Origin: Blochmannia endosymbiont of Camponotus sp.
GTDB taxonomy: Bacteria > Pseudomonadota > Gammaproteobacteria > Enterobacterales > Enterobacteriaceae
Direction of reading: 5' to 3'
NCBI RefSeq assembly: GCF_023586085.1
Contig: NZ_CP097757.1
Location: 716,613-780,612 of the forward strand
Length of the DNA stretch: 64,000 nucleotides
Each line of letters opens with the position of its first letter. Within the stretch, counting starts at the first letter, position 1. The notes below the pieces were generated by a model that was not told where the DNA came from, searched no databases, and worked only from the letters and a program-made list of their open reading frames with translations. Positions 1 through 64,000 of the stretch are shown in pieces. The position numbers and the translations under genes are program-made.

Positions 1-102
1 TAAGAATTAATACATAATAGATTATTTATATAATAAATATTTTTATTTTGTGTTAAACAGTGATTTTTAAACCAAAAATATTTTAATTTTAGGCAATTAT
101 TT

Positions 103-630
103 ATGTTGCATTTTCTAAATATTTGTTCCAAAAGTAGAAAATGCTGGGGTTTTCTAATTTTTACCATTATTAATTTAGAATTAATAGCCTTATATTTACA
201 GCACATTGTTTTGATAAAACCTTGCGTACTGTGTATCTATCAAAGATGTGCCCTATGTGGCATAGGGATAGCAGGCTTAATTGCAATACCAGCCCCTTCA
301 TTTGCTCCTTTAAGACTATTTGCTATATCAATTTGGTCATACAGCGCTTACAAAGGATTATTATTGGCCAAAAAATACATTGACATTCAATTAAATCCTT
401 CCCCATTTTCTACATGTGATTTATTTGTAAAATTTCCTAATTGGTTACCTATAAATAGATGGTGGCCCACTATATTTGACGCTAATGGTAATTGTTCTGA
501 ATATAAATGGTATTTTTTATCTCTAGAAATATCTCAATGGATGCTCATAATTTTTTCTAGCTACTTTCTGATAGCCTTACTCATGGGCATATCACAAATC
601 ATTGATTTTCTAAAACGTAATACTAAATAA
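103..630 (+). CDS. dsbB: Disulfide bond formation protein DsbB
   Basis: Inner-membrane quinone reductase that reoxidises periplasmic DsbA and passes electrons to ubiquinone. The 175 residues match the E. coli length (176) and align throughout. The first periplasmic cysteine pair is present as PCVLC (C41, C44) and the second pair is C105 (STCDLF) and C131 (NGNCSE), so all four redox cysteines remain. Four hydrophobic segments are visible, near residues 15-33, 41-60, 68-88 and 145-165. It stands alone, with a 14-bp hairpin 34 nt after the stop that could end its transcript. Its DsbA partner is not in the window. Identification is secure. Confidence 0.96.
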   Translation: MLHFLNICSKSRKCWGFLIFTIINLELIALYLQHIVLIKPCVLCIYQRCALCGIGIAGLIAIPAPSFAPLRLFAISIWSYSAYKGLLLAKKYIDIQLNPSPFSTCDLFVKFPNWLPINRWWPTIFDANGNCSEYKWYFLSLEISQWMLIIFSSYFLIALLMGISQIIDFLKRNTK

Positions 631-663
631 CAATTTAAATAAAGCACTACACCAAATCACACT

Positions 664-698
664 ATGTTTTATCAAATGAAAATTATTTGATAAAACAT
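664..698 (+). terminator. Hairpin after dsbB, probable terminator
   Basis: A perfect 14-bp inverted repeat (arms 664-677 and 685-698) with a 7-nt loop lies 33 nt after the dsbB stop. The stem is almost all A/U and is followed by an AT-rich stretch rather than a clean U tract, so it may act more as a 3' end stabiliser than as a strong intrinsic terminator. Confidence 0.45.
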
Positions 699-1119
699 AT
701 ATTAATTATAATTAACTTTTGTTAAGATAAATCTTGTTTCAATTTATATTTGCTATAATCAATACACAAACACCGATTGGTTGTAACATATACTTATATC
801 ACAGAATAATATTCATAACAGTAACAGTCTCTTATGTTTATTAAAAACGTAAAAACTACAAAAATAGTGCTGATTATACAATAATTTTGTTACTTTTAAA
901 ATTTAAATTATCATTACGCTGTAATTTAACATAACACCCTATACATTGTCCTAAATGACAACATGTTTACTGGAAGTGTCCATAAAAATATAAATTATTA
1001 ATATAACAACGTTGTATTTTTATTTTTATTGTAACATTATAAAAATTATAATATAGTATTTTATCAAGAAAATATGTAACTTGTTAATTGTATTTATTAT
1101 TTAATATAAATAAACATAT
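699..1119. other. Non-coding stretch between dsbB and minC
   Basis: No credible reading frame or gene remnant is visible. A TATAAT match near 752 could be a -10 element, but no well spaced -35 was found. Composition is typical eroded AT-rich spacer. Confidence 0.5.
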
Positions 1120-1152
1120 ACTCATATGTAATAATATTTATTGCATATGAGT
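1120..1152 (+). promoter_or_regulatory. Leader hairpin upstream of minC
   Basis: Arms 1120-1133 and 1139-1152 form a 14-bp stem with one G-U pair and a 5-nt loop, ending 18 nt before the minC start. It could stabilise the minCDE mRNA or mask its ribosome site. Function is inferred only from position. Confidence 0.35.
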
Positions 1153-1170
1153 CCGTAATATATATTTAAA

Positions 1171-1866
1171 TTGCGAAAAACTAGCGTGTCTATTAGCATA
1201 AAGGGAAGCAATTTTCCATTATTAGTGGTGCATGTATATAGTACATGCTTAGAAGAAATTCGTCGATCATTGGTAGAAAAAATAGAAAAATCTCCTATTT
1301 TTTTATCAAAAAACACCCCAGTTGTTGTAAACGTTAGCAATCTCAATTACCGCAGTAATTGGGATGCTCTATGTCAAACATTATCAGATTCTGGATTATT
1401 TATAGTCGGAGCATGTTGTTGTCACGACAATAAATTAAAAGAGATAATCATGCTTAGCGGGTTTCCTGTTTTATCACAAAACATAACTATATTACATAAA
1501 GATTTTACAGAATATTTTCGAAAAAATACTTTAACAACATCCAAAACACAATTAATTAAAACACCAATACGTTCTGGTCAAAAAATATATGCTCGTAATA
1601 GAGATTTAATTGTTATTGCAAATGTTAGTGCTGGTGCTGAAATTATTGCCGATGGTAATATCCATATTTATGGAATAATGCGAGGACGTATATTAGCCGG
1701 TGCATCTGGAAATGAAGAATCTCAAATTTTTTGTACTAATTTATCTTCTGAGCTAGTATCTATTGGAGGGCGTTATTGGCTAAGCGATCAAATTCCAAAA
1801 GAATTTTCAGGTAAAGCAGTAAGACTTAGTTTAAAAAATGATACTCTTATCATTCAAGATTTATAA
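1171..1866 (+). CDS. minC: Septum site-determining protein MinC
   Basis: Inhibitor of FtsZ polymerisation that MinD recruits to the membrane near the poles. The protein has 231 residues, the same as E. coli MinC. The N-terminal FtsZ-inhibitory domain covers about residues 5-105. The C-terminal beta-helix domain carries SGQKIYA (about 135-141) and the GNIHIYG...RGRILAGASG block (162-180) that dimerises and binds MinD. The start chosen is TTG at 1171: an upstream in-frame ATG at 1147 meets a TAA within four codons, and a GTG at codon 6 would shorten the conserved N-terminus. No clear Shine-Dalgarno is seen. It heads a compact minC-minD-minE operon. Confidence 0.95.
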   Translation: MRKTSVSISIKGSNFPLLVVHVYSTCLEEIRRSLVEKIEKSPIFLSKNTPVVVNVSNLNYRSNWDALCQTLSDSGLFIVGACCCHDNKLKEIIMLSGFPVLSQNITILHKDFTEYFRKNTLTTSKTQLIKTPIRSGQKIYARNRDLIVIANVSAGAEIIADGNIHIYGIMRGRILAGASGNEESQIFCTNLSSELVSIGGRYWLSDQIPKEFSGKAVRLSLKNDTLIIQDL

Positions 1867-1893
1867 TATATACTGAAAATAAGGAATGTGTTG

Positions 1894-2706
1894 ATGGCAC
1901 GTATAATCGTTATTACTTCAGGAAAAGGAGGAGTTGGTAAAACAACATCAAGCGCAGCTCTTGCTACTGGACTAGCGCGTAAAGGAAAAAAAACAGTTGT
2001 TATTGATTTCGATATTGGTTTACGTAATCTTGATTTAATTATGGGATGTGAACGTAGAGTAGTGTACGATTTTATTAATGTTATTCAAGAAGAAGCCACA
2101 TTGCATCAAGCATTAATTAAAGATAAGCGCACTGATTATCTATATATTCTACCTGCCTCACAAACACGCGATAAAAATGCCTTAACTCTCATCGGAGTAG
2201 AAAAAATATTAAATGATCTTAATAAAATGAATTTCGAATTTATAATATGCGATTCTCCTGCAGGTATTGATAGCGGAGCGTTGGCGGCTTTGTATTTTGC
2301 AAACGAAGCTGTCATCATCACCAATCCAGAAATTTCTTCAGTGCACGATTCAGATCGTGTTTTAGGAATTTTGTCTTCTAAATCTAAACATTCTATAAAT
2401 AATATAGAAACCATCAAAGAATACTTATTACTAACTCGATATAATCCTATTCGCGTAAAACACGGAGATATGCTTAGTTTAGAAGACGTAATGGAAATAT
2501 TACGAATCCCTTTATTAGGTGTTATACCGGAAGATAAATCAGTACTAAAAGCATCTAATCAAGGTGAGCCAATTATTTTAGATATCAGATCCCATGCAGG
2601 TCAAGCTTACTCAGATACAGTAGATCGTTTATTGGGGAAACAACGTCCTTTTAGGTTTACTGAAAACAAAAAATTCAACTTTTTAAAACGATTTTTTAAG
2701 AGATAA
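1894..2706 (+). CDS. minD: Septum site-determining ATPase MinD
   Basis: Membrane-cycling ATPase that recruits MinC and is displaced by MinE, giving pole-to-pole oscillation. It has 270 residues like E. coli. The deviant Walker A motif GKGGVGKT is at 10-17, with both the signature lysine 11 and K16. DFDIGLRNLDL and the DSPAG Walker B region follow. The C-terminal amphipathic membrane helix ends in FLKRFFKR. In-frame GTG and TTG codons lie just upstream, but the ATG at 1894 is chosen because AAGGAA (1881-1886) sits 7 nt before it and the protein then begins MARIIV exactly as in E. coli. It lies 27 nt after minC and 5 nt before minE. Confidence 0.97.
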   Translation: MARIIVITSGKGGVGKTTSSAALATGLARKGKKTVVIDFDIGLRNLDLIMGCERRVVYDFINVIQEEATLHQALIKDKRTDYLYILPASQTRDKNALTLIGVEKILNDLNKMNFEFIICDSPAGIDSGALAALYFANEAVIITNPEISSVHDSDRVLGILSSKSKHSINNIETIKEYLLLTRYNPIRVKHGDMLSLEDVMEILRIPLLGVIPEDKSVLKASNQGEPIILDIRSHAGQAYSDTVDRLLGKQRPFRFTENKKFNFLKRFFKR

Positions 2707-2711
2707 TACTT

Positions 2712-3005
2712 ATGGTATTAGTCAATTTCCTTTTTTTTAAAAAAAACACACCAGCTAACATCGCCAAAAGAAGACTACAAGACGTTATTTCTGAAAATAA
2801 TATCAAAAATATAAGTAACCAATCCCCATGTTATCTGTATAAATTAAAAAAAGATTTAACCAAAATAATACGTAAATATATACCTGATCCATACATACTT
2901 TCAGTGCAACTGGAAAAAAAGGATAACGCGTCTATTTTAAAATGTAAAGTAATTTTTTCTAACGAAAAACATAATAAATCAGGCCATACGTATCATTCAA
3001 ATTAA
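2712..3005 (+). CDS. minE: Cell division topological specificity factor MinE
   Basis: Ring-forming protein that stimulates MinD ATPase and restricts MinC to the poles. It has 97 residues against 88 in E. coli, the excess being a hydrophilic tail. The N-terminal anti-MinCD region (about residues 1-31, with NTPANIAKRRLQ) and the C-terminal dimerisation domain (KDLTKIIRKYI...LSVQLEKKD) are both recognisable. Codons 7-12 run through a T8-A8 tract that stays in frame. Last gene of min; no obvious terminator follows. Confidence 0.94.
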   Translation: MVLVNFLFFKKNTPANIAKRRLQDVISENNIKNISNQSPCYLYKLKKDLTKIIRKYIPDPYILSVQLEKKDNASILKCKVIFSNEKHNKSGHTYHSN

Positions 3006-3306
3006 AAATTCTAATAAATAATACTTACAAAAATAATCCCTTTATAAAAATATTTTTGAGCCTCTTATTATTAGCTAATATTCTGATTAATCACTGTATC
3101 TCACAATATAAATTACAGTTAAACATATTAATAACATTCAATTTATACTGTATTATGATCAGGTGCATCCTTTAACAGATTATATTATAATATTTCACAA
3201 CCCACAATAAACCATATATACAACGTTTTCATACACCAAACTCAATATACTATGGCATGTGGCATTACGTATGCAGTACCGTTTTTAAAACTAAATCCAT
3301 ATTGTT
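3006..3306. other. Spacer between convergent minE and tsaB
   Basis: About 300 bp between convergent genes. No gene remnant or convincing strong terminator hairpin was recognised. Confidence 0.5.
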
Positions 3307-4008
3307 TTATGTAGAAACTATTTTATTACGTAAATAAACAGGCTGCGCCTGATTCGGGGTTAGAAATATTTTATGTCTCCAACTCTGCATTCCTAATAGC
3401 AACATGTCCTGTGCTTCAGGTGACATAACAATCTTCCTTAAAAAAATAGTATCATTTACTTTTACGTTTTCTAAAACTAAATAATTATTCCAACCTGTAC
3501 CTGCAAGTACCCAACTACCTTTCAACATTGTATTACACATTAGCTCTGCCGCAATTACCTCTGCTGTCATAATAGACTCACTACTATCACATATCCAACA
3601 ATTGTTATCACTCATCCGACAATAACGAGCACAATACAATTCGCCCATACGTGCGTCAATAGTGGATATAACTTGTTTAATAGAAAAAATACGCCAAGCT
3701 CCTTGCGCTAATACTGCCAAAGAAGACACCTCCACTAATGGCAAATCAGCTCCTAATGCTAACCCTTGTGCAACACAAATTCCAATTCGTATCCCCACAA
3801 AGCCACCCGGCCCTCTATTAAATATAATACAATCAAGCGATCGCAAGGTAACACCTACTTCTACTAATAATTTATTAATCATAGGTAATATCTTTTCCGC
3901 ATGACGTCTAGATGCTACAATTTTATGATCATATATATTATGATCGATCATTAAAGCAACAGAACATAATTCAGTAGTAGTATCAAAAGCCAAAATTCGA
4001 GTAGACAT
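3307..4008 (-). CDS. tsaB: tRNA t6A modification protein TsaB (YeaZ)
   Basis: Non-catalytic paralogue and partner of TsaD in the complex that transfers threonylcarbamoyl to A37 of ANN-decoding tRNAs. It has 233 residues (E. coli 231). The ASKHA ATPase-like fold begins with ILAFDTTTELCSVAL. FNRGPGGFVGIRIG and IDARMGELYCARY match the conserved TsaB blocks. Starts at an ATG with the MSTRILAF N-terminus. It stands alone, convergent with minE. TsaB is essential in E. coli, which fits its retention. Confidence 0.93.
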   Translation of the reverse strand: MSTRILAFDTTTELCSVALMIDHNIYDHKIVASRRHAEKILPMINKLLVEVGVTLRSLDCIIFNRGPGGFVGIRIGICVAQGLALGADLPLVEVSSLAVLAQGAWRIFSIKQVISTIDARMGELYCARYCRMSDNNCWICDSSESIMTAEVIAAELMCNTMLKGSWVLAGTGWNNYLVLENVKVNDTIFLRKIVMSPEAQDMLLLGMQSWRHKIFLTPNQAQPVYLRNKIVST

Positions 4009-4423
4009 GGCACATAAAAATACAATAAAATTATATATTGAAAGTATTACAACTAAACTATATTATACGTGTTATATTTGTAATAAAAATATTAAATATT
4101 CATTAACTTCAAACTAAAATTACTAAAGCTAAAAAATTTAGTTAAAATAGCGCTAATTATTATGAAAAGTAAGTACTATCACAGTTAATGCCTTTAAAAG
4201 AATAACACATATCGCATCGTAATTAATAGTTGTCGTTTCATATTTAATCCGAAATAAAACACAATACGAAAATAATTATATCTAAACACATATAAAAGAA
4301 TGCATTATTACATGTTCTTCAATATTTTTAAAATACTACACAAATTATATTTATACTTTGTATTCATTATATGATTAACATAATTGGCACATATTTTTAA
4401 AACATAAAGGAACGTCTATTTTA
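4009..4423. other. Spacer between divergent tsaB and pabB
   Basis: About 415 bp that must hold promoters for both flanking genes. It is too AT-rich for a single -35/-10 pair to stand out. No coding remnant seen. Confidence 0.4.
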
Positions 4424-5815
4424 ATGGGAATACATCTTATAGAATTACCCTATCACCCTGATGCTATACTAAATCTTTTTGAACCTTTATCTAATACAGC
4501 GTGGTCTATGCTGTTATATTCTGGACATAATAATCAACACCCAGATGGCCGTTTTGATATATTAGTTACTAACCCAGTGTTAACATTAGTGACTAAAAAT
4601 AATATCACTACAATTTCTCACAATAAAAATAATCAAATTAGTAATGCAGATCCATTTATCTTATTAAAAGAATATACCCATATTACTAATATGGAATCAT
4701 GTAATCGTTATAAACTTAAATTGCCATTTCAGGGTGGATTTTTAGGTATATTTGGATATGACCTCGCAAGATGTACCGAATCATTACCAAAATTAGCTAA
4801 ACAAGATCTCCTATTTCCAGATATGGCAATAGGGTTATATCGTTGGGCGATAATTTCTGATCATAAACTTTATAAAAGTTACCTTGTCACTCATGATGAG
4901 CCAAATCAAATATTACCTTGGATATATAAACGGTATACATATAGTAATCACGTTAATTACACCTCATTTCGTATTATAAGACCGTGGAAAAGTAATATGA
5001 ACCAATTTGAATATTCAAAAAAATTTAATATTATAAAAAAACATATAACTATAGGTAACTGTTATCAAGTATGTTTAGCTCAACGTTTTTATACCCCATA
5101 TATAGGAAACGCGTGGATAGCATTCCGTTATTTATTAAATTATAATCAGGCACCTTTTTCAGGATTTATTAGGCTACCAAATAAATTAAGCATACTTAGC
5201 TTGTCCCCAGAACGTTTTTTGCAATTACATGGTAAAAAAATTAAAACTCAACCCATTAAAGGAACATTACCCAGACTAAAAAATACACAAGATGATTGTC
5301 TCCAAATTATTAAATTATCCAAATCTATAAAAAATAGATCAGAAAATTTAATGATCGTTGACTTATTAAGAAATGATATTGGAAAAGTATCTATTCCGGG
5401 CAGTATTCGCGTACCTAAATTATTTAATATCCAATCGTTCACAGGAGTACATCATATGATCAGCACAATTACAGGAAAGCTTTCCAATAATTTTTCTGCT
5501 TGTGATTTATTACGCGCATGCTTTCCGGGAGGATCTATAACTGGAGCTCCAAAGATTCAAGCAATGAAATTAATCGAACAACTTGAACCACATCGTCGAA
5601 GTATTTGGTCTGGAAGCATTGGATACTTAAGTTGTTGCGGAAACATGGATACCAATATTGCTATTAGAACACTATTGGCTGATAAGAAACATCTCTTTTG
5701 TTCAGTAGGAAGTGGCATTGTTTCCGACAGTGACGAAAATATAGAATATCAAGAAATGCAAGACAAAATACACACTCTATTACCACCGTTATTAAAAAAA
5801 TTTTATTTAATGTAA
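4424..5815 (+). CDS. pabB: Aminodeoxychorismate synthase component I
   Basis: Converts chorismate plus ammonia to 4-amino-4-deoxychorismate for p-aminobenzoate and folate. It has 463 residues (E. coli 453). The chorismate-binding core contains GNCYQVCLAQR, QPIKGTLPR with the catalytic lysine of PIKGT, LMIVDLLRNDIG and FPGGSITGAPK. An AAGGA element lies about 12 nt before ATG 4424. The glutaminase partner (PabA) is not in the window; PabB can use free ammonia. With folE at 43 kb it supports folate synthesis. In E. coli pabB also lies close to yoaE and manXYZ, so synteny is kept. PabB rather than TrpE is supported by alignment along the whole length. Confidence 0.93.
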   Translation: MGIHLIELPYHPDAILNLFEPLSNTAWSMLLYSGHNNQHPDGRFDILVTNPVLTLVTKNNITTISHNKNNQISNADPFILLKEYTHITNMESCNRYKLKLPFQGGFLGIFGYDLARCTESLPKLAKQDLLFPDMAIGLYRWAIISDHKLYKSYLVTHDEPNQILPWIYKRYTYSNHVNYTSFRIIRPWKSNMNQFEYSKKFNIIKKHITIGNCYQVCLAQRFYTPYIGNAWIAFRYLLNYNQAPFSGFIRLPNKLSILSLSPERFLQLHGKKIKTQPIKGTLPRLKNTQDDCLQIIKLSKSIKNRSENLMIVDLLRNDIGKVSIPGSIRVPKLFNIQSFTGVHHMISTITGKLSNNFSACDLLRACFPGGSITGAPKIQAMKLIEQLEPHRRSIWSGSIGYLSCCGNMDTNIAIRTLLADKKHLFCSVGSGIVSDSDENIEYQEMQDKIHTLLPPLLKKFYLM

Positions 5816-5866
5816 TTACTACAAATTACTAACAATAACGTTATTAGATATATCTATATAATAATA

Positions 5867-7429
5867 CTATTGTTGATGTGTTTTCTTAAAAAAAGTAAAG
5901 TGTTCTATCTCCACTAATTCAATACGATACTCTATCATTTTTCGAATTATAAAACGCCACCTATTAATTGTTAGTACATCACCCTCTTTTGGTATACGAT
6001 CACAATGAGATAATAATAATCCAGCTAAAGAAGCCACATGATCACATTTATGCACTAAATCATGGGCTTGTAATGCTCGTTGCAATGCATGTAAATCCAT
6101 ACTACCTTTCGCTAACCAACCTGTACCATTGTTAATTTTCTCGATTTCTGGTGTTTCATCTTCGTCAGGAAATTCACCAGCTATAGCTTCTAGCACATCC
6201 AAAGGGGTTATTAACCCTTGAATAATACCAAATTCATTAGATACAATAACCATACTCCCTTTTGCACGACGTAATTCTTTTAATAAGTTCAAGACATCTA
6301 AAGTTTCTGGAACCACAATAGGCAAATTCTCTGCAGCATACGTTTCTACTTGCTCTCCATGATCTATTGCTGCCATCAAATCTTTAGCACGAACAATTCC
6401 TATTAATTGATCCAATTCACCGTTACATACGGGAAACATATTATGAGGAGTATTCATTAAAATAGAATATAATTCCTGTACTGGTTTTTGAGAATCTAAC
6501 CATGAAATTTCATTCCTAGGAGTCATTATACTTCGTAAAGTACGTGAAGCTAACGATAACACTCCAGTAATCATATGTCGCTCCTCTTCAACAAAATGTG
6601 TTCTTGATGAAGAAGAAATTGGATAATTTTTTTCTGTAGTAGAATTCCATTGTACTGTATTACCCATCAACCTTATAATCACCTCTGCAGTACGTTCGCG
6701 CATTGATTTAGTTGATTGACCTTTCATAGAATTGCAATGAGCAATTTGATTAAATAATTCAATTAATACTGAAAATCCAATAGCAACATATAAATAACCC
6801 TTTGGTATATAAAATCCAATTCCCTCTGCAATTAAGCTTAAACCGATAATTAACAAAAAACTCAAACATAAAACTACTACAGTCTGATGATTATTAATAA
6901 AATTAGTTAATAAACGAGATAATAACAACATTAATGTTACTGCTATTATAACTGCCATTATCATGATGATTAAATTTTCTACTGTACCAACAGCTGTTAT
7001 TACTGCATCAATAGAAAAAATAGCATCAAAAACTACAATTTGTATTACTACCATCCAAAAACTAGCGTATCCACGACTAGTGTTATTATGTATTTTATGT
7101 TCTAATTGCTGATGCAATTCAGTAGTTGCCTTAAATAAAAGAAAAATACCACCAAATAATAAAATTAAATCTCTAATAGAAAACGAAAAGTCAGCAATTT
7201 TACATAATGGTTTTGTAAGAGTTGCAAACCATGAAATTAAAGACAATAATGCTATACGCATTATTAATGCCAATGTCAAACCAATAATACATGCACGTTC
7301 ACGTTGTTTTTTCGGCAGTCTATCTGCTAGAATAGTGATAAAAACTAAATTATCAATACCGAGCACAACCTCCAAAATCACCAGAGTTAATAACCCTACC
7401 CACATTGATATGTCTGTTAAAAATTCCAT
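5867..7429 (-). CDS. yoaE: TerC-family membrane protein YoaE with CBS and CorC domains
   Basis: Predicted inner-membrane protein, 520 residues, aligned end to end with E. coli YoaE (518). The N-terminal TerC domain (about 1-230) has several hydrophobic helices and the ion-binding-like ends [12 protein letters not shown] and [18 protein letters not shown] pair follows (about 300-420), then a CorC_HlyC domain near the C-terminus. The family is linked to metal homeostasis; substrate unknown. A longer in-frame ATG exists at 7441, but GGAG lies 6 nt before the ATG at 7429 and the first ATG overlaps that element, so 7429 is preferred. Convergent with pabB, divergent from manX as in E. coli. Confidence 0.9.
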
Positions 7430-7993
7430 GATAATCTCCATTGAATGTTAGGTAACACATCATTTAATGGTATATTTATATAAACATATTAAATATCTGA
7501 TTACATAATGAAGTTTTCAACAATAAATTAAACATGATCAAATATAAGTTTATGTAGGCAAAGGTATTGATAACAGTTAATATATGTCGTCATAAGATTA
7601 TGTGAACGTTACTTAAGTAGAGAAATGTTATTATTATGATATGATGTAAAACATCTCTTGCATACTACTGTAAAGTATGCATTTAACATTAAAGATAATC
7701 TATCATTATGACAGAAAAGACAGTATAATGTAATCGATTATCTCTTGAAGTATCTCAATTATTACTTACATATGTATTAATTAAAATAAAATCAGAAAAC
7801 TAAAATAGTACAAGCATATAACTTTTAATTTTAAAATATTAAAGAAAAATTAGCCTATGTATTGGGCATAACATAAAATAAATCATAAATAATATGACAA
7901 ACAACTAAAAATAGATACTGTATTATTTTAAAAATTGAAATAATACAAAAATAAAAAATGAATTATTGATAATATATCAAAGAGGAAAAAGTA
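7430..7993. other. Divergent control region between yoaE and manX
   Basis: About 560 bp. It holds a 7-bp hairpin (7670-7676 with 7684-7690) and a 10-bp hairpin (7919-7928 with 7938-7947) ahead of manX. In E. coli this interval carries CRP and Mlc sites for manXYZ. Only a TGTGA half site near 7600 resembles a CRP box and its partner half is lost, so regulation may have decayed. No coding remnant recognised. Confidence 0.4.
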
Positions 7994-8974
7994 GTGACTA
8001 TTGCTATTATATTAGGAGCTCATGGTTCTGTATCTGAACAATTACTTAAAACTACTGAAATGATTGTGGGAAAACAAAAAAATGTTGCATGGATTGAATT
8101 ACTTCCCGAAGAAAATACTGAAATACTAATTAAAAAATATAATACATGTCTATTAAATCTAAATACTAATGCAGGTGTATTATTCTTAGTAGATACTTGG
8201 GGAGGCAGTCCTTTCAACGCTGCTCATAGCATCATATTAAACAAAGAAAAATATGATATTATCACAGGTATCAATATCCCCATGTTAATTGAAGTATTTA
8301 TGGCGCGTGATGATTCCCATACCTTTCAAGAATTAGTACAAATTGTGTTAAAATCTGGTAACGAAAGTATAAAATCTGTAAAATATTGCTCTAGTCCTAA
8401 TCAGTTATATGGCAAGCAGAATACCAGTAAAAATAAAATTTTGCATTCATCATTAAATAAAAAAAATAATAAAAAAAACCATATGATCATTTGTTTAGCA
8501 CGTATTGATGACAGGCTGATTCATGGACAAGTAGTAACTCGTTGGGTTAAAGAATATAACATTACACGTATTATAGTAGTAAACGATGAAGTATCTAGAG
8601 ATATGATCCGAAAAACTTTACTGACTCAAGTAACACCTCCTGGGGTAACCGCTCATGTCCTAGATATCGATAAAACTATACGTGTATACAATAATCCTAA
8701 ATATGCTGGAGACAAAGTCATCATGTTATTCACTAATCCCACAGATATTGTGCGCCTTGTTGAAGGTGGTATCCCTATTAATTCAGTAAATATTGGAGGG
8801 ATGGCTTTTTATAAAGATAAGAAACAAATAAATAATGCTATATCAGTAAATAACGTAGATATTGAGGCTTTTAAAAAGCTTGATCAATATGGTATTGAAT
8901 TAGAAGCACGTAAAGTACCATCAGATCCATCATTAAAAATAATGAAATTAATAAAAAAAATAAATCATTCCTAA
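7994..8974 (+). CDS. manX: Mannose PTS enzyme IIAB
   Basis: Cytoplasmic IIAB of the mannose-family PTS: accepts phosphate from HPr and passes it to the incoming sugar. It has 326 residues (E. coli 323). The IIA domain (about 1-130) has the phosphorylation site H10 in GAHG. A lysine/asparagine-rich linker (about 135-162) replaces the Ala/Pro linker of E. coli. The IIB domain (about 163-326) has H177 in DDRLIHGQV. The start is GTG at 7994 with AGAGGA 7 nt upstream, giving the MTIAI N-terminus. First gene of manXYZ. Confidence 0.96.
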   Translation: MTIAIILGAHGSVSEQLLKTTEMIVGKQKNVAWIELLPEENTEILIKKYNTCLLNLNTNAGVLFLVDTWGGSPFNAAHSIILNKEKYDIITGINIPMLIEVFMARDDSHTFQELVQIVLKSGNESIKSVKYCSSPNQLYGKQNTSKNKILHSSLNKKNNKKNHMIICLARIDDRLIHGQVVTRWVKEYNITRIIVVNDEVSRDMIRKTLLTQVTPPGVTAHVLDIDKTIRVYNNPKYAGDKVIMLFTNPTDIVRLVEGGIPINSVNIGGMAFYKDKKQINNAISVNNVDIEAFKKLDQYGIELEARKVPSDPSLKIMKLIKKINHS

Positions 8975-9062
8975 TTAATTTACATATGTATATTTATTTA
9001 ATAAATTAATATGAGAACGATATTAATAAAATGTTTTATTTTTATATTTTCAGGAAAATGAA

Positions 9063-9872
9063 ATGGAAATTAACGCACTTCAAATTGTTTTATTGTTTAT
9101 TATATCTTGTATTATCGGAATGGGTTCGATACTTGACGAATTTCAATGCCATAGACCATTAATAGCATGTACGCTAATTGGTTTAGTTTTAGGAGACCTA
9201 AAAACTGGGATTATTATTGGAGGGACACTGGAAATGATAGCGCTAGGGTGGATGAATATAGGAGCAGCTGTAGCACCTGATACTGCTTTAGCTTCAATTA
9301 TTTCTACCATCTTAGTAATTATAGGGCAACAACCTATTGGAGCAGGAATTGCTTTAGCCATTCCATTAGCTGCTGCCGGACAAGTATTGACCATTATTGT
9401 ACGTACTGTTACTGTAGCATTTCAACATGCTGCTGATACAGCAGCAGAGCGCTGTAATATAACAATTTTAAATTGGATTCATATCACAGCTCTTATGTTA
9501 CAGGCTATGCGTATTGCAATTCCAGCTACTATTGTTGGAATTTCCGTTGGAACTGAAACTGTACATCGCATGCTTCACGCAATCCCAGAAGTAATAACTA
9601 ACGGTTTAAACATTGCTGGAGGTATGATTGTTGTGGTTGGTTATGCAATGGTTATTAATATGATGCGTACTGGATATCTAATGCCAATTTTTTTTCTAGG
9701 ATTTGTTATCACAGCATTCACAGAATTTAATTTAGTCGCACTAGGTGTCGTTGGTGTAGTTCTGGCTATCCTATATATTCAATTATCTCCACGGTATAAT
9801 CAAATTCCGCAAAATAATATCCCTGATTCAAATGTTCAAGCCAAAAATAAACTTGATGACGAATTAGATTAG
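9063..9872 (+). CDS. manY: Mannose PTS permease IIC
   Basis: Membrane channel subunit of the mannose PTS; with ManZ it forms the sugar translocator. It has 269 residues (E. coli 266) with multiple hydrophobic segments and conserved loops DEFQCHRPLIACTLIGLVLGD and GGTLEMIALGWMN. An AGGA element lies 7 nt before ATG 9063. It follows manX after 88 nt and precedes manZ closely. Only the hydrophilic C-terminal tail (NNIPDSNVQAKNKLDDELD) differs from E. coli. Confidence 0.95.
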   Translation: MEINALQIVLLFIISCIIGMGSILDEFQCHRPLIACTLIGLVLGDLKTGIIIGGTLEMIALGWMNIGAAVAPDTALASIISTILVIIGQQPIGAGIALAIPLAAAGQVLTIIVRTVTVAFQHAADTAAERCNITILNWIHITALMLQAMRIAIPATIVGISVGTETVHRMLHAIPEVITNGLNIAGGMIVVVGYAMVINMMRTGYLMPIFFLGFVITAFTEFNLVALGVVGVVLAILYIQLSPRYNQIPQNNIPDSNVQAKNKLDDELD

Positions 9873-9889
9873 ATGAATAGGTAATGATA

Positions 9890-10756
9890 ATGATTAATAA
9901 ACCTCAAACAATACATGATACAACAAAAATAATAAAACTAAGAAAAAGTGATATACGCGCAGCTTTTATTCGTTCTAACCTTTTTCAAGGTTCTTGGAAC
10001 TTTGAGCGTATGCAAGCGCTGGGATTTTGTTTTACTATGATTCCAATAATTAAACGTTTGTATCCTAAATACAGCGAAAATCGGAAAGAAGCAATTAAAC
10101 GTCATTTAGAATTCTTTAATACACATCCATATGTTGCCGCTCCTATATTAGGAGTTACCATGGCCATGGAAGAACAAAAAGCTAACGGCGCTACTACTAT
10201 AGATAATGCTTCTATCAATGGTTTGAAAATAGGATTAATGGGTCCTCTTGCTGGAGTAGGTGATCCAATATTTTGGGGAACTGCTAGACCAGTATTTGCT
10301 GCCTTAGGAGCAGGAATTGCTATGACTGGAAGTCTATTAGGTCCATGTCTATTTTTTGTTCTATTTAATACAATCAGATTAGCTACTCGTTATTATGGCA
10401 TGATATATGGTTATAAGAAAGGAGTAAGCATCGTGAATGATATGAAAGGAGGAGTGTTAAAAAAACTAACAGAAGGCTCTTCAATTTTAGGTTTATTCGT
10501 TATGGGGGCGTTAGTTAATAAATGGACACATGTAAACATTCCATGTGTGCTTTCTAAAATTACTGACAATGATGGAAACACAGTGGTTACGACTGTGCAA
10601 AATATTTTAGATCAACTCATGCCTGGATTTATTCCTCTATTATTAACATTTGCTTGCATGTGGTTACTAAATAATAAAATAAACGCACTATGGATTATTA
10701 TAGGATTTTTTGGGATTGGAATTTTTGGATACTGGATAGGATTGTTAGGTCTCTAA
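9890..10756 (+). CDS. manZ: Mannose PTS permease IID
   Basis: IID partner of ManY in the mannose/glucose/amino sugar transporter. The 288 residues align with E. coli ManZ (283-286), including SNLFQGSWNFERMQALGF, the HLEFFNTHPYVAAPILGV block and GLMGPLAGVGDPIFWGT. Two ATGs lie six bases apart (9884 and 9890). The AGG at 9879-9881 is 2 nt from the first and 8 nt from the second, so 9890 is preferred. Last gene of the operon, closed by a very strong hairpin 20 nt after the stop. Confidence 0.95.
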   Translation: MINKPQTIHDTTKIIKLRKSDIRAAFIRSNLFQGSWNFERMQALGFCFTMIPIIKRLYPKYSENRKEAIKRHLEFFNTHPYVAAPILGVTMAMEEQKANGATTIDNASINGLKIGLMGPLAGVGDPIFWGTARPVFAALGAGIAMTGSLLGPCLFFVLFNTIRLATRYYGMIYGYKKGVSIVNDMKGGVLKKLTEGSSILGLFVMGALVNKWTHVNIPCVLSKITDNDGNTVVTTVQNILDQLMPGFIPLLLTFACMWLLNNKINALWIIIGFFGIGIFGYWIGLLGL

Positions 10757-10776
10757 CCAAATATCTGTCAAAGTAA

Positions 10777-10835
10777 GATATAAAAATAAGAGGGCCTTGT
10801 TGAAGTTTTCAACAAGGCCCTCTTATTTTTATATC
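10777..10835 (+). terminator. Rho-independent terminator of manXYZ, 28-bp perfect stem
   Basis: Arms 10777-10804 and 10808-10835 are perfectly complementary over 28 bp with a 3-nt loop. The core is G/C-rich (GAGGGCC with its complement), rare in this sequence, and the right arm ends in a T-rich run. Because the outer arm is A-rich on one side and T-rich on the other it could work in both directions, for manZ and for read-through from cspC on the other strand. Confidence 0.9.
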
Positions 10836-11092
10836 AACAACACAAACACAGCAGTAACCGTTATACACTTTTTAGATCTCTGCCAACAAAATTACTAAAC
10901 TAACACATCAATACTACATATATAGCTTCTACACATAATTTTTAAAATTTAAAATCAAATACTATGTATTTCATATCAACAGTAACATTGTATACCATGA
11001 TACTCGCTGTTTATTTTTTATAATATCCTTACACCACCACCTTATACCTTTAAAATCCTTAATTACATATTACAAAATACTTTATCATTACA
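10836..11092. other. Spacer between convergent manZ and cspC
   Basis: No coding remnant seen. Apart from the terminator just before it nothing stands out. Confidence 0.5.
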
Positions 11093-11302
11093 TTACAAAG
11101 TCGTCACGTTAACAGCAGATGGGCCTTTATGTCCATCTTGAATTTCAAATTCTACACTTTGTCCTTCAGATAAAGTCTTAAATCCGTTACCTTGAATAGC
11201 AGAAAAGTGTACAAAAACATCTTTACTACCATCTGACGGTGTAATAAAACCAAAACCTTTAGACTCATTAAACCACTTTACTTGACCTTTAATTTTTGCC
11301 AT
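11093..11302 (-). CDS. cspC: Cold-shock-like RNA chaperone CspC
   Basis: Single-stranded nucleic-acid binding beta-barrel protein, 69 residues, the exact E. coli length. RNP1 KGFGFI is at 15-20 and RNP2 VFVHF at 29-33. The N-terminus [10 protein letters not shown] and the IQGNGFKTL segment are those of CspC rather than CspE (MSKIKGNVKW, IQTNGFKTL). AGGAAAT precedes the ATG. In E. coli CspC is a constitutive antiterminator and mRNA stabiliser. It lies between manXYZ and htpX as in E. coli, with the small genes of that interval gone. It is noticeably less AT-biased than its surroundings, as expected for a highly expressed gene. Confidence 0.96.
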
Positions 11303-11721
11303 CTTACGTATTTCCTTTAGAGTGTTTACATTTGCCGTAACAGCGATTAAAAGACAAACCAGAGTTATTATTCTCGTGAAACATTCAAATAAGAGGAAAT
11401 TATATTATTCATACATAACAACACTTCTTTACTGAATTTATCAAAATACCACTTACATACGGAAGCATATCTCGGTTTACCTGATACTTTATCATATAAT
11501 TATTTAATTATATGATATTAATCAATAATACACATAAATTCCTTCATTTTTTAGGATCATTTTTATATGAAGAACAAATATATTTACAAAAACGTTTAAC
11601 TTATACAAAACCCTATTTGCATAGTAACATTTATTTTTCATTTTGCAAATCATATGATGGTATCATTTATAAAAACCCATAAATCAACCATTTTATAAAA
11701 TAAATAAAGAATGTAGTTTAC
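11303..11721. other. Spacer holding the cspC leader
   Basis: About 420 bp. The part next to cspC is its 5' leader. E. coli has several genes between cspC and htpX; none can be recognised here even as fragments. Confidence 0.45.
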
Positions 11722-12663
11722 TTAGAAAAAATAAGACGATTTATTCAAATACGTACCACGTTGCAATGCTTCTATGCGTTTATCTATAGAAGGATGAGAT
11801 GCAAATAAATCACTTATCACACTATTTTTTTTTACACTATTAATATACAATGTTGCAATGATGCTGTTAGTATTATTTTTAGACTCATAACTACATTTTA
11901 ATTCTTGTAAAGCAGAAATCATATTTCTACATCCCACTAATTTAGCAGATCCAGCATCTGCATAAAATTCACGATGACGAGAAAACCAAAATACAATCAC
12001 GCTTGCAAACATACCAAACAAAACCTCTAAAAGAGTGGATACTATAACATATGTTAAAGAACTATTTACATCTCCATACTGATTATCATTGGTGTTAAAT
12101 TGTTCATTATCTTGATCCTGCATAAATGAAGTCCAATAAGAAATTAATTTAGCAAGACTACGTGATATAAAAATAACAAAGGTATTAACCACTCCTTGAA
12201 TAAGAGTCATAGTAATCATATCGCCAGAAGCGACATGGTTCATTTCATGAGCAATAACAGCTTCAATTGATTCCTGATTCATATTTTTTAAAAGACCAGT
12301 ACTAACTGCTATTAATGCTGCATTTCTTCTTGCTCCTGTAGCAAAAGCATTCATATCCATAGAGTCATAAACAGCTAACTGTGGTGCAACAATATCTAGT
12401 TTATTAGCCTGTTTATGTATTATTTCTAATAACCAATTTTCCATATCATTAGACGCTTTGTTAATAATTACACCATCAACTGCAGACAAAGCTACAAATT
12501 TTGACAAAAATAAAGAAATAATAGCGCCCCCAAAACCAAATATCCCAGCCATTCTGACTAACCCAAGAGTAGTAGAAGACCAAAAACCCAACAAACTAAG
12601 TATGCTACCAAATAATATCATTACCGACAAATTAGTAATTATAAATAATACGATACGTACCAT
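11722..12663 (-). CDS. htpX: Membrane protease HtpX
   Basis: Zinc metalloprotease of the inner membrane involved in quality control of membrane proteins with FtsH. It has 313 residues (E. coli 293). Two N-terminal hydrophobic segments (about 5-25 and 35-57) precede the HEMNH zinc site (139-143); the third ligand is the glutamate of SRHREFYADAGSAKL. Two further hydrophobic stretches lie between them. An asparagine-rich insert near residues 185-205 accounts for the extra length. The C-terminal DLFASHPSIDKRIEAL block is conserved. Confidence 0.94.
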   Translation of the reverse strand: MVRIVLFIITNLSVMILFGSILSLLGFWSSTTLGLVRMAGIFGFGGAIISLFLSKFVALSAVDGVIINKASNDMENWLLEIIHKQANKLDIVAPQLAVYDSMDMNAFATGARRNAALIAVSTGLLKNMNQESIEAVIAHEMNHVASGDMITMTLIQGVVNTFVIFISRSLAKLISYWTSFMQDQDNEQFNTNDNQYGDVNSSLTYVIVSTLLEVLFGMFASVIVFWFSRHREFYADAGSAKLVGCRNMISALQELKCSYESKNNTNSIIATLYINSVKKNSVISDLFASHPSIDKRIEALQRGTYLNKSSYFF

Positions 12664-12904
12664 AAAAAATAATTTTCCTCTTTAACAAAGAACCTAAAAT
12701 TTTTCAAACAATACTTTACTATACATCATTACTCAATTTTAAATAATACTCTACATAAAATATACACACTTATATTTAAGATACTGAAAACAACCTCTAA
12801 TACCTAATTATATATAAATATCTTCATATAAAAACAAAAATCTAAGAACTTTATTAATTAACAATATTTAAAAAATTAACGTTACTATAACGTATTAAAA
12901 TCAA

Positions 12905-14389
12905 TCACGTATACAATTTATATTCATTCCAAAAACGACCATCTTTGGCAATCATAGTCATTGACTCTGCAGGACCCCAAGTACCAGCCTGATACAGCTT
13001 GGGTACATTATTTTCACGTTCCCAAGCTTGTATGATAGAATCGACCCATTTCCAAGCTCCTTCTATTTCATCGTGACGAACAAATAATACTTGAATCCCT
13101 CTCATTGTTTCTAATAGTAAACGCTCATATGCATCAACTATATGCTCTTGGCAAAAAGTTTTGTAAAAACTTAAATTTAATTTAGTAACTTGTAGCCGAT
13201 GTTTATGACCTAATCCGGGTATTTTATTTAAAATTTGAACGTCTATCCCCTCATCTGGTTGCAATCGAATAGTTAATTTATTATTAGGCAAATCCTGATA
13301 TGAATCAAGAAATAAATTAATCACTGGTTTTTTAAAAAAAATTACAATTTCAGAACATTTAGCTGGTAATCTCTTTCCAGTACGCAGATAAAATGGAACA
13401 CCAGCCCAACGCCAATTATCTATATTAACACAAAGAGAGACAAACGTCTCAGTATTACTGCTCTTATTAGCTCCCTTTTCTTCTAAATAGCCTGGTACTG
13501 GCTTTCCATGAATAAAACCAGACGTATACTGTCCACGAACTGTAACATCATGTACATTATTACAATCAATCTTCCGCAACGATCTAAGAACTTTGACTTT
13601 TTCATCCCGAATACAATCAGCACTCAAATTAGATGGAGGTGACATAGCTATAATAGTTAAAATCTGTAATAAATGACTTTGTATCATATCACGCATTTGA
13701 CCTATCGCATCAAAATAACCCCAACGACCTTCAATACCTACTTCTTCTGCTACAGTAATTTGCACGTGATCAATAGTATTATTGTCCCAGTTTGAGGAAA
13801 ACAAATAATTTGCAAAACGTAATGCCAACAAATTTAAAACTGTTTCTTTTCCTAAATAATGATCGATACGATAAATTTGTTTTTCCTCAAAATACTTTGA
13901 TATCTGCGCATTAATAACACGAGCAGAATCCAAATTAGTACCCAATGGTTTTTCTATAACTATACGATTTGATTTTTTATTTAATCCAATGGTACTTAAT
14001 CCTTTACATATAATCCCAAAAGTATCAGGAGGCGTAGCCAAATAATTTATTGTTACCATATCTACATTCTGTAATTTATCTAATAAATGAATAAATCGTT
14101 CAGTTTGATATACATCTAAATTACAAAAGTCAAGTCGTGCTCTAAAAATACACCATAAAGATTCATCGATAGGATCTTGCACAAATTTTTTTAAAGAATC
14201 ATATACAACTTCAATATACATAACAAGACTCCATTCTGCACGACCTACCCCTATGATGCGTGTATCGGGATGAATAGCACCTATTTTTTCTAACTGATAT
14301 AATGATGGAAACAATTTTCTACGCGTTAAATCACCTTTAGTCCCAAAAATAACTAAATTACATGCTTGAGTAACAGATGTTTCCTGCAT
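12905..14389 (-). CDS. zwf: Glucose-6-phosphate 1-dehydrogenase
   Basis: First enzyme of the oxidative pentose phosphate pathway, making NADPH and 6-phosphogluconolactone. It has 494 residues (E. coli 491). The dinucleotide-binding motif is FGTKGDLTRRKLFPSLY (about 15-31), the substrate motif EKPLG is at about 146-150, and RIDHYLGKE with the catalytic histidine is at 174-182. With gnd at 38.6 kb two pathway dehydrogenases are present in the window. It is divergent from pykA; E. coli has hexR between them, which is absent here. Confidence 0.97.
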   Translation of the reverse strand: MQETSVTQACNLVIFGTKGDLTRRKLFPSLYQLEKIGAIHPDTRIIGVGRAEWSLVMYIEVVYDSLKKFVQDPIDESLWCIFRARLDFCNLDVYQTERFIHLLDKLQNVDMVTINYLATPPDTFGIICKGLSTIGLNKKSNRIVIEKPLGTNLDSARVINAQISKYFEEKQIYRIDHYLGKETVLNLLALRFANYLFSSNWDNNTIDHVQITVAEEVGIEGRWGYFDAIGQMRDMIQSHLLQILTIIAMSPPSNLSADCIRDEKVKVLRSLRKIDCNNVHDVTVRGQYTSGFIHGKPVPGYLEEKGANKSSNTETFVSLCVNIDNWRWAGVPFYLRTGKRLPAKCSEIVIFFKKPVINLFLDSYQDLPNNKLTIRLQPDEGIDVQILNKIPGLGHKHRLQVTKLNLSFYKTFCQEHIVDAYERLLLETMRGIQVLFVRHDEIEGAWKWVDSIIQAWERENNVPKLYQAGTWGPAESMTMIAKDGRFWNEYKLYT

Positions 14390-15001
14390 ATTTATATCTC
14401 TGATATATTCGTTTGTAATTATTACATTTAATTACAATGTAAATCATAAGTGACTTAAAATAAACGTAGATACATTAATTCAACATCAATCAAAATTCCA
14501 TAAAACTCGATATCATATATGGCATCTAATATTAATTATTTTTATATTTTCACAGTATCAACATAATTTTAAAATATGCAATTAAAACTACATATTCTAA
14601 AAACTTAATATATTTAAATATTATCACAAGTAAGTGTAAAATCTACCCACAATGACAAAATTACCGTATCACGAGCTTATTAATAATTAAGGAATTTATT
14701 TATCTTTCAGATAATAGTATCTAGTTGCAACTAGAAGATTGATATGTTTATCTAACATAATTAAATTATGGGATCTTAATGTTAAATTTATTTATGTGCT
14801 TAACACTATTAATATTTCCTATAAATATTAATAGATTATTTTATAAATATTTAAAATAAACATTATACTATATTTAATCGTTATAATAACATATTAAAAT
14901 TTAATGTAAAATAATACAAATTATCATATATTAATAACATGATGAGCAATCATCATGTTATTAATATATGATGTTTATATTTAAGTTCATAAGGAATTAT
15001 T
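14390..15001. other. Divergent control region between zwf and pykA
   Basis: About 610 bp with no hexR remnant that I can recognise. The notable element is a 23-bp perfect hairpin at 14923-14972, listed separately. The rest is featureless AT-rich sequence that must include promoters for both genes. Confidence 0.45.
14923..14972 (+). promoter_or_regulatory. 23-bp perfect hairpin with GCAA loop ahead of pykA
   Basis: Arms 14923-14945 and 14950-14972 pair perfectly; the loop is GCAA, which fits the GNRA tetraloop rule. It ends 29 nt before the pykA start, with AAGGA between it and the ATG. The flanking genes diverge, so it cannot be the terminator of either. It is either a structured pykA leader or a palindromic protein-binding site. 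Confidence 0.6.
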
Positions 15002-16447
15002 ATGCCTCGCCAAATGAGAAGAACTAAAATTATCGCTACTCTAGGGCCTGCTACAGATAAAGATAATAACCTTGAGAAAATAATTGTTTCAGGAGCAAAT
15101 ATAGTACGACTAAACTTTTCTCATGGAGAAACAAAAGAACATTTTATCCGTGCAAAAAAAGTGCGCGAGATTGCTTCAAAACTAAGAAAATACATCGCTA
15201 TTCTAGGAGATTTACAAGGCCCTAAAATCCGTGTTTCAACTTTTCAAGGTAATAAAATATATTTAAAATCTGGAGATAACTTTTTAATTGATACTATGTT
15301 AACGAAGGATATAGGTGATCATAAATGCGTAGGTGTTGATTATGCAGAACTAGCACAAGACGTACGTTCAGGAGATTTACTTCTATTAGATGATGGGAAA
15401 ATTAAACTAAAAATAATAACAATTAATAATACTAAAATCTATACTAAAGTAATTATTGGAGGTATATTATCTAATAACAAAGGACTAAATAAATTAGGAG
15501 GTGGGCTTACAGCAAAAGCATTAACAAATAAAGATAAAATCGATATTATAACTGCCGCTCAAATTGGAGTTGACTACTTAGCAATATCATTTCCACGTAG
15601 CAGTATAGATTTAGATTTAGCGCGAAAATTAGTTGTAGACGCTGGTAGTCATGCAAAAATTGTTTCTAAAATAGAACGCGCAGAAGTAGTAGCATCCGAT
15701 GAAACAATAGATGACATTATTCATGCATCAGATGCAGTCATGGTAGCTCGGGGAGATTTAGGAGTAGAAATTGGAGAACCAGAACTAGTAGGTGTTCAAA
15801 AAAAGATAATAAAAAGAGCATGTGCTCTTAACCGAACAGTTATTACTGCAACCCAAATGATGGAATCTATGGTTCATAATTCTATGCCCACTCGTGCAGA
15901 AGTAATGGATGTGGCTAATGCAGTATTAGATGGCACTGATGCAGTTATGTTATCTGCCGAAACTGCTATAGGTCAATATCCGTCTGAAACTGTAGCAACA
16001 GTTGCAAATGTATGCCTAGGAGCGGAAAAAATTTCAAACATCAATTTTTTCACACACACCAATCAAAAAAAAAAATTTAATAACATCGAAGAAATTATAG
16101 CTATATCAGCAATGTATACTGCGAATCACTTAGAAGGAGTAAGTGCTATTATCGCTCTAACTGAATCTGAGAACACTACATTATTGATGTCTCGTATCAA
16201 TTCAAAATTACCTATTTTTGCATTAGCCCAACACAAACGCACCTTAAACATAGTTACTCTTTATAAAGGAGTCATTCCTATTTATTTTAATCGAACAGGC
16301 GATAATGTAAAAGATGCCAAATATGCTAGAAATTTATTACGCGATGAAGGATTTCTCATTTCTGGAGAATTAGTAGTTATAATACAAAACGACATATACA
16401 ATAAATGTGATATTATGAACATAAGCCATATCTTACAAGTAGAATAA
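15002..16447 (+). CDS. pykA: Pyruvate kinase II
   Basis: Catalyses phosphoenolpyruvate plus ADP to pyruvate plus ATP. It has 481 residues (E. coli PykA 480) and is nearer PykA than PykF along its length ([23 protein letters not shown]). Visible are [18 protein letters not shown], the RGDLGVEIG metal/substrate block and the TATQMMESM motif. AAGGA lies 7 nt before ATG 15002. An A11 run at 16065-16075 inside the gene is in frame (NQKKKKFNN), a possible slippage site. PEP is also the phosphate donor for the mannose PTS. Confidence 0.96.
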
Positions 16448-16570
16448 TCGTTCTTATCTCAATATCCCTAACAATTAATTTAAAAATACATACATCACAT
16501 ATTCAAGATATAATGTTTACTTGTCATTAAAATAAGATTCTAGCTATTGATCACAGATTAAAAAATATAT

Positions 16571-17932
16571 CTAATCAAAACGTAGTTTTGGAATAATATC
16601 TTTTATCTGATTTAAGTATATTATGCGTTCATTTCCTAATAACTTATCAATATTTAAAATATTAGTAGTTAATGGATTTACAGGACGATGATTAACCCAT
16701 ATTTCAAAATGCAAATGAGGACCTGTTGATCGACCTGTATTACCAGATAATGCTATACTGTCGCCTCGTTTAACTTTTTGACCGGGCATAACTAGTAATT
16801 TTTTCAAATGCATATATCGAGTTACACAATGACAGCTATGTCTAATTGTTATATAATTGCCAGCTATTTTACTATATGTACTTACAATAACTTCTCCATC
16901 TCCTACCGAAAAAACTGGAGTGCCAATGGGAACAGCAAAATCAACTCCAGCGTGAGGAGATACTTGTCCGGTTACAGGATTTAATCTGCTTAAATTAAAA
17001 TTAGAAGATATACGAAATGGTTTTAAGGTAGGAAAACGTATAAAACTTCCTTCTAATCTTACAGCCTCACGATCATAGAATTTACCATTATTTGCGCGAA
17101 ATATATAATAGTTTTTACCAGACGTATACAATCTTGCCCCGAGTAATTTACTTTTAACATTGTAACTACTATCCATCATTGTTGATATTAATACCGCAAA
17201 CCTATCCCCTTGACGCAACTTTCGAAAATCTAACTGATATTGTAATGCATTACTTATATCTATAATATAATTTTCTTCTATACCTAAAGAACGAGCGCTA
17301 TCAATAAATGTTCCATTTAATTCACCTATAAATAAAATTGTAGGATATAAACTATTATTTAATTGATCTAAAATTCTAATAATACCTTCTGTAAAACTAG
17401 CATGTATCCGATTATATACACGAATTTCCCGTGGAAAAATATCCCAAACCAAACATTGTAATTTTTTTTTTGTAATTATCATCCAAGAAAGTATGTGTCC
17501 CGTTTCTAACTTCCTGAGTATTGGATACTGTTGTAATAAAAGTGCAATCCCAGAAGCATCAACACCATCGCTACTATATTTTAGTAAAATTTCACTCAAA
17601 ACATCATCTTGACATACTATATGATTATACACATTTATTTCTTTCGATAATTTATTAAGATATAAGTATTTCTTTAGAATATCTAAATACACCATTGCAC
17701 TATTGAAAAATTTTTCATTTTTTACAATTTCAGATTGGTGAAGTTCATCTTTCTTAAGATAAAATTCCTTATTATAATTTTTTTTACTTTTATTTAATAA
17801 TGCACATGGGATAAAAAATTTCCAAATAGTCATAACTATAATAATTAATAGCAATATAGATGACATTATAAAATAACACTTATGCACATAACGATATAAT
17901 AACTTAATATAACGAACTATAATACTACACAC
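16571..17932 (-). CDS. mepM: Murein DD-endopeptidase MepM
   Basis: Hydrolase that cuts D-Ala-mDAP crosslinks so that peptidoglycan can expand. It has 453 residues (E. coli 440). An N-terminal signal anchor (about 21-44) is followed by a LysM-like region, an OapA/Csd3-type middle domain, and a C-terminal M23 peptidase domain with HAGVDFAVP and HLHFEIW zinc/catalytic motifs; NTGRSTGPHLHFE is intact. The start is GTG at 17932, just after an in-frame stop; an internal ATG at codon 23 would remove the cytoplasmic tail. A run of 10 A on the coding strand (17462-17471 as T) stays in frame. Convergent with pykA. Confidence 0.93.
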   Translation of the reverse strand: MCSIIVRYIKLLYRYVHKCYFIMSSILLLIIIVMTIWKFFIPCALLNKSKKNYNKEFYLKKDELHQSEIVKNEKFFNSAMVYLDILKKYLYLNKLSKEINVYNHIVCQDDVLSEILLKYSSDGVDASGIALLLQQYPILRKLETGHILSWMIITKKKLQCLVWDIFPREIRVYNRIHASFTEGIIRILDQLNNSLYPTILFIGELNGTFIDSARSLGIEENYIIDISNALQYQLDFRKLRQGDRFAVLISTMMDSSYNVKSKLLGARLYTSGKNYYIFRANNGKFYDREAVRLEGSFIRFPTLKPFRISSNFNLSRLNPVTGQVSPHAGVDFAVPIGTPVFSVGDGEVIVSTYSKIAGNYITIRHSCHCVTRYMHLKKLLVMPGQKVKRGDSIALSGNTGRSTGPHLHFEIWVNHRPVNPLTTNILNIDKLLGNERIIYLNQIKDIIPKLRFD

Positions 17933-18222
17933 TAATTAATAGCCTTATATTACGATTTCTAACAAAAAGCATGATTCTTAATAAAAATCAAAAGAAAACA
18001 TAAAAAAGAATAAAACTCTAATATTAATAATACTACCTTTTAAAATCACATTACCTAAAAATCTATTCAAAATTAACACGAAAACCAAATATTCTATTTA
18101 TTACCTTTTATATTTTATAATATCTAAAAATAGCCTTCTTAAACACTCTTTAAAATATAGTTGACAAATGCACCACATAAATTTTATATGACCTAGCCCA
18201 CAACCCCACCGAATTACATATA

Positions 18223-19944
18223 TCAATCAGGTGCATTAACCATTAAATCTATTGCTGCTGTAGTTTTAGGGAATGCAATAACCTCTCTAATACTCTTCAC
18301 TCCAGTTAACAACATAGCTAGACGATCTAAACCAAATGCTAAACCAGCATGCGGAGGCGCTCCATATTTCAAAGCATTCATTAAATATCCAAATTTTTCT
18401 TTCTGTTCATTTTGAGTAATACCTAAAATATTGAACACTACTTGTTGTACATCAAATGAATGAATACGAACTGATCCGCTCCCAACTTCGTGTCCATTAA
18501 TAACCATATCATAAGCCTCCGAAGTCGCTGATAACGGATCTTTCTGTAATGTGTGAACATCACAATTTTTTGGAGAAGTAAAAATATGATGCATAGACAC
18601 CAGTTCATCATAGCTGTTCTTTCTAAACATTGGAAAGTCTATTATCCACAACGGAGCCCAAGAATCTTTTTTAATTAAACAAAGATCATTGCCTAATTTA
18701 GATCTTAAAGGGCTTAATAATTTTGTAATAGATTTATTTTGATCCTCACTAAATCCAAAAAATAAAATATCACCATTTTTAGTATTAGTTTTGTCTAAAA
18801 TAGTATCCAATACCGAATTATCTAAAAAGTCAATAACTGGCCCATTAATTTCCTTTTTAGGGCTACCATCATTATATTGAACCTTAATCCACATTAATTC
18901 TTGCAAACCACATTTTTTAACGTAGTAAATATATCCATCAATCTGATTTTGCGTCAATTTACTACCATTAGGTACTCTCATAACTACTACCTGGATATCA
19001 ATATTATTTGCGCGAATAAAGGACAGTCTATTTTGTCTTGACTTAAATAAATACGATATATCAATCATTTCTATTGGGTTTCTTAAATCTGGGGTATCAG
19101 ATCCAAAACGTTGTATTACTTCAGAATACGTCAATTGAGGAAACGTTCCTAATTCTACATTTAAAATTTCACGCCAGATAATACGAATAAAAATCTCCAT
19201 AAGTTCTCGTATTTTTTGTGCAGACATAAAAGAAGTTTCAATATCTATTTGAGTAAACTCTGGTTGACGATCCGCACGTAAATCCTCATCTCTAAAGCAT
19301 TTAGTCACTTGATAATACCTATCAAATCCAGCAACCATTAATAATTGCTTAAATATCTGAGGTGACTGAGGCAAGGCATAATTTTTACCTATATGTAATC
19401 TACTAGGAACAATATAATCACGTGAGCCTTCTGGAGTAACTTTTGTTAATATTGGTGTTTCAATATTTAAAAAACCTTCTAATTCCATAAAACGATGTAC
19501 AATTGATATAATACGCGATCGAGTTTTTATTCGATGTAACATAACTGGGCGTCTTAAATCAAGATAACGATATTTTAATCTATTTTCTTCAATATTATTA
19601 TGATTAATATCTAATGGTAATGGATCAGAAGTATTAAGAATAGTGAAAGATTTTGCAGCTATTTCAATAGCGCCAGTAGATATATTGCTATTGATTTGAT
19701 TTCTAGGGCGTGCGCGAACCATTCCTATTAACTGGATACAGAATTCTTGTTTCAATGTAGTTGCAGATATACACATTTTTCTATTATTATTAATATCAAA
19801 ACATACTTGTATATGTCCTTCTCTGTCACGTAAATCAATAAATATTAACCCACCAAGATTACGATATTTACTTACCCAACCACATAATGTAACTTCCAAT
19901 CCAACATGAGACAAATTTAATTGACCACAATATGCAGTACGCAT
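18223..19944 (-). CDS. aspS: Aspartyl-tRNA synthetase
   Basis: Class II synthetase that charges tRNA-Asp. It has 573 residues from the chosen start, against 590 in E. coli. The N-terminal OB fold for anticodon recognition covers about 1-105, then the class II core with YRYLDLRRP, FRDEDLRADRQPEFTQID and the motif 3 block GLAFGLDRLAMLL. The bacterial GAD insert lies at about 285-420. The C-terminus stops at VNAPD, some 20 residues short of E. coli, leaving the catalytic core intact. A longer in-frame start exists at 19962, but AGAGGA lies 6 nt before ATG 19944 and the protein then starts MRTAYCGQL as in E. coli. Confidence 0.95.
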   Translation of the reverse strand: MRTAYCGQLNLSHVGLEVTLCGWVSKYRNLGGLIFIDLRDREGHIQVCFDINNNRKMCISATTLKQEFCIQLIGMVRARPRNQINSNISTGAIEIAAKSFTILNTSDPLPLDINHNNIEENRLKYRYLDLRRPVMLHRIKTRSRIISIVHRFMELEGFLNIETPILTKVTPEGSRDYIVPSRLHIGKNYALPQSPQIFKQLLMVAGFDRYYQVTKCFRDEDLRADRQPEFTQIDIETSFMSAQKIRELMEIFIRIIWREILNVELGTFPQLTYSEVIQRFGSDTPDLRNPIEMIDISYLFKSRQNRLSFIRANNIDIQVVVMRVPNGSKLTQNQIDGYIYYVKKCGLQELMWIKVQYNDGSPKKEINGPVIDFLDNSVLDTILDKTNTKNGDILFFGFSEDQNKSITKLLSPLRSKLGNDLCLIKKDSWAPLWIIDFPMFRKNSYDELVSMHHIFTSPKNCDVHTLQKDPLSATSEAYDMVINGHEVGSGSVRIHSFDVQQVVFNILGITQNEQKEKFGYLMNALKYGAPPHAGLAFGLDRLAMLLTGVKSIREVIAFPKTTAAIDLMVNAPD

Positions 19945-20569
19945 AAAAATTCCTCTACTCATGAATATCTAATTATAGAAAATATGTTTTTATAAAATTA
20001 CATATTAAAAATATTATATATGTATGTAATATATATATCTTAATTTTAATAACTCATACAAATAAAATCATTGTCTGATGTTATATTAATCATTTCTTAA
20101 AATTACAGCATACGCATTCTGAACTATACTTAAACTTATTGAAGTTAATTGTAACGTATGTTGAATATACTGATTAAATAATATTCTTAATATTTAAAAA
20201 TTAAATTATGTAAATTTAGATGAATACAAATTCTATATGTTTTAATTGAAATTATGTATTTTTATAAAGTTGTAATATAAATAAATTTAATTAAAACTAG
20301 AATAAATTCTCTACCAAAACAAAACTAAAATACTTAATTTTTAGCAAATAAAGTGTATTATATTGCCTGCATGCATAATGATTATTTTAATTGGTTTTCC
20401 AAATAATTTTATACAACTTAATTATCATCCAACATAACGAATACATTTAATAAATAGAACATAATCTGAAAAATATATTCGTAATTATAAAGTAAAATTT
20501 ATAATTTACATTACTGGAAATTAATATATTATCTAATATTATTAGATAATATATTTTTAAAATGTTCAT
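19945..20569. other. Divergent control region between aspS and argS
   Basis: About 625 bp with no recognisable gene remnant. A 15-bp hairpin at 20523-20555 next to argS is listed separately. Confidence 0.45.
20523..20555 (+). promoter_or_regulatory. 15-bp perfect hairpin ahead of argS
   Basis: Arms 20523-20537 and 20541-20555 pair perfectly around a 3-nt loop and end 14 nt before the argS ATG. The stem is nearly all A/U. Since aspS and argS diverge, it is not a terminator for either. It may be an RNA leader structure or an operator-like palindrome. Confidence 0.4.
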
Positions 20570-22315
20570 ATGAATATTCAAACATTTTTATTAAAAAAAA
20601 TAAATCAAGCTCTATTATTAATTACAAATCAATCTGTTTCCAATCTAATACAAATACAACAATCAACAAGAAAAAAATTTGGTGACTATCAAGTTAATGG
20701 ATTAATAACTATCTCTAAAAAATTAAATATCTCTGTTGAAGATCTTGCTAAAAAAATTATAAAACTTACCGACCTAAATGATATCGCTCAAACAGCAAAA
20801 ATTGAACAACCAGGATTTATTAATATATTTTTAAATCCAAAATGGATATCCCATCAAATTAATAGTGTTTTTTCAGTACCTCGTTTAGGTATCGCCCCAG
20901 TTACATCAAAAACCATTGTTATTGATTACTCTAGTCCAAATATTGCAAAAGAAATGCATGTTGGACATTTACGTTCAACCGTTATTGGAGATAGTATTGC
21001 TCGTGTTTTATCTTTTTTAGGACATAATGTTATTAAAGCTAATCATATAGGAGATTGGGGTACTCAATTCGGTATGCTTATTGCTTATATAGAAAAAAAT
21101 ATCCAGCCTGAATTTTTATTAAATAAATCTATACAATTATCTACATTAGAACATTTTTATAAAGAAGCTAAAAAAATATATGATATCGACCCCGATTTCG
21201 CGAAATTATCTCGAAATTATGTTCTAAAATTGCAAAAAGGCGACAAATATTGCTGTCAAATATGGCAACGTTTAGTAGACATCTCTACATCAAATAATCA
21301 AAATACATACATACGATTAAATGTTACCTTAAAAAAAAGCGATATTATGGGAGAAAGTTTTTATAAACATATGCTTCCTAATATTGTATCAGATTTAAAA
21401 AATAAAGGCTTAGCAATTATGAGTAACGGAGCTATTGTAGTGCCTCTAAAAAAATATACCAATAAAAATGGTACCCCTTTTGGAGTAATTATTCAAAAAA
21501 AAGATGGAGCTTACCTATATAGTACCACTGATATTGCTTGCATAAAATATCGCTGTAAAATATTGCATGCCGACAGAATTATTTACTATATTGATAGTCG
21601 TCAAAAACAACATATAATGCAGGCACAGGAAATTGCATATAGAGCAGGTTATTTAGATACATCAGTACTATTAGAGCATCACATATGTGGTATGCTACTT
21701 GGAAAAGATAAAAAACCATTTAAAACACGATCTGGTAATGCGTTAAAATTAAAAACATTATTAGATGAAGCCTTAAAACGTGCCCGTTTGTTGATTTTAA
21801 GCAAAACCCCTAATTTAAAACATCCTCAAATAAATAAACTAGCACATATTATCGGTATTGGTGCTATAAAATATTCTGAATTATCAAAGAACCGCATTAT
21901 AAATTACATATTCGATTGGAATAACATGTTAAAATTTGAAGGAAACACCGCGCCTTATATACAATATGCATGTACTAGAATTTTTTCTATTTTTAAACAA
22001 TTTAAACAAATTGATTTTCAACTAAAACAAAACAATATTAAACTAGAAACTGAAGAAGAAAAATTGTTAGCAATTTGTTTACTTCAATTTGAAGAAACAA
22101 TTACCACTGTAGCAAATCGAGGAGCCCCTCACATATTATGTTCTTATTTATATAAATTATCTGTACTATTTTCTTCCTTTTATGAAAACTGTCCAATCAT
22201 TAAAGAAACCAACACACAAATAAAATATAGTAGATTAAAATTAGCATTGATTACTGTTCGTATTTTAAAAAAAGGATTAAATTTACTCGGAATTAAAACA
22301 GTAAAACATATGTAA
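20570..22315 (+). CDS. argS: Arginyl-tRNA synthetase
   Basis: Class I synthetase that charges tRNA-Arg. It has 581 residues (E. coli 577). The N-terminal ArgRS-specific domain, the HVGHLRST version of the HIGH motif in SSPNIAKEMHVGHLRSTVIGD, and the GKDKKPFKTRSGNALKL stretch typical of ArgRS enzymes lacking a canonical KMSKS are all seen. The helical anticodon-binding domain fills the C-terminal third. No Shine-Dalgarno is evident before ATG 20570. Ends 20 bp from the convergent murJ. Confidence 0.96.
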   Translation: MNIQTFLLKKINQALLLITNQSVSNLIQIQQSTRKKFGDYQVNGLITISKKLNISVEDLAKKIIKLTDLNDIAQTAKIEQPGFINIFLNPKWISHQINSVFSVPRLGIAPVTSKTIVIDYSSPNIAKEMHVGHLRSTVIGDSIARVLSFLGHNVIKANHIGDWGTQFGMLIAYIEKNIQPEFLLNKSIQLSTLEHFYKEAKKIYDIDPDFAKLSRNYVLKLQKGDKYCCQIWQRLVDISTSNNQNTYIRLNVTLKKSDIMGESFYKHMLPNIVSDLKNKGLAIMSNGAIVVPLKKYTNKNGTPFGVIIQKKDGAYLYSTTDIACIKYRCKILHADRIIYYIDSRQKQHIMQAQEIAYRAGYLDTSVLLEHHICGMLLGKDKKPFKTRSGNALKLKTLLDEALKRARLLILSKTPNLKHPQINKLAHIIGIGAIKYSELSKNRIINYIFDWNNMLKFEGNTAPYIQYACTRIFSIFKQFKQIDFQLKQNNIKLETEEEKLLAICLLQFEETITTVANRGAPHILCSYLYKLSVLFSSFYENCPIIKETNTQIKYSRLKLALITVRILKKGLNLLGIKTVKHM

Positions 22316-22335
22316 TATACTAACACATTTTTTAT

Positions 22336-23892
22336 TTAATCGAACGATTCCTCCTCTCCACTTAAAAAAATAAAATCATTTAAACGAATACCTACGAACC
22401 ATAACGTTACGCAGTAACTACTACCAACTAATATTAAAACCGCTATCATTCTAATTAATCTATAAAAAATATGCCCTTGCGTCCAATCAGATATATATAT
22501 CAACAATCCTAAACACACTATACACAACATAATAAGCGCGATAATCAATTGACCACAAAAAAACCACCATCCAGATTGTAATTGAAATAAATACTTTTTT
22601 TTCAATTTCCAATATAACAACCCTGCATTCAACCATGCCCCCAAACTAATAGAAAAAGAAAAAACAATATGCTTTAATAAATCAATACACATTAAATTTA
22701 CAAATTGAGTAAAAATAAGTACAATAATGACGATGTGGACTGGAGTTTTAATATCATGGCGTGCATAAAAAGCAGATGTCAATACTTTAGATAAAATTAA
22801 TCCAGGCAATCCTATTGCGTATGCAATTACAGAATATTGTGTCATTAATACATCAAATTCTAAAAATTTTCCATACTTAAACAATGTTATTATTAACGGT
22901 TCAGACAAAAATCCTAAAATAACAGCACTAGGTAAACTTAGTATGAAACATAACTTAATACCCCAATTCATTAAACAAGAATAATCTTCATAATTTTTCT
23001 TAGAAACAAAACGAGATAAATACGGATATAGAATAGTAGTTAACGTTACACCAAAAACTCCAATAGGTAACTCCATTAATCTATCAGCATAATACATCCA
23101 AGAAATAGAACCATCGCGCAAAAAAGAAGCAAGAATAGTATTAATCACCAATGATATCTGACTGCTTGAAACAACAATTATAGCAGGAACCATTGATCTA
23201 TATATTCTACATACTCTATTATCATAAAATTGAATTTTTGGAATGACTAGCATATTAATTTTTTTTAAAAATAACACACAATAAGCACACTGTAGTAGTC
23301 CTCCTACAATCACTGACCAAGCTAATCCCATAATAGGAATATGAGAATATAAACACTCTGAAAATAACATAAAACTGATCATACTGATATTTAAAAAAAT
23401 TGGAGTGAACGCTGGTACTAAAAAAAAATTACAAGTATTTAAAATAGCCCCCATTAATGATGTTAACGATACGAATAAAATATAAGGAAACATCACTCTA
23501 AACATTTTAATAGCCATAATAAATTTTTCTATAGCACTGTTAAAACCCGGAGCAGTAACCGCAATAATCCAAGGCGCTGTCAATAATCCAATGACAACTA
23601 CAATAGCTACCATAAATATCAACAAACCAGATACTCTAGCAATAAATACCCGTATTTCTTCTTCGCTATCACGATATTGATATTCTGATAATATAGGTAG
23701 GAAAACCTGATAAAACACTCCTTCTGCAAAAATACGTCTCAATAAATTAGGTAATTTAAAAGCAATGAAAAAAGCATCTGTCATGACACTGACGCCAAAA
23801 ATTCGAGCTATAATGGTATCTCTGATAAAACCTAAAATACGAGATAACATAATTATAAAACTCATTGAAGTCAGCGACTTTAACAGATTCAT
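22336..23892 (-). CDS. murJ: Lipid II flippase MurJ
   Basis: Flips lipid II across the inner membrane for peptidoglycan synthesis. It has 518 residues from the chosen start (E. coli 511), with about 14 hydrophobic segments of the MOP superfamily. Conserved: SRILGFIRDTIIARIFG, DAFFIAFKLPNLLRRIFAEG, SWMYYADRLMELPIGVFGV and the GKF motif after TLFKYGKF. The frame stays open to 23940 (16 extra residues), but ATG 23892 gives the MNLLKSL start of E. coli MurJ. No clear Shine-Dalgarno precedes either, so the start is inferred from homology. Confidence 0.95.
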   Translation of the reverse strand: MNLLKSLTSMSFIIMLSRILGFIRDTIIARIFGVSVMTDAFFIAFKLPNLLRRIFAEGVFYQVFLPILSEYQYRDSEEEIRVFIARVSGLLIFMVAIVVVIGLLTAPWIIAVTAPGFNSAIEKFIMAIKMFRVMFPYILFVSLTSLMGAILNTCNFFLVPAFTPIFLNISMISFMLFSECLYSHIPIMGLAWSVIVGGLLQCAYCVLFLKKINMLVIPKIQFYDNRVCRIYRSMVPAIIVVSSSQISLVINTILASFLRDGSISWMYYADRLMELPIGVFGVTLTTILYPYLSRFVSKKNYEDYSCLMNWGIKLCFILSLPSAVILGFLSEPLIITLFKYGKFLEFDVLMTQYSVIAYAIGLPGLILSKVLTSAFYARHDIKTPVHIVIIVLIFTQFVNLMCIDLLKHIVFSFSISLGAWLNAGLLYWKLKKKYLFQLQSGWWFFCGQLIIALIMLCIVCLGLLIYISDWTQGHIFYRLIRMIAVLILVGSSYCVTLWFVGIRLNDFIFLSGEEESFD

Positions 23893-24516
23893 TATATTTA
23901 AAAATTTTAAAAAGTTCAGTATAAATATAGTATTATGCAAATATAATTTTTGTTACAAATTACAAAATTGCGCTGAATAACATTAAGATGATAACAATCA
24001 GTTCTATAAACAATAATTTTATTTTAAAAACATTTTCTATCTTAGAATCTTACACTTAAAATACTAATACAATGTATATATAAACTACAATTATTATATA
24101 TCTCTGTTATAATATAGTATATATATCGATTCACATAAAACATGGTACTTATTAAAAATAACTAATAACAACAGCCATATTTCTTATATTATATACTTTT
24201 ACAAATAAAATGACCGCTTAACATACTTTCTTTAATTAATCACAAATCTGGTTAAGTATGTGTAACGTACGTATATACACATATTAGCAACCTTTAATAA
24301 AGATAATCACTTTTATCATTAAGTATTATTCTGGAACAAAATATATAAAAAATAAACACACAAAAACATCAATATTATAATATTTAAATGTTTCATACAA
24401 AATTTAAAATACATGTTAATTTACACCGTGATTAAAAATAAAAACATACAACTATTAAAAATATTTTTAATACACACAGTAAACAAAATGTATACAAAAT
24501 ACACAAACGGGGGCCC
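23893..24516. other. Divergent spacer between murJ and mdtH
   Basis: About 620 bp of AT-rich sequence without recognisable coding remnants. Its only unusual element is an isolated GGGGGCCC at 24509-24516 abutting the mdtH start. Confidence 0.5.
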
Positions 24517-25740
24517 ATGTATACAATATCTCAAGCTAGAAGACTAGGTAAATATTTTTTAATAATAGATAATATGTTTGTAGTTATAGGTTTTTATGTT
24601 GTTTTCCCACTTATTTCAATATATTTTGTCGAACAACTAGGATGGGGGGCTTTTTTAGTAGGGTTTGCTTTAGGATTACGACAATTCATTCAACAAGGAT
24701 TAGGAATTTTTAGTGGTGCTTTCGCTGATAAATTAGGCGCCAAACCCATGATCGTATCCGGGTTATTTATGCGTACTTTAGGATTTATTGTAATGAGTAT
24801 TGCAAATACTCCTATATTATTATGTTTATCTTGTGTATTATCTGCATTAGGCGGAACATTATTTGATCCACCGCGTACCGCACTAGTAATTAAGTTAGTT
24901 CGCCCATGGGAATTAGGGAGATTTTATTCTGTATTGATGCTAGAAGATAGCATGTGTGCTATAATAGGTATTGTGCTAGGCACATGGTTATTACAATATA
25001 ACTTCAAGTTAGTATGCTTTACCGGAGCAACATTATTTTTCATCGCTGGAGTTTTTAACGCCTGGCGATTGCCTGCATACAAAATTTCTAGTTCCCATGA
25101 TTCATTATTAGAAGGTATAAAAAAAGTACTTAATAATCAAAGATTTATAATTTACGTCTTCACCCTAACCGGATATTATATCTTATCAGCTCAAGTGATG
25201 TTAATGTTGCCTATTCGTATTCATGAAGTGTCTGGACAACTATCATATATAAAATGGATGTATATCATAGAGGCAATTTTATCTTTATTATTAATTATTC
25301 CTATAACTTGGTGGAGCGAAAAATATTTCAAATTAGAAACGCGCCTGATGATAGGGTTAATAACTATTATCATTAGTTTATTTCCTATTGGGTTAGTTAA
25401 AAACTTACATACGTTATTAATTTTAATTAGCTTGTTCTACATAGGTTCTATTATTGCCGAACCTGCAAGAGAGACTTTGGGAGCTTTATTGACAGACTAT
25501 AAGGCACGTAGCAGTTATATAGGTTTTAGTAAACTGAGTTTAGCTTTAGGAGGTACTGTGGGTTATAGCGGTAGTGGATGGTTATATGACATTGGTAAAG
25601 AACGCGATTTTATGCAATTACCTTGGATCATTCTGAGTATAATCGGTGTAATTACTTTACTGGGATTATATTTTCAATTCAAATATTATTCTTTTCAATC
25701 TTTACTTAATAATAAACATGATAAGAAACGCAAACTGTGA
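24517..25740 (+). CDS. mdtH: Major facilitator efflux protein MdtH
   Basis: Inner-membrane proton-coupled MFS transporter of the drug efflux type. It has 407 residues (E. coli 402) with 12 hydrophobic segments. [48 protein letters not shown] (MFS motif A in loop 2-3) and [17 protein letters not shown] match E. coli MdtH closely. In E. coli it confers slight quinolone resistance; its natural substrate is unknown. A GGGGG run 3 nt before the ATG is the only ribosome-site candidate. It is the only drug-type exporter in the window. Confidence 0.92.
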
Positions 25741-25937
25741 CTAAGAATACACAACTATGTATACAAAAAAATATCTTATCGTATCATTTATCTTATGCTA
25801 CTAAAATTTTTGATGCTTAATTCAAGACCAGTATATTTAATTGATACTAACAAACAACAGACTAATTAAATTACTCATATTTAACCTAAAAAAGAAAAAT
25901 CTTATATATTATCTTATTTAAGTTTTTTATATGGAAT

Positions 25938-26028
25938 GGTGAGGTGTCCGAGCGGGTTAAGGAGCATGCCTGGAAAGCATGTATATATAATTTATGTATC
26001 AAGGGTTCGAATCCCTTCCTCACCGCCA
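25938..26028 (+). tRNA. tRNA-Ser(GGA)
   Basis: Long-variable-arm serine tRNA. The acceptor GGTGAGG pairs with CCTCACC, the anticodon loop reads CTGGAAA (anticodon GGA, codons UCC/UCU), and the T arm has GGTTCGAATCC. The discriminator G at 26025 and an encoded CCA (26026-26028) follow. It closely matches E. coli serW/serX. It is the only one of the four tRNA genes here with an encoded CCA. Confidence 0.97.
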
Positions 26029-26577
26029 TTATCGTAATGATATAAATCGACAGCCCCGTTATTCATATTTTATAAAAATTAAAATTTATATATACTTTCA
26101 AACTAACAAAACCAATTGTAATTACTTAAATAAGTACAATAACATCGTTATTCTATTTGTAATAGAAGTAAAAACCACCTTCTTACTATCTATATATAAT
26201 AGTAACCAAATATTTTTATAAAAATAAAAATTAAATTCATAACACTTACTGCACAAAACATAAAAATATATAATCATCCTTTAAATCGATCATAAATAAA
26301 TTATATTATTTATTTAAATTTACTTATATATGAACGATATCATATAAATATATAAAAAATCACCAACCAAAATAAATATCCCTTATCATTTTATATCTAT
26401 AACAAAAAAATAAAAAATAATCTTCAAGCACATTAGCATTTATAAAAATAAAACTCATATAAACCAATATAAATTTCATCATCAATTACTTAATCATTAT
26501 AATTAAATATAAATCATCATACTCTAACCCAATATTGAAACATCATATAGTATTAATATTAATACTCTCAAAACATG
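26029..26577. other. Spacer between two serine tRNA genes
   Basis: About 550 bp between convergent tRNA genes. Extremely AT-rich, with no recognisable gene or strong hairpin. Open frames here overlap the tRNAs and have no protein-like composition. Confidence 0.5.
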
Positions 26578-26667
26578 CGGAGAGAAAGGGATTCGAACCC
26601 TTGAAAGATATTATTTCTTTAAAACGGTTTTCGAAACCGCTCCGTTCAACCACTCCGGCATCTCTCC
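26578..26667 (-). tRNA. serU: tRNA-Ser(CGA)
   Basis: Serine tRNA on the minus strand. GGAGAGA (26667-26661) pairs with TCTCTCC (26585-26579), the anticodon loop is TTCGAAA with anticodon CGA (codon UCG), the variable arm is long, and the T loop is GGTTCGAATCC. The discriminator is G at 26578. CCA is not encoded (the next bases read CAT), so it needs CCA-adding enzyme. It is close to E. coli serU. UCG is rare in an AT-rich genome, so keeping a dedicated CGA tRNA is noteworthy. Confidence 0.96.
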
Positions 26668-26925
26668 CTATTGAAAATCTAAAGAATTTTAGATGCTTCA
26701 TATATAAAATAACGTATGAACATGCCTATTTTAATTTAAATATGATATACTTGTTGTGTTTAAATTAAAATACCGCAAGAAATAATAGAAATAATATAAC
26801 TATTAAATAAATAATAGTATACACAATGTTCCCATCATATTTAAATACCTTATTAACTCAACCTATCATTATTAAGCACTTGTATTATCAAATATATTAA
26901 TATAATATAAATTTGATTTATTGGT

Positions 26926-26998
26926 TCCTCTGTAGTTCAGTTGGTAGAACGGCGGACTGTTAATCCGTATGTCACTGGTTCGAATCCAGTCAGGGGAG
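26926..26998 (+). tRNA. tRNA-Asn(GTT)
   Basis: Matches E. coli tRNA-Asn over nearly its whole length. The acceptor TCCTCTG pairs with CAGGGGA with one G-T pair, the anticodon stem is GGCGG... with loop CTGTTAA (anticodon GTT), and the T arm is CTGGTTCGAATCCAG. The discriminator is G at 26998. CCA is not encoded (TCA follows). Confidence 0.97.
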
Positions 26999-27066
26999 TC
27001 AAAATGACTAAAATATTGTTTATTAATTTTTAGTTGTTTTGACTAATTAAAATTAAAGATAACTAA

Positions 27067-28044
27067 TCACTCTATTATGGCTTGGTGTAAGTCATGTATA
27101 TTAATTGACCCTACCAACGTTCCAACTTTATCCACCACTGGAGCTGCAGCTATTTTTCGTTGATACAGTGCTTTTAATGCTACGCTTGCGCGCCATTCTT
27201 TTGGAATACGATATCCAGGCTTAGTCATTGCAATATCAATAGGGTCATCAAGAGATTTACCTTTAACTATCCAACGTCTTAAATCTCCGTCAGTAAACAC
27301 CCCTATAACACGAATATGATTGTCGCATACAGCAGTCAATCCGAGCCCAGTACGACTTAATTCAAACATTGCATCCATTACTGTCACCTCCCAAAAAACT
27401 TTGGAAATATGTTCCCCAGTACGCATTAAATGATGTACGCAATTGAGTAATTGAACTCCTAATCTACCTCCTGGATGAGATCTAGCAAATTGTTCTAAAC
27501 TAAATCCTCTATATCTCATAAGAGCTATTGTTAATGCATCCCCCATCATTAAAGTATTAACTGTGCTAGAAGTAGGAGCTAGTTCCATGGGGCAAGCTTC
27601 TCTTTTTATCTTAATATTAAGCACACACGTAGCCCCTTTAGCTAAAGGAGAACTAACATCACCAGTAAATGCGATCACAGGAATCCCACTTTCTACTAAG
27701 AATGGCATTAAAGTAATTATTTCACAGGCACGACCCGAATAAGAAATAAATATCACTACATCTTGCGCTCCAATCATACCTAAATCACCATGCAAAGCTT
27801 CTGCAGGATGAACAAAAAAAGCAGGAGTACCCGTGCTTGCTAAAGAAGCGGCAATTTTTTTCCCAATATGGCCTGATTTACCTATACCAGAAACCGCCAC
27901 CTTTCCTGTACAATTCAATAATATATGACAAGCAAAAACTATGCTTTCATCTAACCTACCCAGCATTCTTTGAGCTTCATTAATTTCGATCTCTAAAGTT
28001 TCTTTAGCAAATTCCAATAGCAATGCGTCATTAACTATTACCAT
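27067..28044 (-). CDS. gutQ: Arabinose 5-phosphate isomerase GutQ
   Basis: Interconverts ribulose 5-phosphate and arabinose 5-phosphate, the precursor of Kdo for lipopolysaccharide. It has 325 residues from the chosen start. A SIS sugar isomerase domain (about 30-180: SGIGKSGHIGKKIAASLASTGTPAFFVHPAEALHGDLGMI, then EACPMELAPTSSTVNTLMMGDAL) is followed by two CBS domains. It resembles E. coli GutQ more than KdsD: FARSHPGGRLG, HHLMR, MDAMFELSRTGLGL, GDLRRWIV and IAAAPVVD agree with GutQ. Of the two paralogues in E. coli it may be the only one left here. The frame is open to 28092; ATG 28044 is preferred from alignment, with a weak ribosome site. Confidence 0.88.
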   Translation of the reverse strand: MVIVNDALLLEFAKETLEIEINEAQRMLGRLDESIVFACHILLNCTGKVAVSGIGKSGHIGKKIAASLASTGTPAFFVHPAEALHGDLGMIGAQDVVIFISYSGRACEIITLMPFLVESGIPVIAFTGDVSSPLAKGATCVLNIKIKREACPMELAPTSSTVNTLMMGDALTIALMRYRGFSLEQFARSHPGGRLGVQLLNCVHHLMRTGEHISKVFWEVTVMDAMFELSRTGLGLTAVCDNHIRVIGVFTDGDLRRWIVKGKSLDDPIDIAMTKPGYRIPKEWRASVALKALYQRKIAAAPVVDKVGTLVGSINIHDLHQAIIE

Positions 28045-28502
28045 AGTTATTAAATAATCAATTTCATAATATAACACTGTTAAATAATTCATATCATTAA
28101 ATATGAATTAAATCCTTCTTCTGGAAATTTCGAAAAATCTGTTTCTATAGATACTATACAAAAACAATAAATACTCAAAATGTACTTATATTCACTTGCT
28201 TAACCCCAACCAAGACACACAATAATATTTTATTATTAAAACAGAAAAATACACAAATATTTTAATCAAATATTGAAATGTAACATACATAATAACATAT
28301 ATTGAGATCGTTTATTATCGATATAACGCTGTTATTAAATTAATAATAATATACTAGACATAATATTGCTTATATTTTTTGTAAGATTACCACCCTTCCC
28401 GATACTACTTTATATATAAATAAAGTATCTTACTTTTATATATTAATTCATTACGAATGAACTGAAATAAATATATCAATACAAATCAACTTTCCATTAA
28501 AT
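28045..28502. other. Spacer between gutQ and tmaR
   Basis: About 460 bp upstream of gutQ and downstream of tmaR, both on the minus strand. No coding remnant was recognised. It should contain the gutQ promoter. Confidence 0.45.
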
Positions 28503-28826
28503 TTAATCAACTGTAGATTCTTTAAAATTATTTAATTTTTTTGATAATTCACGACGTTCCTTTGACAATTCAGCATTTTTTATTATATATTCATCGACTC
28601 GATCCTCATAATCATTACGCATATTAGCGATAATAACTTGTATCCCTTCTACAGATGTTTCAGTCTTAATATAATCACTTAAATTACCCAGTAATAATAC
28701 TCTTTTTTGATTGTCTCGAATTTTTTTTTCATTATCAAGAATCTCTCGTTGCAGTTTATTCTTACGACGGAATATACGCACAAATTCCAATACATCATAA
28801 AACGATTTATTAACATTATTGCTCAC
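28503..28826 (-). CDS. tmaR: PTS polar organiser TmaR (YeeX, DUF496)
   Basis: It has 107 residues (E. coli YeeX/TmaR 109) and is mostly charged coiled coil: [46 protein letters not shown] and [27 protein letters not shown] are nearly identical to E. coli. In E. coli TmaR gathers PTS Enzyme I at cell poles and tunes its activity; that is published family knowledge, not visible here. The start is GTG at 28826 with AGGAG 7 nt upstream. It precedes sbcB in the same chromosomal neighbourhood as in E. coli. Its high conservation in a degraded genome suggests real selection. Confidence 0.92.
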
Positions 28827-29211
28827 AAATCATCTCCTATTTGTATTTATTTTAAAAATATATACATAATAAATTTCTATAACTTAATTAAACCAAAATT
28901 AAAATTTAAATTTATAAATGCTATTAGTATTATGTAATACTTAATTTTAATTAAGCCAAAAATTGTAATATTACTACTCAATTGCGCCAATTAATATTAC
29001 TCATACTGACACGATACTTCTATGTTTCTAAATATTTATATTAAAACTATATTAATTATGATAAATTCAAACTAATTATACATACACTACGCGATTACAT
29101 TTTTTATATCATGTTATAACATACAATATATTACAAATAAGTCTAAACATATTATTTTTAATATTAGTAAACAATTTAAATATTATTTATACTGCAAGTA
29201 CCGATATAACT
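28827..29211. other. Divergent spacer between tmaR and sbcB
   Basis: About 385 bp. E. coli has yeeA, sbmC and dacD in the corresponding interval; none is recognisable here. No strong structure seen. Confidence 0.45.
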
Positions 29212-29217
29212 ATGTTA

Positions 29218-30704
29218 ATGAATAAAAATACTAAAAATCCTAGTTTTTTTTTTATGATTATGAAACTTTTGGAACAAATCCGGCGCTAGACAGACCAGCA
29301 CAATTTGCTGGAATTCGTACTAACGATACATTAACTCCCATAGAAGAAGAAAAAATATTATTTTGTCGCTTGTCAAACGATTATCTTCCTGACCCAAAAT
29401 CGGTACTTATTACAAAAATTACTCCTCAAGATACTTTACATAACGGTTTAATAGAACCTGAATTCGCCCGTCGTATCAATCAAATATTCTGTATACCCAA
29501 AACTTGCATACTTGGATATAATAATATTCATTTTGATGATGAATTCAGTAGAAATATTTTTTATAGAAATTTTTATGATCCTTATATATGGGCTTATCAA
29601 CAAGGAAACTCACGCTGGGATTTATTACATGTATTACGTGCTTATTATTCGCTATGTCCAAATGGGATTAAATGGCCATTAAATAATCAGAATAAACCTA
29701 GTTTTCGTCTAAAAGATTTAACGCAAGCAAACGCTATACAACACTCTAACGCTCATGACGCTATGTCAGATGTATATGCTACTTTAGAGTTAACAAAATT
29801 GACTAAAAGAGCTCAACCACAACTATTTCAGTTCTTATTTAACCATCGTACTAAATACCAACTGAAAAAAATAATCGATTTAGAAACTATGCGACCTCTA
29901 ATATTTATAACTAAAAAAATTAACAATAAATATCAGAATTTTTTAACCTATATAGCCCCAATTACTTGGCACCCTACAAATTCTAATATTTTAATCGCAT
30001 GTGATTTAAATGCAAATATTGATACTTTGTTACATTTAAATATAAATACAATATATCAAAAATTATATTCCAATCGTACGGCAATATATGATGTATTAAA
30101 AAATATACCATTACAACTGATCCGATTAAATACATGCCCCACTTTAATACCAATAAGTTTTTTTAATAAAAATAACATCAATATGAATTATTCCACACAG
30201 TTTTATAGCAATTATCAACATTGTTCAAAAAATTTAAATTTTCTCAGAATTTATGAAAATAGCGTTCATTTACGTAAAAAAATAAATACACTATATACTA
30301 TCATTGAATCATACATACGTCTAAAAGCTTTACGTCACAACTCCCATGTGGATTCTCAACTATATCATGGATTTTTTAATAATTATGATCGAAAAATAAT
30401 CTTAAATATCCAAAAAACTCATCCAAAAAATTTAAAAAATTTATGTACCGATAATGTTGATCGTCGCTTAAAACTATTATTGTACTATTATAGAGCTCGT
30501 AACTTTCCTAGCACTTTAGATCATCAAGAACAAAAAGAATGGTTAAATTATATAAAAAATAAATTATTTAATCACAGTCAATCAAAATCTTATAACGATA
30601 AATTGAACATACTTTTATCAATCTATAGCTATGATGAACAAAAAACTAAACTTCTACATTTATTACAAAAATATTATCAGCACCTTTATGAAGAGGTGCT
30701 TTAA
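29218..30704 (+). pseudogene. sbcB: Exonuclease I, frameshifted at a T10 run near its start
   Basis: Encodes the 3'-5' single-strand DNA exonuclease SbcB, but the frame is broken. From ATG 29218 (or 29212, same frame) translation gives MNKNTKNPSFFF, then ATGATTATG and a stop at about 29287-29289. The conserved frame, starting after an in-frame TAG at 29241, reads YDYETFGTNPALDRPAQFAG... to the end at 30704, aligning with E. coli through SNAHDAMSDVYAT and the C-terminal domain. The break lies in ten T (29244-29253). One extra T, or a -1 ribosomal shift on U UUU UUU, joins SFFF to YDYETFG, matching E. coli STFLFHDYETFG. The corrected protein has about 495 residues (E. coli 475). A restart at TTG 29370 would lose the catalytic Asp/Glu of DYE. 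It may be expressed by slippage; the rest of the frame is intact. Confidence 0.85.
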
Positions 30705-30711
30705 TTTTCAT
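30679..30711 (+). terminator. Terminator overlapping the end of sbcB
   Basis: AGCACCT (30679-30685) pairs with AGGTGCT (30694-30700) around an 8-nt loop, followed by TTTAATTTTC, which contains the sbcB stop codon. It looks like a compact intrinsic terminator partly inside the gene. Confidence 0.6.
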
Positions 30712-31038
30712 TAAAAACAATAGTTTTTAGCATTTTATCTATAGATACAAATACGATATGATCTAATATCAATTAAATTAGTCAAAAAATTACTACATAT
30801 AATATTATAAAAGATAATACATATCCATATTATAATTACTAATCATATATAATTATAATTCTAAAACCTTTTACATAATTAGTTTTAGACTAAAACATAC
30901 ATCAAATGTTATAAAATATCTTATAATTTAATTAAAGTATTAATTATGTACGTATAAAATAAAGTAACTGAATAACATTTAACCCTATACAAATTTAATT
31001 ATATTCGTTAAGATATTAGAGCATTAACAAATTTTTTA
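30712..31038. other. Spacer ahead of the his leader
   Basis: Featureless AT-rich sequence that should contain the his promoter. A TATTAG at 31014-31019 would place transcription start near 31026, just before the leader ORF, but no good -35 accompanies it. Confidence 0.35.
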
Positions 31039-31089
31039 ATGAAAAAATTATGCTTCAAAATGTTAATTTATCATCATGACCCTAATTGA
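31039..31089 (+). CDS. hisL: Probable decayed his operon leader peptide
   Basis: A 16-codon frame reads MKKLCFKMLIYHHDPN and stops at TGA, 130 nt before hisG. E. coli HisL, from memory, is MTRVQFKHHHHHHHPD: also 16 codons, with FK at 6-7, histidines at 12-13 and proline at 15, about 145 nt before hisG. Here only two of seven control His codons remain. A long hairpin follows at 31106-31163 where the attenuator should be. No Shine-Dalgarno is seen. I infer a relic, or a weakened version, of the histidine attenuation leader. A chance match is possible because the frame is short. Confidence 0.5.
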   Translation: MKKLCFKMLIYHHDPN

Positions 31090-31105
31090 TCCTCCAAATA
31101 AATTA

Positions 31106-31163
31106 ACAATAGAAATAATTTTAATCCTTTGTTCATTAACAATATCAAAATTAGTTCTATTGT
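31106..31163 (+). promoter_or_regulatory. Candidate his attenuator stem-loop
   Basis: Arms 31106-31125 and 31144-31163 pair over 18 of 20 positions, with an 18-nt loop, followed by ACAAATTTTATT. It lies between the leader ORF and hisG, where E. coli has the terminator stem. Unlike a classical attenuator the stem is A/U-rich. A second copy of ATTAACAATA (near 31103 and 31136) could allow an alternative fold. Confidence 0.45.
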
Positions 31164-31219
31164 ACAAATTTTATTAAAGTATTTAGTTATCACAAATTCT
31201 TTCATAAGGTAAAAATATC

Positions 31220-32119
31220 ATGTTGGATAGATCACGATTACGAATAGCGATGCAAAAATCAGGAAGATTAAGCAAAGAATCCCAACAACTTCTTGAACAA
31301 TGTGGCATTAAAATTAATTTACAGCAACAACGGCTACTAGCGTTTGCAGAAAATATGGCCATCGATATCATGAGAGTACGCGATGACGACATTCCTGGTT
31401 TAGTTATGGATAGTATTGTAGATTTAGGAATTATAGGAGAAAATGTATTAGAAGAAGCATTGTTATCAAGACGATCGCAAGGAGATCATCCTTGTTATGT
31501 TATGTTACGTCGATTAGATTTTGGAGATTGTAGACTATCTATGGCTTTACCAATAGATGAACCATGGCACGGGCCGAAATGTTTACAAGGAAAACGAATT
31601 GCAACTTCATATCCACATTTACTAAAACAGTATTTAGATAAATTGGGTATTAATTTTAAATCTTGCTTGCTAAACGGTTCGGTGGAAGTAGCGCCGCGCG
31701 TTGGATTAGCAGATGCAATTTGCGATCTTGTGTCTACTGGAGCCACACTAGAAGCTAACGGATTACATGAAGTAGAAGTGATTTATCGATCTAGAGCATG
31801 CCTTATTCAAAGATCTGGAAAATTATCAAACATAAAGCAATCATTAATAAATAAATTAATGATTCGTATCCAAGGGGTTATACAAGCTAGAGGTTCTAAA
31901 TACATCATGTTGCATGCTCCTACTGAACAACTAGAAGAAATTATTAATTTACTACCTGGAGCAGAAAGTCCAACAGTATTACCATTAGCAGGAAATCAAC
32001 ATCGTGTAGCAATATATATGGTCAGCAACGAAACATTATTTTGGGAAACAATGGAAAATTTAAAAAATCTTGGAGCCAGTTCTATTTTAGTATTACCAAT
32101 AGAAAAAATGATGGAATAA
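31220..32119 (+). CDS. hisG: ATP phosphoribosyltransferase
   Basis: First and normally feedback-inhibited step of histidine synthesis: ATP plus PRPP to phosphoribosyl-ATP. It has 299 residues, identical in length to E. coli, and is the long form with the C-terminal regulatory ACT-like domain (about 225-299: [27 protein letters not shown]). The catalytic core includes [28 protein letters not shown] and the PRPP loop [23 protein letters not shown] lies 9 nt before ATG 31220. Opens the hisGDCBHAFI operon in E. coli order. Confidence 0.97.
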
Positions 32120-32123
32120 TATT

Positions 32124-33446
32124 ATGAGTGCTCATGAACATCCTATATCTATTTATTGGAACTGTTGTTCTAAATCTGAACAAAAAAAATTACTTATCCG
32201 TCCAATAGACAACAACTTAAAAAGTATCAGTGTAAATGTTAAAGATGTCCTTAATCAAGTCCATAATGAAGGAGATCGCGCTTTATTTAAATTTAATCTG
32301 CATTTTGATAACGTGCAAACTAAAAAATTGAGAATTCCATCTGAAGCTATCATAAAATCAGGCAATAATTTATCTAACACCATAAAAAAAGCAATACACG
32401 TTGCGATAACTAATATTACACAATTTCATCAAGCACAATATCCTGCAGAAATAAATTTAGAAACTTCCCCCGAAGTATACTGTCGACAAATTATTCGACC
32501 ATTAAACGTTGTCGGACTATATATTCCGGGAGGAACTGCACCGTTGCTATCAACAGTGATGATGTTGGGCATTCCAGCTCGTATTGCTCAATGTAAGCGC
32601 ATTATATTATGTTCTCCTCCTCCGGTGCCCGACATAATTATATATACTGCACAACTTTGTGGTATCAATGAGATTTATCAAATAGGAGGAATCCAAGCTA
32701 TAGCTGCTATGGGATTTGGTACTGAATCTGTTCCAAAAGTAGATAAAATATTTGGACCAGGTAATGCTTGGGTTACTGAAGCAAAACGGCAAATTAGTTT
32801 TGCACCAAATGGAACCGCTATCGATATGTTGGCTGGGCCTTCCGAGGTATTGATTATTGCAGATAATACAGCTAATCCTATTTTTATCGCGGCAGATCTT
32901 TTATCACAAGCAGAACATGGACCTGATTCGCATGTGATATTAATCACTCCCAGTATACACATTGCAGAACAAACAAAACAAGAACTACATAAACAACTAC
33001 AAATACTACCACGTAAAAATATAATTAAGGATTCATTAACTAATGGTCATATAATTATTACTGATAATTTAATGGAATGTTTTTCCATAAGTAACAGTTA
33101 CGCTCCAGAACACCTAATCATTCACATTAAAAATGCCCAAGATTATTTAAATCACGTCATAAACGCCGGGTCAATATTTCTTGGCGATTGGTCTCCAGAA
33201 GTTGCTGGAGACTATGCAAGCGGCCCTAATCATGTGTTGCCTACATACGGGCGTTCAATTACTACATCTGGTCTGGGAGTTGTAGATTTTCAAAAAAGAA
33301 TATCGGTGCAACAATTAACTCAAAATGGATTATTAAAATTATCACCAACAATTAAAACATTAGCACAAATTGAAAAATTAAAAGCTCATGAATACGCTGT
33401 AATATATCGCATCAATCATATCAAGGAACAAAATGAACATTCGTGA
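32124..33446 (+). CDS. hisD: Histidinol dehydrogenase
   Basis: NAD- and zinc-dependent enzyme for the last two steps, L-histidinol to L-histidine. It has 440 residues (E. coli 434). PLNVVGLYIPGGTAPLLSTVMMLGIPA, the GNAWVTEAKR block, AEHGPDSHVILIT with the zinc/catalytic residues, and GPNHVLPTYGRS are all present. Begins 5 nt after hisG and overlaps hisC by 14 nt, implying translational coupling. Confidence 0.97.
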   Translation: MSAHEHPISIYWNCCSKSEQKKLLIRPIDNNLKSISVNVKDVLNQVHNEGDRALFKFNLHFDNVQTKKLRIPSEAIIKSGNNLSNTIKKAIHVAITNITQFHQAQYPAEINLETSPEVYCRQIIRPLNVVGLYIPGGTAPLLSTVMMLGIPARIAQCKRIILCSPPPVPDIIIYTAQLCGINEIYQIGGIQAIAAMGFGTESVPKVDKIFGPGNAWVTEAKRQISFAPNGTAIDMLAGPSEVLIIADNTANPIFIAADLLSQAEHGPDSHVILITPSIHIAEQTKQELHKQLQILPRKNIIKDSLTNGHIIITDNLMECFSISNSYAPEHLIIHIKNAQDYLNHVINAGSIFLGDWSPEVAGDYASGPNHVLPTYGRSITTSGLGVVDFQKRISVQQLTQNGLLKLSPTIKTLAQIEKLKAHEYAVIYRINHIKEQNEHS

Positions 33447-34509
33447 CTTAGCTAGGAACAATATATTAACTCTAAAACCTTATCAATCTGCCAGAAAATT
33501 AACACATTCAGGTAACATATGGCTTAACGCCAATGAATTTCCGATCGCTCCTGACTATCAATTACGTTATGAAAAAATTCACCGATATCCTATGTGCCAA
33601 CCACAAGAAATAATTAATAGATATGCTTACTATGCCGGAGTACGATCTGATCAAGTTTTAGTATCTAGAGGGGCTGATGAAAGTATTGAGTTATTAATGA
33701 AAGTATTTTGTAATCCCGGAAAAGACGTGATTGTATTTTGCCCTCCAACATATGGTATGTACAAAACCACTGCTGAAATTTTAGGAATTAATTATCGGAT
33801 CATACCAAAAAATAAAAACTGGCAACTTGATTTAGTATCTATTAAATCACAATTAAATAATGTTAAATTAATTTATATTTGTAACCCAAATAATCCTACT
33901 GGTAATATTATTCATCTAAATAGTTTAAAAAAATTGTTAAATATTATCCAAAATCAAGCGCTATTAATAACTGATGAAGCATACATTGACTTTTGTCCTG
34001 ATGCAAGCTTAGTACGCTGGTTATCCATGTATCCACATCTGGTTATTTTAAGAACTTTATCAAAAGCTTTCGCGCTGGCGGGAATACGTTGCGGTTTTAC
34101 TTTAGCTAATCCAGAAATTATTAAATTATTAGAAAAAGTTATAGCACCATATCCATTGTCTATTCCAGTCATTGACATCGCAGAACAAGCTTTGGCTCCG
34201 ATAAACATACAATATACTAAAAACAGAATAACTATAATTAATACGAACCGAGAGATATTAATTACGGGTTTAAAACAATGCTCTTGTGTTCAAAAAGTGT
34301 TTAATAGTAATGCTAATTATGTATTAGTTAGATTTAATCCAAAATATCAGGTTTTTAATGCACTATTAAATCAAGGTATAGTTTTAAGAGACCAAAGCAA
34401 CCAACTAGGATTAATCAATTGCTTACGAATCACTGTTGGTACATTTAATGAATGTAGGCACGTAGTTTCTGTTTTAAAAAAACTACGAGTTTCATCATTA
34501 TCTACGTAA
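33433..34509 (+). CDS. hisC: Histidinol-phosphate aminotransferase
   Basis: PLP enzyme that makes L-histidinol phosphate from imidazole acetol phosphate and glutamate. It has 358 residues (E. coli 356). The PLP-binding features are visible: NPNNPTG, DEAYIDF and RTLSKAFALAGIRCG with the Schiff-base lysine. Its ATG lies inside the hisD coding sequence, preceded by AAGGAACAAA. Confidence 0.96.
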   Translation: MNIRDLARNNILTLKPYQSARKLTHSGNIWLNANEFPIAPDYQLRYEKIHRYPMCQPQEIINRYAYYAGVRSDQVLVSRGADESIELLMKVFCNPGKDVIVFCPPTYGMYKTTAEILGINYRIIPKNKNWQLDLVSIKSQLNNVKLIYICNPNNPTGNIIHLNSLKKLLNIIQNQALLITDEAYIDFCPDASLVRWLSMYPHLVILRTLSKAFALAGIRCGFTLANPEIIKLLEKVIAPYPLSIPVIDIAEQALAPINIQYTKNRITIINTNREILITGLKQCSCVQKVFNSNANYVLVRFNPKYQVFNALLNQGIVLRDQSNQLGLINCLRITVGTFNECRHVVSVLKKLRVSSLST

Positions 34510-34528
34510 AATAAATATAGGAATACTC

Positions 34529-35599
34529 ATGTTTCATAAAATTTTGTTTATAGATCGAGATGGAACTCTCATTAACGAACCAAAAGACAATTTTCAAGTT
34601 GATTCTTTAGATAAGTTCTCATTAGAACCACATGTTATTTCTGCTCTTATAGCTCTGAAAAGTATAGGTTTTGAATTTGTTATAGTTACTAATCAAAATG
34701 GACTAGGAAGCGTTTCATTTCCCAAAGAAAAATTTGATGAACTACATTATCTAATGATTAAAATATTTCAATCTCAAGGTATTACGTTTAATCAAATATT
34801 AATTTGCCCTCATTTTCCTGAAGAACAATGTAGTTGTCGAAAACCAAAAACTGCTTTAGTAAATCCTTGGTTAATTGATAACAGATTAAATAAATTTAAT
34901 AGTTATGTCATTGGAGATCGAGATACTGATATGATTTTAGCAACCAATATGGGTATCCAAGGAATACAGTATCATCGTATTAATTTTGGTTGGGAAAAAA
35001 TTAAAAACTATTTAATACAACATTACAGATCAGCACATATTCATCGTACCACTGAAGAAACTAATATAGATATAAAGATATGGTTAGATCAAAATGATAA
35101 AAGTTATATTGATACTGGAATTAATTTTTTTAATCATATGTTACAGCAAATAGCTATCCATGCTGGATTACGTATGAACATTATAGCAAAAGGCGATTTA
35201 TATATAGACGATCATCATACTGTTGAAGATACTGCTTTAACATTAGGAGAAGCTTTAACCGCAGCACTAAACAATAAATGTGGTATTAAAAGATTTGGAT
35301 TCACCTTACCTATGGATGAAAGTATTGCACAATGTATATTAGATCTTTCTGGACGAACATACTTTCACTATCAAGCTAAATATAATTTTCAAAAAATAGG
35401 AGATCTTAGCACTGAAATGATAGAACATTTTTTCCGTTCATTATCTTCAAAAATGAGCTGTGCTTTACATTTGCAAGCAACCGGTGATAACGACCACCAT
35501 AAAGCAGAAAGTTTATTTAAATCTTTTGGCCGAGCATTGCGCCAAGCTATTTATATAGATAATAATAATATACCAAGCTCTAAAGGAACATTGCTATGA
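34529..35599 (+). CDS. hisB: Bifunctional histidinol-phosphatase / imidazoleglycerol-phosphate dehydratase
   Basis: It has 356 residues (E. coli 355). The N-terminal HAD phosphatase (about 1-165) has FIDRDGTLI with the nucleophile Asp, a CxHx(n)CxC-type zinc loop (CPHFPEEQCSCRKPK) and GDRDTDM. The C-terminal dehydratase has the metal-binding repeats DDHHTVEDT and GDNDHHKAES and the HMLQQIAIHAGL stretch. The stop codon overlaps the hisH start by 4 nt. Confidence 0.97.
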   Translation: MFHKILFIDRDGTLINEPKDNFQVDSLDKFSLEPHVISALIALKSIGFEFVIVTNQNGLGSVSFPKEKFDELHYLMIKIFQSQGITFNQILICPHFPEEQCSCRKPKTALVNPWLIDNRLNKFNSYVIGDRDTDMILATNMGIQGIQYHRINFGWEKIKNYLIQHYRSAHIHRTTEETNIDIKIWLDQNDKSYIDTGINFFNHMLQQIAIHAGLRMNIIAKGDLYIDDHHTVEDTALTLGEALTAALNNKCGIKRFGFTLPMDESIAQCILDLSGRTYFHYQAKYNFQKIGDLSTEMIEHFFRSLSSKMSCALHLQATGDNDHHKAESLFKSFGRALRQAIYIDNNNIPSSKGTLL

Positions 35600-36185
35600 A
35601 TATAGTTATTATAAATACCAATTGCTCTAATTTATTTTCTGTAAAAACCATGCTACATAAACTCGGACACAATCCAATAATAAGTGATAAAGTTGATATT
35701 ATATCTAAAGCAGATAAACTGTTTTTACCGGGAGTTGGTACCGCCGCAGCCGCAATGAAGCAATTAAAAAAAAAAATCTAGTTACGTTAATACAAAATTG
35801 TACTAAACCAATATTAGGTATTTGTTTGGGAATGCAGTTATTTGGGGCTCATAGCGACGAAAATAATGGCATCAAAACCTTAAAAATTATTAATGTACCC
35901 GTTAAACGTATGAAGTACTATGGTTTTCCGCTACCACATATGGGATGGAATACTGTTACTGTTTCTAAAAAAAATTCTTTATTTGATGGTATAAAGAAAA
36001 ACAATTATTTCTATTTTGCACATAGTTATTTAATTGAAATATGTCATATAACCATTGCTGAAACAAATTACGGCCAATCATTTAGTTCGGTTATAGAATA
36101 TAATAATTTTTTTGGTGTACAGTTTCATCCAGAAAAATCAGGCATTCCTGGACAACAATTAGTAAAAAATTTTTTGGAGATTTAA
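35596..36185 (+). pseudogene. hisH: Imidazole glycerol phosphate synthase glutaminase subunit, split at an A11 run
   Basis: HisH supplies ammonia from glutamine to HisF. The first part (35596-35781) runs MNIVIINTNCSNLFSV...GVGTAAAAMKQLKKKI and stops at TAG right after eleven A (35766-35776). The remainder continues in the -1 frame: NLVTLIQNCTKPILGICLGMQLFG..., with the catalytic cysteine of GICLGMQ and HPE in VQFHPEKSG, to 36185. One extra A (or two fewer) would give a 196-residue protein, the exact E. coli length. No other damage is visible, so either the break is very recent or transcriptional or ribosomal slippage on the A run makes some full product. HisF can use free ammonia without HisH. 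Flanked tightly by hisB (4-nt overlap) and hisA (3 nt). Confidence 0.9.
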
Positions 36186-36188
36186 TTT

Positions 36189-36929
36189 GTGATTATTCCC
36201 GCGTTAGATATTATTAACGGAAAAATAGTTAGACTGTATCAGGGATCTTATCATATGAAAACTAATTACGGAAACCCTGTATCATTATTAAGACAATATA
36301 TACGCCAGGGAGCAAAAATGATACATTTAGTTGATTTAACTGGCGCACAGAATACAGCAAAAAAACAAAGTTTATTAATTAGTCAATTAATAAAAGAAGC
36401 TCATCCTTCATCAAAGATACAAATAGGAGGAGGTATACGTAATACCACAGATATAGAATTTCTCATAGAATCAGGAGCAACACGTATAGTATTCGGTTCT
36501 GTAGCAATTACAAATCCAAAAATGGTAAAGAAATGGTTTAAATATTTTGATCCAAATCATTTGGTTTTAGCAGTAGATATACGCATTTCTCCTACAAAAG
36601 ATCGAAAAATAGCTATTCACGGTTGGCAAAAAGAAACTAATTTGAAATTAGAGCAAATAATAGAAGAATATTATGCTATAGGATTAAAACATGTTCTTTG
36701 TACAGATATTTCTAAAGATGGAACTTTATTAGGTAGTAACATATCTTTATATCAATCCGTATGTCGTTCTTGGCCAAAAATATCATTTCAATCATCTGGA
36801 GGCGTTTATAAACTCACAGAAATCTCCAAATTACGTTGTGCTGGAGTCAAAGCAATAATTATTGGTCGTGCTTTTTTAGAAAATAAATTTACTGTTGCTG
36901 AGGCAATATCATGTTGGCAAAACGAATAA
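36189..36929 (+). CDS. hisA: ProFAR isomerase HisA
   Basis: TIM-barrel isomerase that opens the ribosyl ring of ProFAR to give PRFAR. It has 246 residues (E. coli 245). [18 protein letters not shown] carries the N-terminal catalytic Asp, [17 protein letters not shown] and the second half [13 protein letters not shown] the C-terminal catalytic Asp and phosphate loops. The start is GTG at 36189 with GGAG 9 nt upstream inside hisH. Overlaps hisF by 19 nt. Confidence 0.96.
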
Positions 36930-37687
36930 TTCCTTGTCTTGATGTAGTTAATAATAAAGTAATAAAAGGGGTGCAATTTAAAAATCACAAAATTGTAGGG
37001 GATATTTTAGATTTAGCAAACCGTTATGAAAGAGAAGGAGCTGATGAATTAGTATTTTATGATATTACAGCATCACCTAAAAACCAAGTAGTAGATAAGA
37101 AATGGATTTCTCGAATTGCCGAAATAATAAATATTCCATTTTGTGTTGCAGGAGGAATTAGTACAGTAAAACAGGCTAAACAAATTCTTGCATCTGGAGC
37201 TGATAAGATTTCAATTAATTCTCCTGCTTTAATAAACCCAACACTAATCCAAAGATTAGCTGATCATTTAGGTACACAATGTGTTGTAGTTAGTATAGAC
37301 ACTTGGCATAATCCTAAAAAAAAAATATATCAAGTACAATGCTACACTGGAGATAGTTATCGCACAAAAACTACAACATGGAAAACATTAGATTGGGTTA
37401 AAAAAGTACAAGAATATGGGGCTGGAGAAATAGTATTAAACATGATGAATCAAGACGGCATGAAAAATGGTTATGATCTAGATCAATTAAAACACATTAG
37501 AAAGCATTGCAAAATTCCGCTCATAGCTTCTGGAGGAGCTGGTACTTATCAGCATTTTTTGGAAGCTTTTCGTGATGCTGATGTAGATGGCGCATTAGCA
37601 GCTTCAGTCTTTCATAAAAAAATTATTGATATTCATAAGTTAAAACAATTCTTATCTAAAGAAGGAATACAAATTAGATTATGTTAA
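36911..37687 (+). CDS. hisF: Imidazole glycerol phosphate synthase cyclase subunit
   Basis: TIM-barrel cyclase that combines PRFAR with ammonia to give IGP and AICAR. It has 258 residues, as in E. coli. Catalytic D11 is in IIPCLDV and the second Asp in [23 protein letters not shown] and the [12 protein letters not shown] phosphate loops are intact. A run of 10 A (37316-37325) is in frame (NPKKKIYQV). It can work with free ammonia, which matters because its glutaminase partner hisH is broken upstream. Confidence 0.97.
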
Positions 37688-38334
37688 TCACAAATAAACA
37701 TCAACAATTAAATTGGACTAAAAATCACGGTTTAATACCTGCTATTGTGCAACATGCTAGATCAGGAGAAGTGTTAATGCTAGGACATATGAGTAAAGAA
37801 TCGATGATAAAAACAGAACAAACCAAGCATGTTACTTTTTTTTCACGTAGCAAAAATAGATTATGGACTAAAGGAGAAACATCTGGAAACACATTAAAAT
37901 TAATTAATTGGCATTCAGATTGTGATCATGACACATTATTAATTTTTGTTGTACCTCACGGACCTACTTGTCACAACAAAACTAGTAGTTGCTTTCATCC
38001 TGGAATAGCAGATTTAAGTTTTCTTTATCAACTAGAAAAAATTATATCTTCAAAAAAAAATATACCATTCCATCCTAATAATTCATCTTATACATCTCGT
38101 TTATATGCTAGTGGTATTAAACGTATTGCTCAAAAAGTTGGAGAAGAAGGTTTAGAAACTGCACTTGCAGCACTTTCTGATAGAAATAACACAAAAGAAC
38201 TTATCAATGAAGCATCAGATCTAATTTATCACCTATTGGTCCTGTTACAATCCAAGTCATCTAATTTTGACGCAATTATTCAAGAACTAAAAACACGACA
38301 TCATGATAGTAAACAGATAAAAAATGACATATAA
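37681..38334 (+). CDS. hisI: Bifunctional PR-AMP cyclohydrolase / PR-ATP pyrophosphatase
   Basis: Steps two and three of the pathway in one protein of 217 residues (E. coli HisIE 203). The N-terminal cyclohydrolase half has [26 protein letters not shown] with metal ligands, and [12 protein letters not shown]. The C-terminal pyrophosphatase half has [17 protein letters not shown] and [14 protein letters not shown]. Overlaps hisF by 7 nt and ends the operon. An A9 run near 38052 stays in frame. Confidence 0.96.
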
Positions 38335-38348
38335 AAACAGTATAACAC

Positions 38349-38385
38349 AAATAAATATTAACAAGATTGGTCTCAATATTTATTT
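38349..38385 (+). terminator. Candidate his operon terminator
   Basis: An 11-bp perfect A/U stem (38349-38359 with 38375-38385) and a 15-nt loop begin 15 nt after the hisI stop. A second, imperfect hairpin (38481-38510) lies nearer gnd. Both are weak by GC content; since hisI and gnd converge, either could serve both directions. Confidence 0.4.
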
Positions 38386-38599
38386 ATCTTATATACAAAT
38401 ACCATAATAAATTTAATAATCCTTTATAAATTTATTATGTTGATATTAATAATAAACTAAACCTTATTAAGGTACAGAAAATTTTTCATATCTAATTATA
38501 GATGAAAAATATCAATATTCACAAAAAATATATCTATGCGTTTTATATTTGCATCAATATTATCACATTCATTTAACTCACACAGTAATGTTTTTATTT

Positions 38600-40009
38600 T
38601 TATTCTAGCCAATCAGTATGGAATAAACCTTTTTTGTCAACACATGTATAAGTATGCGCTCCGAAACAGTCTCTTTGTGCTTGAATAAGATTTGCGGGTA
38701 ATAAATCACTGCGATAACTATCATAATATGCTATAGCAGCAGATAAAGCAGGCATTGGAATACCATATTGAATACCACAAACCACAACTTCTCTCAACAT
38801 TTTTTGGTAATCATTTGCGACAGAAACACAATATGGAGACAACATTAAATTAGTTATTTCTGGATTTTGAGAATAAATATCAATAATTTTTTGCAAAAAT
38901 TTTGCTCTAATAATACATCCTGCACGAAAAATTTTAGCAATTTTTTTATAATTTAAATTCCAATGATACTTATCAGATGCAATTTTCAATTGATAGAAAC
39001 CCTGTGCATATAAAATCATCTTACCAAGATACAATGCTTTTTGCGCTTTTTCTAAATATAAATATTTACTTTCAAAAAAATCCTTCCTATTTGGTCCTAC
39101 AAATATTTTTGATGCTTTAATACGTTGATTTTTCAGAACAGATATATAACGAGCAAACACTGATTCAGTGATCATACTTAATGGTATTGCTAAATCAATA
39201 GCATCCTGACTAATCCACGCTCCAGTGCCCTTATTATCCGCCACATCTAGCACAGAATCAATGATATATTTATCATTAGCATCTCGTTTAACAAATATAC
39301 GACTTGTTATTTCGATAAGATAACTATTTAATTCACCTTTATTCCATTCATGAAAAATTTTTCCTAATTCTTTATGAGTCAAATTAAATATATTTTTTAG
39401 AAAAAAATATATTTCGGCAATTATCTGCATATCTCCATATTCTATACCATTATGTATCATCTTAACATAATGACCAGAGCCACTCGGTCCTATATACGCG
39501 ACGCAAGTTTCATCATCAACACGAGCTGCAATTTTTTTAAAAACTGATTCGACCATTTCATATGCCTCTACTTGTCCTCCAGGCATCAAAGATGGTCCTT
39601 TTAACGCTCCTTCCTCTCCTCCAGAAATCCCAGTTCCAATAAAATTTATCCCTATTTTTGACAATTCAAAATTTCTACGCATAGTATCTTTATAAAACGA
39701 ATTTCCACCATCAATTAATATATCTCCTGGAGATATATACATCAACAATATTTTTATAATATCATCAATATATATTCCTGACGTAATCATTAAAAATATA
39801 AAACGAGGTTTATTTAAAGAAAGCACAAATGTTTCTACTGAATAGAACGGGATAATATTTCTTTTTGGATTATTAGCAATAACTGCATCAGTTTTATCTT
39901 TAGAACGATTATAAATAGAAACACAATAACCTTTACTTTCAATGTTTAGCGCTAAATTGCGCCCCATAACACCCATCCCGATAATACCAATTTTTTGTTC
40001 TGTAAACAC
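38600..40009 (-). CDS. gnd: 6-phosphogluconate dehydrogenase
   Basis: Oxidative decarboxylation of 6-phosphogluconate to ribulose 5-phosphate with NADPH. It has 469 residues (E. coli 468). The N-terminal Rossmann motif is [17 protein letters not shown] with NRS for NADP; the signature [22 protein letters not shown] and the catalytic [13 protein letters not shown] are intact. The start is GTG at 40009, with AGGAG about 5 nt upstream; an overlapping ATG two bases further up is out of frame. Its product feeds GutQ (arabinose 5-phosphate) and nucleotide synthesis. It follows his as in E. coli. Confidence 0.96.
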
Positions 40010-40559
40010 ATTCGCTCCTTTATGATATAAATACGTCCCGTATTATAACAATAGTTTTATATTACTAATTTATATCTAATAAATAATATAATACATTATA
40101 CATAAATATATTAAATGTAAAAATAAAAAATTTTTAAACAAAAATTAATCATAAATATAAATTCTCAAATAATATAAAGCTATTCGTTTTAAAAGTTTAT
40201 TGTTAACATGATCCGACGCAGCTATATATTTGAAATAAACACTCATATATGCAATACATATTTCATATGTAAACAAAAAATATTATATTTATATATGCTA
40301 CATTTAAATCTGAAAATATATCATAAATTTATAAAAATATACTTTTTTAAACAGAACATTATTCGCTTTAAAATATCACATAAACCATTAATATGAGTTA
40401 TCAAAAAATAAATCTGATATAATTTTCATTATTTAATAATTAGATAATTTATTACATTATTATATTTCGTAACGTGAATTATAAAATATAAGAATAATTT
40501 TTAATAATATTAGATATATGTTATCGTACGATGTATTCAGATATTTCAATTTAATTTTT
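40010..40559. other. Divergent spacer between gnd and metG
   Basis: About 550 bp. A 62-codon frame at 40208-40396 has skewed composition and no family resemblance and is not called. No trace of mrp, the E. coli neighbour of metG, was recognised. The metG frame is open upstream to 40518 without support for a longer start. Confidence 0.45.
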
Positions 40560-42197
40560 ATGACTATAAAAAAGATGCTAGTTACCTGTGCCCTACCTTA
40601 CGCTAATGGTTCTCTTCATATTGGGCATATGTTAGAACATATACAAGCAGATATATGGGTTCGTTATCAACGCATGCAGGGTAATCATGTATATTTTATT
40701 TGTGCAGATGATGCGCATGGGACTGCCATTATGTTGAAATCACAAAAACTTAATATAGCGCCAGAAAAAATGATTGCACAAATACAACAAGAACATAAAC
40801 AAGATTGCTACGAATTTGGCATCAGCTATGATAACTATTATTCTACCCATAGTGAAGAAACTCGTGAATTACTAAATAATATCTATTTTCGTCTAAAAAA
40901 AAACGGATTTATTACATCTAAATATATTTATCAATTATATGACTCTGAAAAAAACATATTTTTACCAGATCGTTTTATAAAAGGTGTATGTCCAAAATGT
41001 AAAGCATTAGAACAATACGGAGATAATTGCGAAATATGTGGCGCTATTTATACATCTTTAGATCTTATAAACCCAAAATCAGTTATTTCAGGCAAATCTC
41101 CAATAATACGAAAATCTGAACATTTATTTTTTGATTTACCAGCTTTTACTGATACATTACATACATGGATACAATCTGGCAGTATACAAAAGGAAGCAGC
41201 CAACAAAATAGAAGAATGGTTTAAATTAGGTTTAAAACAATGGGATATCTCTAGAGATGCTCCATATTTTGGATTTAAAATTCCTGATACCTCAGAAAAA
41301 TATTTTTATGTCTGGATGGATGCAACTATAGGATATATGGGAACTTTTAAAAACTTGTGCAAAAAAAATAAAGAAATTTCTTTCAAAGATTTTTGGAATT
41401 TAAACTCTAAAGCAGAATTATATCATTTTATAGGTAAAGATATTATTTATTTCCATAGCCTATTCTGGCCTGCTATTTTGGATGGCAGCCAATTTCGTAA
41501 ACCAACTAATATATTCGTTCATGGACATGTTACTATAAATGGATCAAAAATATCAAAATCCAGAGGCACATGTATTAATGTCAGTACTTATTTATCATAT
41601 TTAAATTCGGATTATTTAAGATATTATTATGCCACAAAGCTTTCATCTCATATTAACGATATAGATTTAAATCTATCAGATTTTGCCACCAAAGTAAATG
41701 CAGACCTTATCAATAAGGTATTAAATCTAGCATCTAGGAATTCCGGATTCATACACCAATATTATGGCGGACAATTAGCAAATACATTAGACAATCCAGT
41801 TCTATATGATATGTTTATTAAATCTAAACACTCTATAGGAGAATTATTTCAAAAAAGAGAATTTAATTACGCAATGCGTAAAATAATGAAATTAGCAGAT
41901 GAAGCTAATTTTTACATAGATAAAACCGCCCCATGGATCATTGCAAAAAAGAAAAATCATAAAAAAGAGGCTTTATCTATCTATTCTATGGGTATTCAGT
42001 TATTTCGCATTATAATGATCTATTTAAAACCTGTCTTACCTAAATTAGCTAAATATAGTGAAAATTTTCTCAATACTCACCTTACATGGGATAGTCTTTC
42101 TTCACCATTATTAAATCATAGGATTAATAAATTTAAAATAATTTTTTTTCGAATTAGTTCCGACCAAATTTCATCTATAGAAAATAAATCACAATAA
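40560..42197 (+). CDS. metG: Methionyl-tRNA synthetase lacking the C-terminal dimerisation domain
   Basis: Class I synthetase charging initiator and elongator tRNA-Met. It has 545 residues from ATG 40560, against 677 in E. coli; the missing part is the C-terminal EMAP/Trbp111-like tRNA-binding and dimerisation domain, and the ORF ends cleanly near E. coli residue 550. The HIGH-like motif is [13 protein letters not shown]. The zinc knuckle is [18 protein letters not shown]. The KMSKS loop reads KISKS (41547-41561; ATG to ATA, a G-to-A change) and the binding-pocket segment reads [10 protein letters not shown] where E. coli has WLDAPIGYMG. The start at 40560 restores the E. coli-like N-terminus ([17 protein letters not shown]). 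Bacterial MetRS without the C-domain is active as a monomer in other species. Confidence 0.94.
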
Positions 42198-43165
42198 CAT
42201 AATTCCTAATCATAAATGTATAAATAAATTTACTACAGATAAAAATTATCTACAACACAAAATCACTAAAGTATATAGTCAGATTGTTTTATATATTTTA
42301 CGATGTCAAAATTACACAAAAATTTAAACTTTATTATTAATAATATACCTTGGTATTTTACCCGTATATCACGTATAAAGATTTTTAAAATTTTGTTATA
42401 ACATAAATTATTATCTTTTTAAACAATCCATATATATGAATATACAATACAAAAAATATTAAAACATTCAGGTTAGTGTAAAAACTTTTTCCTTATTAAA
42501 ATACTATTACAACACACTAATATGACATATTAAAACGATTCCTAAGTATACATCATCCTTATAATACAAGTTATTATAATCTTAAATATTAAATATAATT
42601 AGAATAATAATAATTAATCAACAACGATCAATACAACGCAAATGCACAATTTTATCATTAAAATTATCGGCCACATCTACACACTATCGTCATTCAATTC
42701 AATCTATATTATTTATTTGAAAATTTTAAATATATAAAACTAATATAAATTAAACACTTTTGATCTCTTGTAATTATCCTATTTGTCGTTATATAATTAT
42801 ATATATCATGTTGGAATAAATATTGAGTTATTTTATAACTTAAATAAATAAATTTATAAAAAATATATTTTGATATATACTGCTTGTATGACATAAGCAA
42901 GATTGTATTTTTAACATAAATAGATAAAAACTTTTTATTAAGATTTATATCTTTATTATTTATGGAGTACTTAATATGAATCGCATAATATTACTGCTTT
43001 AATATATAATTTTCCTATTAAAATAATAAAAATTTTTAATAACTTAAATATCTATACAAGCAGAAACCATAATACTTAATGTTACAATATAATAAGTAAT
43101 TTTTATATCTTGTAAATTTTATTCTTATAATATGTAAATACTACAAATTTTATGACAAATAAAAT
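42198..43165. other. Largest gene-free stretch, between metG and folE
   Basis: Nearly 970 bp between convergent genes. A minus-strand frame at 42709-42900 is low-complexity and unlike any protein I know. A small frame at 42976-43002 has a good ribosome site and hydrophobic N-terminal codons (MNRIILLL then stop) and might mark the head of an eroded secreted-protein gene. No tRNA-like or strongly folded RNA was recognised. Most likely the grave of one or two lost genes. Confidence 0.4.
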
Positions 43166-43831
43166 TTAATGATTACAATGTATAATTGCATGTAAAAACT
43201 CTTTTCGGGTATTTGCATTCGACTCAAATACACCGCCTAAATCAGTTGTAGTTGTAGTACTACTAATATCATGTATACCTCTGGATTTTACACAATAATG
43301 TACTGCATCAATAAATATTGCCACATCATTAGTATTAAGTAATGTTTGTAACGCTAAAGAAATTTGTTTTGTCAGGCGCTCTTGTAATTGTGGTCTTTTA
43401 GAAAAAAATTGCACTATTCTATTTATCTTTGATAAACCAATCACTTTTTTTTTTGGAATATAAGAAACAGTAACTTTACCATTAAAAATAATGAAATGAT
43501 GTTCACAAGTACTAGTGATATTAATTCCTCGCACTGTGATCATTTCATGAATTTTCATTGTATTTTTAATAATTGTAATTTTAGGAAAATTTGAATAATC
43601 TAAACCTGAAAAAATTTCTTCTACATACATTTTAGCTATACGTTTAGGAGTATTTGACAAACTATCATGTTTTAAATCAAGATTAAGAAGATGTACAATA
43701 GCTTTCATATGATCTTCAATACGACGTTTACGAATTTGATTATTAATATTCAATGCAATTAATGGGTTTTCTAACCCTTGCACTGATAAAGCATCACGTA
43801 CTAATAACGCTTCTTGTGTTAAGATTGACAT
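43166..43831 (-). CDS. folE: GTP cyclohydrolase I
   Basis: First step of folate synthesis: GTP to dihydroneopterin triphosphate and formate. It has 221 residues (E. coli 222). Zinc ligands are seen in TSTCEHHF (Cys, His) and [10 protein letters not shown] (Cys); the family block [26 protein letters not shown] is conserved, as is [13 protein letters not shown]. Pairs functionally with pabB at 4.4 kb, the two branches meeting at dihydropteroate. Convergent with metG. Confidence 0.96.
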
Positions 43832-44528
43832 GCAGATTTCTCTAAAATAGACATTTATACGAATTTTTTATATAGTATAGCGCTTATAATAATATTTAAA
43901 CAACTGACACAACTAAATTCATATTAATAAATACTAAAACCTTCAAATTTAATTATTATAAAACCTGCAATCAAACATATTAATTTTTTAGTTGCTTACT
44001 CTTTATTTACATAATTATACTTCTTTCATAAGATCACCTATATATAATCAATATCTTCTATTATATTAGATTAATAAAAATAATCTAATATAAAATTTTA
44101 AATAAAAAATATATATTTTTATTTCTAAGATATATACCATCGAAAATAAATAAAATTACAGCTTCTAATACAACAACACCCGACTATAGCTTATAAATTA
44201 AAAAATATTAAAAATTAAATTAAAATAAATAGTGTACATATAATAAATGTACTAAAATTATATAAAATGTTTTTATAATATTTTACTACAATATCACTTA
44301 AAATTATCATTCTATGATATAATATGTATTGACATATTTAATATAAATAAATTATAGCGTCAAGATGTTGACGTATAAACTTTTGGTAACATACAAATGT
44401 TAGTTTATAATTTGTTGCTATTTTATAAATAATGCTCGTAATAATTTACATGTAATATATAAAAATTTTTATCGAAAAAAATATTATTATCATTTAAGTG
44501 TAGTATTATATTTTACAGGTATGAGTAA
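43832..44528. other. Divergent spacer between folE and rplY
   Basis: About 700 bp. Contains a TTGACA-based promoter candidate for rplY (listed separately) and a short 6-bp hairpin at 44358-44373. No coding remnant recognised. Confidence 0.45.
44329..44358 (+). promoter_or_regulatory. Candidate sigma-70 promoter of rplY
   Basis: A perfect TTGACA (44329-44334) is separated by 18 bp from TATAGC (44353-44358). This would give a leader of about 165 nt before the rplY start. A perfect -35 is uncommon in this sequence. Confidence 0.4.
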
Positions 44529-44822
44529 ATGTTGACAATTAAAGCTAACTTGCGTATACGTCAAAAAAAAAGTGCAACAAGACGCTTACGTAAACAAAAT
44601 AAATGTCCAGCTATTATCTATAGAAAAGATAACGAACAAAGTTTATCCATTATATTAAATCAAAATGATATTTCGCATCCTGATTCTGTGGCACAATTAT
44701 ATAAAAATAATCTAATTTTGTTATTTATTGAAAATAAGGAACCTATTATAGTTAAAGTACAAGAAATACAATATCATCCTTTTAAGCTTAAACCAATTCA
44801 TATTGATTTCATCCGTATTTAA
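44529..44822 (+). CDS. rplY: 50S ribosomal protein L25
   Basis: Binds 5S rRNA in the large subunit. It has 97 residues, the short form as in E. coli (94), without the Ctc extension. TRRLRKQNKCPAIIYRK and the C-terminal VQEIQYHPFKLKPIHIDFIRI match closely. ATG at 44529; a run of 9 A in codons 13-16 stays in frame. In E. coli rplY and the proL tRNA gene are also close together, as here. Confidence 0.93.
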   Translation: MLTIKANLRIRQKKSATRRLRKQNKCPAIIYRKDNEQSLSIILNQNDISHPDSVAQLYKNNLILLFIENKEPIIVKVQEIQYHPFKLKPIHIDFIRI

Positions 44823-45186
44823 TACTGATATCAAAATGATACGTTGATGTATAATGATTAACTATCAAATAATGATTATTTAAATTGAATCATAGGGCTG
44901 TTTCTTTATCAAGATAAAGAAACAGCATAAAGATACTACACGTTAAATTTATTTATTATAATATACATTCTACTAAATAATCTATTTTATAGTAATAAAC
45001 ACTCATATTATGTACATTTATCTTTATATTAATAAAATAAGATAAGACTGCAAATGCAACATGCTATATGAAATATAAGATTTAACTTTTACAAGTAAAA
45101 ATTTTTTATTTTATATAGTATATATACTTATGTTTTAAAGATTAATCTTCTTATTTTTATGATTTTTTCATAACAAAACCAAAAAA
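44823..45186. other. Spacer between rplY and tRNA-Pro
   Basis: Holds the hairpin described at 44897-44926. Nothing else recognised. Confidence 0.5.
44897..44926 (+). terminator. 14-bp hairpin after rplY
   Basis: Arms 44897-44910 and 44913-44926 pair perfectly (GCTGTTTCTTTATC and its complement) with a 2-nt formal loop, 74 nt after the rplY stop. It lacks a U tract on the plus strand, so it may protect the transcript end rather than terminate. Confidence 0.5.
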
Positions 45187-45260
45187 CGGCATGTGGCGTA
45201 GTTTGGTAGCGCGCCGTCATGGGGTGGCGGAAGTCAGAGGTTCAAATCCTCTCATGCCGA
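45187..45260 (+). tRNA. proL: tRNA-Pro(GGG)
   Basis: The acceptor CGGCATG pairs with CATGCCG, the D arm is GGCGTAGTTTGGTAGCGC, the anticodon stem is CCGTC/GGCGG with loop ATGGGGT (anticodon GGG, codons CCC/CCU), and the T arm is AGAGGTTCAAATCCTCT. It resembles E. coli proL, which also lies beside rplY. The discriminator is A at 45260; CCA is not encoded. Confidence 0.95.
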
Positions 45261-45267
45261 AAATACT

Positions 45268-46353
45268 TTAATAAACTGTACTATCTGCATGATAAAAACA
45301 TTTGTTTTTATCATGCAGATCTAATGCCAATTCTATCAATTTAGTAATTAATTTTTGAAAATTTAATCCGCTTATCTCCCATAATTTAGGGTACATGCTA
45401 TCATAAGTAAATCCAGGCAATGTATTCACTTCATTCACAAAAATCTGATTGTCTGAAGTTAAAAAAAAATCTACACGAGCCATTCCAGAGCAATTTAATA
45501 CCTGAAACGCACGTAAAGCAATATTACGAATTTCATCACTTATTAAATCATTAACTAAAGCAGGTATTAACATCTGAACATCGTGTGCTATATATTTATC
45601 ATAATAAGTATAAAAATTATCATTTGACAATATAATTTCTCCACACACACTAATCTCTGGATTATTATTACCCAATACTGCGCACTCTAATTCTCTTCCA
45701 ATAATAGCTGGTTCTATCAATATTTTGTGACTGAAATAAAAAGCTTTTGCCAATGCTTGATTAAAATTTTTACGGTTAGTAACTTTTGAAACTCCTATTG
45801 ACGACCCTTGATTCACCGGCTTTACAAAAAAAGGTAATCTAAAAGTAGAGACAAGATCATCAAAATCTATGTTATGTTGATTGTTCGCTAAAAAAGTTCT
45901 AAATGGCACCACTGATAAGCCTGAATCACGCAATAAACGTTTAGACACATCTTTATCCATACCTATAGATGAACTTAAAATATGAGAACCAACAAATGGT
46001 ACGTTCATCATACATAACAAACCCTGCAAAGCACCATCTTCGCCTGATGAGCCATGAATTATAGGGAAAATAACATCAAATTTTAATAAATCATTTATTT
46101 TTTTACTACTCGATGAAAAACAATGAGGATAATTTTGTAACAATATTGAAAGATATGTATCGTCTTCGTAACAAAATAAAGTATCAAAGTTTATATTTTT
46201 TAGATGCCAACACCCCTTTTTATCTATCCATAAGATAATTGCTTCAAATCGATATTTATCAATAGATTGCGCAATACACATAGCTGATTTTAATGAAATC
46301 TCATGCTCCGGGGAACGCCCTCCACAAATGATACCAATACATAATTTAGACAT
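45268..46353 (-). CDS. ddlA: D-alanine--D-alanine ligase A
   Basis: ATP-grasp enzyme that makes the D-Ala-D-Ala end of peptidoglycan precursors. It has 361 residues from the chosen start, the DdlA size (E. coli DdlA 364, DdlB 306). [61 protein letters not shown] and [10 protein letters not shown] follow the DdlA pattern. The frame is open to 46389, but that would place the start in the upstream terminator; ATG 46353 has GAGGA 8 nt upstream and gives [12 protein letters not shown]. Only 27 nt separate it from the porin terminator, leaving little room for a private promoter. A run of 9 A on the coding strand stays in frame. Confidence 0.93.
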
Positions 46354-46380
46354 ATAATATGCTTCCTCAATACATATATA

Positions 46381-46472
46381 TTGTGTCACTTATGTACTGT
46401 ACTAAAAACAAAGGCGAATTACTGTTTATAATAATTCGCCTTTGTTTTTAGTACAGTACATAAGTGACACAA
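46381..46472 (-). terminator. Porin terminator with a 41-bp perfect stem
   Basis: Arms 46381-46421 and 46432-46472 are perfectly complementary over 41 bp with a 10-nt loop. The upstream arm begins directly at the stop codon of the porin gene (46473-46475). The stem has a GGCGAA core followed by an A/T run and then mixed sequence. Far longer than a normal intrinsic terminator; it would also protect the porin mRNA 3' end. Confidence 0.85.
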
Positions 46473-47594
46473 TTAAAATACATAGGCTACTCCTAATGCA
46501 ATAATATCATCTGGATTAATATTAGACGCATCAGTGAAACTATTTTTATTTAGTAAATCAATTCTATAATCTATAGTAGTACAAATATTTTTATTAAAAA
46601 CATAACTAGTTCCAACAGTAATACATTTTTTCAAAAAATTGTTATAACCACTTTCTAAATCACTAGCTTTTGAATGTAAATAAGATACAGAAGGACGTAA
46701 TCCAAAATCAAACTGATACTGAGCTACTAATTCCACATTTCTTGCTTTATTAACAAACCCATAGATATTATCAGTAGCAATGTTATCACAAAAACTGCCA
46801 AATGGCGTCATATTATAAGTCTCTCCGTAAGTAGCTGCGATATACATCCCTTTTCCATCGTATTTTATTCCAAAAGAAACCGCTTCAGCATTATCATTAC
46901 CACCACCGCCATTGTTATCTAAGACGTTTTGTTCAGCAATGCGCTTACTATTAGCATAAGCTACAGATGCAGCTAACCCATTATCCAATGAATAAGACGC
47001 AGACACTCCGTATCCCTCTCCATTAGCTGTTTTTAAAGTACGACCTGTTTCTTTATTAACATCGTTTTTACCCTGATATTGTAAAGCAAAATCCAAACCA
47101 TTTACAAAACCAAAAAGATTTTTATTACGATATGTAACTACGTTAGAACTACGATTAGACAAAAAATTATCTACAAGCGATATATCTCCACCAAATCCTG
47201 GTATTACGTCCGTCCAGGATCCCACGTCATATAACACTCCATAATTTCGTCCATAATCAACGCTTCCAAAATCTCCAAATTTTATTCCAGCATAACCAAG
47301 TAACACTTTACCACTATTATTTACATTAATTCCCTCAACATTTTTTAAAGAAATTTCATGCTCCCACATACCAAAACCTACAATTTTATCATTAACATAT
47401 GTTTTTCCAGAAAATCCATATCTCAAAAATGAACTATCCCCATCTTTGGTATGCTCTCTAGAAAAATAATGACCTCCAATAATACTACCAAATATATTCA
47501 ATATATTTCCATCTTTATTATAAATTTCAGCAGCCCAAGCAGTGCTTGCCATAACCATAGTTGCAACCAGGCTAGTAAAACACCGTAATTTCAT
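46473..47594 (-). CDS. ompC: Outer membrane general porin, OmpC/OmpF type
   Basis: Trimeric 16-strand beta-barrel for diffusion of small solutes. It has 373 residues with a signal peptide (about 1-21, cleaved after TAWA) and a mature start AEIYNKDGN as in E. coli OmpC/OmpF. The constriction loop L3 shows IPGFGGD (PEFGGD in E. coli), strands alternate, and the C-terminus ends in aromatic AYVF as the assembly signal. An asparagine/glycine-rich stretch (NNGGGGNDN) is an extended loop. ATG 47594 is preferred over 47600 since GAGG lies 7 nt before it. Synteny with gyrA favours the name ompC over ompF. No micF-like RNA was recognised upstream. Confidence 0.9.
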   Translation of the reverse strand: MKLRCFTSLVATMVMASTAWAAEIYNKDGNILNIFGSIIGGHYFSREHTKDGDSSFLRYGFSGKTYVNDKIVGFGMWEHEISLKNVEGINVNNSGKVLLGYAGIKFGDFGSVDYGRNYGVLYDVGSWTDVIPGFGGDISLVDNFLSNRSSNVVTYRNKNLFGFVNGLDFALQYQGKNDVNKETGRTLKTANGEGYGVSASYSLDNGLAASVAYANSKRIAEQNVLDNNGGGGNDNAEAVSFGIKYDGKGMYIAATYGETYNMTPFGSFCDNIATDNIYGFVNKARNVELVAQYQFDFGLRPSVSYLHSKASDLESGYNNFLKKCITVGTSYVFNKNICTTIDYRIDLLNKNSFTDASNINPDDIIALGVAYVF

Positions 47595-48272
47595 ATTCAT
47601 ACCTCGTCATGTAATAAGTGATACTACCTACCATTCAATGCTTATATCTGACATTAATTTTTTTAGTAACAATCAACAGATATTAACACCTATTAATTGA
47701 TATCACATACTAAAATCATCTAATACTCTTATAATATATCAATTATATTATAATATTAAAAATACAATTAAATTTTCAAACAACCCAACTATATTAAACA
47801 ATACATACCAAAACTAAACTTAAACAAGATAAAACAAACACCTTCAAATAATTTTTGACAAATACAATTTAATACCTAATAAATAACTATTTTCCTACTT
47901 ATTATAAATAATCCATCTAATAATTACTATCACTAAATATCATATTACGTCTAACTATTATATTCAACATGAATAACAAATGATTTTCTCATAATTCAAA
48001 TTAAATATGTGCTACCCCTATCTCAATTTAAATTACTACCACTCTCAATTAGTTATTTTATCAATCGTGGATTAATTATCTAAATTTTAATTTTTGTAAA
48101 TCATCACTATATATCACATATTGATAATACATATCAAACAACATACAATTAAACAACGCACAATATAGCATTAATTTCAAATAGATAAAATATTTTAAAA
48201 TTATTTGATATACTTTTTTATCAAAAAATTAATAACTAATATCGCAATTTAAATTATATATAATACTCTAAA
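47595..48272. other. Spacer between the porin and gyrA
   Basis: About 680 bp. E. coli has micF, the rcs genes and others between ompC and gyrA; none is recognisable. Contains the porin leader and the gyrA 3' end. Nothing else seen. Confidence 0.45.
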
Positions 48273-50828
48273 TCAACAAACAAATCCATTTTCACTCTCT
48301 ACAGATTCCACAACACGCTGTAAACCAACTACACGTTCATCATGAGCGATACGAATTAACATCACTCCTTGAGTATTACGTCTAATGATATTGACTTCAG
48401 AAACACGAGTACGAACCAATCGACCTGAGTCAGTAATCATTACTATTTGATCAGCTTGATTTACTTGTACAGCACCAACTACATTACCATTTCGCTCCGT
48501 AACTTTAATAGAAATAACGCCTTGAGTAGCACGTGACTTAATTGGATATTCTGATTGATTAGTACGTTTTCCAAAACCATTTTGAGTAACAGTAAGAATA
48601 GAACTCTTATCTTTCGGTATAATTAAAGATACTACACGATCACCTTGTAATAAATGAATACCTTTTACCCCAATTGCTGATCGTCCTACACTACGTACTT
48701 GTGTTTCTTTAAACCGCACAACTTTTCCATAAGCAGTAAATAACATTACTTCATTACTACCATCAGTTATGTCAGCACCAATCAATTCATCACCGTCATT
48801 AAGATTCAGCGCAATAATACCAACATTACGTGGTCGACTAAATTCAATTAGTGGTGTTTTTTTTACAACTCCACTACTAGTTGCCATAAAAACTTGATAT
48901 CCTGTTGTGTAATTCTGAATAGGTAAAATAGCAGTTATCCGTTCATTTACATCCAATGGTAACAGATTAATAATCGGTTTGCCTCGTGATCCACGACTAG
49001 CTTCTGGCAATCGATAAACTTTCATCCAATATATACGCCCATAATTAGAAAATAACAAAATCGTATCATGCGTATTAGCTATTAATAATCGAGTAATAAA
49101 ATCTTCTTCTTTAATTCGTGTTGCTAATTTTCCCTTTCCCCCTCGTTTTTGTGCTTCATAATCTGTTAATGGTTGATATTTCACATAACCTTGATATGAC
49201 AAAGTCACTACTACATCCTTTTGATTAATTAAATTTTCAACATTAATATTTTTGATATTACTACTAATTTCAGTACGACGAGGATCATGATATTCCTCTT
49301 TTATAGTCAGTAATTCTTGTCGGATTACAGCCATAAGACATTTTGGATCCTCCAAAATAGAAATCAAATTTTTTATCTTTTCTAATAAACTACTATACTC
49401 TTTTAATAATTTTTCATGTTCTAAGGTGGTAAGTTTATGCAATTTTAAATCTAAAATAGCTTGAGCCTGATCCTTAGTAAGATAATATTGATTATTACAA
49501 ATAGAACTATTTACTTCTGATTGATCAAATTTAGTAAAATTAATGAAATTTGTTTGCCTCATATCAAGAATATTACCCGACTTCCAGGATGACGACATTA
49601 AAACAGAACTAGCTGCCATAGAACTATCAGATTTACGAACCAGATCAATAATTGAGTCAATATTAAATAATGCAATGGCCAATCCCTCTATAATATGAAT
49701 ACGATTACGAGTTTTTTTTAATTCAAACATAACACGACGTACTACTACTGAACGACGATGGCATACAAAAGCAGATAAAACATCTTTTAATGACATAATC
49801 TTTGGTTGACCTTGATGTAAAGCTACCATATTAATGCCAAATGTAGTTTGTAATGGAGTTAAAGAATATAAATTATTCAAAATAATCTCACTGATCGCAT
49901 CACGTTTAATTTCAATAACTATTCGCATACCATCTTTATCAGACTCATCACGTAAATTATATATTCCTTCAATACGTTTTATTTTTGCCAATTCAGCAAT
50001 TTTTTCTAACAATCGAGCCTTATTAACTTGATAAGGAATTTCATATATTACAATAGATTCACGACCACTTTTCACATCAGTCTCAATTTCTGCCCGAGCA
50101 CGAATACAAATTTTCCCTCTTCCAGTACTATATGCTTCTTGAAGACCACTACAATCATTAATAATAGCAGCAGTAGGAAAATCTGGACCTGGAATATATT
50201 GCATTAATCCTTCAGTAGTGATATCCTCGTTATCTATAAATGCTAAACATCCATTAATTACTTCAGAAAGATTGTGTGGAGGGATGTTTGTAGCCATTCC
50301 CACTGCAATCCCAGCAGACCCATTAACTAAAAGATTCGGGATTCTAGCAGGTAACACTCCTGGAATCTTTTCAGTGCCGTCATAATTAAATTCATAATCA
50401 ACAGTTTCCTTTTCTAGATCTAATAACAATTCGTTTGCTATTTTAGACATACGTACTTCAGTGTAACGCATAGCTGCTGCTGGATCTCCATCTACCGATC
50501 CAAAATTACCTTGCCCATCTACTAGAGCATAACGCATTAAAAAAGGTTGTGCCATACGTACAATAGTTTCATATACTGCAGCATCTCCATGAGGATGATA
50601 TTTTCCAATGACATCACCTACTACTCTAGCTGATTTTTTATAACCTCTATTCCAATAGTTGCCAAGCACTTGCATAGCAAATAATACACGCCGATGCACA
50701 GGTTTTAACCCATCTCGTACGTCTGGTAATGCACGTCCAACAATTACCGACATAGCATAATCTAAATAAGAACGCGTTAATTCTTCTTCTACATCAATCT
50801 GTGTAATTTCTTTGGAAAAATTATTCAT
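48273..50828 (-). CDS. gyrA: DNA gyrase subunit A
   Basis: Breakage-reunion subunit of gyrase. It has 851 residues (E. coli 875). The active-site tyrosine lies in [11 protein letters not shown] (about residue 122) and the quinolone-pocket segment [21 protein letters not shown] is wild type. The C-terminal DNA-wrapping domain contains the GyrA box as QKRGGKG (QRRGGKG in E. coli, one conservative change). The C-terminus ends at [12 protein letters not shown], lacking most of the acidic tail of E. coli GyrA. Divergent from ubiG exactly as in E. coli. GyrB is not in the window. Confidence 0.97.
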
Positions 50829-50957
50829 GCATTTATATCCTCTATTTATTCCTTGATTACATGTATACTAGAAATTAATTACATCATTTATAATCTATAA
50901 TATAAACCATTTAAACAATATAAAATTTAATATTCATTATTTCAGGAAAATCTTAAC

Positions 50958-51692
50958 ATGAAAGACATAATTATCGATAAACTCACAATAACTCAAAAAA
51001 ATATAAATAAAACAAAAATTAGTAAATCCAACGCATCTACATCTCAATGGTGGGGCCCTTACAATATATTTAAACCATTACATCACATCAATTTGACACG
51101 TTTTAATTATATTATCGAACATAGCAACGGACTATTTGGAAAAAAAGTATTAGACGTTGGATGCGGAGGAGGTATTTTATCAGAAAGTATGGCGCAAGCA
51201 GGAGCACAAGTTATTGGATTGGACATAAGTACTTCTGCTTTAGAAGCAGCAAAATTACATGCCTTAAACCAAAACTTAAATATTCATTACATACAAGAAA
51301 CCATAAAATACCATGCTCTCAATCACATTGATTACTATGATGTAATAACTTGTATGGAAGTTTTAGAACATGTACCAGATCCTATATCAATTGTGCATGC
51401 CTGCTCTACCATGATCAAAATAGATGGATCAGTATTTTTCTCTACATTAAACCGTACTTTTAAATCATGGCTATTAGTTATAATAGGCGCTGAATATTTC
51501 TTGCGCCTTATCCAAAAAGGTACTCATAATTTTAATAAATTTATTACTCCATCCGAGTTACTAGAATGGATTGACTCCACTACTTTAGAAGAACAAAACA
51601 TCACTGGCTTATATTATAATCCTTTTACAAAGAAATGTGCCTTAATACACAACATTGATACAAACTATATTTTGCACACTCAACGAAAATAA
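50958..51692 (+). CDS. ubiG: Ubiquinone biosynthesis O-methyltransferase
   Basis: SAM-dependent enzyme for both O-methylations of ubiquinone synthesis. It has 244 residues (E. coli 240). SAM-binding motif I is KVLDVGCGGGILSESMA, followed by GLDIST, YDVITCMEVLEHVPDP and FFSTLNRTFKSWLLVIIGAEY, typical of UbiG. AGGAAA lies about 10 nt before ATG 50958. Ubiquinone links complex I (nuo, 56-64 kb) and DsbB to the terminal oxidases. Confidence 0.95.
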   Translation: MKDIIIDKLTITQKNINKTKISKSNASTSQWWGPYNIFKPLHHINLTRFNYIIEHSNGLFGKKVLDVGCGGGILSESMAQAGAQVIGLDISTSALEAAKLHALNQNLNIHYIQETIKYHALNHIDYYDVITCMEVLEHVPDPISIVHACSTMIKIDGSVFFSTLNRTFKSWLLVIIGAEYFLRLIQKGTHNFNKFITPSELLEWIDSTTLEEQNITGLYYNPFTKKCALIHNIDTNYILHTQRK

Positions 51693-52151
51693 ATACTCCC
51701 ATGTCTAGACAAAGATATTAATATAATTACTCTAATAAATAATAAATATTTATACTATTAAAAGAAAATTTAATATAACAAATATAATCTTCAAAAATAT
51801 AATCCAGATTATATAATCATATTGAAAATAAACAATATTTCCAATAATTCATTAAAAAATAATGCATTTGTTTCGATACGTTTAAAATTAAAAAATAATA
51901 TAATATAATGTAATGGCGGACTTTTGCGATACAGTTAATTACAATTATTTTTTTAAATACTTATACCAAATTGAAATCATGCAACATTCTTCGCTTATAT
52001 TGCTATGTAATTAATTATTATTATTTTTTACACATAAAAATTATGATGTCATCATTAATTCATTATTGTACTACAAATCTAAGCTAGAATTTATTCATAA
52101 CGAATTACTGTGACTAACACTATTAGTATTTTAAAATAGGCATGTACTTAT
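51693..52151. other. Spacer ahead of nrdA
   Basis: About 460 bp. No NrdR-box pair, DnaA box or gene remnant could be recognised. Confidence 0.45.
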
Positions 52152-54434
52152 ATGAATCAAACTCTACTAGTTACTAAACGAAATGGTCATCGCGAACCTA
52201 TTAATCTTGATAAAATTCACCGAGTTATTAATTGGGCCGCAAAAGGCCTGATAAAAGTTTCTGTTTCGCAAGTAGAATTACGTTCTCACATACAATTTTA
52301 TAACGGAATAAAAACTTCTGACATTCAAGAAACCATCATAAAATCAGCAGCAGACTTGATTTCTGAAGAAGAACCAGACTACCAATATCTAGCGGCACGC
52401 TTAGCAGTATTTCATTTACGTAAAAAAGCTTATGGGCAATTTGAACCACCAAAACTTTACAATCATGTATTACGATTAGTAAAAATTGGTAAATATGATA
52501 AACATTTACTAAATGATTACAATGTAGAAGAATTTGAGCAAATGGATACATTTATTGATCATTGGAGAGACATGAATTTTTCATATGCTGCCATAAAACA
52601 ATTGGAAGGAAAATACTTAGTACAAAATCGAGTAACTGGAGAAATTTATGAAAGTGCTCAATTTTTATATATATTAACTGCAGCTTGTTTATTTTCTAAA
52701 TATCCTCAGAAAACTCGCATGAATTATATCAAACAATTTTACAATGCAATTTCAACTTTCAAAATTTCTTTGGCAACACCTATTATGTCTGGAGTACGTA
52801 CACCTACACGCCAATTTAGCTCCTGTGTATTAATCGAATGTGATGATAGTCTCGATTCTATTAATGCAACATCTAGCGCTATTGTAAAATACGTTGCACA
52901 ACGCGCTGGAATAGGTATTAATGCTGGACGCATCAGAGCGCTAGGTAGTCCAATACGTAATGGAGAAGCATTTCATACTGGATGTATTCCATTTTATAAA
53001 CATTTTCAAACAGCAGTAAAATCATGTTCTCAAGGAGGTGTGCGTGGAGGAGCTGCTACATTATTTTATCCTATTTGGCACTTAGAAATAGAAAATTTAC
53101 TTGTCTTAAAAAATAATCGTGGAATAGATTCTAATCGAATACGTCATTTAGACTATGGCGTACAAATCAATAAATTAATGTATCAACGCCTCATTCAAGG
53201 AAAATATATTACACTATTTAGCCCATCCGATGTCCCCGGATTATATGAAGCTTTTTTTACTAATCAAAATGAATTTGAACGATTATATAATATATATGAA
53301 AATAATCACAATATTAGACACCGAAAAATCAAAGCAATAGAACTATTTTCTTTAATGATGCAAGAAAGAGCTTCTACTGGAAGAATTTATATTCAACATA
53401 CAGATCACTGTAATACTCATAGTCCCTTTAATAGTACCACTACACCAATTCGTCAATCTAATTTATGCTTGGAAATAACATTACCAACAAAACCTTTAAA
53501 TAATATTAATGACTATAATGGTGAAATTGCTTTATGCACATTATCTGCTTTCAATCTTGGTAACATTGAAAATCTTGATGACTTATCTGAATTATCTACT
53601 CTAATAGTACGCGCTCTCGATGCTCTATTAGATTATCAAGACTATCCTATTCCTGCTGCACAACGTAGTGCTATAAGAAGACGTTCTTTAGGAATTGGAG
53701 TAATTAATTATGCTTATTATCTAGCAAAACATGGAGTACGCTATTCGGACGGCAGTGCTAATAAACTAACACATCGTACTTTTGAAGCTATTCAATATTA
53801 TCTATTAAAAGCCTCTAATAATTTAGCAAAAGAAAAAGGATCTTGTGAGTGGTTTAATGATACTTCATACGCAAAAGGCATACTACCTATTGATACATAT
53901 AAAAAAGACCTTAATTTTTTTATCAATGAACCATTACATTATAACTGGGAAGATTTACGTACTAAAATTAGACAATATGGATTACGAAACTCTACATTAT
54001 CTGCGCTAATGCCATCAGAAACTTCATCACAAATTTCCAATGCTACTAATGGAATAGAACCTCCTAGAGGTTACATTAGCATAAAAACTTCAAAAGATGG
54101 AGTTTTGCGCCAAGTAGTGCCCGAATTTATTAGGCTAGAATCTGCTTATGAACTATTATGGCAAATACCAAATAATCGAGGATATCTACAATTGGTAGGA
54201 ATTATGCAAAAATTTATTGATCAATCCATTTCAACTAATACTAATTACGATCCATCTCGTTTTCCAGGATCCAAAGTTCCCATAAAACAACTACTTGCAG
54301 ATCTATTATACGCATATAGACTTGGTATTAAAACATTGTACTACCATAACACTCGTGATGGTTCTCAAGATACGCATAAAATAATATCACATAATCAATC
54401 CAATATATGTACTAGTGATGCTTGTATAATTTAA
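52152..54434 (+). CDS. nrdA: Ribonucleotide reductase class Ia, alpha subunit
   Basis: Reduces ribonucleoside diphosphates to deoxy forms using the NrdB radical. It has 760 residues (E. coli 761). The N-terminal ATP cone (about 4-95: LLVTKRNGHREPINLDKI), the redox cysteine in FSSCVLIE, the SNLCLEI thiyl cysteine and the C-terminal electron-relay pair CTSDAC are all present. First of nrdA-nrdB-yfaE in E. coli order. Confidence 0.97.
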   Translation: MNQTLLVTKRNGHREPINLDKIHRVINWAAKGLIKVSVSQVELRSHIQFYNGIKTSDIQETIIKSAADLISEEEPDYQYLAARLAVFHLRKKAYGQFEPPKLYNHVLRLVKIGKYDKHLLNDYNVEEFEQMDTFIDHWRDMNFSYAAIKQLEGKYLVQNRVTGEIYESAQFLYILTAACLFSKYPQKTRMNYIKQFYNAISTFKISLATPIMSGVRTPTRQFSSCVLIECDDSLDSINATSSAIVKYVAQRAGIGINAGRIRALGSPIRNGEAFHTGCIPFYKHFQTAVKSCSQGGVRGGAATLFYPIWHLEIENLLVLKNNRGIDSNRIRHLDYGVQINKLMYQRLIQGKYITLFSPSDVPGLYEAFFTNQNEFERLYNIYENNHNIRHRKIKAIELFSLMMQERASTGRIYIQHTDHCNTHSPFNSTTTPIRQSNLCLEITLPTKPLNNINDYNGEIALCTLSAFNLGNIENLDDLSELSTLIVRALDALLDYQDYPIPAAQRSAIRRRSLGIGVINYAYYLAKHGVRYSDGSANKLTHRTFEAIQYYLLKASNNLAKEKGSCEWFNDTSYAKGILPIDTYKKDLNFFINEPLHYNWEDLRTKIRQYGLRNSTLSALMPSETSSQISNATNGIEPPRGYISIKTSKDGVLRQVVPEFIRLESAYELLWQIPNNRGYLQLVGIMQKFIDQSISTNTNYDPSRFPGSKVPIKQLLADLLYAYRLGIKTLYYHNTRDGSQDTHKIISHNQSNICTSDACII

Positions 54435-54502
54435 AAATACGGTTACTATTATCTATAGTCTAAATCATATTATTCATGGTTCACTGTAATATAGGAATAG
54501 AA

Positions 54503-55633
54503 ATGGCTTATACAACTTTCTCTCAAAACAAAAACAATCAACTACTCGAACCAATGTTTTTGGGACAACCAGTGAATATTGCTCGATTTGACCAACAAAA
54601 ACATTCTATTTTTGAAAAACTAATCGAAAAACAACTTTCTTTCTTTTGGCGCCCAGAAGAAATAGATATTTCCAAAGATCGGATAGATTTTCAGTCATTA
54701 CCAGAGCATGAAAAACACATTTTTATTAGCAATTTAAAATATCAAACATTATTAGATTCTATTCAAGGACGTAGTCCTAATATAGCTCTACTACCATTAA
54801 TTTCAATACCAGAACTGGAGACTTGGGTAGAAACTTGGTCATTTTTTGAAACTATCCACTCTCGTTCTTATACTCATATTATCCGTAATATTGTGAATCA
54901 TCCGTCTTTAATATTCGATGATATCATTAGTAATAAAGAAATTTTAAAACGTGCTAAGGATATCGCAATGTACTATGATAATTTAATTGAATTAACCAGT
55001 TATTATCATATTTTAGGACCTGGAATCCATCATATTAATAATAAAACTGTCACAGTAAACTTACATGAACTTAAAAAAAAGTTATATTTGTGTCTAATTA
55101 GCGTTAACGTGTTAGAAGCTATTCGTTTTTATGTAAGTTTCGCTTGCTCTTTTGCATTTGCTGAACGAAAACTCATGGAAGGCAACGCAAAAATTATACG
55201 ATTTATAGCTCGTGATGAAGCCTTACATTTAAACTCTACCCAACATATCCTCAATCTAATGCGCTCTAGATTAGATGATCCAGAAATGGCTGACATCAGC
55301 GCAGAATGCCAAGAAGAAAGTTATAATCTATTCTTAATGGCTGCAGAACAAGAAAAAAATTGGGCTAAATATTTGTTCAAAGATGGTTCTATGATAGGTT
55401 TAAACAAAGATATCCTTTGTCAATACATTGAATACATTACTAATATGCGTATGCAGGCAATCGGGTTGCAAATACCCTTTAATACTAAATCTAATGTAAT
55501 ACCCTGGATCAATTCTTGGCTATCATCAGACAATGTCCAAGTAGCACCCCAAGAAGTAGAAGCTAGTTCTTATCTAGTCGGACAAATAGATGCTAATATT
55601 AAGGACGATGAATTTAATGATTTTCAACTGTAA
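54503..55633 (+). CDS. nrdB: Ribonucleotide reductase class Ia, beta subunit
   Basis: Carries the diiron-tyrosyl radical. It has 376 residues, as in E. coli. The radical tyrosine is Y123 in HSRSYTHII (Y122 without Met), with iron ligands D85, E116 and H119 and the second EAIRF...ARDEALH set. The C-terminus FNDFQL is the tail that docks to NrdA (SNFQL in E. coli). The frame is open from 54476, but ATG 54503 with AGGA just upstream gives MAYTTFSQ as in E. coli. Confidence 0.97.
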
Positions 55634-55898
55634 AATATTTATTTTTTCAGAAAAATCTCTAAATATTCAATTTTATTACAATAATAAAACATATCGTTCT
55701 TTGTTAGAAGCCTTGGAAGTGCACCATATACCACTGCTAAATTATCAATGCCGATCAGGCTATTGCGGTAGTTGTCGCGCCTTATTAATAAAAGGAAAAG
55801 TACAATATTATAAAGAACCTTTAAGCTATATTAATTCCAATGAAATTCTGACTTGCTGTAGCGCTCCTATAGAACACATTATATTAAAACTGTTGTGA
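55617..55898 (+). CDS. yfaE: 2Fe-2S ferredoxin YfaE
   Basis: Small ferredoxin that helps regenerate and maintain the NrdB diiron-radical cofactor in E. coli. It has 93 residues from ATG 55617 (E. coli 84). The cluster ligands are CRSGYCGSC plus the later cysteine in LTCCSAP. Upstream in-frame starts at 55590 and 55608 exist; AAGGA at 55601-55605 fits 55617 best. Its start overlaps the 3' end of nrdB, implying coupled translation. Confidence 0.92.
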
Positions 55899-56020
55899 TA
55901 CATTTCAATCATGTTTTCATTAAAATGTACTCATGAAAAAATTAATTTATTAAATTATGCATATCATGTATTAAAAAAATTTATAAGCAACTTTTATTAT
56001 GTAATAATGACCCAATCGCA

Positions 56021-57490
56021 TTACCTAAATAAATGAATGAAGTAAATTATGGGTTGCGGATATAGCCCTAACAATAATATAAAAAAAGATACAATAATCA
56101 CTAATATTCCATTTGGAGTAACAACCCAACTAGACGCAGCACTTGAATTAATACTGAAATAATTTATACTAGGATTGAGGTATAAATTTATTATAATTCT
56201 TAAGTAATAAATTATACCAATCACACTACTCATTGCTACGAAAATAGTAAGCCACCATAATTGACTATTTATTCCTAATACAAATAAATAAAATTTGCCA
56301 ATAAAACCCAATGTCATTGGTATGCCTGCTAAAGATAATATTATAATTGTAAATAGTATTGATAAAATTGGTTGATGCCAAAAAAGACCACGATATGTAA
56401 ATAACACATCTGTATCATATGAATCAGAATAAAAAACTGACATTATAGAAATAACACCAAACGCCCCTATATTAGCAAGCAAATAACTTATTAGATAAAT
56501 ACCAATGGCTTCTAAAGCCATTGAATTAGTTTGTAATGCTGCAATTACACCAATTAATGTATAACCTACATGCGCAATCGAAGAATAAGCTAAAACTCGC
56601 TTAATATTATTTTGTTTAATAGCCATTAAATTTCCAAATAGCGTTGAACAACATGCGGTTCCTGATAAAAATATATAAAATATCTGATTATATTGATCAG
56701 GAAAAACCATAAACAGTCGTATCAAAACTGATATAATAGCTATTTTACTACTAGTTGTTAGGTACAGAGATACTGAAGATGGAGCTCCTTGATATACGTC
56801 GGGAGTCCATAAATGAAACGGAACTAATGACAATTTAAACCCAAATCCAATCATCACCATACCCAATCCTATAATTAATAACAATATAGACTGATGCGAT
56901 GTGATGAGATTTAATACACGGATAATACTGGTAAAAGATAAACAACCAGTTACAGCATATATCAACGCTATACCAAACAATATAAACGATGAAGATATCC
57001 CAGACAATATAATATATTTAATACTTGCTTCTAAAGAAAATTTTTTAAAGAAAGAATAACCTATTAATCCAAATAACGGCAACGAAATTAATTCTATTCC
57101 CAAAAACAATATACCCAAATGACTTGTACTCGCTAATAGCATCCCACCAATACTGGAAATAAGTAACAGCAAATAAAACTCATCCCGATTACTTGGATAA
57201 CTCAGTAACCAACTATAAGCTAATATAGCACTTGCTAAACTAGAAACTAACACCAATATTATATAGAATATAGCAAAATTGTCTATACATATTGATTGAC
57301 AAATATTTTGAATACCTTGACGTCGTACTATTTCAAGTGACACCATCGCTATAATCAATCCAAATATTGTCAATAAAGCATGTAAAAATAAATTACGTCG
57401 ATATGCAATAGATAACAAAATAATGACCGTTGTCGCGCCAATAATTAGTACAGGCAATAATGCAATTATTTGTATCCAAGTTATTATCAT
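56021..57490 (-). CDS. nuoN: NADH-quinone oxidoreductase subunit N
   Basis: Antiporter-like membrane subunit of complex I in proton pumping. It has 489 residues (E. coli 485), about 14 hydrophobic helices. [42 protein letters not shown] and [18 protein letters not shown] are conserved with the lysine and glutamate positions of the proton channel. Last gene of the operon, 35 nt after nuoM. Confidence 0.96.
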
Positions 57491-57525
57491 TAAGAATTAA
57501 TGCCCTATGATGTATTACAATGTAA

Positions 57526-59067
57526 TTATATTGAATAATTATATTCTTTTAACCAAACATAAATACTTTGCATAGTTATACATGAAGTATCCAAAATATA
57601 TTGCGGGAAAAAACCAAGTAAAAAAATACACGATAATAATATTATATTGATACACTTTTCTCGTAATGTCATATTCGTTAACAGTTTACTTCTACTACCA
57701 GTACAAATTAATATTGGACCATAATACATACGTTGTATCAAAATAAGAGAATAAATTGATGACAATATTATCCCAAAACAAGCTAGTATTGTAATTACAG
57801 GAGCTACTTTAAAATTACCAAATAAAATAGTCACTTCTCCAATAAAATTTCCAGTTCCTGGTAATCCTAATGTTGCCGCCGCAAAAAATAAAGAAAATGC
57901 AGGAATTAAATGTAGACGACTCCATAGTCCTCCCATTAAACGCATATCTCTAGTATGTATTCGTTCATATAATTGACCAAAAAGTATAAACATTCCAGCG
58001 ACCGACAAACTATGAGAAATCATTTGTACAACAGCACCTTGATATGACAATTGAACGCCACTATAAACCGCAATTAATACAAATCCCATATGAGATATAC
58101 TAGCATATGCAATTAAACGCTTAACATCAGTTTGTGCGCATGCCATACAAGCTCCATAAAAAATATTTAATAAACCTAAACACATAGCAATCGGGGCAAA
58201 AGCTTTCGAAGCACAAGGAAATAACGGCAAAATAAATCGGAAAAATCCATAAGCTGCTGTTTTTAGTAAAATTCCTGCTAAATCTACTGACCCAGCAGTA
58301 GGAGCGTGGCTGTTAACATCTGGCAACCATGCATGAAATGGAACAATTGGCATTTTTACTGCAAAAGCAAAAAAAAATCCTAACATAATCAAATATTCCA
58401 TGTTCGATGATAACATAGTGTTCAATAAATCTTGGTAACTAAAAGACCACACTCCGTTCATATTATAATTTATAGTCACAAGAGCAATAATAGAAACCAA
58501 CATTAATAACCCACTAAATTGAGTATAAACGAAAAATTTAATAGCAGTATTAATACGATCACTTCTGTTTACTTCTTTATGTCCCCATAAAGATATTAAA
58601 AAATACATCGGAACAAGCATTATTTCCCAGAAAAAAAAGAATAAAAACATATCAATTGACAAAAAAACACCGATAACTCCACCTAAAATCCATAACAAAT
58701 TGAGATAAAAAAGACCTGGATAACGATTAATTTCACACCAAGAACATAACACTGCCATACATCCTAAAAAACCGGATAATGTCACCATTAACAAAGAAAA
58801 TCCATCCAACGCTAAATGAAAATTAATCCCAAATCTTGGAATCCAAGGATATACATATTCTAATTGCCATTGAGGAAATACATACCCTGTTGAATATACA
58901 TCCAATACATTATTACACTTATTTTTCCATATAAACAAAGTAATAAAAAATGTCATACTCATTCCAGATAAAGCAACCCAACGAGGCATCCAATACCCAA
59001 TACGTTCTGATTGCCAACATAACAATCCGAAAGCAAAAGGAATAAATATTAAGATAAGTAATAACAT
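57526..59067 (-). CDS. nuoM: NADH-quinone oxidoreductase subunit M
   Basis: Second antiporter-like subunit of complex I. It has 513 residues (E. coli 509) with about 14 helices. FFFWEIMLVPMYFLISLWGHK with the conserved channel glutamate, FFAFAVKMPIVPFHAWLPDVNSHAPTAGSVDLAGILLK and LPGTGNFIGE are present. Lies 78 nt downstream of nuoL. Confidence 0.96.
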   Translation of the reverse strand: MLLLILIFIPFAFGLLCWQSERIGYWMPRWVALSGMSMTFFITLFIWKNKCNNVLDVYSTGYVFPQWQLEYVYPWIPRFGINFHLALDGFSLLMVTLSGFLGCMAVLCSWCEINRYPGLFYLNLLWILGGVIGVFLSIDMFLFFFFWEIMLVPMYFLISLWGHKEVNRSDRINTAIKFFVYTQFSGLLMLVSIIALVTINYNMNGVWSFSYQDLLNTMLSSNMEYLIMLGFFFAFAVKMPIVPFHAWLPDVNSHAPTAGSVDLAGILLKTAAYGFFRFILPLFPCASKAFAPIAMCLGLLNIFYGACMACAQTDVKRLIAYASISHMGFVLIAVYSGVQLSYQGAVVQMISHSLSVAGMFILFGQLYERIHTRDMRLMGGLWSRLHLIPAFSLFFAAATLGLPGTGNFIGEVTILFGNFKVAPVITILACFGIILSSIYSLILIQRMYYGPILICTGSRSKLLTNMTLREKCINIILLSCIFLLGFFPQYILDTSCITMQSIYVWLKEYNYSI

Positions 59068-59145
59068 ACTATTTTATTTTTCTCTCTAAAACATACATGC
59101 TAATATTTATGTTTTTTCACATACATCCAACTATATTGAACCAAC

Positions 59146-61035
59146 TTACACATGATCATAAATTAAAATCATAATGAGTATAATCACTGCTCCTATATTC
59201 ATCGAAACTATATACCAATTTAGTTTCCCATTTGCACTCAATGCCAAACCACTCTTAAGCCAACATAACAATGATGTGAAAATATTTATGATTGTATTAA
59301 CTGGATCAGAACAAGATAATTTTTTTGTTATAACCAAATATGGTTTTACAAATATTAATTTATATAACCAATCAAACCCCCATCCATAGTAACATAACAA
59401 TATTATGTATCGCTTTACTATTTCAGATAAATGAGGCCTCCTAATCTGTCTTGTAATACTATTTAAAGAATCCAGCCAAAAAATCGAAGCAAACCAAATC
59501 CCAAAAATAACTAAAAACCCAGATGCTATTTCAAAATATACTTGGCTATAATTACATACTGTATTGGTATTAGTACCCACGATATCTACTGATAAAGGTA
59601 ACTTTATCCATCCACCAATAAACGTAGACAATAACAACAACACAACTAAAGGAAAATTTTGAGTAATTTTATTACATATACGTGGTTTTATTTTATTAGA
59701 ACCATGAAACACAACAAAAATCATACGAAACGTATAAATAGGTGTCAAAAATATCCCTATCAATCCCGAAAACAAGAAAAAATAATCATGATTAACCAAG
59801 GTTTTTAACATAATTAATTCTTTCGAATAAAATCCAGCAGTAACTATAGGAATTCCAGATAAAGATGCGCCACCTATTAAAAAACATACATAAATGAAAG
59901 GTATAGATTTATATAATCCTCCCATTTTAAAAATATTTTGTTCATGTCTACAAGCATAAATTAATGAACCTGCAGCTAAAAATAACAATGCTTTAAAAAA
60001 AGCATGCGTTACTACATGAAACATAGCAGCTCCCCAATGGCGTCCTCCTAGGGCTAAAAACATGTATCCTATTTGACTAATAGTAGAATATGCTAAGATT
60101 TTTTTAATATTACTTTGTAATAACGCGGAACAACCGAACAACACTATAGTCAACGAACCAATAACACCGGTCAAATATAAAATATTTGGAGTCATCGAAA
60201 AAAAATTACTCATACGAATTATTAAATATACACCAGAAGTCACCATAGTAGCTGCATGGATTAATGCCGACACCGGAGTTGGACCAACCATAGCACTTGT
60301 TAGCCAATTTTGTAAAGGTAATTGAGCCGATTTTCCTATTGCTCCAATGAGCAACATAAAAGATATGCATGTAGTATCACTTAAAAAATGATACGATGAA
60401 GGAAATTTGAGTTCTAATGCTAATAATTTACTAAAACTTAAAGTTTGATATTGATCAAAAATCATAAATAATGCGCATATCAAACATATATCTCCAAAAC
60501 GTGTTATAACAAATGCCTTTAGCGCTGCCATTCCATTTCTAAAATCAACATAATAAAACCCAATTAATAAATAACTACATAAACCTACACCTTCCCATCC
60601 AAAATACATCAACAATAAATTATCTGATAATACTAAAAGAATCATATTAGCCATAAATAAATTAGTATAAGCAAAAAAGCGAGAATAACCTTCACATCCG
60701 CTCATATACCAAGCAGCATATAAATGAATAATAAATCCAACTCCAGTTATTAATGACAACATTATCAAGGATAATCCATCTAACCTAAGCGTTACAGTAA
60801 TATATAAAGCATTAATAGCAAACCACGTCCAAAGATTCTGCACGAACACAAAATTCATGTCATTACCAGTATCACAATAAAAATTAAACATTACACATAT
60901 AGTAACAAACAGCGATAAACCTACCGTACCCACTCCTATTATAGCGGAAATATTTTCAGACCATCTTCCTTGAGAAATAGCTAATATAGTAAATCCTAAA
61001 AACGGAAATAATATAGTTAAAAAAAGTAGATTCAT
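59146..61035 (-). CDS. nuoL: NADH-quinone oxidoreductase subunit L
   Basis: Distal antiporter-like subunit with the long lateral helix of complex I. It has 629 residues (E. coli 613). [60 protein letters not shown] and the C-terminal amphipathic and transmembrane segments that form the lateral arm are recognisable. Overlaps nuoK by 4 nt. Confidence 0.96.
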
Positions 61036-61334
61036 CCACGCATCCCACTAATTTTATCAATATGCAATGTGTGACAACGACGGTATAATTGAAGTAATAA
61101 AGCTAAAGAAATTGCAGATTCAGAAGCAGCTAAAGTAATTACTAATATATATATAACTTGACCATCTGATTGCCCCAAATATGATCCTACAATTACAAAA
61201 GCTGAAGCAGCTGCATTCAGCATAATTTCTAGCCCTAATAATATAAATAACATATTGCGTCTTATTATTAGACCAACTAATCCTAATATGAATAAAATTA
61301 TAGATAAACTAAGACCATGCGATAAAGGAATCAT
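61032..61334 (-). CDS. nuoK: NADH-quinone oxidoreductase subunit K
   Basis: Small three-helix subunit of complex I (MrpC-like). It has 100 residues, as in E. coli. [19 protein letters not shown] opens the protein and [14 protein letters not shown] holds the conserved membrane glutamate; a second glutamate follows in [16 protein letters not shown]. It sits 5 nt after nuoJ and overlaps nuoL by 4 nt. Confidence 0.96.
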
Positions 61335-61339
61335 ATTTT

Positions 61340-61879
61340 CTATTCTTGCGACTGATCAGAAACAATACAATTGTCAGATAATTTATGATTTCGTGCTAAA
61401 TGAAACACAGAGATTAATGCGCTTAATAATAAAAATGATGCCAACTCTACCATTAATAAATATGGCCCAAATAATGAAATACCAATTTGTTTGGAGTCTA
61501 TTATCGATCTATTTATATTGATAAAACAATCTTTTAATCCAAAAGAAACATACAATAAAATAATAAGTAAAATACCTGTCAAAAATACAGCACCACAGCC
61601 TAATATAGGATTTAAAAATCTACTTTTTTGTTCTCTAAATGTAATAGTTTTTGCATTAAGCATCATTATTACAAATACGAATAGAATCATGATAGCTCCC
61701 GCATAAATAATAATTTCTACAGCACCGGCAAAAGACGCTCCTAAAGAAAAAAAATTACACGACATAGATATAAATGAAACTATTAAATATAGCAAAGCGT
61801 GTATCGGATGATAATGTACAATTACACACATTGTAGATATTATTGCTATAATACCGGAAACATAAAACAAAGCTGTCAT
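61340..61879 (-). CDS. nuoJ: NADH-quinone oxidoreductase subunit J
   Basis: Five-helix membrane subunit of complex I. It has 179 residues from the chosen start (E. coli 184). [51 protein letters not shown] is the family signature. The frame is open to 61939 and would overlap nuoI, but ATG 61879 with GAGGAG 9 nt upstream is the natural start. Confidence 0.94.
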
Positions 61880-61916
61880 AACATATGACTCCTCATTGCT
61901 CTTATTGGCTTCAAGA

Positions 61917-62459
61917 TTAAGGCAATATATTTTTAACACTTATAGGCTGCATTTCATTTTTTGCATCTCCCTTTTTTTTATCCAATATTTCTTTACCAGA
62001 AAATCGATAAAAATCATATTCTGAATATTTACCAGGACCTGATATTAATAAATCAGATTTTTCATATACTAAATCGCGCCTGTTAAAATCACTCATCTCA
62101 AAATCTGAAGTTAACTGAATAGCTGCAGTTGGACACGCCTCTTCGCACATACCACAAAAAATACACCTAGAAAAATTGATCCTAAAAAATTCTGGATACC
62201 ATCGTCCATCCACAGATTCTCCTTTTTTTAAAGAAATACAGCCTACTGGACAAGCTACAGCGCATAAATTACAAGCTACACATCGTTCTTGGCCTGAAGA
62301 ATCTCGAGTCAATACAATACGACCACGATATCTATGTGATGGAATATACGGAACGTCAGGATACAGCTGAGTCTCACGTGTACTGAATGCCTGCATTCCT
62401 ATCATCCAAATACTACGCAATATAGAACCGATATCTATAAAAATCTTTCTCAACTTCAT
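61917..62459 (-). CDS. nuoI: NADH-quinone oxidoreductase subunit I
   Basis: Ferredoxin-like peripheral subunit carrying clusters N6a and N6b that lead electrons to quinone. It has 180 residues, as in E. coli. Two 4Fe-4S motifs are complete: [15 protein letters not shown] and [15 protein letters not shown]. The N-terminal amphipathic helix region and the C-terminal lysine/asparagine-rich tail are also present. Lies 23 nt after nuoH. Confidence 0.97.
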
Positions 62460-62482
62460 TATATTTAACCTATATATATAAT

Positions 62483-63457
62483 TTATAATAAAATAATAAC
62501 AGCAGTACTTAATAAATTAAACAACGTAACAGGTAAAAGAAACTTCCACCCTATTAACATAACTTGATCATAACGTGGACGAGGTAATGCTGCGCGTATT
62601 AATACAAATACCATCAAAAATAAAAAAGTTTTACCGACGAACCAGATAATAGGAGGAAACCAAGGTCCTTTCCAACCTCCAAAAAATAACGTTACAATAA
62701 ACGATGAAATTACAATCATATTGATATATTCAGAAATAAAAAACAAACTAAATTTGATGCCAGAGTATTCAATATGATAACCGGCAGCTAACTCTTGCTC
62801 TGATTCTGGTTGATCAAATGGATGCCTATGACACAAAGCTATGCCTGCTAAAAAAAAAGTAATAAATCCTAAAAATTGAGGAATTATATTCCATAAATAT
62901 ACTTGATCTTCAACTATATTTTTTAAATTAAACGATCCAGATTTAGCAACCACACCCATAACAGATAATCCTAAAAATATCTCATAACTAATAGTTTGTG
63001 CGGCAGCACGTACAGACCCAATTAAAGCATACTTATTATTACTCGCCCAACCTGCAAATAACACCGAATAAACCATTAATCCTGACATCATAAGAAAAAA
63101 TAATACGCCAATATTACAATCTAATATTACCCAGGTAGGAGTAAATGGAATAATTAATACACTCATTAATGAGAAAATAAAAGCTATTACTGGAGCTAAA
63201 ATAAATATAACACGATCAGAAAATGGAGGAACCCAATCCTCTTTAAACATGATTTTAATTAAATCAGCCCATAACTGCAACAATCCATTCCAACCTACTC
63301 GATTAGGACCATAACGATTTTGAAACAATGCCAATAATCTACGCTCTAAAAAACTCATATACGCACCGCAAGCAACTACCACTAATAAAATAACTGTGGC
63401 ACGGAGAACAGCAGAACACCAATGTAGTGTAATAATTTCTGACGAACAAAAAATCAT
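62483..63457 (-). CDS. nuoH: NADH-quinone oxidoreductase subunit H
   Basis: Membrane subunit forming the quinone chamber with NuoB/NuoD. It has 324 residues (E. coli 325). [43 protein letters not shown] and [27 protein letters not shown] with its cluster of glutamates are conserved, as is [13 protein letters not shown]. Overlaps nuoG by 4 nt. Confidence 0.97.
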
Positions 63458-64000
63458 GATAATACTCCTTGAACGTCATGCGCATACATACCAGACAAAA
63501 ATACAGGAATATCTGGAAAACCTAAGGGCAATCCAAGATGTCCTTTAGGTAAATTAATGCTAAATTTTGTTGGTAAACACAAAATTTGCTCAGCACATGT
63601 AAATTTAAGCAACATATTTTTTTTTATGTTCAATCGCAACGCATCTGATTGATTAATCATAACATAAGGATTTGGCATGCAATCTTGAATACATTTAGCT
63701 CGTTGAGAAGTTTCTTCGCTTCCAAATAAATGCCAATAAGGCACTATTAACCATCGATCAATATTTTCGATTGTTTTAAAAGACTGAGGAATCATGTCAA
63801 ACCAACTGAATGTCGAACTATTATTAGTATGTAGTACACGTACTCCTGGATCTCCAGAATATAAATGCCCACCTACCTTATCTTGAAATTTATTCCAAGC
63901 TTGCGGAGAATTCCATCCTGGGGCCCATGCAAATGCTACTTGTTTATGCACAGATCGAACGTTATGACTCCCCTCCATAGAAAAAGAAAACATCGTATCA
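63454..64000 (-). CDS. nuoG: NADH-quinone oxidoreductase subunit G, C-terminal part (runs off the window)
   Basis: The last 180 or so codons of NuoG, the large iron-sulfur subunit of complex I. The frame is open to the window edge, so the ATG at 63993 is internal. [48 protein letters not shown] and the MopB-like C-terminal domain ([14 protein letters not shown]) match the end of E. coli NuoG. The cluster-binding N-terminal half would lie beyond 64000. Confidence 0.93.

Follow-up and report, generated by a model that had tools for sequence, protein, structure and literature searches.

The hisH locus

The window analysed here is the terminal 64 kb of one 780,612-base contig from the ant symbiont Blochmannia (Blochmanniella), and its source genome (G000) was compared within a set of 14 Blochmannia genomes (G000 to G013). 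The genes around hisH follow the order hisB, hisH, hisA, hisF (Table 1). As read from the sequence and its open reading frames, hisH occupies positions 35596-36185 of the forward strand and is split at a run of eleven adenines (A11), one base fewer than an intact frame would need. The zero frame begins with ATG at 35596 and ends after 61 codons at a TAG, and the rest of the gene past the tract is open in the -1 frame up to 36185, where it carries the motifs GICLGMQ and HPEKS. Adding one base gives 5 codons across the tract, preceded by 56 and followed by 135; the total of 196 equals that of the unbroken orthologues of G003 and G010 and of E. coli HisH. The initial annotation had described a gene split by a single base in A11 and otherwise undamaged, with a stop right after the run, the catalytic motifs kept in the -1 frame and 196 residues restored by one added A; all of this was confirmed, with the tract and the stop at the positions listed in Table 1.

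Both pieces match TIGR01855, the HisH model (1.3e-12 for the first and 8.5e-44 for the second), and the second piece also aligns with the solved HisH structures PDB 4gud and 1gpw. GICLGMQ and HPE are found in the HisH of all 14 genomes, and the TIGR01855 match fits a class I glutamine amidotransferase; we take the Cys of the first motif and the His and Glu of the second to be the catalytic residues. Stop codons are absent from both pieces in 14 of 14 genomes, and a search of positions 35400-36300 against Rfam returned no match up to E = 1.

Table 1. Coordinates of hisH, its neighbours and a second frameshifted gene in the window
Feature	Position	Strand	Description
sbcB (exonuclease I), second frameshift	T10 29244..29253	+	short zero frame 29212-29289, long frame 29253-30704
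hisB	34529..35599	+	stop overlaps hisH start
hisH, pre-tract part	35596..35763	+	56 codons, zero frame; TIGR01855 positions 1-54; dN/dS 0.102
A11 tract in hisH	35766..35776	+	exactly A11, same frame change in 10/14 genomes
Zero-frame stop TAG in hisH	35779..35781	+	TAG or TAA here in 10/10 frameshifted genomes
hisH, post-tract part	35778..36185	+	135 codons + stop, -1 frame; GICLGMQ, HPEKS; dN/dS 0.102
hisA	36189..36929	+	start 3 bases past hisH
hisF, partner subunit of HisH	36911..37687	+	

Distribution and age of the frameshift

The frameshifted state is shared by G000, G011, G007, G005, G013, G002, G006, G008, G004 and G001, and hisH is in frame in G010 (where the A11 is preceded by G), G003, G009 and G012. 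In a tree built from 28 genes of the window (9914 amino-acid columns), rooted on G009 and G012 rather than from outside the genus, a fully supported split divides the ten frameshifted genomes from the remaining four, and G000 clusters with G011 and G007. A heading in PMC4389277 presents B. obliquus, putatively G012, as the earliest-diverging lineage sequenced. The simplest history is that the frameshift arose once, in the ancestor of the ten genomes.

Homopolymers are error-prone on several sequencing platforms, and an artefact of sequencing or assembly might be suspected in a run of this kind. Finding an identical A11 and frame change in so many genomes rules out a sequencing error private to G000. 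Length and frame agree in all ten genomes, among them G006, putatively B. pennsylvanicus, while other runs in these genomes differ, and the probability left to an artefact is negligible.

Selection on both parts of hisH

Codon models were fitted on a fixed tree. Past the tract, the 135 codons of the ten frameshifted genomes gave a dN/dS of 0.102, with 2dlnL of 241.5 against a dN/dS of 1, the kappa of the null model having been picked from a grid. The 56 codons before the tract gave the same value of 0.102. Under the same models, seven other his genes range from 0.025 (hisG) to 0.140 (hisA). Restricting the post-tract estimate to the three closest genomes gives 0.075, and to the six-genome group 0.109; lower values in the four intact genomes carry no weight, as the branches there are long and probably saturated. 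The post-tract part of hisH is under strong purifying selection in the clade. The claim that the downstream frame is selected is therefore borne out, and the comparison of run length and substitution among sister genomes proposed in the initial annotation revealed a shared A11 and substitution far from neutral.

These results bear directly on the reading of hisH as a pseudogene whose partner HisF uses free ammonia. A 2025 paper (PMC12779916) counts hisH among the inactivated genes of BSEQ (a C. vicinus symbiont), BVIC, BCHR and BMOD, and describes HisF as able to use ammonia. A post-tract dN/dS far from 1 and frames that have stayed free of stops in all ten genomes, across the full depth of the clade, leave that published reading unsupported for this clade and make it extremely improbable. 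The dN/dS excludes a pseudogene for the clade, and a single recent lineage may still lose the gene.

Conservation of both pieces would also be expected if they were made as two polypeptides, HisH-N and a re-initiated HisH-C, that assemble into an active enzyme. Between the tract and the Cys, however, the -1 frame holds no ATG, GTG or TTG in four of the ten genomes, G000 among them, and only TTG in the other six, so that this arrangement appears very unlikely.

Constancy of the tract against control tracts

The constancy of A11 in hisH was set against other tracts of the same 64 kb. We traced 51 tracts in other genes whose length is 9 or more in some member of the ten. Three of them hold at least 9 in all genomes in which they are present, and none of the 12 tracts reaching 10 in intact genes holds at least 10 in all ten. 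The value of 7 entered for the rplY tract of G011 is unreliable because rplY of that genome is itself frameshifted; this gene, for ribosomal protein L25, is split at an A9 in G011 (44577-44875 of the joined region) and in frame in G000. At the codon level, no AAA-AAA-AAA triple out of 12 in 31 genes is preserved in all ten genomes. Of 656 single AAA codons of G000, 226 are unchanged throughout the ten genomes; where an outgroup lacks Lys, the figure is 124 of 496. From these two fractions the chance that three AAA codons are jointly preserved is about 0.02-0.04, a moderate figure only.

Outside the genes, 0 of 21 non-coding runs of at least 8 are uniform in length in four close genomes, although these runs were picked as long in one genome, which biases the comparison towards seeing differences. 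From the vic3 set of this comparison, a T10/T10/T10 row that corresponds to the sbcB tract was removed, and the two rows left both vary. The 177,317 bases outside ORFs contain no run longer than 10. Runs of exactly 11 within ORFs number 19, formed by 11 in hisH (the ten frameshifted genomes and G010) and 8 in pyruvate kinase, and runs of at least 12 occur twice across the 14 regions. The pyruvate kinase tract, an in-frame A11 (16065-16075), has likewise stayed at 11 in G003 and in seven of the ten, and no frameshift accounts for its retention. A constant A11 alone is therefore no proof of slippage.

Other frameshifted genes

The whole G000 genome has nine runs of exactly A11 or T11. At three of them a gene is split (hisH, rluD and ubiH), and one frame spans the other six, including that of pyruvate kinase. 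The rluD gene (G000 417422-420434, run at 1502-1512 of that piece) has A11 in G000 and A12 in both G007 and G011, and is thus split in two different frames; in the other 11 genomes it is a single frame of at least 316 aa. The visC-like gene ubiH (G000 484404-487416, run at 1502-1512 of that piece) is split in G000 with A11 and in G007 with A10, and is in frame in G011 with A13. The tracts of rluD and ubiH vary among close relatives, whereas that of hisH is constant over a deeper clade; as both genes were picked for being split in G000, the comparison gives no rate of tract change.

A frameshift of another type affects a pabA-like gene on the minus strand (G000 104554-105142), where an extra A lies in a short AA and there is no long run. 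It is split in G000 only, one genome of 14, as would be expected if frameshifts beyond rescue are short-lived. This lone case may be an error or a recent loss.

A second frameshift in the window lies in the T10 of sbcB, and the DYETFG motif sits in the second frame of the region 29212-30704. The same T10 and frame change are present in G000, G007 and G011; the gene is in frame in the other ten genomes in which it occurs and was not found in G001. The frameshift scan missed this gene because its upstream piece is short, and the split was recognised from the sequence preceding the TTG start of the long frame; other short-ended cases may therefore have been missed; scan matches lying opposite to known genes were counted as antisense frames and removed. 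Elsewhere in the window, the ORF at 27067-28092 was considered as release factor 2, an identification rejected when a family search gave GutQ.

Proposed mechanism of rescue

Taken as a whole, hisH is very probably a working gene with an old one-base frameshift in its A11, rescued by slippage of RNA polymerase. Slippage on the tract would give a share of the transcripts one extra A, or two fewer. The corrected transcripts would encode the full-length HisH of 196 residues, and the uncorrected ones would lead to a 61-residue dead end. The proposal of the initial annotation that functional HisH is produced through slippage thus gains support, at the level of sequence, from the low dN/dS, the stop-free frames and the constant tract.

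The initial annotation had offered two mechanisms, slippage of the polymerase and -1 shifting by ribosomes. In the second, ribosomes would shift on A AAA AAA in a dnaX-like manner and produce full-length HisH from a uniform A11 mRNA. A slippery heptamer does stand in phase (TTA AAA AAA AAA ATC, then the stop) in all ten frameshifted genomes. Nevertheless, a Shine-Dalgarno-like word is absent from the 25 bases upstream of the tract in nine of them, G005 having GGAG, and downstream folds are no better than shuffled sequences (z of 0.04, -0.65 and -0.64), with compensatory changes at 0 of 25 predicted pairs. The heptamer also requires fewer A than the eleven preserved, and A_AAA_AAA is described in PMC5009743 as a weaker shift site than A_AAA_AAG in E. 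coli. Ribosomal shifting is accordingly the less supported of the two and rather improbable as the source of HisH. With no stimulator of ribosomal frameshifting found, transcriptional slippage is the best candidate mechanism, and we infer that the rescue is mainly transcriptional.

It is important to note that efficient slippage on A11 in Blochmannia does not follow directly from what has been described for the E. coli enzyme. According to PMC6260861, E. coli RNA polymerase slips by 5-10% on T7/T8, prefers T over A and slips more on longer runs, but slips little on poly(A), with almost no rescue on the runs tested and none detected below seven T or eight A. Support for the Blochmannia case comes instead from the report of a review (PMC5009743).

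The persistence of the frameshift may have a mutational basis. The lengths that would place the hisH tract in frame are 12 and 9. A likely course is that the ancestor of the clade lost one base from an in-frame run and that, runs above 11 being unstable, the frame is seldom regained, while further contraction is purged by selection. The rarity of runs of at least 12 suggests that long runs contract, so that a regained A12 would tend back to A11. At A10, correction would call for another kind of slip, and selection might act against that length. Alternatively, the frameshift could be useful in itself, with slippage on A11 acting as a fixed dosage valve that keeps HisH below HisF and makes restored in-frame lengths disfavoured. 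Such a valve, if real, would explain why none of the ten lineages has regained the frame though similar tracts vary among close relatives. We consider this bolder idea unlikely, and contraction-biased mutation of long runs accounts for the unregained frame more simply.

Implications for annotation and metabolism

Automatic annotation and the 2025 paper (PMC12779916) count genes of this kind as lost. Since hisH is under selection by the sequence test, the histidine pathway of the symbiont need not be judged impaired. Furthermore, the hisH tract keeps its A11 across ten genomes, whereas two other tracts vary among only three close relatives. This contrast may offer a simple criterion for telling frameshifted genes that are rescued from those that decay in AT-rich symbionts.

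Comparison with known systems

Frameshifts in poly(A) tracts with rescue by transcriptional slippage have been reported for Buchnera and Blochmannia (Tamas et al. 2008 PNAS; Wernegreen et al. 2010 MBE), as relayed in PMC5009743, PMC3017870, PMC4389277 and PMC4972996. The earlier work to which the initial annotation refers is confirmed by the first two of these sources. A 2016 review (PMC5009743) gives 12-50% corrected transcripts for frameshifted symbiont genes, including "a histidine biosynthetic gene" of an ant endosymbiont; this statement presumably stems from Tamas et al. 2008, a title among the references of PMC3017870. The frameshift scan showed hisH to be the only split his gene in G006, from which we deduce that the gene meant in the review is hisH, in B. 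pennsylvanicus. The phenomenon is not new in kind, then, since the kind has been published and, by the same deduction, so has the very gene. Our literature search, with most subscription journals outside its reach, found no title that compares the hisH tract over many genomes or corrects the pseudogene statement of 2025. What this analysis adds is that hisH is fixed at A11 while rluD, ubiH and non-coding runs vary, together with the second frameshift of the window, in the T10 of sbcB.

Two other cases share part of this behaviour. In dnaX of Thermus thermophilus, as in hisH, slippage on a long run alters the frame in a share of the mRNAs (PMC5009743); the long product of that gene is in frame in the DNA, whereas the long product of hisH requires slippage. 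The dnaX gene of E. coli also has a run of A that permits a -1 shift, with a stop soon after. It differs from hisH, whose run comprises eleven A and for which no conserved Shine-Dalgarno or stem-loop stimulator was found. The closest counterparts are the rescued frameshifts of Buchnera and Blochmannia, which hisH resembles in belonging to the same genus (Blochmannia), in its one-base indel within a run of at least nine A, in being otherwise open and in having been kept over time. There is no difference in kind between them, and hisH of G000 represents a further bearer of what seems to be the same inherited frameshift.
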